Below are positions 1 through 64,000 of a DNA stretch of 64,000 bases, in pieces. The notes below the pieces were generated by a model. That model did not search any database. It was not told the DNA's origin and saw only the letters and a list, made by a program, of their open reading frames with translations. Position numbers and translations under genes: made by a program. Every line of letters starts with the position of its first letter. Position 1 is the first letter of the stretch. Source of the stretch: Myxococcota bacterium (GTDB taxonomy: Bacteria; Myxococcota_A; UBA796; CAJQPC01); assembly GCA_023150845.1 (NCBI GenBank), contig JAKLKD010000002.1, positions 25,530 to 89,529 of the forward strand, given 5' to 3'.

Positions 1-1607
1 GCCTCTGCGACGTAGGGGGCGTCGGGATGGGTGATGAAGTCGTACTCCGGGATGATGTAGCCCAGCTCATCGTTTCCGAGGCCCACGATCCACCGATACT
101 TCCCGGCCATCTCGTCGCGCAGATAGGGCGCGGCGGGGGCGGCGGTGAGGTCCGGGGGGTTGGGGTTGTCGGCCTTGATGAGGCTGTACTCATCGGTCCC
201 GATCATGGAACCATCGTAACCACCGATCGCGATCTCGGGGAAGAGCTCCCCGGGCACGGTGAGGAGCTGCAGCTCACCCAGGGTCAGGACGTTGACCTCG
301 GTCAGCACCTCGGGGGTGTTGTCCTCGTCGATGTCCTCCTCGGGGTCGTAGTTGTAGAGCTGGCGGTCGAACACTCCGAGGTTGAACGCGGCCTGGAAGC
401 CGAAGTTGTCCACGGGGAAGAAGAAGATGGACTGGGCGACGGAGAGCTTGGGGGCGCTGAGCGTCTCCGCGCTGGTGAGCGCGCCAAGCGCGATCTCGCC
501 AATCTGCACGCCGAGGGCCTCGGCCTTCTCAAAGGTCGAGGCGCTGAACTCGCCGCCGTCCGGGGTCTGCACCCGCACGCCGAGCGGGGTCATCAGGCCA
601 CCCACGGGGCCCTGCACAAACACGCAGGTGCCGCCGATGCCCTCGACCCCTGCGCCGTTCGACCAGCTCGACCCGCCCTCCACCGTCTCGCGGATGTAGT
701 GGACAAAGTCCGAGGTCATCTGGAAGTTCTCGTCGGAGAGCGCCTCGGGGTGGTTGCCCCAGTTCACCATCGAGCCCATCACCGCGCCGCTCGTGTCGTA
801 AAACGCGGCGATGTTCACGTCGTCGGGGAAGATCACCGGGTCGCGGCTGTCCCGGCTGAAGTTCGCCTGGCCGCGGGGGTGGGACTCCTCGACGAGCGCC
901 GAGCCGACCTTCACCTCACCCACCTCCGCGAGCGCGCCGACGGCGTCGGCGATCGCCTTCACGGTCTGGGACCGCACATACGCGACGTAGTCCTCCTGGT
1001 AGCCGGTCTTCCCGAAGGACGGGCCCCAGAGGCCCATGGTGTCGGGGCCCTCGTGCTGGTGCGTCGAGGTGATGAGCACATGATCGACGCCGAGGTCGGC
1101 CTCCTCAACCAAGGCCCGGACCTTGACGACGTCCTCGTTGAAGAAGCCCACGAGGTCCAACGAGACGACGGCGACCCGGGTGCTCCCCTGATCAAAGAGC
1201 GCCACCCGCGCCCAGAGCTCGTCATGGGATCCCATGGCCGGGTGGTTCTCAGAGAAGCCGCCCATCCACATGGCCTTAAACTCGCCGTCCCCTTCGCCCT
1301 CGTCCGCGCCGGGGTAACCCTCGTCGTCGGGGCAGAGCCGGTCGCAGCCGCAGTCCAAGACGGTGTCGGTGTTCTTGTCGTACTCGGCGTTCTCGTTCAC
1401 ATCGACCCAGCTCTCGTAGCAGATCGGCGTGATGCTCTGTTTGCCGAAGCCCACCCGCAGCGCGCCGTCGTTGTTCTCGCAGCCCGCGTCTCCGGGGCAG
1501 GCGAGATCGGGGCGCCAGGCGGCGGCGGAGTCGGCGCCCGAGTCACCTTTGTCGCAGGACAGAAGCGCCAAGAGGAGCGTCACGGCGGGGTGGGGGAGCT
1601 TGGTCAT
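1..1607 (-). CDS. Neutral ceramidase-like lipoprotein (truncated by window start)
   Basis: This reading frame is absent from the ORF track because it runs off the window edge. The ATG at 1607 has a strong AAGGAGG ribosome binding site about five bases upstream. The product starts with a short hydrophobic stretch ending in LLALLSC, a lipobox, so it is probably a lipoprotein. It then carries the N-terminal signature of neutral/alkaline ceramidases: a KQSITP segment near residue 60, STHQHEGPD (compare the THTHSGP zinc motif of the family) and WGNHPE further on. Family members hydrolyse ceramide or related N-acyl lipids using zinc. About 535 residues are present and the C-terminus is missing. The domain is recognisable, but the substrate is unknown. 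Many bacterial homologues are uncharacterised. Confidence 0.8.
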   Translation of the reverse strand, partial: MTKLPHPAVTLLLALLSCDKGDSGADSAAAWRPDLACPGDAGCENNDGALRVGFGKQSITPICYESWVDVNENAEYDKNTDTVLDCGCDRLCPDDEGYPGADEGEGDGEFKAMWMGGFSENHPAMGSHDELWARVALFDQGSTRVAVVSLDLVGFFNEDVVKVRALVEEADLGVDHVLITSTHQHEGPDTMGLWGPSFGKTGYQEDYVAYVRSQTVKAIADAVGALAEVGEVKVGSALVEESHPRGQANFSRDSRDPVIFPDDVNIAAFYDTSGAVMGSMVNWGNHPEALSDENFQMTSDFVHYIRETVEGGSSWSNGAGVEGIGGTCVFVQGPVGGLMTPLGVRVQTPDGGEFSASTFEKAEALGVQIGEIALGALTSAETLSAPKLSVAQSIFFFPVDNFGFQAAFNLGVFDRQLYNYDPEEDIDEDNTPEVLTEVNVLTLGELQLLTVPGELFPEIAIGGYDGSMIGTDEYSLIKADNPNPPDLTAAPAAPYLRDEMAGKYRWIVGLGNDELGYIIPEYDFITHPDAPYVAE

Positions 1608-1767
1608 AGAGCCTCCTTGGAGCCGGGAATCCTGCGCCAGAGCGCAGCAGATGTCAAGGGAGCGGCCGCCCCGCGCCAAACCTGACCATCGGAGCGCCCC
1701 CAACCGCCCCGCCGCGGTGTATGATGATCGTTGGACGGGCAAACGCAAGATGTCGAAGGCCACCCAC

Positions 1768-4428
1768 ATGAAGTACCTCGCCCCCTCGGTCCTCCTCCTC
1801 CTCGCGCTCGGCGTCGGCTGCCGTGGAGGGGATGACTTCGCGCCCGCCAAGGACGCCTGGAGCAATGACTCCGGCGAGCCCAACACCGACAGCGACTCGG
1901 GCCCGGACGACTCGCGCCCCGACGACTCGGGCCCGGACGACTCCGGCACCGACGACTCGGGCACCGGCCCCACGGGCGAGCTCGACGAGGAGGGCGACTA
2001 CATCACCATTGATCCAGGCGAGGAGGAGCTCAACCTCGCCGACGCCTCTGGCGACACCAACCGCGATCAGCAGTTCTTCATGATCGCGATCAACAGCGGC
2101 GACTCCGACGCGGGCTACCGCCTGCAGTACGACGAGGGCACCGCGAGCGGCGGCACCGACGGCCCCCCCGCGGCCCGGCTCGGCCAGTCGCGCCAGCCCA
2201 AGGTTCGCCGCCCCCTGGCCCATCCGATGCCCGCCCCCGCCTTGAGCGAGGACGACATCGGCACGAAGACCACCGAGTTCCGTGTGCGCGACGACTACAG
2301 CTCCGCGAAGAGCGTGTCGTCGATCACCGCGACCCTGTGGGCGCTCGGCAGCAAGATCGCCATCTACGTCGATGACGAGGTCCCGATCGACTGGGACTAC
2401 GAGTGCGACGGCATCGTGGACAGCTACGCGGTCTACGACAGCTACGGCTTCACCAACTGCGACCTCCAGACCGTCGCGGACATCGTCGACAACAACATCA
2501 TCGTCAACGTCGACCACCTCTTCGGCGAGCCCTCGGACATCAACGAGGACGGCAAGATCACCGTGCTCGTGAGCCCGGTGCTCAACACCTTGCCCCTGAC
2601 CTCCGACGACGAGGACGACTGGTCCAAGGTCTTCTCCTACGCCGACCCTGAGTCCGACCTCTCGGCCTTCGACGACAAGTCGAACCCCTCCTCGGACGAG
2701 CAAGAGATCATCTACGTCTTCGCGCCCGACCCCTACGGCTTCTACAACCCCTACAAGACGACGACGGTCGATGAGTACACGACGATGGAGCTGACCGCGG
2801 AGATCGCGCGGTCCTACCTCCGCCTCGTGCTCTACAACACCCACGTCATCGCCAGCGAAGGGGAAGAAGAGGAGTCCTGGCTCACCGAGGCGCTCGGCGC
2901 GCTGGCGACGGACATCTGCGGCTTCGGCGCGGTCTACTACGAGGACGCCTGGAACTACATGGACGCCCCCTATCTGGAGGGCCTCACCGACTACGACAGC
3001 TCCTCGCTCTTCGCGACGGGCTCCCGCGGCGCCCAGTACCTCTTCGCCCGCTGGCTCATCGACACCTACGGCACCGACCTCCTCACCTCGCTGACGAACA
3101 CCACTGAAGTCGGCACGGCGAACATCGAGGCCGCCACGGGCGAAGACTTCGACGCCCTCGTGCTCCAGTGGCAGGTCGCGCTCCTCACGACCGGCGTGAC
3201 CAACAGCGCCGGGGATCCCCTCGTCGATCCGACGGAGTGGCCGCCCTACGCCGAGGCCACGGCGATCTCCGCGCCCACCGTCGCCCCCGACGAGCCGACC
3301 ATCGGCATCTACTACGGCGCCAACGGCTACCAGACCGGCTTCAACGTCCGCGGCACGAACCGCTGGATGGAGGGCGGCACCACCGACGCCCCCGAAGAGA
3401 ACACCGACCAGCGCATCGTCGCCGACGGCCTCGACCACCACACCTACGTCACCGGCTCGGAGTACTACGGCTACGCGGCCGGGGGCTACGGCTCACACAT
3501 CAGCCGCCTGACCAAGATCCAGTACAGCGCGACGATCGTTGAGCTGGAGGACACCAGCGCGAGCTTCTATGGCGCGGTGATCCGCTGGAAGGATCCCTCC
3601 TTCGACGACACCTCCGTGGACCGGATCTACTCGCCGCTGGACTCGAACCTCGTCTACCTGCCGTCGTTGCCCGCGGACGGCACGCCCATCTACGCCATCG
3701 GCGACATCTCCATCCCGGCGACGACCCGTGTGCTCGCCGACGCTGGCGAAGAGTCCGCCGAGACCGTCGAGGACCTCGACCGCTTCCAGCTCGACCTCAC
3801 CGACCGCACCAAGGGGGAGGTCATCCAGATCGCCGTGTGGCTCGACCGCCGCTTCTCCAACACCTCGGGCGACTCCACGCCGGAGGACCCCTGGATGGCC
3901 ATCGTCGAGAGCGACGACCTGCCCCAGCCGACCGTCACCGACACCGTCTCGACGGCTTGTGAGGGCGGCGAGGAGGAGTGGGAGTACCCGAACCTCGTCC
4001 TCGACTACCTCTACTACCAGCTCTTCTTGAGCTCGACGGCCCTGGCCACCTCCTCGGACTTCGACCCCTGCGGCGGCTACGGCACGGCGGGCGCCTGCGA
4101 GGACGACTGGGACCAGGACGGCGTCGTAGACAACAGCGAGCCCAAGCCGACCTCCTTCCAGGAGCAGGTCTGGGTGCAGCAGTGCACCAACAACGGCGGC
4201 ACCTTAGGCAGCGGCTTCTTGACCTCTGACGGCTTCGACCTCGACGAGATCGACGAAGACGAGGACCCCACCACCTCGGTCATCTACAACTTCGGCGGCC
4301 GCAGCGGCAAGACCGGCGAGGAGGCCGTGTTGACGGCGACGGTGCTTGGCGGTAGCAAGTACACCATCGTGGTCTCCGGTGGCGGTGACACAGGCGAGTA
4401 CGAGCTGACCTTCAAGCAGCTCAACTGA
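1768..4428 (+). CDS. Secreted lipoprotein with degenerate M30-like peptidase domain
   Basis: The ORF track start (1429) is too early. An ATG at 1768 gives MKYLAPSVLLLLALGVGC, a lipoprotein signal peptide, and an 886-residue protein; ATG 1750 is an alternative six codons upstream. After the lipobox comes a low-complexity DSG/PDDSG linker (about residues 30-70). The central region resembles M30 (hyicolysin-type) metallopeptidases: NEDGKITVLVSPVLN, SWLTEALGALATDICGFG, and GAQYLFARWLIDTYG followed by NIEAATGEDFDALVLQW. At the position where I expect HEFQH, the sequence reads TAEIARSYL (about residues 343-351), so the zinc-binding histidines are missing. The C-terminal third is Cys-containing and beta-rich, ending in YTIVVSGGGDTGEYELTF. 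It is probably an inactive surface protein or an adhesin-like relative. It is divergent from the ceramidase-like gene. Confidence 0.65.
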   Translation: MKYLAPSVLLLLALGVGCRGGDDFAPAKDAWSNDSGEPNTDSDSGPDDSRPDDSGPDDSGTDDSGTGPTGELDEEGDYITIDPGEEELNLADASGDTNRDQQFFMIAINSGDSDAGYRLQYDEGTASGGTDGPPAARLGQSRQPKVRRPLAHPMPAPALSEDDIGTKTTEFRVRDDYSSAKSVSSITATLWALGSKIAIYVDDEVPIDWDYECDGIVDSYAVYDSYGFTNCDLQTVADIVDNNIIVNVDHLFGEPSDINEDGKITVLVSPVLNTLPLTSDDEDDWSKVFSYADPESDLSAFDDKSNPSSDEQEIIYVFAPDPYGFYNPYKTTTVDEYTTMELTAEIARSYLRLVLYNTHVIASEGEEEESWLTEALGALATDICGFGAVYYEDAWNYMDAPYLEGLTDYDSSSLFATGSRGAQYLFARWLIDTYGTDLLTSLTNTTEVGTANIEAATGEDFDALVLQWQVALLTTGVTNSAGDPLVDPTEWPPYAEATAISAPTVAPDEPTIGIYYGANGYQTGFNVRGTNRWMEGGTTDAPEENTDQRIVADGLDHHTYVTGSEYYGYAAGGYGSHISRLTKIQYSATIVELEDTSASFYGAVIRWKDPSFDDTSVDRIYSPLDSNLVYLPSLPADGTPIYAIGDISIPATTRVLADAGEESAETVEDLDRFQLDLTDRTKGEVIQIAVWLDRRFSNTSGDSTPEDPWMAIVESDDLPQPTVTDTVSTACEGGEEEWEYPNLVLDYLYYQLFLSSTALATSSDFDPCGGYGTAGACEDDWDQDGVVDNSEPKPTSFQEQVWVQQCTNNGGTLGSGFLTSDGFDLDEIDEDEDPTTSVIYNFGGRSGKTGEEAVLTATVLGGSKYTIVVSGGGDTGEYELTFKQLN

Positions 4429-4471
4429 GCGGCGCGCGGAGCCTCCGACCGCCTGAGACGGAGGAGGATCC

Positions 4472-5491
4472 TTGGCAGAGGTCGGCGAATCGGCGGCGAC
4501 GACGAGGCTTGATGGCCTAGCCTCCTCCGAGCGCCGTTGGAGCGTCGGCCTCTTCATCGCGACGACCCTCTCGGTCTTTCTGACCTACGGGGGCTTCTGG
4601 GGCGGTGAGGGCCTCGACGACGGCGAGGCCGTGCGCGGCGCCGCGGCCTTCGCCTTTACCTTGATGGGCATCCTCCTCGCCCATGAGCTCGGCCACTACG
4701 TCGTCGCCCGACGCCACGGCTTCGCGCTGAGCCTGCCGCGGTTCATCCCGTTCCCCGCAGCGTTTGGCACCTTCGGCGCCATCATCGAGCTGCGCTCCGA
4801 GCCCCGGGACCGCGACGGGCTCCTGGAGATGGGCGCGGCGGGGCCCCTCGCCGGGGCGCTCTGCTCCTTCCTGGCCCTCGCCTTGGGCCTGCCCTTCACC
4901 CGGCCCCCGGAGGCGCTGCAGCTCACCCCGCCCGAGCCCGCCCTCTGGGAGCCCTGGCTCGCGCCCCTCTTGGCGGCGTCCCCTCGGCTCCAGGCCTTCA
5001 GCGACTGGCTGAGCCCCCCGGTCCCCGACGGCGAGCTGCCCGTGCTCATCTTCGCGAACCCCCTCGTCATGGATCTCCTCGGCGAGCTGATCCTCGGCGC
5101 GGCCCCCGACCGCCTCGCCGTGCTGAGCCCCGTGGCGATGGCGGGCTGGGTCGGCTGCCTGCTCACCGGAATCAACCTCGTGCCCATCGGTCAGCTCGAC
5201 GGCGGCCACATCCTCAACGCGCTGTGGCCCGTCGGTGAGCGCCGCCGCTCCAGCCTGCTCCTCGGGGTCGCGCTGCTCGGCGGAATCATGTGGTCCGGCT
5301 GGCTGTTCTGGGGGCTGCTCCTCGCCCTGACGGGCGCCTGGCGCGGCATCTCTCCGCCGCTCACGCCGCCCCTCTCGGGTCGGGCCAAGGCCGTCGCGGC
5401 CGTCACCGCCCTCGTCTTCTTCTTGACCTTTATGCCGCGCCCGGTTGAGATGGATAGCCTTCCGGCGCCCCCACCCGCGGAGTCTCGATGA
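4472..5491 (+). CDS. M50-family site-2-type membrane metalloprotease
   Basis: A 339-residue polytopic membrane protein starting at TTG, with a GGAGGA ribosome binding site just upstream; no ATG fits as well. The zinc motif HELGH lies at residues 71-75 within a membrane segment (ILLAHELGHYVVARRHG). The second family motif, NLVPIGQLDGGH, is at 235-246, with D243 as third ligand. Both hallmarks of the M50/S2P family are intact, so it should be an active intramembrane protease. The layout resembles the EGY/YwhC-like group rather than RseP, because no PDZ domain is inserted. Its substrate is unknown. Its stop codon overlaps the next gene by four bases (ATGA), so the two are probably cotranslated. 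Confidence 0.85.
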   Translation: MAEVGESAATTRLDGLASSERRWSVGLFIATTLSVFLTYGGFWGGEGLDDGEAVRGAAAFAFTLMGILLAHELGHYVVARRHGFALSLPRFIPFPAAFGTFGAIIELRSEPRDRDGLLEMGAAGPLAGALCSFLALALGLPFTRPPEALQLTPPEPALWEPWLAPLLAASPRLQAFSDWLSPPVPDGELPVLIFANPLVMDLLGELILGAAPDRLAVLSPVAMAGWVGCLLTGINLVPIGQLDGGHILNALWPVGERRRSSLLLGVALLGGIMWSGWLFWGLLLALTGAWRGISPPLTPPLSGRAKAVAAVTALVFFLTFMPRPVEMDSLPAPPPAESR

Positions 5492-6588
5492 TCAGCCCTC
5501 TGCTGCTGCTGCTTCGCCTCAGCCTCGGCGCCCTCGCCGCCGAGGAGGACGTCTCGTTCTACCTCGAGTCCGCGCCCACCAAGCAGAAGGCCGAGCTGAC
5601 CGAGGCCGACGCCTTGGCCCGCTCCTCCGAGCTCAACACCCGCGTCGTGCGCCGCTTCGTGACCGGCCAGGGCTGGTGTTACCTGCTCATCGCCGAGGGC
5701 TACGAGTCTGAGGTCACCGCCGGGGTCGACGCGGCCAAGCTCGCGAACCTCAGCCACCTCGACGTCACCCTCTACCGCCAGCAGGGCAAGGCCGCGGTGC
5801 CCGTGCGCACGGCCCCCGGCAGCCCGAGGATCCTTGAGCCGAGCCCCGGCGCCGCCGCCGCGACCGGTGACGATCCGGTGAAAAAGATCCTCGACGACGT
5901 CAGCAAGGCCTTGGGCGGCGCTGATGGCGGCGTGATCGCGCTGCACAAGGCCACCAGCGTGCGCTTTGAGTACCTCCGTGAGGTGCCGCACCAGGGCCAG
6001 CCCATCGTGGCGGAGCACGTCTACCTGCGCGACGGCGCCCGGCTGCGCCTCGACGTCGTGGTGAAGGGCGGCCCGGCCTCGTCCTCGACGACGGTGATCG
6101 ACGGCGCCTCGGCCTCGGTGCTCATCGACGGCAAGGTGAGCCCCCGGGACGTCGAGCGCACCCGGGAGGTCGTCGCCGAGTACGCCCCCGAGGGCCTCCT
6201 GAGCTACCCGCTGCGCTTCGTGAGCCTCGTCGACAGCGACCCCTCCCACGTCGCCCTGCGCGTCGTCGGTGAGGAGCGCGTAGACGGCGAGCCCTGCGTG
6301 ATCCTTGAGTCCAGCGGCGAAGGGGCGGAGAGCGCCATCCCCGGCCTGCGCCTCGCCGTGTCCAGCAAGGACTGGCGGCCTCGGCAGGTGATCTTCACGA
6401 CGAGCGCCGGGGTGCTCCTCTACCGTTACTCCGATTGGTCCGAGGTCAGCCCGGGCGTCGTCGTGCCGATGCGTGTGGAGGTCACCCGCGAAGGCGCCCT
6501 CGTAGAGCGCCTGGAGGTGCGGTCGATGACCCTCCCGGCGACGATCGCCGCCGACAGCTTCACCTTGCCCACCCCCCCCGCAAAGTGA
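5488..6588 (+). CDS. Exported protein of unknown function, possible LolA-like fold
   Basis: A 366-residue protein overlapping the M50 protease gene by ATGA. It begins with a hydrophobic signal-like stretch (LLLLLRLSLGALAA) ending in an AxA-type cleavage site, so it is probably periplasmic. Residues about 20-130 form a first region with no recognised motif. From about 150 onward, alternating short beta-type segments (VRFEYLREVPHQGQPIVAEHVYLRDGARLR is in a region of this kind, quoted only in part: FEYLREVPHQG, VPMRVEVTREG) resemble outer-membrane lipoprotein sorting protein (LolA/LolB-like) or DUF4292-type folds. No catalytic motif is visible. Coupling to an intramembrane protease suggests an envelope role. 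The specific function is not recognised. Confidence 0.6.
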   Translation: MISPLLLLLRLSLGALAAEEDVSFYLESAPTKQKAELTEADALARSSELNTRVVRRFVTGQGWCYLLIAEGYESEVTAGVDAAKLANLSHLDVTLYRQQGKAAVPVRTAPGSPRILEPSPGAAAATGDDPVKKILDDVSKALGGADGGVIALHKATSVRFEYLREVPHQGQPIVAEHVYLRDGARLRLDVVVKGGPASSSTTVIDGASASVLIDGKVSPRDVERTREVVAEYAPEGLLSYPLRFVSLVDSDPSHVALRVVGEERVDGEPCVILESSGEGAESAIPGLRLAVSSKDWRPRQVIFTTSAGVLLYRYSDWSEVSPGVVVPMRVEVTREGALVERLEVRSMTLPATIAADSFTLPTPPAK

Positions 6589-6607
6589 TCCCGACCGCGT
6601 GACCGCC

Positions 6608-6636
6608 TTGACACCCTGAGCGGGCAAGACTATGTT
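6608..6636 (+). promoter_or_regulatory. Sigma-70-type promoter of the tRNA-tuf operon
   Basis: A perfect -35 box TTGACA (6608-6613) is separated by exactly 17 bases from TATGTT (6631-6636). It lies about 60 bases before the first tRNA and after the end of the preceding gene. Strength and position fit a stable-RNA promoter driving tRNA-Thr, tRNA-Tyr, tRNA-Gly, tRNA-Thr and tuf. Confidence 0.75.
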
Positions 6637-6694
6637 CGCGGCCACTTCGCCAGACGGTTGCGCTCGTCGGTGCACCCGCTGACGCGGTGGCAAC

Positions 6695-6770
6695 GCTGGT
6701 GTAGCTCAGTCGGTAGAGCAGCGGTCTTGTAAACCGCAGGTCGCGGGTTCGATTCCCACCACCAGCTCCA
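6695..6770 (+). tRNA. tRNA-Thr (anticodon TGT)
   Basis: The cloverleaf can be folded by eye. The acceptor stem GCTGGTG pairs with CACCAGC, and the anticodon stem GCGGT/ACCGC encloses the loop CTTGTAA with anticodon TGT. The T-loop is TTCGATT. The 3' CCA is encoded. It is first of four tRNAs upstream of tuf, an arrangement also seen in other bacteria (the thrU-tyrU-glyT-thrT-tufB order of E. coli). Confidence 0.95.
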
Positions 6771-6802
6771 CCGATCTCGTTCTTTCAATCCTGTCAAAGT
6801 TT

Positions 6803-6889
6803 GGGGAGTTGCCCGAGTGGCCAAAGGGAGCAGGCTGTAAACCTGCCGGCTTCACGCCTACGTTGGTTCGAATCCAGCACTCCCCACCA
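6803..6889 (+). tRNA. tRNA-Tyr (anticodon GTA)
   Basis: A class II tRNA with a long variable arm. Acceptor GGGGAGT pairs with ACTCCCC, anticodon stem GCAGG/CCTGC encloses CTGTAAA (anticodon GTA), and the T-arm carries GGTTCGAATCC. The CCA end is encoded. It is the second tRNA of the cluster. Confidence 0.95.
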
Positions 6890-6901
6890 TCTACCCATCC
6901 A

Positions 6902-6943
6902 TTCTTCCCTGCCGTGCGCCCTCGGGCTCGCGGCAGGGAAGAA
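6902..6943 (+). other. Long hairpin between tRNA-Tyr and tRNA-Gly
   Basis: TTCTTCCCTGCCG (6902-6914) pairs perfectly over 13 bp with CGGCAGGGAAGAA (6931-6943). The 16-base loop contains a further GCCC/GGGC pairing. No U-tract follows, so it is not an ordinary terminator. A processing stem in the tRNA precursor (for example an RNase III target) is the simplest reading. Confidence 0.6.
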
Positions 6944-6950
6944 GCGATGC

Positions 6951-7023
6951 GCGGGAATAGCTCAGTTGGTAGAGCATCAGCCTTCCAAGCTGAGGGTCGC
7001 GGGTTCGAACCCCGTTTCCCGCT
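6951..7023 (+). tRNA. tRNA-Gly (anticodon TCC)
   Basis: Acceptor GCGGGAA pairs with TTCCCGC, and anticodon stem TCAGC/GCTGA encloses CTTCCAA (anticodon TCC). The T-arm contains GGTTCGAACC. Unlike its three neighbours, no CCA follows the discriminator base, so the end must be added by CCA-adding enzyme. Confidence 0.95.
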
Positions 7024-7035
7024 CTCTTCATCAAC

Positions 7036-7110
7036 GCCGATGTAGCTCAGGGGCAGAGCACCTCCTTGGTAAGGAGGAGGTCATGGGTTCAAATCCCATC
7101 ATCGGCTCCA
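7036..7110 (+). tRNA. tRNA-Thr (anticodon GGT)
   Basis: Acceptor GCCGATG pairs with CATCGGC, and anticodon stem CCTCC/GGAGG encloses TTGGTAA (anticodon GGT). The T-arm has GGTTCAAATCC and CCA is encoded. It is the second threonine isoacceptor in the cluster and lies about 70 bases before tuf, so tRNA processing releases the tuf mRNA. Confidence 0.95.
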
Positions 7111-7179
7111 TTTCAATCTCGTCCCACATGATTCGCGCGATCTGGCTCTGGCCAGGTCACTGTCAGGAGGTCTCCTCAA

Positions 7180-8406
<1,227 letters not shown>

Positions 8407-8435
8407 TACGCCTCTTTAGGGCTCAAGATCGTAGA

Positions 8436-8464
8436 GTCCCCGGATGGCAGCATCCGGGGACTTT
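8436..8464 (+). terminator. Rho-independent terminator after tuf
   Basis: An 11-bp perfect GC-rich stem, GTCCCCGGATG with CATCCGGGGAC, closes a four-base loop and is followed by TTT and a T-rich stretch. It separates the tRNA-tuf unit from the secE-nusG unit, which has its own promoter candidate immediately downstream. Confidence 0.85.
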
Positions 8465-8476
8465 GCGCTTTGGGGC

Positions 8477-8505
8477 TTGCGTGGTCGCCCAACCCGTGCT
8501 ATGGG
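8477..8505 (+). promoter_or_regulatory. Candidate promoter of the secE-nusG-rpl operon
   Basis: TTGCGT (8477-8482) is separated by 17 bases from TATGGG (8500-8505), directly after the tuf terminator and about 75 bases before the secE start. Each box matches the sigma-70 consensus only partly, so the support is mainly spacing and position. Confidence 0.5.
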
Positions 8506-8578
8506 CCGACGGTTACTCTGCTCACTGTTGACCAGACGATCGTCCCCCCGTCAACAGCGCGCCCTTCCTGGTTCAAAC

Positions 8579-8962
8579 GTGCCCAACCAACGCTTCATCG
8601 TCCTCGCGTTCGTGGTCTGCGCCATCATGGTCGGTCTGGTGCTTCGCAGCGCCTCCGTCGCCGTGATGTTGGGTCTCGGCCAGGCGGACACCCTCGTGGG
8701 TGGAGCGATCCCGCTCTCGGCGCTCATCGCGCTGGCTGGTGGGGTGGTCTGTTTCTTCATCCTTCTCAAGAACACTGTCGCCGTGCGCTTCTCCGACGAG
8801 GCCATCGGTGAGCTCGCCAAGGTCACCTGGCCCAGCCGTGAAGAGACGATCAACTCCTCGCTCGTCGTCGTGGCGACGAGCGTGATCTTCTCGGGCTCGC
8901 TGGCCCTGTTCGACTTTGTCTGGGCACGCGCGACAAACTTCTTCCTCTTCACCGCAGGGTAG
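8579..8962 (+). CDS. secE: Preprotein translocase subunit SecE
   Basis: The ORF track begins too early. GTG at 8579 gives a 127-residue product starting MPNQRFIVLAF. Two hydrophobic segments (about residues 5-25 and 42-62) precede the conserved SecE core ELAKVTWPSREET and its membrane helix. The three-segment form resembles that of enterobacteria rather than the minimal one-helix SecE. SecE clamps SecY in the translocation channel. No convincing ribosome binding site is seen before the GTG. The secE-nusG-rplK order is standard. Confidence 0.9.
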   Translation: MPNQRFIVLAFVVCAIMVGLVLRSASVAVMLGLGQADTLVGGAIPLSALIALAGGVVCFFILLKNTVAVRFSDEAIGELAKVTWPSREETINSSLVVVATSVIFSGSLALFDFVWARATNFFLFTAG

Positions 8963-9015
8963 CCGCTCGGCTTCCTGCGTCACTGTCGGCCGGAGCGGTC
9001 GGAGGGACACCCTTC

Positions 9016-9552
9016 ATGTCCAAGGCCTGGTATGTGGTCCACACCTACTCGGGGTTCGAGAACAAGGCCAAAGCGGCCTTGGAAGAGCGCATCAAGCAGC
9101 TCGGTGTGAGCCAGCGGTTCGGCGATATCCTCATCCCGACTGAGCAAGTCATCGAGGTCAAGGGCGGCCAAAAGCGCTCTGTGACCCGCAAGTTCTTTCC
9201 CGGTTACATCCTGGTGCAGATGGAGCTCGACAACCTGACCTGGCATGTCGTCAAAGACACGCCGAAGATCACGGGCTTCGTCGGTGGCACCCGGACCCCT
9301 CCTCCGATCTCCGAGCCCGAGGTGCGGCGCATCACGCGGCAGATGGATCAGGGTGAGGCCGACAAGCCCAAGCCCAAGCTCAACTTCGAGCGCAACGAGG
9401 ACGTCCGCGTCGTGGACGGCCCCTTCGCGACGATGAAGGGCACTGTGGAGGAGGTGAACGCTGCCCGTGGCAAGCTCCGGGTGATGGTCACCATCTTCGG
9501 CCGCCCCACGAGCGTCGAGCTCGACTTCACGCAGGTCGAGAAGCTCGGCTGA
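9016..9552 (+). CDS. nusG: Transcription termination/antitermination factor NusG
   Basis: A 178-residue NusG with the N-terminal NGN domain (KAWYVVHTYSGFENKAK, then FFPGYILVQM) that binds the beta-prime clamp helices. A C-terminal KOW domain follows (DVRVVDGPFATMKGTVEEVN) and contacts Rho or ribosomal protein S10. Length and motifs are standard, and a GGAGGG ribosome binding site precedes the ATG. It lies between secE and rplK, in the conserved cluster linking transcription to translation. Confidence 0.98.
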   Translation: MSKAWYVVHTYSGFENKAKAALEERIKQLGVSQRFGDILIPTEQVIEVKGGQKRSVTRKFFPGYILVQMELDNLTWHVVKDTPKITGFVGGTRTPPPISEPEVRRITRQMDQGEADKPKPKLNFERNEDVRVVDGPFATMKGTVEEVNAARGKLRVMVTIFGRPTSVELDFTQVEKLG

Positions 9553-9611
9553 GCGTCCACCCTCTTTAGACTTAGCTGGCGCCCCCTTCCTGGCGGCGCA
9601 GGAGAATCGAC

Positions 9612-10043
9612 ATGGCGAAGAAGGTCACCAACCGCATCAAGCTGCAGATCATCGGCGGCGACGCCAAGCCGGCCCCCCCGGTTGGTCCTGCGCTCGGCCA
9701 GGCGGGCGTGAACATCCCCCTGTTCTGCAAAGACTTCAACGCTCGCACCGCGCACATGGCCGCTGACAAGATGCCTGTGCCGGTGTTCATCACCGTCTAC
9801 AGCGACCGTACGTTCGAGTTCAAGGTGGGCACCCCGCCCGCCTCGGCGCTCCTCCGTAAGGCCGCTGGCGCTGACAAGGGCTCGGGTGAGCCGAACAAGA
9901 AGAAGGTCGGCACGATCACCCAGGCCCAACTCAACGACATCGCTACCACCAAGCTCCCCGACCTCAACACCAGCGATCATGCGGCCGCCGTACGGACGAT
10001 CGCGGGCACGGCGAAGTCGATGGGAATCAACATCAACAACTGA
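9612..10043 (+). CDS. rplK: 50S ribosomal protein L11
   Basis: A 143-residue L11, normal for the family. The N-terminal domain has the proline-rich motif [17 protein letters not shown], and the C-terminal rRNA-binding domain ends in [10 protein letters not shown]11 binds the GTPase-associated centre of 23S rRNA together with L10 and L12. A GGAG ribosome binding site precedes the ATG. First of four stalk-region genes rplK-rplA-rplJ-rplL. Confidence 0.98.
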
Positions 10044-10137
10044 CTCTCATCCTTGGGTGGGGGAGGGTTGGCCGCAGCCCGTTATGACCCCCCCAAGGAG
10101 CCTTGTTCGTCTCTGACGGGCTTGGCGAGGAGGACTA

Positions 10138-10860
10138 GTGTCCAAGCGTAGCAAGCGCTGGGGATCAAACCGTCAGAAGGTTGATCCCCTGGCCAAGTTC
10201 ACCGTCGATCAGGCGGTGGAGTTGGTCCGTGAGGGCGCGACCGCGAAGTTCGACGAGACCGTCGACGTCGCGGTCAGGCTTGGGGTGAACCCCAAGCACG
10301 CGGATCAGATGGTCCGTGGCGCCTGCAGCCTGCCCCATGGCACCGGCAAGACCGTTCGTGTTGTCGTCTTCGCTCAAGGCGAAGCCGCTCGACTCGCGAC
10401 GGAGGCCGGCGCGGATGTGGTTGGCGGCGATGAGCTGATCAACAAGATTCAGAACGAGAACTGGCTAGACTTCGACAAGGCCATCGCTACCCGCGACATG
10501 ATGGGTAAGGTGGGTCGTTTGGGTCGTGTGCTCGGTCCCCGCGGCTTGATGCCCAACCCCAAGGTTGGCACGGTCGTCGGTCCGGAGCACATCGCCGAGA
10601 CGGTCGTCGCGCTCAAGGGGGGTCGTATTGACTTCCGCGTTGAGAAGGCGGGTATCGTTCACGCTCCGGTCGGGAAGGCCTCGATGAGCGCCACGGCGCT
10701 CAAAGAGAACCTGCTCGCGCTCATCAACGAACTCTTCCGTCTCAAGCCGTCCACGGCCAAGGGCACCTATCTCCGCGGCGCCGCGCTCAGCAGCACCATG
10801 GGGGTCGGCGTTCGCCTTGACGTGAACGACGTGGCTCGTGAGACGGGCAAGGCGGGTTGA
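10138..10860 (+). CDS. rplA: 50S ribosomal protein L1
   Basis: A 240-residue L1 starting at GTG, with GAGGAGG just upstream. It carries the conserved segments [33 protein letters not shown] and the closing [11 protein letters not shown]1 forms the mobile L1 stalk at the ribosomal E site and, in other bacteria, represses its own L11-L1 transcript. I did not identify the leader target here. Confidence 0.97.
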
Positions 10861-10863
10861 TCC

Positions 10864-11397
10864 ATGAACAAGGCTGAGAAGATCGAGTTCGTGGAGCGCT
10901 TCACGGGTGAAATCGGGAGCGCCCCCCTGGTCGTTGTGACCGAGTACCGCGCCGTCAAGGTGGCTGACTCGAACAGCCTCCGCCGCCGTCTTGAGGCCAA
11001 GGGCCTGAAGCTGGAGGTGGTGAAGAACACGCTGGTTCGTCGGTGTGTTGCCGGGACCCCCAAGGAGGTGATCGCTGATCAGCTCACTGGGATGAACGGT
11101 GTGATCATCTCGGGCGAGGATCCTATCGCTTCGGCGAAGGCCATCCGGGAGATCATCGACCCGAAGGGGCCCATTCAGATCAAGTTTGGGTACTTCGACG
11201 GCGTCGTCCTGCAGGCCCCCGAGGTTCTGGCGGTCGCTGACCTGCCCAGCCGCGAGGATCTGCTGGCCACCCTGCTCTCCACGCTGCAGGAGGGTCCGCG
11301 TCAGATCCTGGGTGTTATCCAGGGTCCCCCGCGCGACCTGCTGTACCTGCTCAAGAACTACGAAGCCAAGCTTGCTGAGCAGCAGGCTGGCGAATAA
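10864..11397 (+). CDS. rplJ: 50S ribosomal protein L10
   Basis: A 177-residue L10 beginning three bases after rplA stops. The N-terminal rRNA-binding domain includes VVVTEYRAVKVADSNSLRR and LKLEVVKNTLVRR. The C-terminal helix that holds L7/L12 dimers follows. In enterobacteria, L10 represses rplJL through a long leader upstream of rplJ. With only a three-base gap, that leader cannot exist in the same form, so any autoregulation must act elsewhere. Confidence 0.96.
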   Translation: MNKAEKIEFVERFTGEIGSAPLVVVTEYRAVKVADSNSLRRRLEAKGLKLEVVKNTLVRRCVAGTPKEVIADQLTGMNGVIISGEDPIASAKAIREIIDPKGPIQIKFGYFDGVVLQAPEVLAVADLPSREDLLATLLSTLQEGPRQILGVIQGPPRDLLYLLKNYEAKLAEQQAGE

Positions 11398-11442
11398 CCT
11401 ACGCGATTCCCATTCCCCATCAAGTTCGCAGGAGATCAAGCC

Positions 11443-11829
11443 ATGGCGACTCAGGCTGAAGTTGTCGACTACATCAAGAACCTCAAGCTCTCCGAGGTCA
11501 AGGCCCTCATCTCGATCCTCGAGGACGAGCTGGGCGTGAAGGCCTCCGCTCCCGTCGTCGCCGTCGCTGGCGGCGGTGGTGGCGCGGCCCCCGCGGCGGC
11601 TGAGCCCGTCGAGGAGAAGACCGAGTTCACCGTCGTGCTCAAGGCCGCCGGTGCCAACAAGATCGGCGTCATCAAGGTCATCCGTGAGCTCACGGGCCTC
11701 GGTCTCAAGGAGGCCAAGGACCTGGTCGAGGGCGCTCCTCAGGTCGTCAAGGAGAACATCGACAAGGATGCCTCCGAGGCCGCCAAGAAGAAGCTCGTCG
11801 AGGCTGGCGCCGAGGTCGAGATCAAGTAG
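11443..11829 (+). CDS. rplL: 50S ribosomal protein L7/L12
   Basis: A 128-residue L7/L12. The N-terminal dimerisation domain is followed by an Ala/Gly-rich hinge (about residues 38-55). The C-terminal domain that recruits GTPase factors has the canonical [20 protein letters not shown] and [20 protein letters not shown] lies before the ATG. It is the multi-copy stalk protein, and a 408-base spacer separates it from rpoB. Confidence 0.98.
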
Positions 11830-12237
11830 TTGACGGAAGGTGTCGCGCTGGCGGCGCGCGTAAGCTCGCCCCAGCGCGATCCTCTTCTCTTGACAAACAC
11901 GCCCAGGCATGTTCTGGGCGATGTTGTCACTCTGTTGTCTCTGTCTCCAAGCGCCTTCGGCGCCTATGAGACCGCTGGCGTTCGCCAGCCCCCCTACGAC
12001 ACATCCCGCGAGACCGCACCCCTTTGATGGTCTACCCGGCTTCTGACGCGTCCTGCGCAGCAGAGAATGCTGCTGTCTCGTTGACATGCAGCGCGGTGAG
12101 CTGTGCCTGGGCTGGCCAGCTGGTGTTGCGCAAGGCGCCGTGGTCGAGACGTCCGGGGTTCCTGATGGTTTTCACTCCCGCGGCCGCGATGAGCCTACGC
12201 CCTCGGCTCCGCGCGCTGCATGATCGCTGAGGTCCTG
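11830..12237 (+). promoter_or_regulatory. Structured rplL-rpoB spacer with several hairpins
   Basis: This 408-base spacer contains no credible gene. TCGCGCTGG (11843-11851) can pair with CCAGCGCGA (11871-11879) and is followed by a pyrimidine-rich TCCTCTTCTCTT stretch, resembling an attenuator. GCGCC-TTC-GGCGC (11951-11963) and GCTGGC-GTTC-GCCAGC (11974-11989) are two further perfect hairpins. TTGACA occurs at 11890-11895, but I see no convincing -10 box after it. In enterobacteria, the same spacer holds an attenuator and an RNase III site that lower rpoBC expression relative to rplJL. A similar role here is inference. Confidence 0.5.
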
Positions 12238-16428
<4,191 letters not shown>

Positions 16429-16539
16429 CCGCGCGGGGTCATCCCCCCTTCGTTTCTTAAAAAGATCTCGCGCAGGGGCGACTCGCGGCCCAAGAGGCTG
16501 TCGCATGTCGCCCTCCAATGACCCTTCCAGGAGTCAGCC

Positions 16540-21351
<4,812 letters not shown>

Positions 21352-21376
21352 CGATCGCCTCATTTCGCTCCTGTTC

Positions 21377-21405
21377 TTGACTGGGGAGCGTCGTCCGAAT
21401 AGATC
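21377..21405 (+). promoter_or_regulatory. Weak candidate promoter before rpsL
   Basis: TTGACT (21377-21382), a 17-base spacer and TAGATC (21400-21405) lie about 95 bases before rpsL in the 147-base rpoC-rpsL gap. The -35 is good, but the -10 matches only three consensus bases. It could start an rpsL-rpsG transcript. Confidence 0.35.
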
Positions 21406-21498
21406 GCCACGGTTCATGGGACGATCAGGCGGCGCGCCCCTCTCTCCAACGAGAGCTGCCCCCCTTCTCCTGTCGTCATTTCCTCAAGAGGTTCCCGG

Positions 21499-21873
21499 AT
21501 GCCCACCATCAACCAGCTCGTCCGTAAGGGACGGCAGAAGGTTGCGACCAAGTCCAAGTCGCCCGCCCTCATGGGCTGCCCGCAGAAGCGCGGCGTCTGC
21601 ACTCGCGTGTACACGACCACCCCCAAGAAGCCCAACTCGGCGCTCCGTAAGGTCGCCCGTGTTCGTCTCACCAACGACATGGAGGTCACCGCCTACATCG
21701 GTGGTGAGGGTCACAACCTCCAGGAGCACTCCTCGGTGCTCATCCGTGGTGGTCGCGTCAAGGACCTGCCTGGCGTTCGGTACCACATCATTCGCGGCAC
21801 CCTCGACTCCCAGGGCGTCAACGCCCGGCGCCAGGGCCGCTCCAAGTACGGCGCCAAGCGGCCCAAGAAGTAA
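21499..21873 (+). CDS. rpsL: 30S ribosomal protein S12
   Basis: A 124-residue S12, standard length. It has the decoding-centre segments [19 protein letters not shown] and [17 protein letters not shown]. The lysines in KKPNSALRK and [10 protein letters not shown], where streptomycin-resistance changes occur in other species, appear wild type. An AGAGG ribosome binding site precedes the ATG. First gene of the str-type cluster, followed 11 bases later by rpsG. Confidence 0.98.
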
Positions 21874-21884
21874 GGTTCTGATCC

Positions 21885-22355
21885 ATGCCTCGTCGTCACG
21901 AAGTCCCCAAGCGTATTGTGCTGCCTGACCCCAAGTTTGGGGACAAGGCAGTGACCAAGTTCATGAACGCCGTGATGGAAGATGGGAAGAAGGCCGTCGC
22001 CGAGTCCATCGTCTATGGTGCGTTCGATGTCATCGAGGATCGCACCCGCGAGGAGCCCATCAAGGTCTTCCGTCGGGCGCTTGAGAACGTCTCTCCCTTG
22101 GTGGAGGTCAAGTCTCGCCGCGTGGGTGGCTCTACCTACCAGGTGCCGATCGAGGTCCGCAACGATCGTCGGATGGCGCTCGCGATGCGGTGGATCATCA
22201 TCTTCGCCCGCAAGCGCAGCGGCCGCTCTATGCAAGAGAAGCTCGCCAACGAGCTGATCGAGGCCTCCCACAACCGCGGCAACGCGGTCAAGCGGAAGGA
22301 CGAGACCCACCGTATGGCTGAGGCCAACAAGGCGTTCGCGCACTACCGCTGGTAG
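21885..22355 (+). CDS. rpsG: 30S ribosomal protein S7
   Basis: A 156-residue S7 with the conserved start [22 protein letters not shown], and the segment [12 protein letters not shown] that contacts 16S rRNA and mRNA near the exit. Length is normal. S7 nucleates assembly of the 30S head. A strong terminator hairpin follows 20 bases after the stop, so the rpsL-rpsG transcript probably ends here. Confidence 0.98.
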
Positions 22356-22375
22356 TCGCGCTCTCTCCTCCTCGC

Positions 22376-22418
22376 GGCCCGTTGAGCGCTCTGGTGCTCA
22401 GCGGGCCGTGTCTTTTTT
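22376..22418 (+). terminator. Rho-independent terminator abutting the EF-G start codon
   Basis: GGCCCGTTGAGC (22376-22387) pairs with GCTCAGCGGGCC (22396-22407) over 12 bp, with one G-T pair. GTG and a T-rich tract containing six consecutive Ts (TCTTTTTTC) follow. The T-tract ends three bases before the ATG at 22422. It terminates rpsL-rpsG, but it also occupies the place where a ribosome binding site for the next gene should be. Confidence 0.85.
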
Positions 22419-22421
22419 CTG

Positions 22422-24515
22422 ATGGACCCGATGATCCGCCGCATCCGAAACATCGGCATCCTCGCGCACATCGACGCCGGGAAGACCACGCTCACCGAGC
22501 GGATCCTCACGGCGACGGGCCGTATCCGCATCCCCGGCGAGGTCGATGACGGCACGGCGACGATGGACTTCATGGTCCAGGAGCGTGAGCGCGGCATCAC
22601 CATCGGGGCCGCGGCGACCCGGGTGGGCTGGCGTGACCACATCATCCACCTCATCGACACCCCGGGGCACGTCGACTTCACCATCGAGGTCGAGCGCTCT
22701 TTGCGTGTGCTCGACGGGGCGATCGTCGTGCTCTCCGCGAGCGAAGGGGTCCAGCCCCAGACCGAGCACGTCTGGGCCCAGGCTGATGCCCGCCGGGTGC
22801 CCCGCCTCGTGTTCATCAACAAGCTCGATCGGGTCGGCGCGGACTTTGAGCGCTGCCTCGCGGATCTCCAGACCCGCCTGAACGCCCCGGCGGTGCCGTT
22901 CCAGCTCCCGGTCATCGAGGACGGGCGCCTGCGGGGCGTGATCGACCTGGTGCGCTCCCGCCTCTTGACCTTCACCCCGAAGGATCGTGGGGTGATCGTG
23001 CAGGCGGCGCCCGTGCCCCCGAGTCTGGAGGTCGAGCTAGCGTTTGGGCGAGAGGCCCTCCTCAACGCCGCCTTACACAGCGACGCGGTGATGGAGCGGT
23101 ACCTCAGCGCCGGAGAGGTGACCCCCGCCGAGCTCTACGCCGACGCCCGCCTGCGGGTGCTCGACGGGTCGCTGGTGCCGGTGTTCTGCGGCGCGGCGAA
23201 GCACCACCAGGGCGTGCACCCGCTCCTCGACGCCGTCGTCGAGCTGCTCCCGTCCCCGGCGGATCTGGGCCCCTGCTACGGCCTGAGCGCCGTCGGCCGG
23301 GGCACCTCCGAGCGTCGCGCCCCTGACGTCTCCGAGCGCGCCTGCGCCTTGGTCTTTAAGCTCGGGCACGACCGCGACGAGGGCCTGATCGCCTTCACCC
23401 GGGTGTACTCCGGGGCGCTGCGTGTCGGCGACGTCGTGCTCAACCCGCGCACGGGCGGGCAAGACACGATCACCCAGCTCTTCGCCGCCCACGCCGAGGA
23501 GCTCGAGCCCGTGAGCGTCGCCGAGGCGGGCACGATCACCGTGGTCGCCGGGCTCACCGCGCCGACGACCGGGGACACCCTCTGCGACCCCGCCGCCCCC
23601 CTGCTCCTGGAGCCGCTCACGCCGCCCTCCCCGGTGCTCGGCGTGGTGATCGAGGCCGAGACCGTAGAGAGCGAGGAGCGCCTCAACGCCGCCCTGCAGC
23701 GCCCGCTGCTAGAGGACCCGACCCTGCGCCTCACCGTTGACCCCCAGACCGGCCAGCGGGTCCTGGAGGGCATGGGTGAGCTCCACCTGGAGATCGCCGT
23801 CGAGCGCCTGCGTCGGGAGCACGAGCTCGCCCTGCGCGTCGGCAAGCCCCGGGTCACCTACCTCCTCGCGCCGGGCCTCGCCGCGGAAGGGGAGGGGACG
23901 CACCGCCTCGTGACGGGCGCCGGGGAGCAGCGGGCGACGCTCCAGGTCCGCGTCACCCCCCAGGCCGACCAGGCCGCGGTGACCATCGAGCCCGGCTGGG
24001 CGGCGATCGCCCTGCCTGAAGATTACGCCGAGGCGATCGTCAGCGCGCTGCGCGCTGGGGTCGAGCGCGCGCTCGGCGGCGGGGCGCCTTTGGCCTTCGC
24101 GCGGGTCTCCGTGAGCGGCGGATCGTGTGAGCCAGGGCCTGGGGCGCTGATCGCCGCCCGGGTCGCCGCGGGCCTCGCCTTGGACGACGCGCTGAAAAGA
24201 TCGTCGATCATGGTGATGGAGCCGATCATGCGCCTTGAGGTTCGCACGCCGGGCGACTATATGGGCGGGGTCCTGGGTGACCTCCAGGCGCGACGCGGGA
24301 TCGTCACCTCGACGACGCCGAGACCGCCGCTCCAGGTCATCGAGGCCGACGTGCCCCTCGCGGAGCTGGTTGGTTACACAACCGCCCTGCGATCGGCCAC
24401 CCAAGGCCGCTCGTCGGCCAGCATCCACTTCTCTCGTCATTCCCCAGCGCCCCCTAAGCTCTCTCGCCTCATCTTCGAGCCCCTCGTGGGTGATCGTGTA
24501 AAGAGCGAACCGTGA
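22422..24515 (+). CDS. Divergent elongation factor G paralogue
   Basis: A 697-residue EF-G family GTPase at the usual fusA position. GTPase motifs are intact: AHIDAGKTT, DTPGHVDF and NKLD. Domain II and the EF-G domain III segment LEGMGELHLEIAVERLRRE are present. Domain IV is strongly changed: the stretch that normally reads like HDVDSNEMAFKIA is SCEPGPGALIAARVAAGLA, although EPIMRLEVRTPGDYMGGVLGDL is kept. That pattern suggests an EF-G2-like paralogue, perhaps specialised in recycling or stress, rather than the main translocase. No ribosome binding site is present, and an in-frame TGA at 22383 limits the start to 22422 or 22431. A canonical fusA is expected elsewhere. Confidence 0.85.
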   Translation: MDPMIRRIRNIGILAHIDAGKTTLTERILTATGRIRIPGEVDDGTATMDFMVQERERGITIGAAATRVGWRDHIIHLIDTPGHVDFTIEVERSLRVLDGAIVVLSASEGVQPQTEHVWAQADARRVPRLVFINKLDRVGADFERCLADLQTRLNAPAVPFQLPVIEDGRLRGVIDLVRSRLLTFTPKDRGVIVQAAPVPPSLEVELAFGREALLNAALHSDAVMERYLSAGEVTPAELYADARLRVLDGSLVPVFCGAAKHHQGVHPLLDAVVELLPSPADLGPCYGLSAVGRGTSERRAPDVSERACALVFKLGHDRDEGLIAFTRVYSGALRVGDVVLNPRTGGQDTITQLFAAHAEELEPVSVAEAGTITVVAGLTAPTTGDTLCDPAAPLLLEPLTPPSPVLGVVIEAETVESEERLNAALQRPLLEDPTLRLTVDPQTGQRVLEGMGELHLEIAVERLRREHELALRVGKPRVTYLLAPGLAAEGEGTHRLVTGAGEQRATLQVRVTPQADQAAVTIEPGWAAIALPEDYAEAIVSALRAGVERALGGGAPLAFARVSVSGGSCEPGPGALIAARVAAGLALDDALKRSSIMVMEPIMRLEVRTPGDYMGGVLGDLQARRGIVTSTTPRPPLQVIEADVPLAELVGYTTALRSATQGRSSASIHFSRHSPAPPKLSRLIFEPLVGDRVKSEP

Positions 24516-24606
24516 TCCTCCTGCGCAAGAGCCCCTCTGAACCTGCCCCCGAACGCGCCGCTGATGCGGCAGAGAGGGGAAAGGTGATCTTCAGGGTGGC
24601 CAACTC

Positions 24607-24636
24607 CGCAACGACCGGCTAAGCGCGGTTGTTGCG
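24607..24636 (+). other. Hairpin in EF-G to rpsJ spacer
   Basis: CGCAACGACCG pairs with CGGTTGTTGCG over 11 bp (one G-T pair) around an eight-base loop, followed by TCTTCTC. It lies in the 247-base gap before rpsJ, which otherwise shows no gene. It may be a weak terminator for the EF-G gene or part of an S10-operon leader. Confidence 0.5.
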
Positions 24637-24762
24637 TCTTCTCGGAGTCGCTGTCCACCCCCCCCGGACAACCACCCCGAACAGCCCGAATCCATCGAGC
24701 CCGCCGCGCCGGCCATCCACCGAGCAGGCTGGTACGTCAGAAACGAACAGGACCGTCATCTC

Positions 24763-25077
24763 ATGGCCAGCACCAACAAGATTCGTATTCGTCTCAAGGC
24801 CTACGACCACAAGCTGCTGGATCGGAGCGCCGGGGAGATCGTTGAGACCGCTCGCCGCACTGGCGTGCGTATTCGGGGCCCCTTCCCCCTTCCCACCACG
24901 GTCTCCCGCTGGACGGTTCTTCGTGGCCCTCACGTCGACAAGAAGTCCCGTGAGCAGTTCGAGCGCCGCACGCACCACCGCCTCCTCGACATCCTTGAGC
25001 CCACTCAGCAGACCGTGGACGCGCTCATGAAGCTCGACCTCTCCGCTGGTGTTCACGTCGAGATCAAGCTGTCCTGA
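24763..25077 (+). CDS. rpsJ: 30S ribosomal protein S10
   Basis: A 104-residue S10 (NusE) with the conserved [14 protein letters not shown] start and [29 protein letters not shown], which contacts NusB/NusG in antitermination and the 30S head. Length is standard. It opens the S10 operon. The next gene is rplD, not rplC, after an 84-base gap. Confidence 0.98.
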
Positions 25078-25161
25078 GCGGACACCCTTCCCACTGATTC
25101 AGTCGGGCGCCTCCTCCTTGAGTCCAAGGAGCGATAGCTGGCGTCACGATGGAGCTCAAAG

Positions 25162-25785
25162 ATGCCTACGATTGACGTAGTCAACACTGCCAAGGAGACG
25201 GTCGGCTCGGTCGAGCTGCCCGACGACATCTTTGGCGTCGAAGTGAAAGAGCACCTCTTCTACACCGTGGTGCGGTACCAGCTCGCGAACCGTCGCGCTG
25301 GCACCCACAAGGTGAAGTCCCGGTGCGAGGTGTCCGGCGGTGGTCGTAAGCCCTTCAAGCAGAAGGGTACCGGCCGCGCTCGTCAGGGCACGATCCGCGC
25401 TCCCCAGATGCGGGGCGGCGGCATCGTCCACGGGCCGACCCCCCGGGACCACGGCTTCAAGGTCTCCAAGAAGGTCCGCCGCGCGGCCCTCTGCAGCGCC
25501 CTCTCCCGGCGCGTGCAGGAGTCCAAGCTGACGGTCTTCAACGCCTTCGAGCTCTCCGCGGTCAAGACCAAGGAGTTCCGCAAGGTGATGGACAGCTTCG
25601 GCTTCGACGATCTGCTGCTCATCCTCCCCGAGAAGGACAACGCCGTCTACCTGTCGGCGCGGAACCTTCCCGACGTGCAGGTGCTGCCGGTCGCCGGGCT
25701 CAACGTCTACGACGTGCTCAAGCACAAGAACATCGCGGTCACCAGCGCTGCGGTCGACTCCATCGTGTCGCGGCTGGGGAGGTGA
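25162..25785 (+). CDS. rplD: 50S ribosomal protein L4
   Basis: A 207-residue L4 with the exit-tunnel extension segment KPFKQKGTGRARQGTIRAPQMRGGG and HGPTPRDHGFKVSKKVRRAAL. Length matches the bacterial family. In enterobacteria, L4 represses the S10 operon. Here it follows rpsJ directly because rplC (L3), which normally lies between them, is absent. Confidence 0.97.
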   Translation: MPTIDVVNTAKETVGSVELPDDIFGVEVKEHLFYTVVRYQLANRRAGTHKVKSRCEVSGGGRKPFKQKGTGRARQGTIRAPQMRGGGIVHGPTPRDHGFKVSKKVRRAALCSALSRRVQESKLTVFNAFELSAVKTKEFRKVMDSFGFDDLLLILPEKDNAVYLSARNLPDVQVLPVAGLNVYDVLKHKNIAVTSAAVDSIVSRLGR

Positions 25786-25788
25786 GAG

Positions 25789-26088
25789 ATGGCGCAGATT
25801 CATGATGTCCTCCTCCGTCCGCTGACCACCGAGAAGGGCGCCGTCCTGGAGTCCTCCGAGAACACCTACGTCTTCGCCGTTGGCCTCAAGGCCAACAAGA
25901 TCCAGATCAAGGCCGCTGTTGAGGCCTTCTTCGGGGTGAGCGTCGAGGCGGTGCGGACTTCGGTGGTCCGTGGCAAAAACAAGCGTTTCGGTCGCCACTC
26001 CGGGCGTCGTTCTGACTGGAAGAAGGCGTACGTCAAGCTCGCGAGCGGCGACGTGCTGAACTTCTTCAGCGACGAAGCTCAGGTCTGA
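25789..26088 (+). CDS. rplW: 50S ribosomal protein L23
   Basis: A 99-residue L23 starting three bases after rplD, with GAGGTGAG serving as ribosome binding site. It shows [24 protein letters not shown] and the basic loop [15 protein letters not shown]23 lines the peptide exit and docks trigger factor and SRP. Confidence 0.97.
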
Positions 26089-26104
26089 GGTCATTGAGGT
26101 AGAC

Positions 26105-26929
26105 ATGGGAACCAAGAGCTTCAAGCCTACGAGCAACGGCCTCCGCTTCAAGACGGTGTCGGACTTCGCTGAGATCACCACGAGCTCCCCGGAGCGTTCG
26201 CTGGTCCTCCCGATGCGTGGCACTGGCGGTCGTAACAACTTCGGCCGCGTCACCAGCCGCTTCCGCGGCGGTGGTCACAAGCGCCGTTACCGTCTCATCG
26301 ACTTCCGTCGTGACAAGCAGGGCGTGCCCGGCCGCGTCGCGTCCGTGGAGTACGATCCCAACCGCACCGCGAACATCGCCCTCATCCAGTACATGGACGG
26401 CGAGAAGCGGTACATCCTGCACCCCGTCAACCTGAACGTCGGCGACACCATCGTCACCAGCGACCAGGCTGACATCAAGCCCGGGAACGCGATGCGCCTC
26501 GCCTCCGTCCCGCTGGGCACCTGGGTGCACAACGTGGAGCTCTACCCCGCTCGCGGTGGTCAGCTCTGCCGGTCCGCCGGGAGCTACGCTCAGGTGATGG
26601 CGAAGGAGAACAGCTATGTCCTCCTCCGTCTGCCCTCCGGCGAGCTCCGTCGTGTCCACGAGAACTGCCTAGCCACCATCGGCCAGGTCGGTAACCTCGA
26701 GCACGAGAACATCTCTCTGGGTAAGGCGGGTCGCGCTCGGTGGCTGGGGCGTCGTCCTCACAACCGCGGCGTCACCATGAACCCCATCGACCACCCGCAC
26801 GGTGGTGGTGAGGGCAAGACCTCCGGCGGTCGTCACCCCGTGACGCCCTGGGGTCAGCCCACTCGTGGATACAAGACTCGCTCGCGCAAGAAGCCGAGCA
26901 CCGCCTTCATCGTCAAGCGCCGTAAGTAG
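26105..26929 (+). CDS. rplB: 50S ribosomal protein L2
   Basis: A 274-residue L2 with the RNA-binding N-terminal domain ([25 protein letters not shown] begins the conserved tract) and the peptidyl-transferase-proximal segment [18 protein letters not shown], containing the functionally important histidine. Standard length, ordinary member of the S10 cluster. Confidence 0.98.
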
Positions 26930-26943
26930 GTTCAGGAGTTCTC

Positions 26944-27225
26944 GTGGCACGCTCAATCAAGAAGGGCCCCTTCGTGGATGCCCACCTGGAGAAGAAGGCG
27001 GTGCTCGCCCGGAGCTCCGGCCAAGGCGCCCCTGTCGTCAAGACCTGGAGTCGGCGCTCTACCATCCTCCCCGACTTCATCGGGTTGACGTTCGCGGTTC
27101 ACAACGGTAAAAAGTTCGTGACCGTGTATGTGACGGAGAACATGGTCGGGCACAAGCTCGGCGAGTTCGCCCCTACCCGTACCTTCTTCGGCCACGCCGC
27201 GGATCGGAAAACAAAGGTGCGCTGA
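26944..27225 (+). CDS. rpsS: 30S ribosomal protein S19
   Basis: A 93-residue S19 starting at GTG ([15 protein letters not shown]), with CAGGAG upstream. It has the conserved [23 protein letters not shown] and [18 protein letters not shown]19 forms the 30S head with S13. An 85-base gap separates it from rplV, longer than usual for this operon. Confidence 0.97.
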
Positions 27226-27310
27226 GCGCGCGAGGGGTCGCGCGACAGTCGCGGCCTACGCGCTCCACAGCGTGCCCATCACTTCGCTCACGGAGCGATA
27301 GGGTCATCAA

Positions 27311-27664
27311 ATGGAGTCTACAGCCATTCTCCGATTCGCGCGGGTGTCGGCCCAGAAGGCCCGCCTCGTGGCCGATCTGATTCGCGGTCGGGACGTTGGG
27401 CAGGCGCTTGAGGTGCTGACGTTCACCAACAAGAAGTCCGCCCCGCTCATCAAGAAGCTCATCGAGTCTGCGGTCGCCAACGCCGAGCACAGCTCCAAGG
27501 TCAAGTCCAGCGAGGTCGACATCGACGCTCTGTACGTCAAGTCGATCATGGTTGACCAGGGGACCACGCTTCGTCGTTTCCGGCCTCGCGCGCAGGGTCG
27601 GGCCACCCCGATCCGCAAGCAGACCGCCCACATCACCGTGGTCCTTGGGACGCGGGAGGAGTAA
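27311..27664 (+). CDS. rplV: 50S ribosomal protein L22
   Basis: A 117-residue L22 with [19 protein letters not shown] at the N-terminus and the exit-tunnel beta-hairpin segment [16 protein letters not shown], where macrolide-resistance changes occur in other species. Length is normal. Confidence 0.97.
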
Positions 27665-27670
27665 GTCGTC

Positions 27671-28312
27671 ATGGGTCAAAAAGTTCACCCTGTCGGCTTC
27701 CGAGTCGGCATCGTTCGTGGTTGGGATGCCCAGTGGTATGCCGACAAGAACTACCAGCGCTTCCTCCATGAGGACGTCGCGATCCGGAAGTACGTCAAAG
27801 AGAAGTACGCGCAGGCGAGCATCTCTCGCGTGACCATTGAGCGCGCCGCCAACAAGGCGAAGGTGTTCATCCACGCGGCGAAGCCTGGCATCATCCTCGG
27901 CAAGCGCGCGACCGGCCTGGAGAGCCTGCGGAGCGATCTGCAGAAGCTCACGTCCACCGAGATCTACCCGAACGTCATCGAGGTTCGGAAGGTTGAGACG
28001 GACGCCCAGCTCGTGGCGGAGAACATCGCCGCTCAGCTCGTGAAGCGTGTGTCCTTCCGTCGCGCCCTCAAGAAGGCGATGACCCAGGCGACGCGCTCCG
28101 GCGCCAAGGGCGTCAAGGTTATGTGCAGCGGGCGTCTCGGCGGGGCTGAGATGTCTCGTCGTGAGTGGTACCACGAGGGACGAGTTCCCCTTCACACCCT
28201 CCGTGCCGACATCGACTACGGCTTCGCTGAGGCGAAGACCACCTACGGTGTCATCGGCGTCAAGGTCTGGGTGTTCAAGGGTGAGATTCTGCCCGGTGAC
28301 GATGAGCGTTGA
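27671..28312 (+). CDS. rpsC: 30S ribosomal protein S3
   Basis: A 213-residue S3 beginning [14 protein letters not shown], six bases after rplV. It has the KH domain [20 protein letters not shown] and the C-terminal core [28 protein letters not shown]3 with S4 and S5 forms the mRNA entry and helicase site. It is near the lower end of the usual length because a C-terminal tail is absent. Confidence 0.97.
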
Positions 28313-28342
28313 GGCCGTCCTGGCCCAGGAGTGTTCAGTACC

Positions 28343-28759
28343 ATGCTGTCTCCCAAGCGTGTCAAGTACCGCAAGCAGCAGAAGGGCAGGATGAATGGGC
28401 TGTCGTACCGCGGCAGCGACGTCTCCTTCGGCGAGTTTGCTCTTCAGGCCACAGGTTGTGGCCGCATCACCGCGCGTCAGCTCGAGGCGGCGCGTATCGC
28501 GTTGACCCGTCACGTGAAGCGCGGTGGTAAAGTCTGGATCCGGATCTTCCCGGACAAGCCCATCTCCAAGAAGCCGGCCGAGACCCGAATGGGTAAAGGT
28601 AAGGGCGCTCCTGAGCTGTGGGTCGCGGTGATTCAGCCTGGTCGCGTCTTGTACGAGATCGAGGGTGTCGCCGAGGACGTGGCCATGGAAGCTCTTCGTC
28701 GCGCTGGCCACAAGCTTCCGCTTGAGTGGCGTGTCGTCAAGCGGGAAGGGGTCATCTGA
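28343..28759 (+). CDS. rplP: 50S ribosomal protein L16
   Basis: I choose ATG 28343 ([17 protein letters not shown]) over the track GTG 28331, because it gives the normal 138 residues and a proper distance from GGAG. Conserved [14 protein letters not shown] and [15 protein letters not shown] are present. The arginine hydroxylated in some species lies in this last region. The stop overlaps rpmC by one base (TGATG). Confidence 0.96.
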
Positions 28760-29076
28760 TGAAGTACTCTGAGCTCACAAGCCTCTCTGACGAGCAGCTT
28801 GTTCACAAGGAGCTGGCGCTTGAGCGCGAGCTCACGGCTTTCCGCTTCCGGCTCTTCACCAACCAGCTGGACGACAACTCCAAGCTGAAGAAGATCCGCA
28901 AGGACATCGCCCGCGTTCAGACCGCGGCTCGCGCTCGCGAGCTGGCCCAGGGGCTCGCCCCGAACGGTCTGCGGGACCGCTTTAAGGCTACGTTCCAGGC
29001 CCAGGCCCTCAGCGGCCGTCAGGAGGGATCGTCCTTCCTCAAGGGTGTGGTTGACAAGGCTGGCGGTAACGAGTAA
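28759..29076 (+). CDS. rpmC: 50S ribosomal protein L29 with C-terminal extension
   Basis: The start is at ATG 28759, overlapping the rplP stop, and gives 105 residues. The first about 65 match L29 (ELTSLSDEQLVHKELALERELTAFRFR and LKKIRKDIARVQT). About 35-40 residues follow (RFKATFQAQALSGRQEGSSFL), which typical 60-70 residue L29 proteins do not have. L29 sits at the tunnel exit near L23, so the extension would be at the nascent-chain surface. A 199-base spacer follows. Confidence 0.92.
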   Translation: MKYSELTSLSDEQLVHKELALERELTAFRFRLFTNQLDDNSKLKKIRKDIARVQTAARARELAQGLAPNGLRDRFKATFQAQALSGRQEGSSFLKGVVDKAGGNE

Positions 29077-29275
29077 GTAGCAGTGCCCGACGCCGAGCGT
29101 GTCGGGCAAGCGCTCTCGTCCTTCGATGTTCATGGTACCGGGTCGGGTGGTTCCTCCGGTACGTAGTACGATACTCTCCTGGTCTGAGTCCTGCTTCGGT
29201 GGGAGACCCGCCAGGGCACCAGTAACCCGCGTTGGCGTTCATCGTCGGCGTATTCTGCACATGTGAGCAGATCTA
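29077..29275 (+). other. Structured 199-base spacer between rpmC and rpsQ
   Basis: No gene is visible in this gap, which is unusually long for the interior of an S10 operon. GCCCGAC/GTCGGGC and GTACCGG/CCGGTAC can form two 7-bp stems. GTACGTAGTAC is partly palindromic, and CCTGG/CCAGG could form a third arm. It could be an RNA element or hold an internal promoter. Confidence 0.4.
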
Positions 29276-29545
29276 ATGTCCGCAGAGAACAGCGATAGTT
29301 CGGGCCGTCGCCTGCTGACCGGTCGTGTCGTCTCCAACAAGATGGACAAGACCGTCGCGGTTGAGGTTGTCCGGCGTGTCAAGCATCCCAAGTACGAGAA
29401 GTACGTCAACCGCCGTAACGTGTTCAAGGCGCACGATGAGGCCAACGAGTGCCAGCTTGACGACGTCGTCGTCATCCAGGAGTCTCGTCCTCTCTCTCGC
29501 ACCAAGCGCTGGCTTGTCGTCGAGCGGCGTCCCCACCACGGTTGA
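29276..29545 (+). CDS. rpsQ: 30S ribosomal protein S17
   Basis: An 89-residue S17 with a short N-terminal addition before the conserved [21 protein letters not shown] and [16 protein letters not shown]17 is a primary 16S rRNA-binding protein. The ribosome binding site before this ATG is weak, in contrast to its neighbours. Confidence 0.95.
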
Positions 29546-29590
29546 TGTTCGAGTCGCTCGCCTGGCTCGCTGGGTGAGGTCGGAGGACTT

Positions 29591-29959
29591 ATGATCCAGA
29601 ATCTTACGGTCTTGGAGGTCGCGGACAACAGCGGCGCCAAGAAGCTCCGTACCATCAAGGTGATCGGCGGCTCTCGTCGTCGGTATGCGTCGATTGGTGA
29701 CGTTGTGGTCGTCTCGATTCGTGAGGCGCTCCCCAACGGCAAGGTGAAGAAGGGCGATGTGGCGCGCGCCGTCATCGTGCGGACCAGCAAAGAGGTCCGC
29801 CGCCCCGATGGCACCTACATCCGTTTCGACAACAACTCTGCCGTCCTCATCAACAAGGATGGAGAGCCCATCGGCACTCGTATCTTCGGGCCTGTGGCGC
29901 GTGAGCTTCGCGCCAAGAAGTACATGAAGATCGTGTCTTTGGCTCCCGAAGTCCTCTAG
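29591..29959 (+). CDS. rplN: 50S ribosomal protein L14
   Basis: A 122-residue L14 of standard length, beginning [20 protein letters not shown] and containing [26 protein letters not shown] (conserved tract). L14 contacts the 30S subunit and is the docking site of the silencing factor RsfS. AGGAC lies upstream. Confidence 0.97.
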
Positions 29960-29976
29960 CAGCTCAGGAGCGTGCC

Positions 29977-30300
29977 ATGTCGGCGCCCAAGTTTAAGATC
30001 AAGCGTGGCGACACCGTAGTGGTTGTCGCGGGCCGTCACAAGGGGAGCCGGGGCAAGGTCCTGTCGGTCATCCCTGAGGACTCTCGGGTTGTGGTCGAGG
30101 GGGTCAACCTCGTCAAGCGTCACCAGAAGGGCGCTGGCGAGCAGCCTGGCCAGATCATTCAGAAAGAGGCCGCGGTTCACATCTCGAACGTCGCCCTCTG
30201 GAGCGAGTCCTTGCAGAGCCGCGTCAAGGTGGGCCTCAAGGTCGCCGAGGACGGTTCTAAGGTCCGGGTCGATCGTAAGACTGGCGCGCTGCTCGATTGA
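29977..30300 (+). CDS. rplX: 50S ribosomal protein L24
   Basis: A 107-residue L24 with a KOW motif at the N-terminus (KRGDTVVVVAGRHKGSRGKV) and the typical HISNVAL segment. L24 initiates 50S assembly. Length is normal, and it follows rplN after 17 bases with AGGAG upstream. Confidence 0.97.
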   Translation: MSAPKFKIKRGDTVVVVAGRHKGSRGKVLSVIPEDSRVVVEGVNLVKRHQKGAGEQPGQIIQKEAAVHISNVALWSESLQSRVKVGLKVAEDGSKVRVDRKTGALLD

Positions 30301-30326
30301 GCATCGGTCGATAGGAGATTCCCCTC

Positions 30327-30869
30327 ATGGTTCCCCGTCTCAAAGAACGGTACATGACCGAGCTGGTGCCGAAGCTCAAGCAAGAGCTTGGCAGCACCAA
30401 CATCATGTGTGTTCCTCGCCTTGAGAAGATCGTGGTCAACACCTCCATCAAGGAGGCCATCCAGAACCAGAAGCTGCTCGATACGGCGGCTGAGGAGCTG
30501 GCGGTGATCACCGGTCAGAAGGCCATCATCCGGCGCGCGCGCAAGTCCATCGCGAACTTCAAGCTTCGTGAGGGCATGGCCATCGGCGCCAAGGTCACGC
30601 TTCGCGGCGACCGTATGTGGCACTTCTTCGACCGTCTCCTCTCGGTCGCCATTCCCCGTATTCGTGACTTCCGTGGGCTCAGCCCCAAGGGTTTCGACGG
30701 TCGTGGCAACTACTCGCTCGGTCTCACCGAGCAGATCCTCTTCCCTGAGATCAACTACGACAAGGTCGTGAAGATCCACGGGATGAACATCACCTTCGTC
30801 ACCACCGCGAAGACGGACGCTGAGGCCCGGGCTCTCCTGGTCAGCCTCGGCTTCCCGTTCCGCTCCTAG
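30327..30869 (+). CDS. rplE: 50S ribosomal protein L5
   Basis: A 180-residue L5 with [40 protein letters not shown] and [21 protein letters not shown]5 binds 5S rRNA and contacts P-site tRNA. Length and motifs are standard. It is followed by rpsN after nine bases. Confidence 0.97.
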
Positions 30870-30878
30870 GAGTAGCTC

Positions 30879-31064
30879 ATGGCCAAAAAGTCCATGATCG
30901 CGAAGTCTCAGCGGAAGGCCAAGTTCTCGACCCGCCAGCACAACCGCTGCAAGGTGTGTGGTCGGCCCCGGGCCTACTACCGTGACTTTGACCTGTGTCG
31001 CATCTGCTTGCGGAACATGGCGCTTCGGGGCGAGCTCCCTGGCGTCACCAAGGCAAGCTGGTAG
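30879..31064 (+). CDS. rpsN: 30S ribosomal protein S14, zinc-binding type
   Basis: A 61-residue short S14 with two CxxC pairs (CKVCGR and CRICLR) that bind zinc, so it is the zinc (type Z) form rather than the long Cys-free form. AGGAG precedes the ATG. A 95-base gap before rpsH shows no gene. Confidence 0.97.
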
Positions 31065-31159
31065 TTCGCTGAGATCGTTAGCCGAGCTTCATTGGCCCGG
31101 TCGGTGGTAGGTCTCGATGCAAAACGCACGAGAAACCAGCACCGTATAGGAGAGTTCTG

Positions 31160-31558
31160 ATGTCGATGACCGATCCGATCGCAGACCTGCTGACCAGGAT
31201 TCGGAACGCCAGCCAGGCGCGTCATCCCACGGTCGTGGTGCCCCGGTCAAAGATCAAGTTGGAGCTGGTGAAGATCCTCAAGCAGGAGGGCTTCATCGAG
31301 GGCTTCATTGATGTTCCCGAGGGTCCCCAGGGGCAGATCAAGATCTTCCTGCGTTACGACGCGGCCAACCGTGGAGTGATCCGCGGCCTTGACCGTGTCT
31401 CCAAGCCCGGATGTCGGAAGTACGTGGGTCGCGATGAGATCCCGCGTGTCCGCAACGGCCTTGGCCTCGCCATCCTCACTACGCCGAAGGGCGTGCTCAC
31501 CGGCCAGCAGGCGCTCCACGCGGGCGTCGGTGGTGAGCTGCTCTGCTACGTCTGGTAG
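31160..31558 (+). CDS. rpsH: 30S ribosomal protein S8
   Basis: A 132-residue S8 with [15 protein letters not shown] at the start and [19 protein letters not shown] near the C-terminus. S8 binds the central domain of 16S rRNA and in enterobacteria represses the spc operon. The ribosome binding site is AGGAG. Confidence 0.97.
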
Positions 31559-31576
31559 CAGGGATAGGAGTCTGTC

Positions 31577-32116
31577 ATGTCGCGCGTAGGTAAGGTGCCT
31601 GTTCAGATCCCTGCCGGGGTAAAGCTCACGGTTGGGGACAAGGTGGTGGTCAGCGGGCCCAAGGGTTCGCTTGAGCGTGTCCTCGTTGAGGGGATCACGA
31701 TCGAGCAGACCGGTGGCGCCGCTCACCTTCACCGGAGCTCCGAGGAGCGCAACATTCGGGCCAACCATGGCCTGATGCGCGCGCTGCTCAACAACATGGT
31801 GGTTGGCGTCACGAAGGGTTTTGAGCGTCGGCTCGAGATCATCGGCGTCGGCTACAAGGCCGAGATGAAGGGCGCCAAGCTCGTCCTGAGCCTCGGCTAC
31901 TCCCATCCCATTGAGTTCTCGCCCCCTGCCGGGATCTCCATCGCTGTCGACACGAAGGCGAACAAGATCGTCGTGTCGGGGGCGGACAAGGAGGCCGTCG
32001 GCCAGGTCGCCTCGGACATCCGTGGCTTCCGCTCTCCTGACTCCTACAAGGGGAAGGGTGTGCGGTATGAGGGTGAGCGTGTCCGGCTCAAGGCCGGCAA
32101 GTCCGCGAAGAAGTAG
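31577..32116 (+). CDS. rplF: 50S ribosomal protein L6
   Basis: A 179-residue L6 (MSRVGKVPVQIPAGV) with both L6 repeats, GVTKGFERRLEIIGVGYKA and the C-terminal RSPDSYKGKGVRYEGE. L6 lies near the sarcin-ricin loop. Ordinary spc-cluster gene. Confidence 0.97.
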   Translation: MSRVGKVPVQIPAGVKLTVGDKVVVSGPKGSLERVLVEGITIEQTGGAAHLHRSSEERNIRANHGLMRALLNNMVVGVTKGFERRLEIIGVGYKAEMKGAKLVLSLGYSHPIEFSPPAGISIAVDTKANKIVVSGADKEAVGQVASDIRGFRSPDSYKGKGVRYEGERVRLKAGKSAKK

Positions 32117-32125
32117 GAGTGCGCC

Positions 32126-32494
32126 ATGGGTAAGACCAATCCCTCTCAGGTCGCGCGTGAGCGCCGCAAGGTCTCGATTCGTAAGCGCGTCAGCGGCACG
32201 GTGGAGCGTCCTCGCCTCACCATCTTCCGCAGCGCGTCCCACATCTACGCCCAGGTGGTCAACGACGAGAGTGGTCATACCCTCGTCGCGGCTTCCACCC
32301 GGTCTCCCGAGCTCAAGGGGCTCGAGGGGCATCGTGGAAACATCAACGCGGCCGTGGCGGTCGGCAAGCTCCTCGCGGAGAAGGCCATCGCCGCGAACGT
32401 CACCAAGGTCGTCTTCGACCGCAACGGCTATCTCTATCACGGTCGCGTTAAGGCGCTCGCCGACGCTGCTCGTGAGGGTGGTCTCGACTTCTAA
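32126..32494 (+). CDS. rplR: 50S ribosomal protein L18
   Basis: A 122-residue L18 with [18 protein letters not shown] and the C-terminal [25 protein letters not shown]18 binds 5S rRNA with L5. AGGAG lies before the ATG, nine bases after rplF. Confidence 0.97.
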
Positions 32495-32527
32495 GCGACT
32501 GGCGATGGCCCGCAGCGGAGGATTCAA

Positions 32528-33079
32528 GTGAACAAGGTATCCCGCAGTCGTCGTCAGGATGCTGATGACGGTCTGATTGAGAAAGTGATCCACGTCAACC
32601 GCGTCGCGAAGGTCGTCAAGGGCGGCCGTCGCTTCAGCTTCTCCGCCATCGTCGTTGTCGGCGACGGTGAGGGGCAGGTCGGCGTCGGCATGGGCAAGGC
32701 CAACGAGGTGCCCGAGGCGATCCGCAAGGCCACCAACAAGGCCAAGGCGAGCTTGCTCAAGGTCGCGATGGTGGACGGCACCGTGCCGCACATCACCCGC
32801 GGCGAGTACGGCTCCGGCACTGTGGTGCTGCGCCCCGCCGCGCCTGGTACGGGCGTCATCGCGGGTCCGGCCGTGCGCGCCATCATGGACGCTGTCGGTT
32901 ACCGCAACGTCCTCTCCAAGAGCCTGGGCTCCAGCAACCCCTACAACGTGGTGCGCGCGACCTTCGCTGCTCTTGAGCAGCTGGAGTCGCCGGAGCAGTT
33001 CGCGGTTCGGACCAACCAGGACCTCGACAAGGTGCTCTCCAACTACAACGTCGGCGCGCGGGTTTGGCGCTCCGCTTAG
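32528..33079 (+). CDS. rpsE: 30S ribosomal protein S5
   Basis: A 183-residue S5 starting at GTG. It has the double-stranded-RNA-like domain ([21 protein letters not shown] begins the conserved tract) and the C-terminal domain with [21 protein letters not shown] and [15 protein letters not shown]5 is part of the mRNA entry and fidelity site. Confidence 0.97.
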
Positions 33080-33122
33080 GCGGGCGTCGAGCTGAGCGCG
33101 TGAGAACGCACGAGGTATCGCC

Positions 33123-33308
33123 GTGAAAATGCTCAAGGTCACGTTGACCCGCTCAACGATTGGCACCACGGATGATCAGACCGCGACCGTGATCGGGCTC
33201 GGGCTCCGGAAGATTCACTCTTCCCGGGTGCTCGAGAACACCCCCTCGGTTCGTGGCATGGTCAAGAAGGTCATTCATCTCGTTCATGTCGAGGAAGTCG
33301 AGGCCTGA
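33123..33308 (+). CDS. rpmD: 50S ribosomal protein L30
   Basis: A 61-residue L30 starting at GTG with GAGG upstream; ATG two codons later is an alternative start. [37 protein letters not shown] and [14 protein letters not shown] match the family. L30 is a small helix-sheet protein of the 50S. Confidence 0.95.
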
Positions 33309-33392
33309 TTTGGCCCGCAGATGAGGATGGGCGGCGCTTGCAGGGACCAGTCCTGCGCCTCGCCTGTCCTCTCTTCGACTCTGGAGTTTCAG

Positions 33393-33845
33393 ATGGCGAA
33401 CGAACTCTCCAACCTCAAGCCGGTCCCCGGCTCCACCAAGAAGCGCATGCGCGTCGGCCGTGGAGAGGGCTCTGGTAAGGGCAAGACCTCGGGCCGTGGC
33501 CAGAAGGGCCAGGGCTCCCGCGCCGGTGAGGGCGTGCGTCCGGGCTTCGAGGGCGGTCAGATGCCCTTGCAGCGGCGCATCCCGAAGCGCGGCTTCACGA
33601 ACATCTTCGCGAAGGACTACACCGTCATGAACATCGGTGACCTCAACGGCCGTTACGCGGCTGGTGACGTTGTTGATCTTGACGGTCTCAAGGCCCGTGG
33701 CCACGTTTCGTATGTTGGTCGCGATGGTCTCAAGATCCTCGGGGCTGGTGAGCTCGAAGTCGCTCTCACCATCAAGGCTGCGAAGTTCAGCGAGACGGCT
33801 CGCGCGAAGATCGTAGCGGCTGGTGGTGTGGCTGAGGAGATCTGA
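33393..33845 (+). CDS. rplO: 50S ribosomal protein L15
   Basis: ATG 33393 (MANELSNLKPVPGS) is the correct start; the track ORF begins 72 bases too early. The 150-residue product has the Gly/Lys-rich KKRMRVGRGEGSGKGKTSGRG segment and FEGGQMPLQRRIPKRGF. secY begins one base after its stop, so the two are translationally coupled. Confidence 0.96.
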   Translation: MANELSNLKPVPGSTKKRMRVGRGEGSGKGKTSGRGQKGQGSRAGEGVRPGFEGGQMPLQRRIPKRGFTNIFAKDYTVMNIGDLNGRYAAGDVVDLDGLKARGHVSYVGRDGLKILGAGELEVALTIKAAKFSETARAKIVAAGGVAEEI

Positions 33846-33846
33846 C

Positions 33847-35190
33847 GTGTTCTCATCCCTGGCCGATGTCTGGAAGATGCCGGATCTTCGGAGCCGCATC
33901 TTCTTCACGCTGGCGTTGCTGGCGGTTTATCGGCTCGGGATCTTCATCCCGGCTCCCGGGGTGGATCGCGCCGCGCTCTCCGAGTTCTTCCAGTCGGGGT
34001 CCAACACGCTGTTTGGGCTCTACGACATGTTCTCGGGCGGCGCCCTTGAGCAGTTCAGCGTCTTCGTGCTCGGCATCATGCCGTACATCAGCGCCTCGAT
34101 CATCATCCAGGTGCTGAGCTCCACGGTGCCGCAGCTCGAGCGCCTCTCGAAAGAGGGGCAGACCGGGCGCAACAAGCTCAACCAGTACACCCGCTACCTC
34201 ACCATCGTCATCGCGCTCGTGCAGTCCGGCAGCATCGCCGTCGGGCTTGAGCAGATGAAGGTGGGCAACGGGGAGTCGGTGGTGATCGCCGTCGGGTGGG
34301 GCTTCCGCCTCATGACGATGATCACGATGACCGCGGGGAGCTGCTTCGTGATGTGGCTCGGTGAGCAGATCACCGAGCGCGGCATCGGAAGCGGCTCGTC
34401 GTTGATCATCACCGCGGGCATCGTGGCGGGGCTGCCGACAGGCGCCTACCAGCTCGCGCAGAAGGTCGGCAACGGGGACATGAACCTCCTCGGCGTCACC
34501 TTGCTGGTGCTGTTCATGTTCGCGGTGCTCGTGGGCATCGTGTTCATCGAGCGCGGCCAGCGCCGTGTGCCCATCCAGTACGCCAAGCGGGTCGTCGGAC
34601 GACGTGTGTATGGCGGACAGGAGACACACCTCCCGCTCAAGGTGAACGTGGCCGGCGTGATCCCGCCCATCTTCGCCAGCGCGGTGCTGATGTTCCCGGC
34701 GACGCTCTCGACGCTCCTGAACAGCGACAACGTCGTGCTCGGTCGCATCGTCGGCGCCTTCACCCCCGGCGCGTGGCTGTACAACACGGTCTATGTCGGG
34801 CTGATCGTCTTCTTCGCCTACTTCTACACGGCCGTGACGTTCAACCCCGTTGACGTGGCGGACAACCTCAAGAAGCAGGGCGGGTTCATCCCCGGCGTGC
34901 GCCCCGGTCGCCAGACCGCGGAGTACATCGACCGCATCCTCAGCCGCCTCACCTTGGGTGGCGCGCTGTACCTCGCCGCGGTCTGTGTGCTCCCGACCCT
35001 GCTCATCACGCAGTACGGGATCCCCTTCTACTTCGGCGGAACCGGGCTGCTCATCGTCGTCAGTGTGTCCTTGGACACCGTGGCGCAGATCGAGGGCCAC
35101 ATGCTCACGAAGCATTACGACGGCCTGATTCAATCCAGCAACGTTCGAGGTCGGCAGCGCCGCCTCTTGGAGAAGTCCAAGAGCGAGTGA
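33847..35190 (+). CDS. secY: Preprotein translocase subunit SecY
   Basis: A GTG at 33847 gives a 447-residue SecY (MFSSLADVWKMPDLRSRIFF). It has ten predicted membrane segments, the plug-region segment FSGGALEQFSVFVLGIMPYISAS (conserved tract), and cytoplasmic loops QRRVPIQYAKRVVGRR and NLKKQGGFIPGVRPG that dock SecA and the ribosome. SecY is the protein-conducting channel. SecE and SecG are also encoded in this window. Confidence 0.98.
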   Translation: MFSSLADVWKMPDLRSRIFFTLALLAVYRLGIFIPAPGVDRAALSEFFQSGSNTLFGLYDMFSGGALEQFSVFVLGIMPYISASIIIQVLSSTVPQLERLSKEGQTGRNKLNQYTRYLTIVIALVQSGSIAVGLEQMKVGNGESVVIAVGWGFRLMTMITMTAGSCFVMWLGEQITERGIGSGSSLIITAGIVAGLPTGAYQLAQKVGNGDMNLLGVTLLVLFMFAVLVGIVFIERGQRRVPIQYAKRVVGRRVYGGQETHLPLKVNVAGVIPPIFASAVLMFPATLSTLLNSDNVVLGRIVGAFTPGAWLYNTVYVGLIVFFAYFYTAVTFNPVDVADNLKKQGGFIPGVRPGRQTAEYIDRILSRLTLGGALYLAAVCVLPTLLITQYGIPFYFGGTGLLIVVSVSLDTVAQIEGHMLTKHYDGLIQSSNVRGRQRRLLEKSKSE

Positions 35191-35264
35191 GCCGGGGCGC
35201 TGGTGGCCTCGCAGAGAGCGGCTGACCCTTCGGGCGTCAGCCGTGTGTTTTCGGAGGCGAGCGC

Positions 35265-35912
35265 ATGATCATCATCCTCTTCGGGCCCCCGGGCGCTGGC
35301 AAAGGAACTCAGGCCAGCGCGCTGTGTGAGGCCTACGGCGTGCCCCAGGTCGCCACGGGCGACATCTTCCGGGCGCACCTCAAGAACAACACGCCGCTTG
35401 GGCAGCTCGCCCGCAGCTTCATGAACAACGGCCAGCTCGTCCCGGACGAGGTCGTGTGGAAGCTCGTCGAGAGCCGCCTCTCCGAGCCCGACTGCGCCGG
35501 TGGGGTGCTGCTCGACGGGTTCCCGCGGACCGTAGTCCAGGCGGAGCTCATGCTCAGCTGGGTCAAAGAGAGCGGTCTGGCCCTGAGCCAGGTGCTCGCG
35601 CTGGTGGTCCCCGACGAGGAGCTCGTCGAGCGCCTCGCCGGTCGGCGCACCTGCCTCGACTGCCAGGCGAGCTACCACGTGCAGTACAACCCCCCCACCG
35701 TCGAGGGGGTCTGTGATCGTTGTGGTTCGCACCGCGTCGTGCAGCGTGAGGATGACTCCGAGGAGACGGTCCGCAAGCGGATCGCCACCTACCACCGCGA
35801 GACCGCGCCGGTGCTGGACTTCTTCAAGGCCCGGGGCCTCGCGACCGAGGTCGATGGCCTCGGCGAGATCGGCGACGTCGCCGCGCGCCTCCGTCAGGCG
35901 CTGCAGGGATGA
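35265..35912 (+). CDS. adk: Adenylate kinase with zinc-type LID
   Basis: A 215-residue adenylate kinase that balances ATP, AMP and ADP. The P-loop GPPGAGKGTQ is near residue 7, the AMP-binding LLDGFPRT is near 84, and the long LID carries CLDCQASYH...CDRCGS, four cysteines suited to structural zinc as in Gram-positive enzymes. It follows secY as in many bacteria, and its stop overlaps map by four bases. Confidence 0.97.
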   Translation: MIIILFGPPGAGKGTQASALCEAYGVPQVATGDIFRAHLKNNTPLGQLARSFMNNGQLVPDEVVWKLVESRLSEPDCAGGVLLDGFPRTVVQAELMLSWVKESGLALSQVLALVVPDEELVERLAGRRTCLDCQASYHVQYNPPTVEGVCDRCGSHRVVQREDDSEETVRKRIATYHRETAPVLDFFKARGLATEVDGLGEIGDVAARLRQALQG

Positions 35913-36673
35913 TCCCCGTCAAGGCGCACTGGGAGGTGCCGCTGATGCGCACGGCGGGGCGCCTCTTGGCCGAGGCGATCGCCGAGGTCCGCGCGCACGT
36001 CGCCGTCGGCGTCACGCCCCGAGAGCTCGACCGGATCTTCGAGCAGGCGATCGCCGCTCGCGGCGCGCGCTCGGCGTTCAAGGGCTACGACACCGGCGCG
36101 GGCCCCTTCCCTGCGACGATCTGCGCCAGCCGAAACGAGCAGGTGGTCCATGGGATCCCCGACGATCGGCCCCTGAACGATGGCGATCTCATCTCCCTGG
36201 ACTTCGGCCTCGAGTACGGCGGGTATTTCGCCGACTCGGCCTTCTCGATGGGGGTTGGCACCGTCACCCCCAAGGTCCAGCGCCTCCTTGACATCACGGA
36301 GAAGAGCCTATACAAGGCCATCTCCCTCGCTGTGCCCGGCGCTCGGATCGGAGATCTGGGTCACAGCGTGCAAAGCCTCTGTGAGAGTGAAGGATTTGGT
36401 GTCGTCCGTGACCTCGTCGGTCACGGGATCGGTCGTCGGATGCACGAACCCCCCTCGGTCCCCAACTTCGGGAAGCGCGGGACGGGGGTGCCCCTCAAGC
36501 CAGGCGTCTGTCTGGCCATTGAGCCGATGATCACGATGGGCGACTACCGGACGCGCACGCTCAAGGACGGCTGGACCGTCGTCACTACCGATGGGTCGTT
36601 CGCGGCCCACTTCGAGCACACTGTGCTCATCACCGAGAACGGGCCTGAGATCCTCACGGCCCCGCTTCGTTGA
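35909..36673 (+). CDS. map: Methionine aminopeptidase type I
   Basis: A 254-residue enzyme removing the initiator methionine from new proteins. Metal ligands are all in place: [16 protein letters not shown] (two Asp), [12 protein letters not shown] (His), IEPM (Glu) and FEHTV (Glu). It overlaps adk by ATGA. infA, often next in the spc cluster, is not present; rpmJ follows after 49 bases. Confidence 0.97.
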
Positions 36674-36722
36674 CCATGAATCCACCGATGAACCGGAGCG
36701 AGGGCTCCGGCGAGGAGAGGAA

Positions 36723-36836
36723 ATGAAGGTCAAGGCGTCAGTCAAGCGCATCTGCGACAAGTGCCGGATCATCCGGCGTCGCGGCATCGTGCGTGTGATC
36801 TGCGAGACTCCCAAACACAAGCAGCGTCAGGGCTAG
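36723..36836 (+). CDS. rpmJ: 50S ribosomal protein L36
   Basis: The real product is the 37-residue end of a longer track ORF, starting at ATG 36723 behind [30 protein letters not shown] with a later Cys and His (CETPKH) gives the zinc-binding (C+) form of L36. It leads the alpha-type cluster rpsM-rpsK-rpoA-rplQ. Confidence 0.96.
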
Positions 36837-36845
36837 GAGGAACAC

Positions 36846-37211
36846 ATGGCTCGTATTGAGGGTGTTGACCTCCCGCGCCAGAAGCGCATCGAGATCGCGC
36901 TCACCTACATCTTCGGGATCGGCCGGGCGACCGCGCTCAAGATCCTTGAGGACGCTCAGGTGGACCGCGCGATCCGCACCCAGGACCTCTCCGAGGTCGA
37001 GGTGGCGCGTATCCGTGAGGTCATTCAGCGTCGTGTGAAGGTCGAGGGCGAGCTCCGCAAAGAGATCGCCATGAACATCAAGCGCTTGATCGACCTCGGC
37101 GCTTATCGCGGCCTTCGCCACAAGCGGGGTCTCCCGGTTCGCGGCCAGCGGACCCACACCAATGCGCGCACCCGCAAGGGCCCGCGTCGCGTCGTCGCGA
37201 AGAAGCGGTAA
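36846..37211 (+). CDS. rpsM: 30S ribosomal protein S13
   Basis: A 121-residue S13 ([26 protein letters not shown]) with the basic C-terminal tail [18 protein letters not shown] that contacts P-site tRNA. It forms bridges to the 50S with S19. AGGAGG lies upstream. Confidence 0.98.
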
Positions 37212-37223
37212 GCGGAGCTGACC

Positions 37224-37616
37224 ATGGCTGCTACTCCCAAGAAGAAAGTCGTCAAGCGCGTAAAGAAGAACATCCCTTCTGGCGTGGTCCACATTCAGGC
37301 CACGTTCAACAACACCATCGTCACCATCACGGATCCCGCTGGGAACACCGTGGCCTGGTCGAGCGCTGGTGTGAAGGGCTTCAAAGGCTCCCGCAAGTCC
37401 ACCCCCTTCGCCGCTCAGCTTGTCGCTGAGGACGCCGCCCGCAAGGCGATGGAGCACGGCATGAAGGTGGCGGGCGTGTTCGTGAAGGGGCCCGGCGCTG
37501 GGCGTGAGTCCGCGCTGCGCGCCATCCAGAACGCGGGCCTCAAGGTGACGATGATCAAAGACGTCACCCCGATCCCGCACAACGGATGCCGCCCCCCCAA
37601 GCGTCGTCGCGTCTAA
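37224..37616 (+). CDS. rpsK: 30S ribosomal protein S11
   Basis: A 130-residue S11 with [38 protein letters not shown] and the C-terminal [16 protein letters not shown], where bacterial S11 can form an isoaspartate. The next gene should be rpsD, but the 136-base gap leads straight to rpoA. Confidence 0.97.
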
Positions 37617-37638
37617 TCCATTCCGCTCATGCGCCGGG

Positions 37639-37660
37639 GGGCGGGAGCACTTTCCCGCCC
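37639..37660 (+). other. Hairpin at the position where rpsD is missing
   Basis: GGGCGGGA (37639-37646) pairs with TCCCGCCC (37653-37660) around a six-base loop. It lies in the 136-base rpsK-rpoA gap, with no T-tract after it. rpsD (S4) would normally occupy this position. The hairpin may modulate rpoA expression. Confidence 0.45.
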
Positions 37661-37752
37661 TGGCCTGACCAGCCCTCGCCGCGCCGAGTGTCCTCTGTTC
37701 GGGGTGAAGAGCCTCCTGCCTGGTTCAGCGGAGGCAGAAACCCCAGGAGAGA

Positions 37753-38769
<1,017 letters not shown>

Positions 38770-38830
38770 TTCGCCCTGAGCCCCGCCCTGGCGCTTAGCG
38801 TCAGGGGGGTGGCCGGGCAGGAGTCATCCC

Positions 38831-39322
38831 ATGCGTCACAAGAAGTCAGGCCGGATCCTCGGCCGTAAGAGCCCGCATCGCACGGCGATGTACCGCAACA
38901 TGGTCACCGCGCTCATGCGTTATGGCCAGATCCGCACCACGGACGCCAAGGCGCGTGAGCTGCGTCGGTTCGCCGACCGCCTCATCTCCTTGGGCAAGAA
39001 GGTCCCGCCCTCGGCGCTGCTCAACCTCACCGGCGCTGAGCTGGAGAAGGCCAAGGCCGCTCGGGTGCACGCGATCCGCGTCGCGCGGAAGTACTCCACG
39101 GACCTCGAGGTCCTGGAGCGCGTGTTCAACGAGTACGCCGAGCGTTACCAAGGCCGGAACGGCGGTTACACCCGCGTTCTCAAGCTCACCGTGCGCCCCG
39201 GCGACAACGCGCCGATGGCGCTCGTTGAGCTCGTCTCTTCGATCGATGAGATCGTGGAGGAGGGCGGCGGTGAGTCCGCTGCTCAGGACGCGGCCGCTCA
39301 GGAGCCCGCTGCGGCGGAGTGA
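38831..39322 (+). CDS. rplQ: 50S ribosomal protein L17 with acidic tail
   Basis: A 163-residue L17 with [17 protein letters not shown] and [20 protein letters not shown]. After the conserved core (about 135 residues), a 25-30 residue Glu/Ala-rich tail ([21 protein letters not shown] in part) follows. Such tails occur in some relatives. It closes the ribosomal cluster, and a strong terminator lies 54 bases later. Confidence 0.96.
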
Positions 39323-39375
39323 GGGTCGATGGGCCGGCCGAGGGTGATCCTTCGGCCGCCTCGTCCAAGACAAGG

Positions 39376-39409
39376 CGCGGAGCTGGCGATACGCCGCTCC
39401 GCGTTTTTT
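39376..39409 (+). terminator. Rho-independent terminator after rplQ
   Basis: CGCGGAGC (39376-39383) pairs with GCTCCGCG (39396-39403), with an inner GGCG/CGCC pairing, directly followed by six Ts. It ends the ribosomal-rpoA transcription unit before the Fur-family gene. Confidence 0.88.
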
Positions 39410-39475
39410 GTTATGATCTGGAGCGGCGTTGGGCGACCTAGCGTCGGCACAGCCCCTTCGAGTGAGTCCTCCACC

Positions 39476-39994
39476 ATGTCTGATGAGTCTCTGGGCCATG
39501 GCGGCAGCTTGATGCGTGACGAGCGAGTGCGTCGCGCCCGCCGCGTGCTGTCGGAGTACATGAACACGGGCGGCAAACGAAACACCCGCCAGCGGGACGT
39601 GATCGTCGACGTGTTCTTTGAGGTGGGCTCGGAGCGCCATCTCTCGCTGCAGGAGCTCCAAGAGCAGGTGCAGCGTGTCGAGCCTGGCGTCGGCTTCGCG
39701 ACGGTTTACCGCACGATGAAGATGCTCACGGACGCCGGCGTGGCCCACGAGCGCCGCTTCGACGAGGGCACCACGCGCTACGAGCTCGCCGAGGTGGGTG
39801 AACACCACGACCACCTCATCTGCATCGACTGCGGCCACATCTTCGAGTTTGAGGACGACCTCATCGAGGCCCGGCAGCGAGAGGTCGCCACACGCTTCGG
39901 CCTGGAGATCACCACACACCGCCACGAGATCTACGCGACCTGCGCCCGCGGCAGCGCGTGTGAGCGGCGCCTGGACGCGGCGAAGAGCGCCTGA
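39476..39994 (+). CDS. Fur-family transcriptional regulator
   Basis: I choose ATG 39476 (MSDESLGHGGSLMR), giving 172 residues. The winged-helix domain contains TRQRDVIVDVFFEV and GVGFATVYRTMKMLTDAGVAH. The dimerisation domain has the family metal motif HHDHLICIDCGHIFEFED. A second Cys pair (CARGSAC) completes a structural zinc site. It could sense iron, zinc or peroxide; the sequence does not decide between Fur, Zur and PerR. The last codons (RRLDAAKSA then stop) are the source of the tandem repeat that follows. Confidence 0.88.
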   Translation: MSDESLGHGGSLMRDERVRRARRVLSEYMNTGGKRNTRQRDVIVDVFFEVGSERHLSLQELQEQVQRVEPGVGFATVYRTMKMLTDAGVAHERRFDEGTTRYELAEVGEHHDHLICIDCGHIFEFEDDLIEARQREVATRFGLEITTHRHEIYATCARGSACERRLDAAKSA

Positions 39995-40440
39995 GGCGGC
40001 GCTGGGCGGGCGGTGAGTTAGGGCGCGAGTCCGGCGGCCTGGTTGCTCGGCGCCTGGAGTGGCGGCTGGATGTGTCCAAGGGCGCCTGAGGCGGCGCTGG
40101 GCGGGCGGTGAGTTAGGCGCGAGCCCTGCGGCCTGGTTGCACGGCGCCTGGAGTGGCGCCTGGAGTGGCGCCTGGATGCGGCGCAGAGCGCCTGAGGCGG
40201 CGCAGGTCGGGCGGTGAGTGAGGGCGCGAGCCCTGCGGCTTGGTTGCCTGGCTCCTGGAGTGGCGCCTGGACGCGGCGCAGAGCGCCTGAGGCGGCGCAG
40301 GTCGGGCGGTGAGCTAGGGCGAGCCCTGCGGCTTGGTTGCTCGGCGCCTGGAGTGGCGCCTATACGTGTCCCAGGGCGCCTGAGGCGGCGCTGGTCGGGC
40401 GGTGAGCTAGGACGAGCCCGGCGGCCTGGTTGCTTGCCTG
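39964..40440. repeat. Five tandem units of about 93 bp derived from the fur-like 3' end
   Basis: Units start at about 39964, 40057, 40151, 40258 and 40351, with lengths of 93, 94, 107, 93 and 90 bp. Shared blocks include GCGCCTGAGGCGGCGC, TCGGGCGGTGAG and CGGCCTGGTTGC. Unit one contains the last codons and stop of the Fur-family gene. Later units keep the same reading (for example unit four, EWRLDAAQSA then stop). Unit three has an extra internal 12-13 bp duplication, GAGTGGCGCCTG. GGCGCC-TGGAGT-GGCGCC at several joints is a perfect 6-bp hairpin. No spacer-repeat pattern of CRISPR type is present. Confidence 0.9.
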
Positions 40441-40518
40441 AACGCGCCTCGCGCCTCGCGCCCTCGGTCGGGCCAGCGCCGACTGGGACGTGTGGGCGTC
40501 ATCGTGGAGCCCAAAACG

Positions 40519-40551
40519 AAAAGAGGACCACCCGAAGGATGGTCCTCTTTA
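40519..40551 (-). terminator. Terminator after tRNA-Leu (minus strand)
   Basis: Read on the minus strand, AAGAGGACCATCC pairs with a GG-T-GGTCCTCTT arm across a short TTCG loop. The tract TTTTCGTTTT follows. It ends the secG-tRNA-Leu transcript. Confidence 0.75.
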
Positions 40552-40556
40552 GAGGA

Positions 40557-40644
40557 TGGTGCGCGAGGAGGGACTCGAACCCTCACAGCCTCTCGGCCAC
40601 AAGCACCTCAAACTTGCGCGTCTACCAAGTTCCGCCACCCGCGC
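40557..40644 (-). tRNA. tRNA-Leu (anticodon GAG)
   Basis: A class II tRNA on the minus strand. Acceptor GCGCGGG pairs with CTCGCGC, the D-arm carries TGGTAGAC, and the anticodon loop TTGAGGT (anticodon GAG) sits on a CAAGT/GCTTG stem. It has a long variable arm and GGTTCGAGTCC in the T-arm. CCA is encoded. It lies 44 bases after secG, the same secG then tRNA-Leu(GAG) order known from E. coli (secG-leuU). Confidence 0.93.
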
Positions 40645-40688
40645 ACATTCAGGAAGCCCACCTCATTTAGCTTGGCGCCCCTACGCTG

Positions 40689-41195
40689 TCAAGGCGAGGG
40701 CGGCGCAGAAGATCCCGGGGCCGGGGCCGCCGGATCCGTCGGCGCTGCGGGCGCCGCGGGGGGCGTAGCGCCCTCGACGGGAGTGCCCTCGGCCGGAGGC
40801 GGCGTGGTCAGCTCAACCGGGGCGGCGTCGGTCGGGGCCGCGGGATCCGCGGCGGGCGCGGCGGGATCGGTCGCGGGGGCCGCGGGGCCGACGCCGAAGC
40901 CTTCGCCCTCAGCGTCGAGGTCGAGCTCAGGGGTCTCCTCGATCTCACCGCCGGTGCCGCGGTTCATGCGGTTGGTCGTCACGGCGAGGGTGATCGACGT
41001 GACCATGAACAGCACGGCGACGACCTGGGTGATGCGGCTCAGCGGAGCCGCGGCGCCGCGAGGGCCGAACATGCTGCTGCTCGCGCCTCCGCCGAAGGCC
41101 GAGGAGACGTCGCCGCCTTTGCCAGGCTGCAGGAGGATGACCACCACCAAGATGAGGCAGAGGATCACATGAAGGACGGTGATGAACAGGAGCAT
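40689..41195 (-). CDS. secG: Preprotein translocase subunit SecG with Pro/Ala tail
   Basis: The first about 75 residues are SecG: two membrane helices separated by LLQPGKGGDVSSAFGGGASSSMFGPRG, the family signature. The remaining about 90 residues form a low-complexity acidic then Pro/Ala-rich tail (DPAAPAADPAAPTDAAP), which is not needed for the translocon function of the family. SecG assists SecYEG-SecA translocation. Downstream of tpiA in the gap-pgk-tpiA operon. Confidence 0.92.
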   Translation of the reverse strand: MLLFITVLHVILCLILVVVILLQPGKGGDVSSAFGGGASSSMFGPRGAAAPLSRITQVVAVLFMVTSITLAVTTNRMNRGTGGEIEETPELDLDAEGEGFGVGPAAPATDPAAPAADPAAPTDAAPVELTTPPPAEGTPVEGATPPAAPAAPTDPAAPAPGSSAPPSP

Positions 41196-41243
41196 GGGGT
41201 CATCCGAAGGGCAGGCGCAACTTGCTCACCTGCCTGGGGGCTG

Positions 41244-42026
41244 TCAAGACCGGGAGGCGCGACGAGCCGCGAGGCCCGCCTCGATGATGCCCAAGAAGTC
41301 AGCGGCCTTGAGCGACGCGCCGCCGACCAGGGCGCCGTCTACGTCGGGCTGGGTCAACAGGGCGCCTGCGTTGGAGGCCTTCACGCTGCCGCCGTACTGG
41401 ATGCGGAGCTGATCGGCCACGAAGGCCGGGAAGTGGCCACGGAGCCAGCCGCGGATGTAGGCGTGGGCCTCTTGCGCCTGCTCCGGCGTGGCGTTGTGGC
41501 CCGTGCCGATGGCCCAGACGGGCTCATACGCGAGGGTCACCGCCGCGGCCTGATCCGCGGCGAGGCCGCCCATCGCCACGCTGAGCTGCTGATCGAGGAC
41601 GGCCTCGAGCTGCCCCGCCTGGCGCTGGCTCAAGGTCTCGCCGACGCAGAGGATCGGGAGCAGGCCCGCACGAAACGCCGCCTTCACCTTCTTGGCGACG
41701 AGGGCGTCGTCGTCTCCGAAGAGCTGGCGGCGCTCGGAGTGGCCGACGATGACGTAGGTGCAGCCCGCCTCGCGGAGGTGCTCGCCGGGCACGGCGCCGG
41801 TGAAGGCCCCGGACGCCTCGGCGTGGAGATCCTGCCCCGCGACGTGCAGACCGGAGTGCTTGAGCTTCGCCACCACCGCGGGGATCGAGACCGCGACGGG
41901 CGCGACGGCCACGTCCAGCGCGGTGTTGGAGGCCAAGGCGGCCTTGAGCTCCAGCGCCAGCCCGGCGGCCTGGGCCGGGCCGAGGTTCATCTTCCAGTTC
42001 CCCGCGATGAAGAGGCGCCGCGCCAT
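41244..42026 (-). CDS. tpiA: Triosephosphate isomerase
   Basis: A 260-residue TIM-barrel enzyme interconverting dihydroxyacetone phosphate and glyceraldehyde 3-phosphate. GNWKMN is near residue 10, the catalytic histidine is in VIVGHSERR, and the catalytic glutamate with flexible loop is in AYEPVWAIGTG. All are intact. The ATG overlaps the pgk stop by one base (TGATG), so it is cotranslated in gap-pgk-tpiA-secG. Confidence 0.97.
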   Translation of the reverse strand: MARRLFIAGNWKMNLGPAQAAGLALELKAALASNTALDVAVAPVAVSIPAVVAKLKHSGLHVAGQDLHAEASGAFTGAVPGEHLREAGCTYVIVGHSERRQLFGDDDALVAKKVKAAFRAGLLPILCVGETLSQRQAGQLEAVLDQQLSVAMGGLAADQAAAVTLAYEPVWAIGTGHNATPEQAQEAHAYIRGWLRGHFPAFVADQLRIQYGGSVKASNAGALLTQPDVDGALVGGASLKAADFLGIIEAGLAARRASRS

Positions 42027-43219
42027 CAGGTGCTCCGCAGCTTGAGGGCCTTGAGGCCGGGGAGGTCTTTGCCCTCGATGAACTCCAAGGAGGCGCCGCC
42101 GCCCGTGGACAGGTGGGAGACCTTGTCCTGGAGGCCAAACTTGCGGATCGCCGCCGCGGAGTCACCGCCGCCGACGACGGTGTAGGCGTCCGCCGCGGCC
42201 ACGGCCTCGGCGATGCCTTTGGTGCCGTCGCTGAACGCCGCCACCTCAAACAGCCCCATCGGGCCGTTCCAGAACACCGTCGAGGAGTTGTTGATGACGT
42301 CGCGGAACAGGGCCACGCTCTCCGGGCCGATGTCGAAGCCCTTCTGACCGGCCTCGATGCGGTGGGAGACGTGGCGATCCGCCGAGTCCGGCGCGCTGGC
42401 GACGACGTGGTCCGTCGGCAAGAACACCTTGAGGCTGCGCTCGGCGCAGCGCTCCAAGAGGCGCGCGGCGAGCTTCACCCGGTCCTCCTCGACCAAGGAG
42501 TCGCCGACGGGCACACCCTGGGCCTTGAGGAAGGTGTAGGCCATGGCGCCGCCGATGATCAAGGAGTCGACGCGGTGGAGCAGCGACTCCAGCACGCCGA
42601 TCTTGTCGCTGACCTTGGCGCCGCCGAGGATGCCCACGAAGGGGCGCTTGGGGCCCTTGAGCAGGGTGCGCAGGGCCTCGACCTCGTGGAGGATCAGCGG
42701 GCCAGCGGCGAACTCGGAGAAGTGATCGAGCACGCCGACGACGGAGGCGTGGGCGCGGTGCACGGCGCCGAAGGCGTCGTTGACGTACACGTCGCCGAGC
42801 CGCGCGAGCTTCGCCGAGAAGTCGGCGTCGTTCGCCGTCTCGCCGGGGTGGAAGCGCAGGTTCTCGATGACCATGACGCCGCCCTTGGGCACGTCCCGGC
42901 TCAAGAACTCGACGTCATCGCCCACGATGTCGTGGGAGAAGATGACCTCGTCCTCCAGGAGCTCGCTCAGGCGGAAGGCGACGGGGTCGAGGCTGAGGTT
43001 CGGCACCCGCTGGCCCTTGGGGCGGCCGAGGTGGCTGCAGATGATGACCTTGGCCCCGCGCTGGCGCAGGCCGCGGATCGTCGGCAGCGCCGCCTCGATG
43101 CGGTTGTCGTCGGTGATGACGCCCTGGTTGAGCGGCACGTTGAGGTCGAGGCGCAAGAGCACCCGACGACCCTCGACGTTCAGCTCCTCCAGCGGGCGAG
43201 CGACGTTGGCGAGGGTCAT
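42026..43219 (-). CDS. pgk: Phosphoglycerate kinase
   Basis: I choose ATG 43219 (MTLANVARPLEELN), overlapping the gap stop as ATGA, over the longer track start. The 397-residue kinase has RVLLRLDLNVPL, the substrate region ICSHLGRPKG, GPFVGILGGAKVSDKI-type text (FVGILGGAKVSDKIG) and the C-terminal nucleotide region VVGGGDSAAAI. It makes ATP from 1,3-bisphosphoglycerate in glycolysis. Confidence 0.97.
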   Translation of the reverse strand: MTLANVARPLEELNVEGRRVLLRLDLNVPLNQGVITDDNRIEAALPTIRGLRQRGAKVIICSHLGRPKGQRVPNLSLDPVAFRLSELLEDEVIFSHDIVGDDVEFLSRDVPKGGVMVIENLRFHPGETANDADFSAKLARLGDVYVNDAFGAVHRAHASVVGVLDHFSEFAAGPLILHEVEALRTLLKGPKRPFVGILGGAKVSDKIGVLESLLHRVDSLIIGGAMAYTFLKAQGVPVGDSLVEEDRVKLAARLLERCAERSLKVFLPTDHVVASAPDSADRHVSHRIEAGQKGFDIGPESVALFRDVINNSSTVFWNGPMGLFEVAAFSDGTKGIAEAVAAADAYTVVGGGDSAAAIRKFGLQDKVSHLSTGGGASLEFIEGKDLPGLKALKLRST

Positions 43220-44226
43220 TTGCCACCCGGGAAGAGGCGCAGCGCCAGGTCGAGCATGCGGCAGGAGAAGCCCCACTCGTTGTCGTACCAGGCGATGACC
43301 TTGGCCATGCGGGTGCCCATCATCATCGTGAGCTCAAGGTCCACGATGGAGGAGTGGGAGTTGCCGATGAGGTCGCTGGAGACGAGCGGCGCGTTGGAGG
43401 CCTCGAGGATGCCCTTGAGGGGGCCCGCGGCGGCCTCGCTGATCGCGGCGTTGATCTGCTCGGCGGTGGTGTCCTGGGCGAGCTCGACGACGAGGTCCAC
43501 CAAAGAGACGTTCGGCGTCGGCACCCGCACGGAGAAGCCGCTGAGCTTGCCCTTGAGCTCGGGGAGGACGAGGCCCACGGCCTGGGCCGCGCCCGTCGAG
43601 GTGGGGACCATGTTCAGCGCCGCGGCCCGGGCCCGGCGGAAGTCCTTCTTGTGGGGCGAGTCGAGGAGGTTCTGGTCCATCGTGTAGGAGTGGACCGTCG
43701 TCATGAGGCCCTGCACGATGCCGAAGCGCTCGTGGAGCACCTTGGCGACGGGGGCGAGGCAGTTCGTGGTGCACGAGGCGTTGGAGACGACGACGGCCGC
43801 GCCGAGGTCGAGCTGGGCGTCGTTCACGCCGACGACGATCGTGGCGTCCACACCCTTCGCCGGGGCGCTGATGATCACCTTCTTGGCGCCCGCGGCGAGG
43901 TGGGGCAGCGCGCCCTCCTTGGTGACGAAGCGGCCGGTGCACTCCAGCACGACGTCGACCTGCTTCTCACCCCAAGGGATCTTCGCCGGGTCGGCGGAGG
44001 CGCTCGTCGAGACAAAACGCTCGCCGATCTTGAGGCCGCCATCGACGGCCGCGCAGTCCTCAGCGAACCGGCCATGCACGGAGTCGTTCTTGAGCAAGAA
44101 CGCGAGCATGTCGTCGTTGGTGAGGTCGTTGATGTGCACGAACTCGATGTTGGGGTTGTTCCAACCGGCGCGGAGCACGTTGCGACCGATGCGGCCGAAG
44201 CCGTTGATGCCGATCCGAAGAGCCAT
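43216..44226 (-). CDS. gap: Glyceraldehyde-3-phosphate dehydrogenase
   Basis: A 336-residue enzyme with the NAD fold GINGFGRIGRNVLRA, the catalytic cysteine in SNASCTTNCLAP, HSYTMDQ with the catalytic histidine, and the C-terminal AWYDNEWGFS. Length and residues are those of the glycolytic enzyme. It starts the gap-pgk-tpiA-secG run with GGAG upstream. A small lipoprotein gene lies 57 bases before it on the same strand. Confidence 0.97.
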   Translation of the reverse strand: MALRIGINGFGRIGRNVLRAGWNNPNIEFVHINDLTNDDMLAFLLKNDSVHGRFAEDCAAVDGGLKIGERFVSTSASADPAKIPWGEKQVDVVLECTGRFVTKEGALPHLAAGAKKVIISAPAKGVDATIVVGVNDAQLDLGAAVVVSNASCTTNCLAPVAKVLHERFGIVQGLMTTVHSYTMDQNLLDSPHKKDFRRARAAALNMVPTSTGAAQAVGLVLPELKGKLSGFSVRVPTPNVSLVDLVVELAQDTTAEQINAAISEAAAGPLKGILEASNAPLVSSDLIGNSHSSIVDLELTMMMGTRMAKVIAWYDNEWGFSCRMLDLALRLFPGGK

Positions 44227-44283
44227 GTCATCTCCGAGAGCGAGAGGGGAGAAGTCAGGTAGAGGAGGGGAGCTGCGGGAGGT

Positions 44284-44742
44284 CTAGCGGAACTCGACCT
44301 TGAACGAGCCGTCCTTGAGCAAGGTCATCCGCACGCGCTGCACGGTGCCGACCTCGCGCCCGGCGCAGTTGGTCTTGTTGATGGTCCAGGTCATCGAGGC
44401 GGTGTCCTCGTCCTCCGCCGGGTCCATCGTCCAGTCGCCGGTCTCGACGCACTCCATCTTCTCGTCGGCCGCGGTGACCGAGCCCGTGGCGGTCCAGGTG
44501 CCGTCGGTGGAGAAGGTGAGGCGGTCGTAGATGAGGGACGCGCCGCCGCCGTCGATGGGGCGGAAGTTGGTGATCTCGAGCTTGAAGAGCTTCTCACCGA
44601 ACTTCTGGGAGGCAGAGTCACCGGGGACCTTGTCGCTCTTGGTGGGGGCGGCCTCCGCGGGGGCGGCGGTCGAGGTGGGCTCCTTCTCCCCGCAGGCGAC
44701 GAGGGCGAAGGCGAGCACGAGAGGCAGGGTACGGCTGAGCAT
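44284..44742 (-). CDS. Small lipoprotein of unknown function
   Basis: A 152-residue product with a clear lipoprotein signal (LPLVLAFALVACGEKE) and an Ala/Pro/Thr-rich linker. The C-terminal domain of about 100 residues is probably beta-rich (FSTDGTWTATGSVTAADEKMECV, in part; GDWTMDPAEDEDTASMTW) with two cysteines that could pair. It resembles lipocalin-like stress lipoproteins in style, but I do not recognise a family. It lies 57 bases upstream of gap in the same direction. Confidence 0.65.
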   Translation of the reverse strand: MLSRTLPLVLAFALVACGEKEPTSTAAPAEAAPTKSDKVPGDSASQKFGEKLFKLEITNFRPIDGGGASLIYDRLTFSTDGTWTATGSVTAADEKMECVETGDWTMDPAEDEDTASMTWTINKTNCAGREVGTVQRVRMTLLKDGSFKVEFR

Positions 44743-44909
44743 TGGACGATCCTCCGAGGGTGGACAGCTCTATCCCGGGGCGGCGCCCGCGGCACTTCCT
44801 AGGCGCGTGGCTTGAGACCTCGGGCGCATGTGACCCGAGTTCGCGCGAACCAGCACACGCGCGGCTTTCTTCGCTCGGTCCGGCGCGCTACCCTTAACGT
44901 CTCGCCCCG

Positions 44910-46601
44910 GTGTCCTCCCGGAGTCCTCCTTTGGGTACGCCCTCCCCTCGCGCGATGACCCCGGCCCTCGTCTACCTGGGCGTCGCGATCCTCTCGACCT
45001 GGCCCACCGCGGCCCGTCTCGGCGACGCGGTGCCCGGCGGCGCGCGCACCGACGTCTGGGACTCGTTGTGGTCCTTGTGGTTCGTGCAGCGGGCCCTGGG
45101 CCGGGGTGAGCTGCCCTGGCGTGTGGACCTCTTGGGCTGGCCCGACGGCGGCGTGCTCTTCGTCGCGGATCCCGTAAACGCGCTCATCGCCGCGCCGCTC
45201 ATCGCCGCGTTCGGGCTCAGCGTCGGCTACTCCGCGCTGATCCTCGGGCACGGCGTCTTCGCGGGCCTCGCCGCCCACGCCTTGGGGCGGCGGATCTTCG
45301 GCGCGGAGGCCGCGGCGTATGTGACCGGGGTCGCCTGGGCCTTGGCGCCGGTGCAGCGCGCCGCCGTCGAGAACGGGGCGTCGGAGGCCATCGCTGGGGG
45401 CTGGCTGCCCCTGGCCGCGCTCACGGCGCTCGTCGCGGCGGAGGAGGGCGGCGCGCGTCGGGTGGGCCTCGCGGGGCTCGCCTTGTTCTTCGCCGCGGCG
45501 GCGAGCTGGTACTCGGGCCTCGCGGCCTGGATGGTCTGGGCGGGGCTCCTGCTCTTGGGGCGGCCGGGCGTGTCTTGGCGGACGACGGCGGGGCGCCTCG
45601 TCGGGGTGGCGGCGGTGGCGGCGGCGCTTACGGCGCCTCTGGCCTACGTCACGCGCCTCGGGGTGAGCCACAAGGACAACCTCGTCGGCATCAAGGACGT
45701 GCGGGAGCTGCTCACCGTGCGGCGCACCGTCGGCCCGGCGGATCCGCGGGGCTGGTTCATCCCTGGCGACTTCCGCTCGCCGGACTTCCGCGAGCTGAGC
45801 CGCTACGCCGAGGGCTTCATCCACTGCCATTATCTGGGCTGGAGCCTGCTCATCGCCTCGGCGATCGGGCTCCACGAGGCCCGGCGGCGGGGGGAGCGTG
45901 GGCTCGGCCTCTGGGCCCTCGTCGGCCTGGGCGGCGCGATCTTGGCGATGGGCCCCGTGGTCGTGATGGACGGGCAGCCCTGGATCCTCGATCGGCGGCT
46001 CGCTGTGCCGCTGCCGTACTTCTTGTTGGAGGGCGCCCCGGGCTTCTCTGGGCTCTCGCTGCTCTACCGCCTGGGAATGCTCCCGGCCTTGGCCTTGGCG
46101 GTGCTCGCGGGCGCCGCCGTCGTGGGCCGCCCCCGCCTCGCGCCGGGCCTCGCCGCCCTCGTCGCCGTGGAGCTGCTCTGGCTCTCGCCGATGCGGGGCC
46201 TGCCGACGATGACCTCCACCGCCGTCGAGGCGCCGGTGCATTGGCTCGCCGAGGCCCCGGACGGCGCGGTGATGAACTTCCCCGTCGTCGGCGGGCGGGG
46301 CTACCTCTTTGAGCAGACCGTGCACGGCAAGCCCGTGGCCGCGAGCCTCAACTTCCCGAACAACGAGGCGTCGCGCCGGGTGTGGTCGGCGGCGATCAAG
46401 GCCGCGGCGGAGCAGCAGACGCCGGAGCAGGTGCGCCGACGGGTGGCCGAGGCCGCCCGGCGTCAGAAGATCCGTTACCTCGTCGTGCACAAGGACGCCG
46501 ACGCCCGGCCTGACATGCACGACGACGCCGTGCGCGCCATCTCGGAGTCCTTCCCCGCGGCAGCGGAGGGCCCCACGGTCCAGGTCTACGCTTTATGGTG
46601 A
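44910..46601 (+). CDS. Polytopic membrane protein, GT-C glycosyltransferase-like
   Basis: Up to 563 residues. GTG 44910, TTG 44931 and ATG 44955 (MTPALVYLGV) are all possible starts, and the last gives the best N-terminal membrane helix. About ten to twelve hydrophobic segments are visible. An early lumenal loop contains TDVWDSLWSLWFVQRAL, resembling the acidic first loop of GT-C enzymes that use polyprenyl-linked sugars. The C-terminal 130 residues are soluble, with PDGAVMNFPVVGGRGYLFEQTVHG and QKIRYLVVHKD, a layout common in YfhO/DUF-type membrane transferases. The next two genes also suggest glycan or envelope chemistry. Donor and acceptor are unknown. Confidence 0.65.
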   Translation: MSSRSPPLGTPSPRAMTPALVYLGVAILSTWPTAARLGDAVPGGARTDVWDSLWSLWFVQRALGRGELPWRVDLLGWPDGGVLFVADPVNALIAAPLIAAFGLSVGYSALILGHGVFAGLAAHALGRRIFGAEAAAYVTGVAWALAPVQRAAVENGASEAIAGGWLPLAALTALVAAEEGGARRVGLAGLALFFAAAASWYSGLAAWMVWAGLLLLGRPGVSWRTTAGRLVGVAAVAAALTAPLAYVTRLGVSHKDNLVGIKDVRELLTVRRTVGPADPRGWFIPGDFRSPDFRELSRYAEGFIHCHYLGWSLLIASAIGLHEARRRGERGLGLWALVGLGGAILAMGPVVVMDGQPWILDRRLAVPLPYFLLEGAPGFSGLSLLYRLGMLPALALAVLAGAAVVGRPRLAPGLAALVAVELLWLSPMRGLPTMTSTAVEAPVHWLAEAPDGAVMNFPVVGGRGYLFEQTVHGKPVAASLNFPNNEASRRVWSAAIKAAAEQQTPEQVRRRVAEAARRQKIRYLVVHKDADARPDMHDDAVRAISESFPAAAEGPTVQVYALW

Positions 46602-47770
46602 AGGTGCTGATCACGCCTTGGTCGGGGGAGGTCGAGGGCCTCGGCGACGCCCGGGAGATGCCGCTCTGGGGCGGGCGTCTCGGCGAGGCCACGTCGGCGG
46701 CGGTCGCCGAGGCGGGCATGACGGCCGTCGAGGCGCTGGCGCCTGGCGACGAGGCGCTGGTGATCCCCGACGGCACGGCCCTCGGGCCTTCAGCGCTGCG
46801 GGCGGCCCTCGACGCGGGGCGTAAGTCCGGCCAAGACGCCCGGATCCGGCTCGGCGGGCGGATCGGGGCGCTGCTCGGCGCGCTGGACTGGGGCGTGGAG
46901 GGGCTCCTCTACCTGCGGCCTGGGGGCGGGGCCCTGGACGCGGCGCGGCGCGCGGCGGCGTCGGAGCTCGTCTTGGACCCGGCGGAGCGCCTCTTGCCCG
47001 GCGGCCTCGACGGCGCCGAGGGCCTGCCCGTGAGCGACCGGCTGGTCCTCCCCGTGCGGCACTGGCTGCAGCTCCTCTGGGCGAACCTGCTCGGCCTCGG
47101 CCCGGCGCTCTGGGGCGCCCTCGTCGGGCGCTCGGCCCCGCTCATCCTCTGGCGGCTGGCCCGGGCCCTGCTCCGGGCGCGCTCCTTGTCCGCGCCGCGC
47201 CTCGCCTGGGGCTTCACCCGCCTGGATCGTGGGGCCTGGGTCCACCCCAGCGCCGTCGTCGAGGGCTGCTGGCTCGGGGAGGGCGCCCGGGTCGGCGCCG
47301 GGGCGGTGTTGCGGGGCTGTGTGCTCGGCGCTGGGGTCCGGGTGGAGGAGCAGGCGCTCATCGAGGGCGTGATCGCCGCCCCTGGGGCCGTGGTGCAGCG
47401 CCAGGCGATGCTCAAGTTCGGCGTGCTCGGGCCTGGGGCGGCGCTCGGCGGCGTCACCCAGCTCTCGGTCTTCGGGGCGGGCGCGGCGCTGAAGCTCGGC
47501 TCCTACGGCATGGACCAGGGCCTCGCGCGCCCGGTGCGGGTGCGGGTCGGCGACGGCCTGCGCGACGCGCCGATGGGCCTCGCCGGGATCTGCCTCGGCC
47601 CCGGCGCCCTCGTCGGCAGCGGCGTACACGTCGCGCCGGGCCGGGTGATCCCCGCGAACCTCAAGGTCATCGCCGATCACGCCTTGACCCACCCGTTCCC
47701 CCCTAACGACGCGCCAGGCGTCGCCGCGGCGGCCCTTGTCGTGCGCGGCGGGAGGTTGGTCTCACCATGA
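46595..47770 (+). CDS. Left-handed beta-helix protein, nucleotidyltransferase-like
   Basis: A 391-residue protein overlapping the previous gene by seven bases. The N-terminal about 200 residues resemble a worn-down sugar nucleotidyltransferase (VPDGTALGPSALRAAL-type text) without a clear GxGTRxxP motif. From about 205, hexapeptide repeats form a left-handed beta-helix (WVHPSAVVEGCWLGEGARVG, GAVLRGCVLGAGVRVEEQALIEG). The layout resembles GlmU or LpxA-like acyl/nucleotidyl transferases. Substrate not predictable. ATGA overlap with the next glycosyltransferase implies a shared pathway. Confidence 0.7.
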   Translation: MVKVLITPWSGEVEGLGDAREMPLWGGRLGEATSAAVAEAGMTAVEALAPGDEALVIPDGTALGPSALRAALDAGRKSGQDARIRLGGRIGALLGALDWGVEGLLYLRPGGGALDAARRAAASELVLDPAERLLPGGLDGAEGLPVSDRLVLPVRHWLQLLWANLLGLGPALWGALVGRSAPLILWRLARALLRARSLSAPRLAWGFTRLDRGAWVHPSAVVEGCWLGEGARVGAGAVLRGCVLGAGVRVEEQALIEGVIAAPGAVVQRQAMLKFGVLGPGAALGGVTQLSVFGAGAALKLGSYGMDQGLARPVRVRVGDGLRDAPMGLAGICLGPGALVGSGVHVAPGRVIPANLKVIADHALTHPFPPNDAPGVAAAALVVRGGRLVSP

Positions 47771-48954
47771 TCCGTTGGGGTGACCCTGTGCTGAGTGAGC
47801 TTCTGGCGGGCGCGTTCTTGGCGCTCTTGACCCTCGTGTGGGCGACCCTCTGCCTCACCGCGGGCAAGTACGGCGAGCGGTTTCGCCTCACCCCGACGGA
47901 GCCGCCGCCGCCGCGCTGGCCGAGCCTGTCGGTGTGTATCCCCGCCCGAGACGAGGAGGGCCGGGTCGGCGAGGCCGTGCGTCTGGCCTTGGCCTCGGAC
48001 TACCCCGACCTTGAGGTCGTCGTCGTGGACGATCGTTCCCGGGACAAGACCGGCGAGGAGGCCCGCGCCGCCGCCAACGGGGACCCACGCTTCCGCCTGG
48101 TGATGGGCACCGAGCCCCCGGCGGGCTGGGCGGGGAAGCCTTGGGCCTGCCTACGCGCCGCCGGAGAGAGCCGCGGGGAGCTCCTGCTCTTCTTGGACGC
48201 CGACGTCGAGATCGCGCCTTGGACCGCCCGGGCGGCGGTGGCGCGGCTGCTCAACGGGCAGCACCAGCTCCTCTCGGTGTTCGGGGACTGGCGCCTGGAG
48301 ACCTTCTGGGAGCGCGCGGTGATCCCCGTCGTCGGCTGGTTTATCCGGGGCGCAGTGAACCTCGACGCGGTGAACGAGGCCGGCCGCCCCGAGGCCTTCG
48401 CCAACGGCCAGCTCATCCTCACGACCCGGGCGGCCTATGACGCCGTCGGCGGCCACGAGGCCGTGCGCGCCGAGGTGCTCGACGACGTGCGCCTCGCCCG
48501 GGCCTACAAGCGCCGGGTGCTCTCGACGGTGATGCTCTACGCGCCGGGCTCGTTCAGCGTGCGTCTGTACCGGAACCTCAGCGAGATCGTCCGCGGCTAC
48601 GGCAAGAACCTCTACGAGGGCATGGATCGGCGGCCGCTCCTGGGCGTCGGCGCGATGCTGTTCATCTTGGTGAGCACGCTCGGCCCCTACGCGCTCTTGT
48701 TGACCCTGGCGATCACGCCGATCTGGCCTGGCTGGCGGCTCGCGGGGCCCGGCTGGACGGCGTGGGCGGCGGTGATCGTCGGGCTCATCCACCTGTTCCG
48801 TTACCGCGTCGAGCGCGCCGACGGCCGATCGGGCTGGCACAGCCTCACGCACCCCGTGGGCAACCTCGTCTTCTTGTTCATCCTCGCCCGGTCGATCTTC
48901 GGGGTCGAGGCGGACTGGAAGGGGCGCCGCTTCGTGGACGGCCGCGCCGCGTAG
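47767..48954 (+). CDS. Family 2 glycosyltransferase, HpnB/CrtQ-like
   Basis: A 395-residue membrane-associated GT2. An N-terminal membrane helix (about residues 10-32) precedes the GT-A domain with LSVCIPARDEEGRVGEAV, VVVDDRSRDKTGE and LLFLDADVEI (the DxD metal site). AEVLDDVRLARAYKRR fits the acceptor-side ED motif. Two or more C-terminal membrane helices follow. The arrangement matches the hopene-associated HpnB and carotenoid CrtQ type, so a lipid or terpenoid acceptor is plausible. It overlaps the beta-helix gene by ATGA. Confidence 0.82.
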   Translation: MIRWGDPVLSELLAGAFLALLTLVWATLCLTAGKYGERFRLTPTEPPPPRWPSLSVCIPARDEEGRVGEAVRLALASDYPDLEVVVVDDRSRDKTGEEARAAANGDPRFRLVMGTEPPAGWAGKPWACLRAAGESRGELLLFLDADVEIAPWTARAAVARLLNGQHQLLSVFGDWRLETFWERAVIPVVGWFIRGAVNLDAVNEAGRPEAFANGQLILTTRAAYDAVGGHEAVRAEVLDDVRLARAYKRRVLSTVMLYAPGSFSVRLYRNLSEIVRGYGKNLYEGMDRRPLLGVGAMLFILVSTLGPYALLLTLAITPIWPGWRLAGPGWTAWAAVIVGLIHLFRYRVERADGRSGWHSLTHPVGNLVFLFILARSIFGVEADWKGRRFVDGRAA

Positions 48955-48977
48955 GCGAAGGCGCGTGGTGGCGGGCC

Positions 48978-49017
48978 AAAAAGAAAGAAGCCCACGGTGG
49001 TGTACCGTGGGCTTCTT
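48978..49017 (-). terminator. Terminator after tRNA-Gly (minus strand)
   Basis: AAGAAGCCCACGGT pairs perfectly over 14 bp with ACCGTGGGCTTCTT around a five-base loop. On the minus strand it is followed by TCTTTTT. It lies two bases beyond the tRNA-Gly end, and could also work for the glycosyltransferase gene coming from the other side. Confidence 0.88.
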
Positions 49018-49019
49018 GA

Positions 49020-49095
<76 letters not shown>

Positions 49096-49237
49096 GAGTC
49101 GCTCTTTAGAGCTTGTCGGCGCCGAGCATGGTGCTCGCCAGCGACACCCCTCTATTAACCGATGCTGCGAAGCCGTCAAGGGCGAGAAGCGCCGGAGGAT
49201 CATGTCAAAGAATCGTCGGGGTGTCACGCACGAATAG

Positions 49238-49267
49238 TTGCAAAACTGGGCCACTTTCGGCTAACAT
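49238..49267 (+). promoter_or_regulatory. Candidate promoter of the MopE-like lipoprotein gene
   Basis: TTGCAA (49238-49243), an 18-base spacer and TAACAT (49262-49267) lie about 95 bases before the ATG. The 49096-49361 stretch has lower GC than its surroundings and no gene, which fits a promoter region. Confidence 0.5.
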
Positions 49268-49361
49268 CACGGTTGCGACAAAATCCCGGTCGGCCCCACA
49301 CCCTCGTCTCAAAAAACGCCTAGCCCGCTTGGCGCCAACGAAGATCGGAGGCATCTCCGTC

Positions 49362-51260
49362 ATGAAGCTTCACACCCTCGCGCTCCTCACTTTGTCCGCC
49401 CTCACGCTGAGCGCCTGTAAGGACGACGCGCCCGTTGGCGAGTCCGAGGACAGCACGCCGACGGGCGGCGACTCCTCCGTCTCGGTCACTGACGCGGACG
49501 GCGACGGGATCTCCCCGACCGACGGCGACTGCGACGACGCGAACTCGTCGGTCTTCCCCGGCCGCACCGAGGACTGCAACGGCATCGATGACAACTGCAA
49601 CACGATCATCGATGAGGGCTTCGGCGACGCCGACAACGACAAGACCGCGGACTGCGTGGATGCCGAGGACTGCGACGGCATCGACAACGACGGCGACGGC
49701 GTGGCGGATGAGGGCTTCGGCGACGCGGACGGCGACGGCGTCGCGGACTGCGTCGGCACCGAGGTCTGCGACGGCGTAGACAACAACGGCGACGGCCAGA
49801 TCGACGAGGGCTACGACGCCGACGGCGACGGCTTCACCCAGTGCAACGAGGACTGCAACGACGCCGACGCCTCGGCGTACCCCGGCTCCTCCGAGGTCGC
49901 GGGTGACGGCTCGGACAACGACTGCGACGGCTCCATCGACGAGGAGGGCATCGCCGAGGGCTCCATCTGGATCACCGAGGTGATGGTCAACCCCTCGAAG
50001 GTCACCGACCCCAAGGGCGAGTGGATCGAGCTGCACAACCCGGGCACCGCGCCGGTCTACCTCAACGGCCTCACCCTCACCTCGGCCTCCGGCGAGTCCC
50101 ACATCATCACCTCGGCCTCTCCGCTGGAGATCGCCGCGGGTGACTTCTACGTCCTCGGCCTCAACAAGGACAAGGGCACGAACGGCGGCGTGACGGTGGA
50201 CTACGTCTACACCGGCATCGCGCTCTCCAACGAGTCCGACGAGATCGCCCTGACCTTCGACGGCACGACGATCTCCCACCTCGCCTGGGACGACGGCGCC
50301 ACGATGCCCGACCCCGACGGCGCCACGGTCATGGTGGACCCCACGGCCTATGGCTCGGACGAGACGAACTTCACGGCCTGGTGCGCGGCCACGAAGGTCT
50401 GGGCGTCCAGCATGGACAAGGGCTCGCCCGGCAGCGAGAACGAGCCCTGCTCGACCTTCGACCACGACGGTGACGGCTTCACCGGCGACCAGGGCGACTG
50501 TGAGGACTACGACGCGGACATCTACCCCGGCGCGCCGGAGAAGGACGCCGCGAAGGACAACGACTGCGACGGCGTGGTCGAGCTGATGCCCACGGCCACG
50601 GCGGCGATCCTCTCGACCTCTTCGCTCAAGCACTGCGACTACCTCTACCTCGACGGCAGCGGCTCCTACGACCCCGACGGGTCCGCGGTGACCTACGCCT
50701 GGGAGCTCGTCTCCGCGCCGAGCGGCTCGAAGACCACCACGTCGGACATCGCGACCACCACGAGCCAGAAGCCCAGCTTCACGCCTGACCTGCCGGGCAC
50801 CTACATCTTCTCGCTCACGGTGAACGACGGCGGCACGAACTCGCTGCCCACGACGCTCTCCGTGACGGTCGGCTCGCAGACGGCGAACACCTTGCCCGTC
50901 GCCAACGCGGGCTCGGACCAGAGCGGCTCGGAGTCGGTGACCTGCCAGTCCAAGAGCTACGGCGCCTACTACGAGTGTGATGACTGCAGCGACTATGACT
51001 TCGAGCTGAGCGCCTCGGCCTCCGCCGACGCCAACAGCAGCGATCACATGACCTACGCCTGGAGCTTCGTGTCGGGCTCGACCTACGCCACCATCGACGA
51101 CGCCACCAGCGCCACGCCGACGGTGACCCTCTCCGGTGTGCCCGCCACCTACGGCACGACGGACAGCCAGGCCGTCCAGCTCTTGCTCACCGTCACCGAC
51201 TGCTACGGCGGCACGGCGACGGACACCGTGACGGTCACCTTCTCCTGCACCGGCACCTGA
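49362..51260 (+). CDS. MopE-like Asp/Cys-repeat lipoprotein with LTD and PKD-like domains
   Basis: The true start is ATG 49362 (MKLHTLALLTLSALTLSAC, lipobox), giving 632 residues. Residues about 45-205 carry repeated acidic motifs of MopE type (DCDDANSSVFPGRTEDCNGIDDNCN, in part; CDGIDNDGDGVADEGF; CDGVDNNGDGQIDEGY), probably calcium or metal binding. About 210-350 resembles a lamin-tail domain (IWITEVMVNPSKVTD, GEWIELHNPGTAPVYLNGL). Two PKD-like beta domains follow (LYLDGSGSYDPDGSAVTYAWEL and TVTLSGVPATYG). It is probably an extracellular surface or matrix protein. The binding partner is unknown. Confidence 0.85.
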   Translation: MKLHTLALLTLSALTLSACKDDAPVGESEDSTPTGGDSSVSVTDADGDGISPTDGDCDDANSSVFPGRTEDCNGIDDNCNTIIDEGFGDADNDKTADCVDAEDCDGIDNDGDGVADEGFGDADGDGVADCVGTEVCDGVDNNGDGQIDEGYDADGDGFTQCNEDCNDADASAYPGSSEVAGDGSDNDCDGSIDEEGIAEGSIWITEVMVNPSKVTDPKGEWIELHNPGTAPVYLNGLTLTSASGESHIITSASPLEIAAGDFYVLGLNKDKGTNGGVTVDYVYTGIALSNESDEIALTFDGTTISHLAWDDGATMPDPDGATVMVDPTAYGSDETNFTAWCAATKVWASSMDKGSPGSENEPCSTFDHDGDGFTGDQGDCEDYDADIYPGAPEKDAAKDNDCDGVVELMPTATAAILSTSSLKHCDYLYLDGSGSYDPDGSAVTYAWELVSAPSGSKTTTSDIATTTSQKPSFTPDLPGTYIFSLTVNDGGTNSLPTTLSVTVGSQTANTLPVANAGSDQSGSESVTCQSKSYGAYYECDDCSDYDFELSASASADANSSDHMTYAWSFVSGSTYATIDDATSATPTVTLSGVPATYGTTDSQAVQLLLTVTDCYGGTATDTVTVTFSCTGT

Positions 51261-51278
51261 TCGACGTCGGCCCTGCGC

Positions 51279-51962
51279 TCAGGGCTGCTCTTCGGGGGAG
51301 GGGGTCGCTCTGGCGGCTCCCTCCCTCAAGCGCTTCAGGCTCTCCTCCAGCTCGATCGGCAAGGCGCACTCAAACCGCGCGCCGCTGGGCAGCTCGACGG
51401 ACTGGGCGTGCAGCCAGAGGCGGTGGGGGAAGCCCGGCACCTTCACCTTTCGTGGCGGCGGATACCGGGTGTCGCCGACGATGGGCAGGCCGACGCCTTG
51501 AAGGTGGCGTCGGAGCTGGTGTTTGCGGCCGGTCTCGGGGCGCAGGGACAGCAGGCTGAAGCCGCCTAAGGCCTCGACGAGCTGGTAACGGGTGACGGCG
51601 TCGAGGGCGTGCCCCCGCCGGGCGTCTTGGAGCGGCTGGCGGATGACGGCCTGGGCCTGGGCCTGGCCGATGACCACGGCGAGGTAGGTCTTGTGGATGA
51701 GTCCGTCCTCGAAGGCCCGGCCCAAGGCCGCGCGGGCGTCGGGGTCCGGGGCGCACAGCACGACGCCGGAGGTCTCCAGGTCGAGGCGGTGGGCGGGCAG
51801 GGCCTTCCGTAAGGCGCCGCCTTGGGAGCGCAGCCAAGAGATGAGGTCCGGCGCCTGGCCCTCGGCGGAGGGGTGGGCGAGCACCCCGGCGGGCTTGTAC
51901 ACCGCGAGGATGCCCTCTTTGGCGCCGATGAGGCGAGGGACCGCGCCGTTCGGGACGCTCAT
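51279..51962 (-). CDS. RluA-family pseudouridine synthase
   Basis: A 227-residue enzyme without an S4 domain. The catalytic motif HRLDLETSGVVL contains the essential aspartate, and AVYKPAGVLAHPS and RPETGRKHQLRRHLQGVGLPIVGD match RluA-family blocks. It isomerises uridine to pseudouridine in tRNA or rRNA; the target cannot be read from sequence. It overlaps hisD by ATGA and so is translated with the histidine genes, an unusual location. Confidence 0.88.
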   Translation of the reverse strand: MSVPNGAVPRLIGAKEGILAVYKPAGVLAHPSAEGQAPDLISWLRSQGGALRKALPAHRLDLETSGVVLCAPDPDARAALGRAFEDGLIHKTYLAVVIGQAQAQAVIRQPLQDARRGHALDAVTRYQLVEALGGFSLLSLRPETGRKHQLRRHLQGVGLPIVGDTRYPPPRKVKVPGFPHRLWLHAQSVELPSGARFECALPIELEESLKRLREGAARATPSPEEQP

Positions 51963-53221
51963 TGTGCCCGCCGATCGGCGGCGCGGGCGTGGGCCTCCAG
52001 GCCCTCCAGGCGCGCCACGATGGAGGCGTCTTGGGCGAGGACCCGGGCGCCGACGGGATCATCGACGGCGATCCAGGTGCGCGCCCTCAAGAAGGTGAGC
52101 ACGGAGAGACCCCCTACGGAGCGCGCGGTGCCGCCCGTGGGCAAGACGTGGTTGGGACCGGCGCTGTAGTCCCCAAGCACCTCCGCCGCCCCAGCGCCGA
52201 CGAACAGCCCGCCGTAGTGCTGGAGCCGCTCGGCGGCGGCCTGGGCGTCCCGCAGGTGCAGGCTCAGGTGCTCCGGGGCGAGGCGGTCACAGGCGTCGAG
52301 GGCGGCGTCGAGGCTGTCACAGGCCACGACGAAGCCGTTCTGGAGGGCGCGGGCGGCGATGGCCGCCGTAGGGAGGGTCTGGAGCTGGTTGAGCAGCTCG
52401 GCCTGCACGGCCTCGGTGAGCGCCGGGGAGAGGCTCACGAGGATCGGCAAGGCGTCGTCGTCGTGCTCGGCCTGGGCGAGCAGGTCGGCGGCGACGAGGC
52501 CGGGGTCGGCGTGGTCATCGGCGAGCACGACGAGCTCCGAGGGCCCAGCGAGCATGTCGATGCGCACCTCCCCGGCGACGAGCTGCTTGGCGGCGGTCAC
52601 CCAGCGGTTGCCGGGCCCGACCACGGCGTCGCAGGCGGGCACGGGCCCGGCGCCATAAGCCAAGGCGGCGATGGCCTGGGCCCCGCCCACGGTGAGGAGG
52701 GCGTCGGCCCCGGCGATGGCGGCGGCGGCCTGGGTCTCGACGCTGGGGCGCGGCGAGGCCACCCAGACCTCCTTCACCCCGGCGGCGCGGGCGGTCACCG
52801 CGGTCATCAAGACGGAGGAGGGCAAGGGGAACCGCCCGCCTGGGGCGTAACACCCGGCGCGCTCGACGGCGGCGTACTGCACCCCGGCGCGGCCGCCGGG
52901 GATCGGCGAGACGAGGTCACGCAGGGCGGCGCGGTGGGCGCTGGCGAAGCGGTGGATACGCTCGGCGCAGCGCTCCAAGGCGGCGCGGGCGTCCTTGGGC
53001 AAGGAGTCCAGGGCCGCCCGGAGGGCCTCGGGGCCGAGCACGAGGGGCGCGCCGGGCTGGAGGTCACCCAGGGCCTCGGCGTGGTGGCGCAGGGCGGGCG
53101 CTCCCCCGGCGCGGACCGACTCGACGATACGCGCCGCGGCGGTGAGGGTGTCGGCCTCGACGGCCCGGCGACGGAGGGTCGGGAGCTCGTTGGGCGAGAG
53201 GGCACGAAGCGGCGGGCTCAT
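51959..53221 (-). CDS. hisD: Histidinol dehydrogenase
   Basis: A 420-residue enzyme catalysing the two last oxidations from histidinol to histidine with NAD and zinc. Conserved text: GCYAPGGRFPLPSSVLMTAVTA, GGAQAIAALAYG, DMLAGPSELVVLADD and AEHDDDA, plus the metal-site APEHLSL and DYSAGPNHVLPTGGTAR. Length is normal. It overlaps hisAIE upstream by four bases and the pseudouridine synthase gene downstream by four bases. Confidence 0.96.
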   Translation of the reverse strand: MSPPLRALSPNELPTLRRRAVEADTLTAAARIVESVRAGGAPALRHHAEALGDLQPGAPLVLGPEALRAALDSLPKDARAALERCAERIHRFASAHRAALRDLVSPIPGGRAGVQYAAVERAGCYAPGGRFPLPSSVLMTAVTARAAGVKEVWVASPRPSVETQAAAAIAGADALLTVGGAQAIAALAYGAGPVPACDAVVGPGNRWVTAAKQLVAGEVRIDMLAGPSELVVLADDHADPGLVAADLLAQAEHDDDALPILVSLSPALTEAVQAELLNQLQTLPTAAIAARALQNGFVVACDSLDAALDACDRLAPEHLSLHLRDAQAAAERLQHYGGLFVGAGAAEVLGDYSAGPNHVLPTGGTARSVGGLSVLTFLRARTWIAVDDPVGARVLAQDASIVARLEGLEAHARAADRRAQ

Positions 53222-54492
53222 GTCGGCTCCACAGGGGGCGGCTTGGCGTGGCCGGGGCGGCGGCTGACGGCGCGGGCGCGGCGGTCGAGCACGGCGTCGA
53301 CCTCACCGAGGCTCACCCCGGCCCGGGCGAGGGCCACGGCGGCGAAGTAGAGGAGATCCCCGGCCTCCTGCGCGACGTGGGCGGGGTCTTGGGCCTCGGC
53401 GAGCTCGGCGGCCTCCTCGATGAGCTTGGCGCGGAGCAGGGCCGGGTCATCCAAGAGGCGGCGGGTGTAGCTCCCGGCGGGGGCGTCAAGCGCGCGTTGG
53501 CGCAGGGTGCTCTCTAAGGCCCCGAGGCCCCGGGCGGGGCCGAAGCAGGTCCAGGTCTCCTCGTGGCAGAAGCCCGGCGGGGCCTGGCGCACGGTGAAGC
53601 GCAGGGCGTCGCGGTCGCAGTCCACCTCGACCCGCAGGAGCGCCTGGGTGGCCCCGCTCGTCTCCCCTTTCACCCACAGGCCCCGGCGGCGGGAGTGATA
53701 GGCGCCCACCCCCCGGTCGAGGGCGACGGTGAGGCTCTCCAGATCCGACCAGCACAGCCCCAAGGCCAGGCCGCGCTCGTCACAGACGACGGTGGGCCAC
53801 AGGCCGTCGGGGCGGTCGCTCGTGAGCGGCGCGGCGAAGCCTTGGGCCAAGGACAGCCGCCCGGTGTAGAGCGCCATGCCCACCTGGGCGTCGGCGCCGA
53901 GCTTGTCCAGGGCCGCGACGTCCTCCGCCGTGGTGACGCCCCCGGCGATGGTGACCTTGGCGTCCCCGGCGGCCTCCACCAAGGCGGCGACCTGATCGAG
54001 GTTGGTGCCCCCGAGGCGGCCCTCCCGCTCGACGAAGGTGACCAAGAACCCGCCGACGTAGGGGCGGAGCTCGGCCATACGCTCGATGATCCCGCGCCCG
54101 GTGCCCTCGGTCCAGCCCTTGACGACGACCTCGCCGTCCCGGGCGTCCAAGGCGGCGATCACGCGCTCTTTGGGGAGCTTCGAGAGCAGCTCCGGCCTCG
54201 CCGCGGTGCCCAAGATCACCTTCGCGGCGCCTGCGTCGAGCCAGCGCCGGGCGGCCTCGACGCTGCGGATCCCGCCGCCGACCCGGGCGTCACACAGCCC
54301 GCAGACCTCCTCGATGAGCTGGGCGTGGTCACCTTTGCCCATGGCGGCGTCGAGGTCGATGACCGCGACCTCACCGACCCGGCCAAACCGGGCGGCGATG
54401 GGGCGCGGATCCCCGGCGTCCAGCGCCTTCTCCGCGCCGCCGATGAGCTGCACGGTCTGACCGCCTTGGAGGTCGATGGAGGGGATGATCAT
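53218..54492 (-). CDS. HisA-HisI-HisE three-domain fusion
   Basis: A 424-residue protein joining three histidine enzymes. Residues 1-222 are HisA, the ProFAR isomerase barrel ([11 protein letters not shown] with D7, AALDARDG with D116, TIAGGVTT). Residues about 229-318 are HisI, the phosphoribosyl-AMP cyclohydrolase ([15 protein letters not shown], metal-site D291-C-D293-R-D295, C309 and C316). Residues about 324-412 are HisE, the phosphoribosyl-ATP pyrophosphatase ([12 protein letters not shown]). All key residues I can check are kept, so steps 2, 3 and 4 should be active. The fused order is HisA first, then HisI, then HisE. HisI-HisE fusions are common; attachment of HisA is not an arrangement I know as standard. 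Confidence 0.93.
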
Positions 54493-55247
54493 CGCCGCAG
54501 CTCCAGGCCCAGGGCCGCCAGCGCGTCCTTGACGGCGCCGACGGTGGTGTGGCCGTCATGAAAGATGGTCGCCGCGAGCACGGCGTCGGCCCCGGCGTAG
54601 AGCGCCGCGGCGAGGTGCTCGGCGCTGGCCGCCCCGCCGGAGGCGATGACCGGCACGGAGACGGCCCCGGAGATGGCGCGAGTGAGGGGCAGGTCGTAGC
54701 CGAGGCCCGTGCCGTCCCGATCCCAAGAGGTGAGCAGGATCTCCCCGGCGCCCAGCGTGGTGGCCTCGACGGCCCAGGCCACGGCGTCTTGGCCGGTGCG
54801 CTCCTTGCCCGCGCGCACGACGACCTCCCAGCCGCCGCCCTCCGCTCGCGCGGCGGCGTCGAGGGCGAGCACCACACACTGGCGGCCAAAACGCTCGGCG
54901 AGCTCGGCGAGGAGCGCCGGGCGTCGTACGGCGGCGGTGTTGGTCGAGACCTTGTCGGCCCCGGCCTCCAGGAGCCTGCGGGCGTCTTCGACCTCCCGCA
55001 CCCCGCCGCCGACGGTGAGCGGGATGCCCAGCACCGCGCGCACGGCCTCGACGGTGCGCAGGGCCGTCGCCCGGCCCTCGTCCGTGGCGGAGACGTCGAG
55101 GATCACGAGCTCATCGGCGCCTTGGGCCTCGTAGCGCGCGGCCTGCTCCACTGGGTCTCCGGCGTCGCGGAGGCCCTGAAAACGTACACCCTTCACCACG
55201 CGGCCGTCGCGCACGTCCAGGCAGGGGATGACTCTGCGGGTGAGCAT
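54489..55247 (-). CDS. hisF: Imidazole glycerol phosphate synthase, cyclase subunit
   Basis: I choose ATG 55247 ([20 protein letters not shown]), overlapping the hisH stop, giving 252 residues. The track start adds 14 unlikely residues. The catalytic aspartates in CLDVRDG and TSWDRDGTG are intact, with the glycine-rich phosphate sites LTVGGGVR and VIASGGA. With HisH it uses ammonia from glutamine to form IGP and AICAR. Confidence 0.96.
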
Positions 55248-55840
55248 CAGCGCGCCCCTAGCCAGCGGGTGAGGAGCGCCTGGCCCCAAGGCCCGGAGAG
55301 CTCGGGGTGGAACTGGCAGGCGAGCTGCGGGCCACGCTCGACGGCGGCGATGAAGGGCTCGCCGTGGGTGGTCCAGGCCGCGGCCCAGCCCTCGGGGGAC
55401 TCACGCAGGGCGTAGGAGTTGGCGTAGGAGGCGTAACCCGGCTGGAGAAGTTGGCAGTTTCTGCCAGGCTCCACCCAGTTCCAGCCGAGCTGGGGCACCC
55501 GCACGCCGTCGGGCAGGCGCCGGGCGAGGCCCGGGAGCAGGCCGAGGCCCAAGACCCCTGGGCTCTCTTCGCTGCCTTCGGCCCAGAGCTGGAGCCCGAG
55601 GCAGATCCCGAGGGTGGGCCGCCCGGCGTCCAGACGCTCACGCAGCGCCGACCACAGCCCGGCGGCTTGGAGTGAGGTGGCGGCGGCGCCAAAGGCCCCG
55701 ACCCCGGGGAGCACGAGGCGCTCGGCGCTGAGCAGGGTGTCCGCGCTGTCCACGAGGCCCGGCTCCGCGCCCGCCCGGCGCAGGCCCGCGAGCACGCTCG
55801 CGAGGTTCGCCGCCCCGGTGGAGACGACGAGCACCCTCAC
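55247..55840 (-). CDS. hisH: Imidazole glycerol phosphate synthase, amidotransferase subunit
   Basis: A 197-residue class I glutamine amidotransferase. The nucleophile is in GICLGLQ and the His-Glu pair in CQFHPELSG, with the oxyanion text VLPGVGAFG. The segment normally reading like FVHSYY is SYANSYAL here, a local departure, but the catalytic triad is complete. It overlaps hisF and hisB by one and four bases. Confidence 0.94.
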
Positions 55841-56424
55841 AACACCCCCTTCTCGGACGGGATCTCCGCGCCCTCCACCGCCACGGCCTCCCGCAAGGCC
55901 AAGGCCAGGGCCTTAAACGCGGACTCGGCGCGGTGGTGGTCGTTCTCACCCTTGAGCACGTCGACATGCAGCGACATACGCCCGGCGATGGCGAAGGAGT
56001 TGAAGAAGTGGGTGAGGTTCTCGGTGGCGACGGCGCCGATCTGCTCCCGGCGCAGGCCCAGGCTCACCTCGGGCCAGGGGCGGCCGCTGAGGTCCACCAC
56101 CGCCCGGGCGAGGGCCTCGTCCAGAGGCGCGTAGGCCGAGCCGAAGCGTCGCAGACCCCGGCGATCCCCCAGCGCCTCGTTCAGGCACTCACCCAGGGCC
56201 AAGGCGCAGTCCTCCGCGGTGTGGTGGTCATCGACGTGCAGGTCACCCACACAACGTAAGGTGAGGTTGAAGCGGCTGAAGCGGGCGAGGGTGCTCAGCA
56301 TGTGGTCGTAGAAGCCGAGCCCCGTGTTGACCTCGCTCTGGCCCGAACCGTCAAGCGTTAAGTGACACTCGACGCGCGTCTCTTTGGTCTCACGCTGGCG
56401 GCTGGCGGCGCGGGGGGTCGTCAT
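55837..56424 (-). CDS. hisB: Imidazoleglycerol-phosphate dehydratase
   Basis: I choose ATG 56424 (MTTPRAASRQRETKET), overlapping the hisC-HAD stop, giving 195 residues. The manganese-binding His-rich motifs DDHHTAEDCALALG and GENDHHRAESAFKAL are intact, as is FYDHMLST. It lacks the phosphatase domain of enterobacterial HisB; that activity is probably supplied by the HAD domain fused to HisC next door. Confidence 0.96.
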   Translation of the reverse strand: MTTPRAASRQRETKETRVECHLTLDGSGQSEVNTGLGFYDHMLSTLARFSRFNLTLRCVGDLHVDDHHTAEDCALALGECLNEALGDRRGLRRFGSAYAPLDEALARAVVDLSGRPWPEVSLGLRREQIGAVATENLTHFFNSFAIAGRMSLHVDVLKGENDHHRAESAFKALALALREAVAVEGAEIPSEKGVL

Positions 56425-58124
56425 GGCAGCAGCTCCACGAAGGCGAGGGGGGCGCGGAACACCCGGGCGGCCCCGGCGGCGGTCAGCGCGCGCTGGGCGC
56501 GGTCGAGCATGTCTTGGGGCGCGCAGACGCCGATGGGCAAGACCCCGGCGGCCCGGGCGGCCCGGGCGTCGTCGGGGGTGTCGCCGAACATCCACGCGGC
56601 CTTCACGCCGAGGCGGGCCAAGGCGAGGCGCACCGGCGCCGGGTCGGGCTTGAGCGGGGCGTCCTCCATACAGACGAGGGTCTGGAAGAGGTGGAGCACA
56701 CCCTGCTCCGCCAAAAAACGTTCGGCGTCGCGGCGGGGGCGGCCGGTGACGATGGCCAGGGGCAGGCGCGCGGCGAGGGCCTCAAGCTCGGCGACCTCAC
56801 AGCGGAGCGTCTCCGTCATCCGCAGGCCGGGGTGGGTCTCGTCGCCTTGGTAGAGGGCCTCAAAACGGGCCGTGACCTCGTCCAGAGGCGCCTCGACGCC
56901 GTTTTGCGCGAGGAGCCGCTGGGTGAGCACCCAGTCGTTGTTGGCGTCCCCGGCCTCTTTGGCGGCGGCGAGGGCCTCGGGGCTCAGGGTGACGCCATAC
57001 GACGCCGCCGTGGCGAAGATGGCCGCCCGGTAGGAGCCGGAGACATCGGCGAGCACCCCGTCGAGGTCAAACAGCAGGGCCTCGGGCCGAAACACGGCGT
57101 TGAACGCAGAGACCACGCGGTCGGTCACCGCGGCGTCTCCGGGGGTGGTCACCCGCAGGTAGCCCCCGCCGCCGGGCTTGGGCAAGGCGCGGGCGGCGAC
57201 GCCGAGGCCCGCCAAGGCGTCCCGGGCCCAGATCGGATCCGCCAGCTCGGCGCAGACGAAGTTCGCCTGAGAGCTGGGGGCCGTCACCCCGGCGGCGCGC
57301 AGGGCGGCGGTCATCCGGGCGCGGTCCTCGCGGACCTGGGCGACGAAGCGGTGAAGCTGGGGCTCCCCCTCGTCGAGCCAGCGCTCGGCCAAGGCGAGGC
57401 TCGGCCCGCTCACGGGGTAGACGAGGCCCGTCGCCCGCAGCACACGGATGAGCTCGACGGGCCCGGCGGCGTAGCCCACCCGCGCCCCGGCGAGGCCCCA
57501 GGCCTTCGACAGCGTGCGCAGCACGACGGCGTTCGGCAGGCTGAGCGCGACCTCGGTGAGATCCTCGTCGGCGAACTCGGCGTAGGCGAGGTCCACGACG
57601 ATGAGGGCGTCCGGCGCGGCGGCGGCGATGGCGCGCAGCTCGTCGGCGGAGATCACCCCGCCCGTGGGGTTGTTGGGGCTCGTGATGGCGATGAGCCCGG
57701 TGTTCGGCGTGATCGCCGCGAGCACGGCCGCGGTGGGGAAGGCCTCACCCTCCCAAGGCGGCTCGATGAGGGTGGCCCCGGCGAGGGCCGAGAAGTGCCG
57801 GGTCATCACGAAGATGGGCCGGGGGAGGATCGCCTCACGCCCGGGGCAGAGCGCCGCGCGGCAGCAGCGGTCGAGGGCCTCATCCGCCCCGCAGCACACG
57901 ACGACCTGCTCAGCGCTCAGGCCGTGGCGGGCGGCGAGCTTGGCCTCCAGGGGCTTGGCGTTGGGGTAACGCCGGAGGGCCTCGACGTCGGCGAGGGCGC
58001 CGTACAGCGAGGCGTCGGGCCGGGCGCCCTCGTTGCCGTCTAAGGCGAGATCCGTCGGCGCCGGGGCCTTAGGCACGGCGTAGGCCGTGATCAATCCGAC
58101 GACAGGGGCGGGCACGAAGGGCAT
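56421..58124 (-). CDS. HisC aminotransferase fused to HAD phosphatase
   Basis: A 567-residue two-domain protein. Residues 1-345 are histidinol-phosphate aminotransferase: SPNNPTGG (N152), VVDLAYAEF (D178) and the PLP lysine in TLSKAWGLAGARVGY (K207). Residues 350-567 are a HAD-superfamily hydrolase: LFDLDGVLADVSGSYR (D353, D355), IVTGRP (T460), K492 in LKPDP and FGDTPDD (D515). HisC makes histidinol phosphate and the HAD domain could remove its phosphate, which is the otherwise missing histidinol-phosphatase step. That role is inference from domain completeness and operon position. No separate hisN-like gene is in the operon. Confidence 0.92.
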   Translation of the reverse strand: MPFVPAPVVGLITAYAVPKAPAPTDLALDGNEGARPDASLYGALADVEALRRYPNAKPLEAKLAARHGLSAEQVVVCCGADEALDRCCRAALCPGREAILPRPIFVMTRHFSALAGATLIEPPWEGEAFPTAAVLAAITPNTGLIAITSPNNPTGGVISADELRAIAAAAPDALIVVDLAYAEFADEDLTEVALSLPNAVVLRTLSKAWGLAGARVGYAAGPVELIRVLRATGLVYPVSGPSLALAERWLDEGEPQLHRFVAQVREDRARMTAALRAAGVTAPSSQANFVCAELADPIWARDALAGLGVAARALPKPGGGGYLRVTTPGDAAVTDRVVSAFNAVFRPEALLFDLDGVLADVSGSYRAAIFATAASYGVTLSPEALAAAKEAGDANNDWVLTQRLLAQNGVEAPLDEVTARFEALYQGDETHPGLRMTETLRCEVAELEALAARLPLAIVTGRPRRDAERFLAEQGVLHLFQTLVCMEDAPLKPDPAPVRLALARLGVKAAWMFGDTPDDARAARAAGVLPIGVCAPQDMLDRAQRALTAAGAARVFRAPLAFVELLP

Positions 58125-58131
58125 CTTGGCC

Positions 58132-59001
58132 TCAGGGGACGATCTGCGCCGGGGACGACACGACGATGTCGGTGCCGCCGCGGGCGCGGATCTGCGGGAT
58201 GAGCGCGGGGAGCTGGTCGCGGCGCACGGCGACCTTCACCGCGTAGCCGGAGTTGCCGTGGAGGAGCGAGATCGTCGGCTCCCGCATACAGGGCAGCACC
58301 TCGACGAGGCCAGGGAGCCCGGCCACGTCGATGTTGATCTCGACGAGCACCCGGCCCCGGGCCTCCAGGACCGAGCGCAGGAGCAGGGCGAGGTCCTCGA
58401 TTCGGGCGCGGCGCTCGGGGTCGGCCCAGGCGCGCTGGCTCGCGTAGAGCCGCGTGGACGAGCGCATCAGCTCGCCCAAGATCCGGAGCTGGTTCGCCCG
58501 AAGGGTGTCCCCGGTGGCGGTGTTGTCGACGATGCAGTCGGCGTCTTCAGGCGGGAAGGCCTCGGTGGCGCCGTAGGAGCGCACGAACCGTGAGCCCGGC
58601 GGGCAATTCGCCTGGATCCAGCGGGTGGTGAGCCGCTCGTACTCGCTGGCGACGACGACGGGGCGGTCGGGCAAGATCCCGCCCGGCACGAGCGCCTCGG
58701 GGGCGGCCGCGACGAGGCGCACGACGTCGAGGCCCGTGTCCATCACCTCAACGAGCTCAACGCCCAGCTCCGCCACCCAGTCGGCCCCGGCGAAGCCCAG
58801 ATCCCGGGTGCCCGCGGCCAACATCTCGATGATGTTCTGGGGCTTCAAGAGCTTGGCCTCGACGTTCGGCAGGCTGACCGTCGGCCGATACCCCCGGGCG
58901 CCGAGGCGCACCGAGACCCCGGCGTCGCCGAGGAGCTTGAGCACCCCCTCCTGCATGCGGCCCTTGGGGAGCGCGAGGTGAAGGGTCGCGGGAGCGGTCA
59001 T
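58132..59001 (-). CDS. hisG: ATP phosphoribosyltransferase, long form
   Basis: A 289-residue HisG of the long, self-regulated type. LALPKGRM is near residue 10, the PRPP-binding loop DNTATGDTLRANQL is near 170, and a C-terminal ACT-like domain (about 210-289) responds to histidine in relatives. HisZ is therefore not needed. It is the first gene of the minus-strand histidine operon, with a good promoter about 85 bases upstream. Confidence 0.96.
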   Translation of the reverse strand: MTAPATLHLALPKGRMQEGVLKLLGDAGVSVRLGARGYRPTVSLPNVEAKLLKPQNIIEMLAAGTRDLGFAGADWVAELGVELVEVMDTGLDVVRLVAAAPEALVPGGILPDRPVVVASEYERLTTRWIQANCPPGSRFVRSYGATEAFPPEDADCIVDNTATGDTLRANQLRILGELMRSSTRLYASQRAWADPERRARIEDLALLLRSVLEARGRVLVEINIDVAGLPGLVEVLPCMREPTISLLHGNSGYAVKVAVRRDQLPALIPQIRARGGTDIVVSSPAQIVP

Positions 59002-59085
59002 GGGGTCCTCGATGGCGGCACGCCCAAGGCGGCGACGATGGTTAGGCCCCGGCGCGGCGGGGATCGCGGGGGAGATCCGCCGCCC

Positions 59086-59114
59086 CGCGTAGCGTGACGC
59101 GCCGGGGGTGTCAA
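59086..59114 (-). promoter_or_regulatory. Promoter of the histidine operon
   Basis: Read on the minus strand, a perfect TTGACA (59109-59114) is followed after exactly 17 bases by TACGCG (59086-59091), about 85 bases before hisG. The -35 is ideal and the -10 weak. I looked for a His-rich leader peptide in the following leader and saw none. Confidence 0.6.
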
Positions 59115-59140
59115 TCGCCGCGTTGGGCCCAGCGCCGCGC

Positions 59141-61756
59141 TCACCACTCGCTGCGGTAGGGGTTCGGGCGCACGAAGCCGGGCCGGGTGAACCACATCAT
59201 CACGCGCACCTCGGGGTTCTGCTGGTGGCCGGGCTGGCTGGGGCTCCCGTCGAGGCCCCGGCTCAGGGGGTGCCACTCGCCGCTCACGCTGATCACGTTC
59301 ATGAGGTGCAGCCGGGCCTCAAAGGCGATGGTGCCGCCCAGGGCGGGCTGGTTGGGGAGGATCCAGCGCGGCTGAATCACGAGGTTGTCGGGGATCCCGC
59401 CGCGCACCCAGGCGCCCTGGAGGATGGCCCCGGTCTCTAAGGTGAAGGGGAACATCGGGCCGACGACCGGGGCGATGGGGGCGTCAAAGAGCCAGACCCG
59501 CTGGGCGCCGGGGCGCACCTGGAGCAGCACCACCCCCGCCCGGGCGGAGAGCACGACGTTCGGGTGCCCCGTCGGCCACCACGGCGTGGCGTTGCCATAC
59601 GCGCGAACCCCGGCGTACACCCAGGGCAATCGGGCGTGGCGCCCGAAGGCGCTCCAGGGCTTCACCCGGGTCGCGTCCCAGCCCACCCCCCAGGCGCCGG
59701 GCATGTTTGTGACCGTGGGAGTGCCCGTGCCGACCGACCACAGGCGGTTGGAGCCGGTCACCATCATCCGGCCCACCCGCAGGACCTCACGGCGGATCGG
59801 CGAGGTGCCCAGCATCGGGTGGCGGTGCAGGGCGGCGAGCTGCCAGTTCACCCGCCGCCGGAACAGCACCGAGAAGGCCCCGTCTTGGCGCAGGGTGAAG
59901 GTGTCGGCGAGCTTCGCCGGGCTCTTCTTGGCGAGGCGGGCGAGGCGGCGCACGAGGCGGCCTGAGGCGGGGCGGTCCCCCTCAAAAGGTAAGGATCCAC
60001 CGAGATCATAGGCCACGAACCAGAACGGCGGGCAGTCGCCCCGGCTGGGGCAAGGCATCACTGAAGAGAGGCGGTTGGCGAACCAGGCGAAGCTGTAGCC
60101 GTCGGCCTGGGCCTCCAGATCGAGGAGCCGCGTGGCGTGGAGCAGGGTGAGCGTGCGCAGGTTCCGCAGCATCACGAGGCGGTCGTAGTCTTTTACGGCG
60201 CCGCCGAGCTCGGTCACCGTCGACGCGGCCCGCAGGGCCTGGGGGCCGATGAGCCCGAAGCCGAGGTCCACCCGGCGGGCGACCTCGATCCAGTCCATCG
60301 AGCCCGGCGCGGCGCGCTCGAAGGTGGTGAGCAGCTCGTGCACGACGAAGAAGGCCGGGGCGGCGTCGCGGTGCAGGCTCGGCAGGAGCGCCTCACAGCG
60401 CGCATCTTGGGCGGCGCCGGGCTCCCAGCGGCCGAGGTCATAAGCCCGGCAGTCGATGCCCTCCCGGCGCAAGAGGAGCGCCTGGAGGTTCCGGTAGCCG
60501 TCGTGCATCCCCGCGTAGAAGTCCCAGACCCGGAAGCTCTGGTCGTAGAACGCCAAGAAGCCGCCGAGGTAGCTGCCGATAGGCGTCGTCGAGGCCCGCA
60601 AGAAGTCCACCCGGCCCAAGAGGTGCGGGTGATCCTGGAAGAACTGGGTGACGGACTGGGCCCGGGCCGTCGGCACGACCTCACCGAAGAAGCGCAGCGC
60701 GCGGTCTTCAGGGTCGGGCACGTCCACGGCGCGGGGGCCCTCGGCGCCGAGGTCGGGGTCGAGGTAATAGACGCGGCCGAGGCCGTCGTAGTGGCCGTCG
60801 CCGGACACGCGGTCGGCGACGCGGAAGGGGTGGCCGTCGAACACGCCGCCGTCGAGCATCCACACCGGGGCCTCGTCGCCGACGGAGTGGCAGCTCTGCT
60901 TGGGCCAGAGTGACCAGCTCAGGTATCGCTCGCAGGGCATCTCCCGGGGCTCAAAGGCCACGGGCACGGCGGCGGACACGCCGATGAGGCGGCCGATCTC
61001 CGACCAGTCGGCCTCAAGGGCCTCGCCGGAGCTGTTGGCGAGGGGCAACGCGACGGCGAGGTCGGCCTCGCAGGGGAGGTTCGGCTGGGCGCCAGCGGCG
61101 GGCGCGGCGTCGCCGGGGCAGCGCATCCGGAGCGGCGTGGCGAGGAGCGCGCCGTCCGCGGCCCGGGTGAGCTCAAAGGCGAAGGACTCGTTCACGTCGC
61201 GCTGGAGCCCCGTGGGCCCCTGGTCGGGGAGCAGCCGGGCCGTGGTCATCGCGAGGCGCACGGGGCTCGTCCAGGCGGGCCGGGCGGCGGGATCGGCGAT
61301 CAAGGCGGCGACGCCGTCCACGGACTCGTCCAAGAAGCCCGTGCGGATCAGGGCGTAACGTTCCGCCTCTTCAGGCCAGCGGTCCAGGGACTCGGGGCTG
61401 CGGTGAAAGCCCTCGGGCACCCAGGCGCGAAAGTAGAGGGAGTCCTCCGGGGCCCGGGCCGGGTCCCACAGGGGCTCGACGAGCACGTCCACCGTAGAGA
61501 TGAGGCCGTTGATGCTGCCCGCGCTGGCGCCGACGGCGACGAGGCGCGTCGGGGGCTCCCCGGCGTCCACCCGGGCGACGTGCTCCCGCTTGAGGTGGTC
61601 CATGAGCATGAAGAGCTGCCCGGCCTGGTACGAGCCGCGGGAGATGGCGCCGCTGACGACGACGACCCGGGCCTCTTCAGGGGGCGGCGCGTCGGCGGGG
61701 GGCGCGCCGTACGCGAGGCTCAGAGAGAGCGCGGTGAAGAGCGGCGTCGGCGGCAT
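59141..61756 (-). CDS. Exported patatin-like phospholipase with long C-terminal region
   Basis: An 871-residue protein with a short N-terminal hydrophobic stretch. The patatin domain (about residues 30-330) has the oxyanion segment SGAISRGSYQAG, the nucleophile elbow GASAGSINGL (S78) and the Asp of WMLDGGVFDG near 300. The Ser-Asp dyad is therefore complete and a lipid acyl hydrolase is likely. The C-terminal 500 residues are not recognised. The final about 230 have many short aromatic, beta-like runs (ARLHLMNVISVSGEWHPLS, VRVMMWFTRPGF) and could be an outer-membrane barrel, but no POTRA domain is evident. Confidence 0.78.
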   Translation of the reverse strand: MPPTPLFTALSLSLAYGAPPADAPPPEEARVVVVSGAISRGSYQAGQLFMLMDHLKREHVARVDAGEPPTRLVAVGASAGSINGLISTVDVLVEPLWDPARAPEDSLYFRAWVPEGFHRSPESLDRWPEEAERYALIRTGFLDESVDGVAALIADPAARPAWTSPVRLAMTTARLLPDQGPTGLQRDVNESFAFELTRAADGALLATPLRMRCPGDAAPAAGAQPNLPCEADLAVALPLANSSGEALEADWSEIGRLIGVSAAVPVAFEPREMPCERYLSWSLWPKQSCHSVGDEAPVWMLDGGVFDGHPFRVADRVSGDGHYDGLGRVYYLDPDLGAEGPRAVDVPDPEDRALRFFGEVVPTARAQSVTQFFQDHPHLLGRVDFLRASTTPIGSYLGGFLAFYDQSFRVWDFYAGMHDGYRNLQALLLRREGIDCRAYDLGRWEPGAAQDARCEALLPSLHRDAAPAFFVVHELLTTFERAAPGSMDWIEVARRVDLGFGLIGPQALRAASTVTELGGAVKDYDRLVMLRNLRTLTLLHATRLLDLEAQADGYSFAWFANRLSSVMPCPSRGDCPPFWFVAYDLGGSLPFEGDRPASGRLVRRLARLAKKSPAKLADTFTLRQDGAFSVLFRRRVNWQLAALHRHPMLGTSPIRREVLRVGRMMVTGSNRLWSVGTGTPTVTNMPGAWGVGWDATRVKPWSAFGRHARLPWVYAGVRAYGNATPWWPTGHPNVVLSARAGVVLLQVRPGAQRVWLFDAPIAPVVGPMFPFTLETGAILQGAWVRGGIPDNLVIQPRWILPNQPALGGTIAFEARLHLMNVISVSGEWHPLSRGLDGSPSQPGHQQNPEVRVMMWFTRPGFVRPNPYRSEW

Positions 61757-61857
61757 CGGCGGCGGCCTCCTTGGACGCCCCTCACCCTACACCAGCGCCG
61801 GAGGTGGGTCCAACCCCGCCCGCAGGATCCTGATCGAAAAAATTGATCGCGATTAGT

Positions 61858-61885
61858 TTGCGCACGATTGAATCGTGGTTAATCT
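61858..61885 (+). promoter_or_regulatory. ohr promoter with palindromic operator candidate
   Basis: TTGCGC (61858-61863) and TAATCT (61880-61885) are spaced by 16 bases. Between them lies the perfect 15-base palindrome CACGATTGAATCGTG (61863-61877). Its place between -35 and -10 is ideal for a repressor. The downstream ohrR gene encodes the obvious candidate. The region is AT-rich compared with its surroundings. Confidence 0.65.
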
Positions 61886-61936
61886 ATCATCGTGAGGCCG
61901 AGGTGACTCTCCACCGGCGCCTCATCGGAGCACGAC

Positions 61937-62377
<441 letters not shown>

Positions 62378-62413
62378 GGGCAGGGCGTCACCTCAACGGC
62401 TGGAGGCCCGGTC

Positions 62414-62842
62414 ATGGCGAAGGGTCAAGGAATCGACGACCAGCTCTGCTTCGCCTTGTACACGGCGTCGCGGGCGATGACCCGGGCCTACCAGCCGATC
62501 CTGGAGCCCTTGGGGCTCACTTACCCGCAGTACCTCACCCTGCTGGTCTTGTGGGAGGACGACGGCCAACGTGTCTCGGCCTTGGGGGACCGCCTGCACC
62601 TCGACTCGGCGACGCTCACGCCGCTGCTCAAGCGCCTGGAGGCCCAGGGCCTCGTCCGCCGCAGCCGCAGCGCGCAAGACGAGCGGGTGGTGGAGGTCTC
62701 CCTCACCGAGGCGGGCTGGGCGCTGCGGGAGCGCGCCGCCCATGTCCCCTTGGCGATGCTCTGCCAGACGGGGCTCGACCTGGGGGAGCTCGTGGCCCTG
62801 CGTGAGCAGCTCAAGGCGCTCACGGCGCGGCTCCGGGGCTGA
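62414..62842 (+). CDS. ohrR: Organic hydroperoxide-sensing repressor OhrR
   Basis: A 142-residue MarR-family regulator. The sensor cysteine is C12 in DDQLCFALYTASR, the classic OhrR position. The winged helix-turn-helix includes VSALGDRLHLDSATLTPLLKRLE and VRRSRSAQDERVVEVSLTEAG. A second Cys (near residue 116) may allow a disulfide. Peroxide oxidation is expected to release DNA. It is 36 bases after ohr in the same direction, so it autoregulates the pair if the upstream palindrome is its site. Confidence 0.93.
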   Translation: MAKGQGIDDQLCFALYTASRAMTRAYQPILEPLGLTYPQYLTLLVLWEDDGQRVSALGDRLHLDSATLTPLLKRLEAQGLVRRSRSAQDERVVEVSLTEAGWALRERAAHVPLAMLCQTGLDLGELVALREQLKALTARLRG

Positions 62843-62859
62843 AGCACCGCCGCTGAGGC

Positions 62860-64000
62860 TCAGGGGCTTGGCGCCCGGGAGGTGAGGAGCTTGGCGATGG
62901 CCTCCATCGGGGCCCCCGCCCGGGCGGCGCGGTCGAGGGCCACGGGCACCTGATCGGCGCGGCCGAGGACCTTGAGGCACTCCGCGGCGAGGAGCAGGGC
63001 CGGCCAAGGCGCCTCGTGGCGTCGGGCGGCGTCGGCGAGGCTGGCCAAGGCGTCGGCGTGGCGGCCCACGAGCATCCGCGCCCGCATGCGCCAGGGCAAG
63101 ACGATCGGCGCGGGCATCCCGGCGGCGATCAGGGCGTCGAGGAGGGGGTCCACCTCGGCCTCGGCGGCGGAGGCCGCGCGGGTCTGGGTGATGAGCACGC
63201 CCAGAGTGAGGTTCCACAGGCGGGCGCTGCGCGGCGCGGCGCGGAGGCGGGCCTCCAGCTCGTCCAAGGCGGCGTCGGGGCCTTCGCGGTGCAAGAGCGT
63301 GAGGGGCACCCGCTCGTCCTCGGCGGACCGCTCGGGGGCGGCGGCGCCGTCTTGGCCCTCCTCCTCGGCCCAGCCGGGCACCCGGAGCTTCACCCCGGCG
63401 CCCAAGACACGACGGGCCCAGCCCACGGGGTCTGTTCGGGGCGGGTTGATCGGCGGCTCGGCGGCGGCGAGGCTCGGCTTGAGCTCGGCCAAGGCCGCGG
63501 CGTCCTCTTGGAGCGCGGCGGCGACGACCCGGAGGATCAGCCCCGCGCGCTCCCCCTCGGGGTCACGGGCGTGGGCAACCTCGGCGGCCTCGCGTAGAGC
63601 GTCGAGGGTCCAGGGCGTCGTGGCCTTGGCCTCGGCGGTCCAGAGGGCGAGCTCGGCGACGATGAGCGCCAGCTCCCGGGCGGTGCTGCCGACGGCGATG
63701 GACCCGAGGCGCCCGGCCCGATCCCCGCGGCGCTCCAGGCGGCGGGCCAAGGACTCGGCAGAGGCGAGCTGGTCCCGTGCGGCGACGATCGCCGCGCGCA
63801 CGGCGGGGCCCCGGTGGGCCGGGGGGAGGAGCGGGATGAGCGCGGTGAGGTCGGAGACGCTGCCCGCGGCGCGCAGCGCGATGACGAGGGACCGCCAGAC
63901 CACGTCGCTGTGCTCGGCGTTCTCCCCGAAGGCGCGCAGGCAGGCGGCGATGGCGTTGGCGCTCTCGGCGGTGCGGCCGAGGCGGCCCTCGATCCCGGCG
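62860..64000 (-). CDS. Helical-repeat protein, truncated by window end
   Basis: The reading frame stays open beyond the track start (GTG 63903) to the window edge (AGIEGRLGRTAESANAIAACLRA precedes it, quoted in part), so the gene starts outside. About 380 C-terminal residues are visible. They are Ala/Leu/Arg-rich, entirely helical in character, with regularly spaced pairs of helices (LLLAAECLKVLGRADQVPVAL; PRSARLWNLTLGVLITQT) resembling TPR or HEAT-type repeats. No catalytic motif, signal or membrane segment is seen. Function unknown. It converges on ohrR with a 17-base gap. Confidence 0.6.
   Translation of the reverse strand, partial: AGIEGRLGRTAESANAIAACLRAFGENAEHSDVVWRSLVIALRAAGSVSDLTALIPLLPPAHRGPAVRAAIVAARDQLASAESLARRLERRGDRAGRLGSIAVGSTARELALIVAELALWTAEAKATTPWTLDALREAAEVAHARDPEGERAGLILRVVAAALQEDAAALAELKPSLAAAEPPINPPRTDPVGWARRVLGAGVKLRVPGWAEEEGQDGAAAPERSAEDERVPLTLLHREGPDAALDELEARLRAAPRSARLWNLTLGVLITQTRAASAAEAEVDPLLDALIAAGMPAPIVLPWRMRARMLVGRHADALASLADAARRHEAPWPALLLAAECLKVLGRADQVPVALDRAARAGAPMEAIAKLLTSRAPSP

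Follow-up and report, generated by a model that had tools for sequence, protein, structure and literature searches.

A Tandem Array Founded on the 3' End of a fur-Family Gene in a Myxococcota Bacterium, Very Probably a Neutral Minisatellite

Gene Neighborhood

The window, that is, the whole stretch of 64,000 nucleotides that was analyzed, carries on its plus strand a gene for a fur-family regulator (39476–39994), which was matched by the ferric uptake regulator model PRK09462.1 with an E value of 1.8e-30, under that model's curated cut-off, and which has a 95% identical ortholog in a sister species. Its upstream neighbor is rplQ, encoding ribosomal protein L17 (38831–39322, plus strand; TIGR00059, E 5.8e-33). 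Converging on fur from the minus strand is a tRNA-Leu (gag) gene (40557–40644), found with both ARAGORN and Rfam, and the next gene downstream, also on the minus strand, is secG (40689–41195; TIGR00810, E 2e-25). A predicted terminator hairpin on the minus strand (40520–40550) adjoins the tRNA gene; it lies outside the array described below and is conserved in the sister species. Throughout, G000 denotes the genome studied, G001 its congener (Myxococcota MAG, MAG.430) and G002 a genome from a different genus in the same family.

Much of the taxonomic order (loci L004–L038) keeps the arrangement rplQ-fur>-<tRNA-Leu-secG-tpiA, and some members have tRNA-Leu and secG inverted. Where fur and the tRNA gene face each other directly, the spacer between them is mostly 37–250 bp in relatives and 563 bp in G000. 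Given the conserved gene order and these mostly short spacers, the array expands a convergent spacer. Two further loci, L016 and L015, have spacers of 432 and 688 bp, in which an array was not detected.

Structure of the Array

Five head-to-tail units occupy positions 39954–40436. Unit starts, set by anchoring on the recurring GCGCCTGAGG, fall at 39954, 40047, 40153, 40248, and 40341, and the units, all read on the plus strand, measure 93 bp (39954–40046), 106 bp (40047–40152), 95 bp (40153–40247), 93 bp (40248–40340), and about 94 bp (40341–40436). All five share a right edge, GCGGCCTGGTTGC or GCGGCTTGGTTGC, which in the last unit is reached at about 40434. Across all pairs the units are 84–95% identical, units 3 and 4 being the closest (94.6%). 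Tandem Repeats Finder (TRF), run on the window, reports a base period of 93 with 3.0 copies (score 430) and a dimer period of 201 (score 625) over 39954–40361; in 1,000 dinucleotide shuffles of the region, no array with a period of at least 30 was reported. A preliminary description of this DNA had recognized five units of about 93 bp, and TRF, the unit alignment, and the shuffles agree with it on this point; the array starts 10 bp earlier than it had proposed.

Several features distinguish the individual units. Unit 2 owes its extra length to a nested 12-bp repeat, GGCGCCTGGAGT, which is present at its end in 2.8 perfect copies (40143–40176, plus strand; TRF). A block variant, GTGTCC.AGGG, is common to units 2 and 5, so that the unit order reads A-B-A-A-B. 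Together with the 201-bp dimer period, this order suggests that copying involved more than a single unit per event. The preliminary description had later units reading EWRLDAAQSA followed by a stop, which is correct for units 3 and 4; the corresponding reading is EWRLDVSKGA in unit 2 and EWRLYVSQGA in unit 5. Likewise, the GGCGCC-TGGAGT-GGCGCC hairpin that it had placed at the joints is intact at two of the four (2/3 and 4/5) and broken at the others.

Founder and Uniqueness of the Array

Unit 1 consists of the last 41 bp of fur, including its TGA codon, and 52 bp of spacer, in keeping with the earlier proposal that the first unit is the end of the fur-family gene. The Fur protein of G001 is 95% identical to that of G000, and the ends of the two genes match (..GCGAAGAGCGCCTGA); the DNA 3' of the stop codon is unrelated. 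As the gene end is common to both species and the array is not, the gene end represents the earlier state and gave rise to the array, which supports the suggestion that the array arose through duplication of the end of the gene. Readthrough extension of Fur was ruled out by eye, there being an in-frame TAG eight codons past the fur TGA.

The array is present at a single locus in G000. A permissive search of that genome (E ≤ 1) returned only short, chance-level matches elsewhere, no plasmid match was found, and the 57 other genomes of the order gave only two weak matches of 48–54 bp. Thus, the unit has none of the dispersed copies that would have marked it as a general repeat family unrelated to fur, the alternative raised in the preliminary description, and an origin as a MIRU- or REP-like dispersed family is ruled out by the same result. 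The unit is private to this locus and built from local sequence.

The same gap in G001 also holds arrays. The contig bearing fur ends inside an array with units of 94–95 bp, and the contig bearing tRNA-Leu, secG, and tpiA ends in the same array, beside a second one of 83-bp units. Essentially, the 94–95 bp unit occurs only at these two contig ends; if the two contigs abut, the gap is about 1.4 kb. The arrays of G000 and G001 were not shown to be homologous: their local alignment score of 28 compares with 20.4 ± 4.6 in shuffles, 24 of 300 of which scored as high, and a relation is not recognizable.

Proposed Origin

We consider it very probable that the five-unit array after fur is a neutral intergenic minisatellite of the variable-number tandem repeat (VNTR) type; its genus tends to form such arrays. 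It is composed of imperfect head-to-tail copies beyond chance expectation, and its unit is confined to one place, both of which are features of this class. In the history that we propose, the 93-bp stretch across the fur stop codon would have been duplicated in tandem, and the copies would then have multiplied, partly as pairs of units, through replication slippage or unequal exchange, before diverging by 5–16%. The array would have been tolerated because it sits in a dispensable gap between converging fur and tRNA-Leu, outside the terminator on the tRNA side. "Unstable DNA" would be the best of the options put forward in the preliminary description.

Two observations count against this account. 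A unit length of 93–95 bp is common to unrelated arrays of two species, which plain slippage leaves unexplained. Additionally, the 33-nt reading frame of the gene end is free of indels and the same TGA terminates all copies.

Arrays and Unit Lengths across the Genus

In sampled sequence, TRF detected 11 noncoding arrays in 1.15 Mb of G000, 12 in 0.49 Mb of G001, and none in 0.40 Mb of G002. The resulting rates, about 10 and 24 per Mb in G000 and G001, are rough, since gene calling relied on a simple codon model and three rows of the G001 sample come from the fur gap. Most of the noncoding arrays in these two species are private in sequence and a few are related across both; a related 42-bp unit, for example, occurs at one place in each. 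Arrays also lie at contig ends, namely at the starts of C43 and C59 in G000 and of C2, C11, and C13 in G001, and at the ends of C165 and C566 in G001, which suggests that the assemblies are broken by arrays and that array number is underestimated.

Other repeats were noted in passing. A palindromic repeat, TTGACCAAGG..TTGGTCA, partly in 21-bp tandem and likewise related across the two species, folds strongly (z −4.3) and is scattered over three to four sites in each of them with strands counted once (L063:1547–1680; G000:C47:6157–6257, C424, C426, and C191). Noncoding arrays with a period of 41–42 bp or double that value, mostly unrelated in sequence, occur in both species at L116:4160–4459, L093:6164–6290, L153:15281–15363, L167:15430–15774, L170:12921–13012, L160:7290–7433, L107:7662–7778, L089:1–266, L099:1–200, and L112:2370–2581. 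Within the window, positions 49565–49832 hold a 96-bp tandem repeat that is apparently coding and Asp-rich (DCDG..DNNGDGQIDEG type) and whose product may bind metal; further coding repeats of a similar kind are present in the genome samples.

The best lags of the significant noncoding arrays cluster at 41–42, 83–86, and 93–95 bp, the last class including arrays from the fur gap of each species. By count, 16 of 23 arrays in the discovery set have a period no more than 1 bp away from a multiple of 10.5, where about 29% would be expected. Such sharing of lengths by unrelated arrays of the genus could reflect a process that counts DNA length, possibly in whole helical turns, and not sequence, although we hold this to be unlikely. 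In the specific form of this explanation, which we regard as quite improbable, a protein bound to one face of the helix or the copying of small circles would generate or keep the arrays, the fur array among them, with units clustering at 42, 84, and 94.5 bp whatever their sequence. Phasing at 10.5 bp is significant against uniform lags (Rayleigh R 0.68, p 3e-5), and the fur gap of each species carries 93–95 bp arrays that are unrelated to those of the other. However, the signal is carried by the 42-bp class, a few members of which are related to one another, and with one value per class it weakens to p 0.14. Furthermore, the pattern was seen before it was tested, and it is treated as a lead. 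The remark in the preliminary description that the unit is close to nine helical turns is right numerically, and the sister array matches it in unit length; phasing is not established. If unit lengths were indeed shared across the genus, they would offer a way into the question of how tandem duplications arise in bacteria.

Tests for Function

A functional array, in which each unit serves as a protein-binding site, a terminator, or an RNA hairpin and shields fur from the oncoming tRNA-Leu gene, is very improbable. Its position between converging genes, its GC-rich and hairpin-capable joints, and the presence of an array in the sister species as well would all accord with such a role, but that sister array is unrelated in sequence, and relatives manage with 37–250 bp and no array. 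No terminator-like site (a G+C-rich hairpin followed by a T-run) was found within 39954–40436, the only such sites in the neighborhood lying outside the array, and this leaves the terminator array that had been suggested at the outset unsupported. The proposal of a structured or hairpin array fared no better. Taken singly, the units have folding z-scores between −1.1 and +1.2 and do not outperform shuffled sequence, the whole region has a folding z of −1.5, none of the 32 predicted consensus pairs shows compensatory changes in the five-unit alignment, and an Rfam search returned only the tRNA; a structured RNA element is not supported by these results. Folding at the level of shuffles, the lack of terminators and of compensatory changes, and a joint hairpin that is intact at only two of four joints leave a role in termination or binding unsupported.

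Because the longest exact repeat within the array is 41 bp, ordinary short-read assembly could resolve its copies, although an identical copy may have been collapsed. That the array is false or its copy number wrong through misassembly is highly improbable: G000 is a fragmented draft of 444 contigs and several arrays lie at contig ends, but the units differ by 5–16% and the array is internal to a contig of 89.5 kb, flanked on either side by conserved genes.

Comparison with Known Systems

Mycobacterial interspersed repetitive units (MIRUs) are tandem units of some 40–100 bp between genes, and their ends can carry stop codons. As generally described, they resemble the fur array in these respects. 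MIRUs form one dispersed family, whereas the fur unit is confined to a single locus. Literature searches on tandem repeats between genes of Myxococcota or Myxococcus returned nothing.

A close parallel is provided by the tandem repeats of Borg elements, which change rapidly, have independent origins, and can start within the terminal part of an open reading frame (PMC9879509). The fur array is consistent with this pattern. Unlike Borg units, which are perfect and adenine-rich (PMC9879509), those of the fur array are 84–95% alike, GC-rich, and located on an apparent chromosome.

Bacterial minisatellites, or VNTR loci, are a standard class that is used in multilocus typing (MLVA; PMC2884548). 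Like them, the fur array consists of imperfect units, tens of bp long and arranged head to tail, at a single intergenic locus with private sequence; it differs in being known from one strain and in having an unusually clear founder, the 3' end of a gene. We regard the array as genuine and as a minisatellite of an ordinary sort, in a genus where such arrays are numerous. Given that clear founder and the unrelated arrays that occupy one gap in sister species, the fur locus offers a clean example of the birth and replacement of intergenic arrays.
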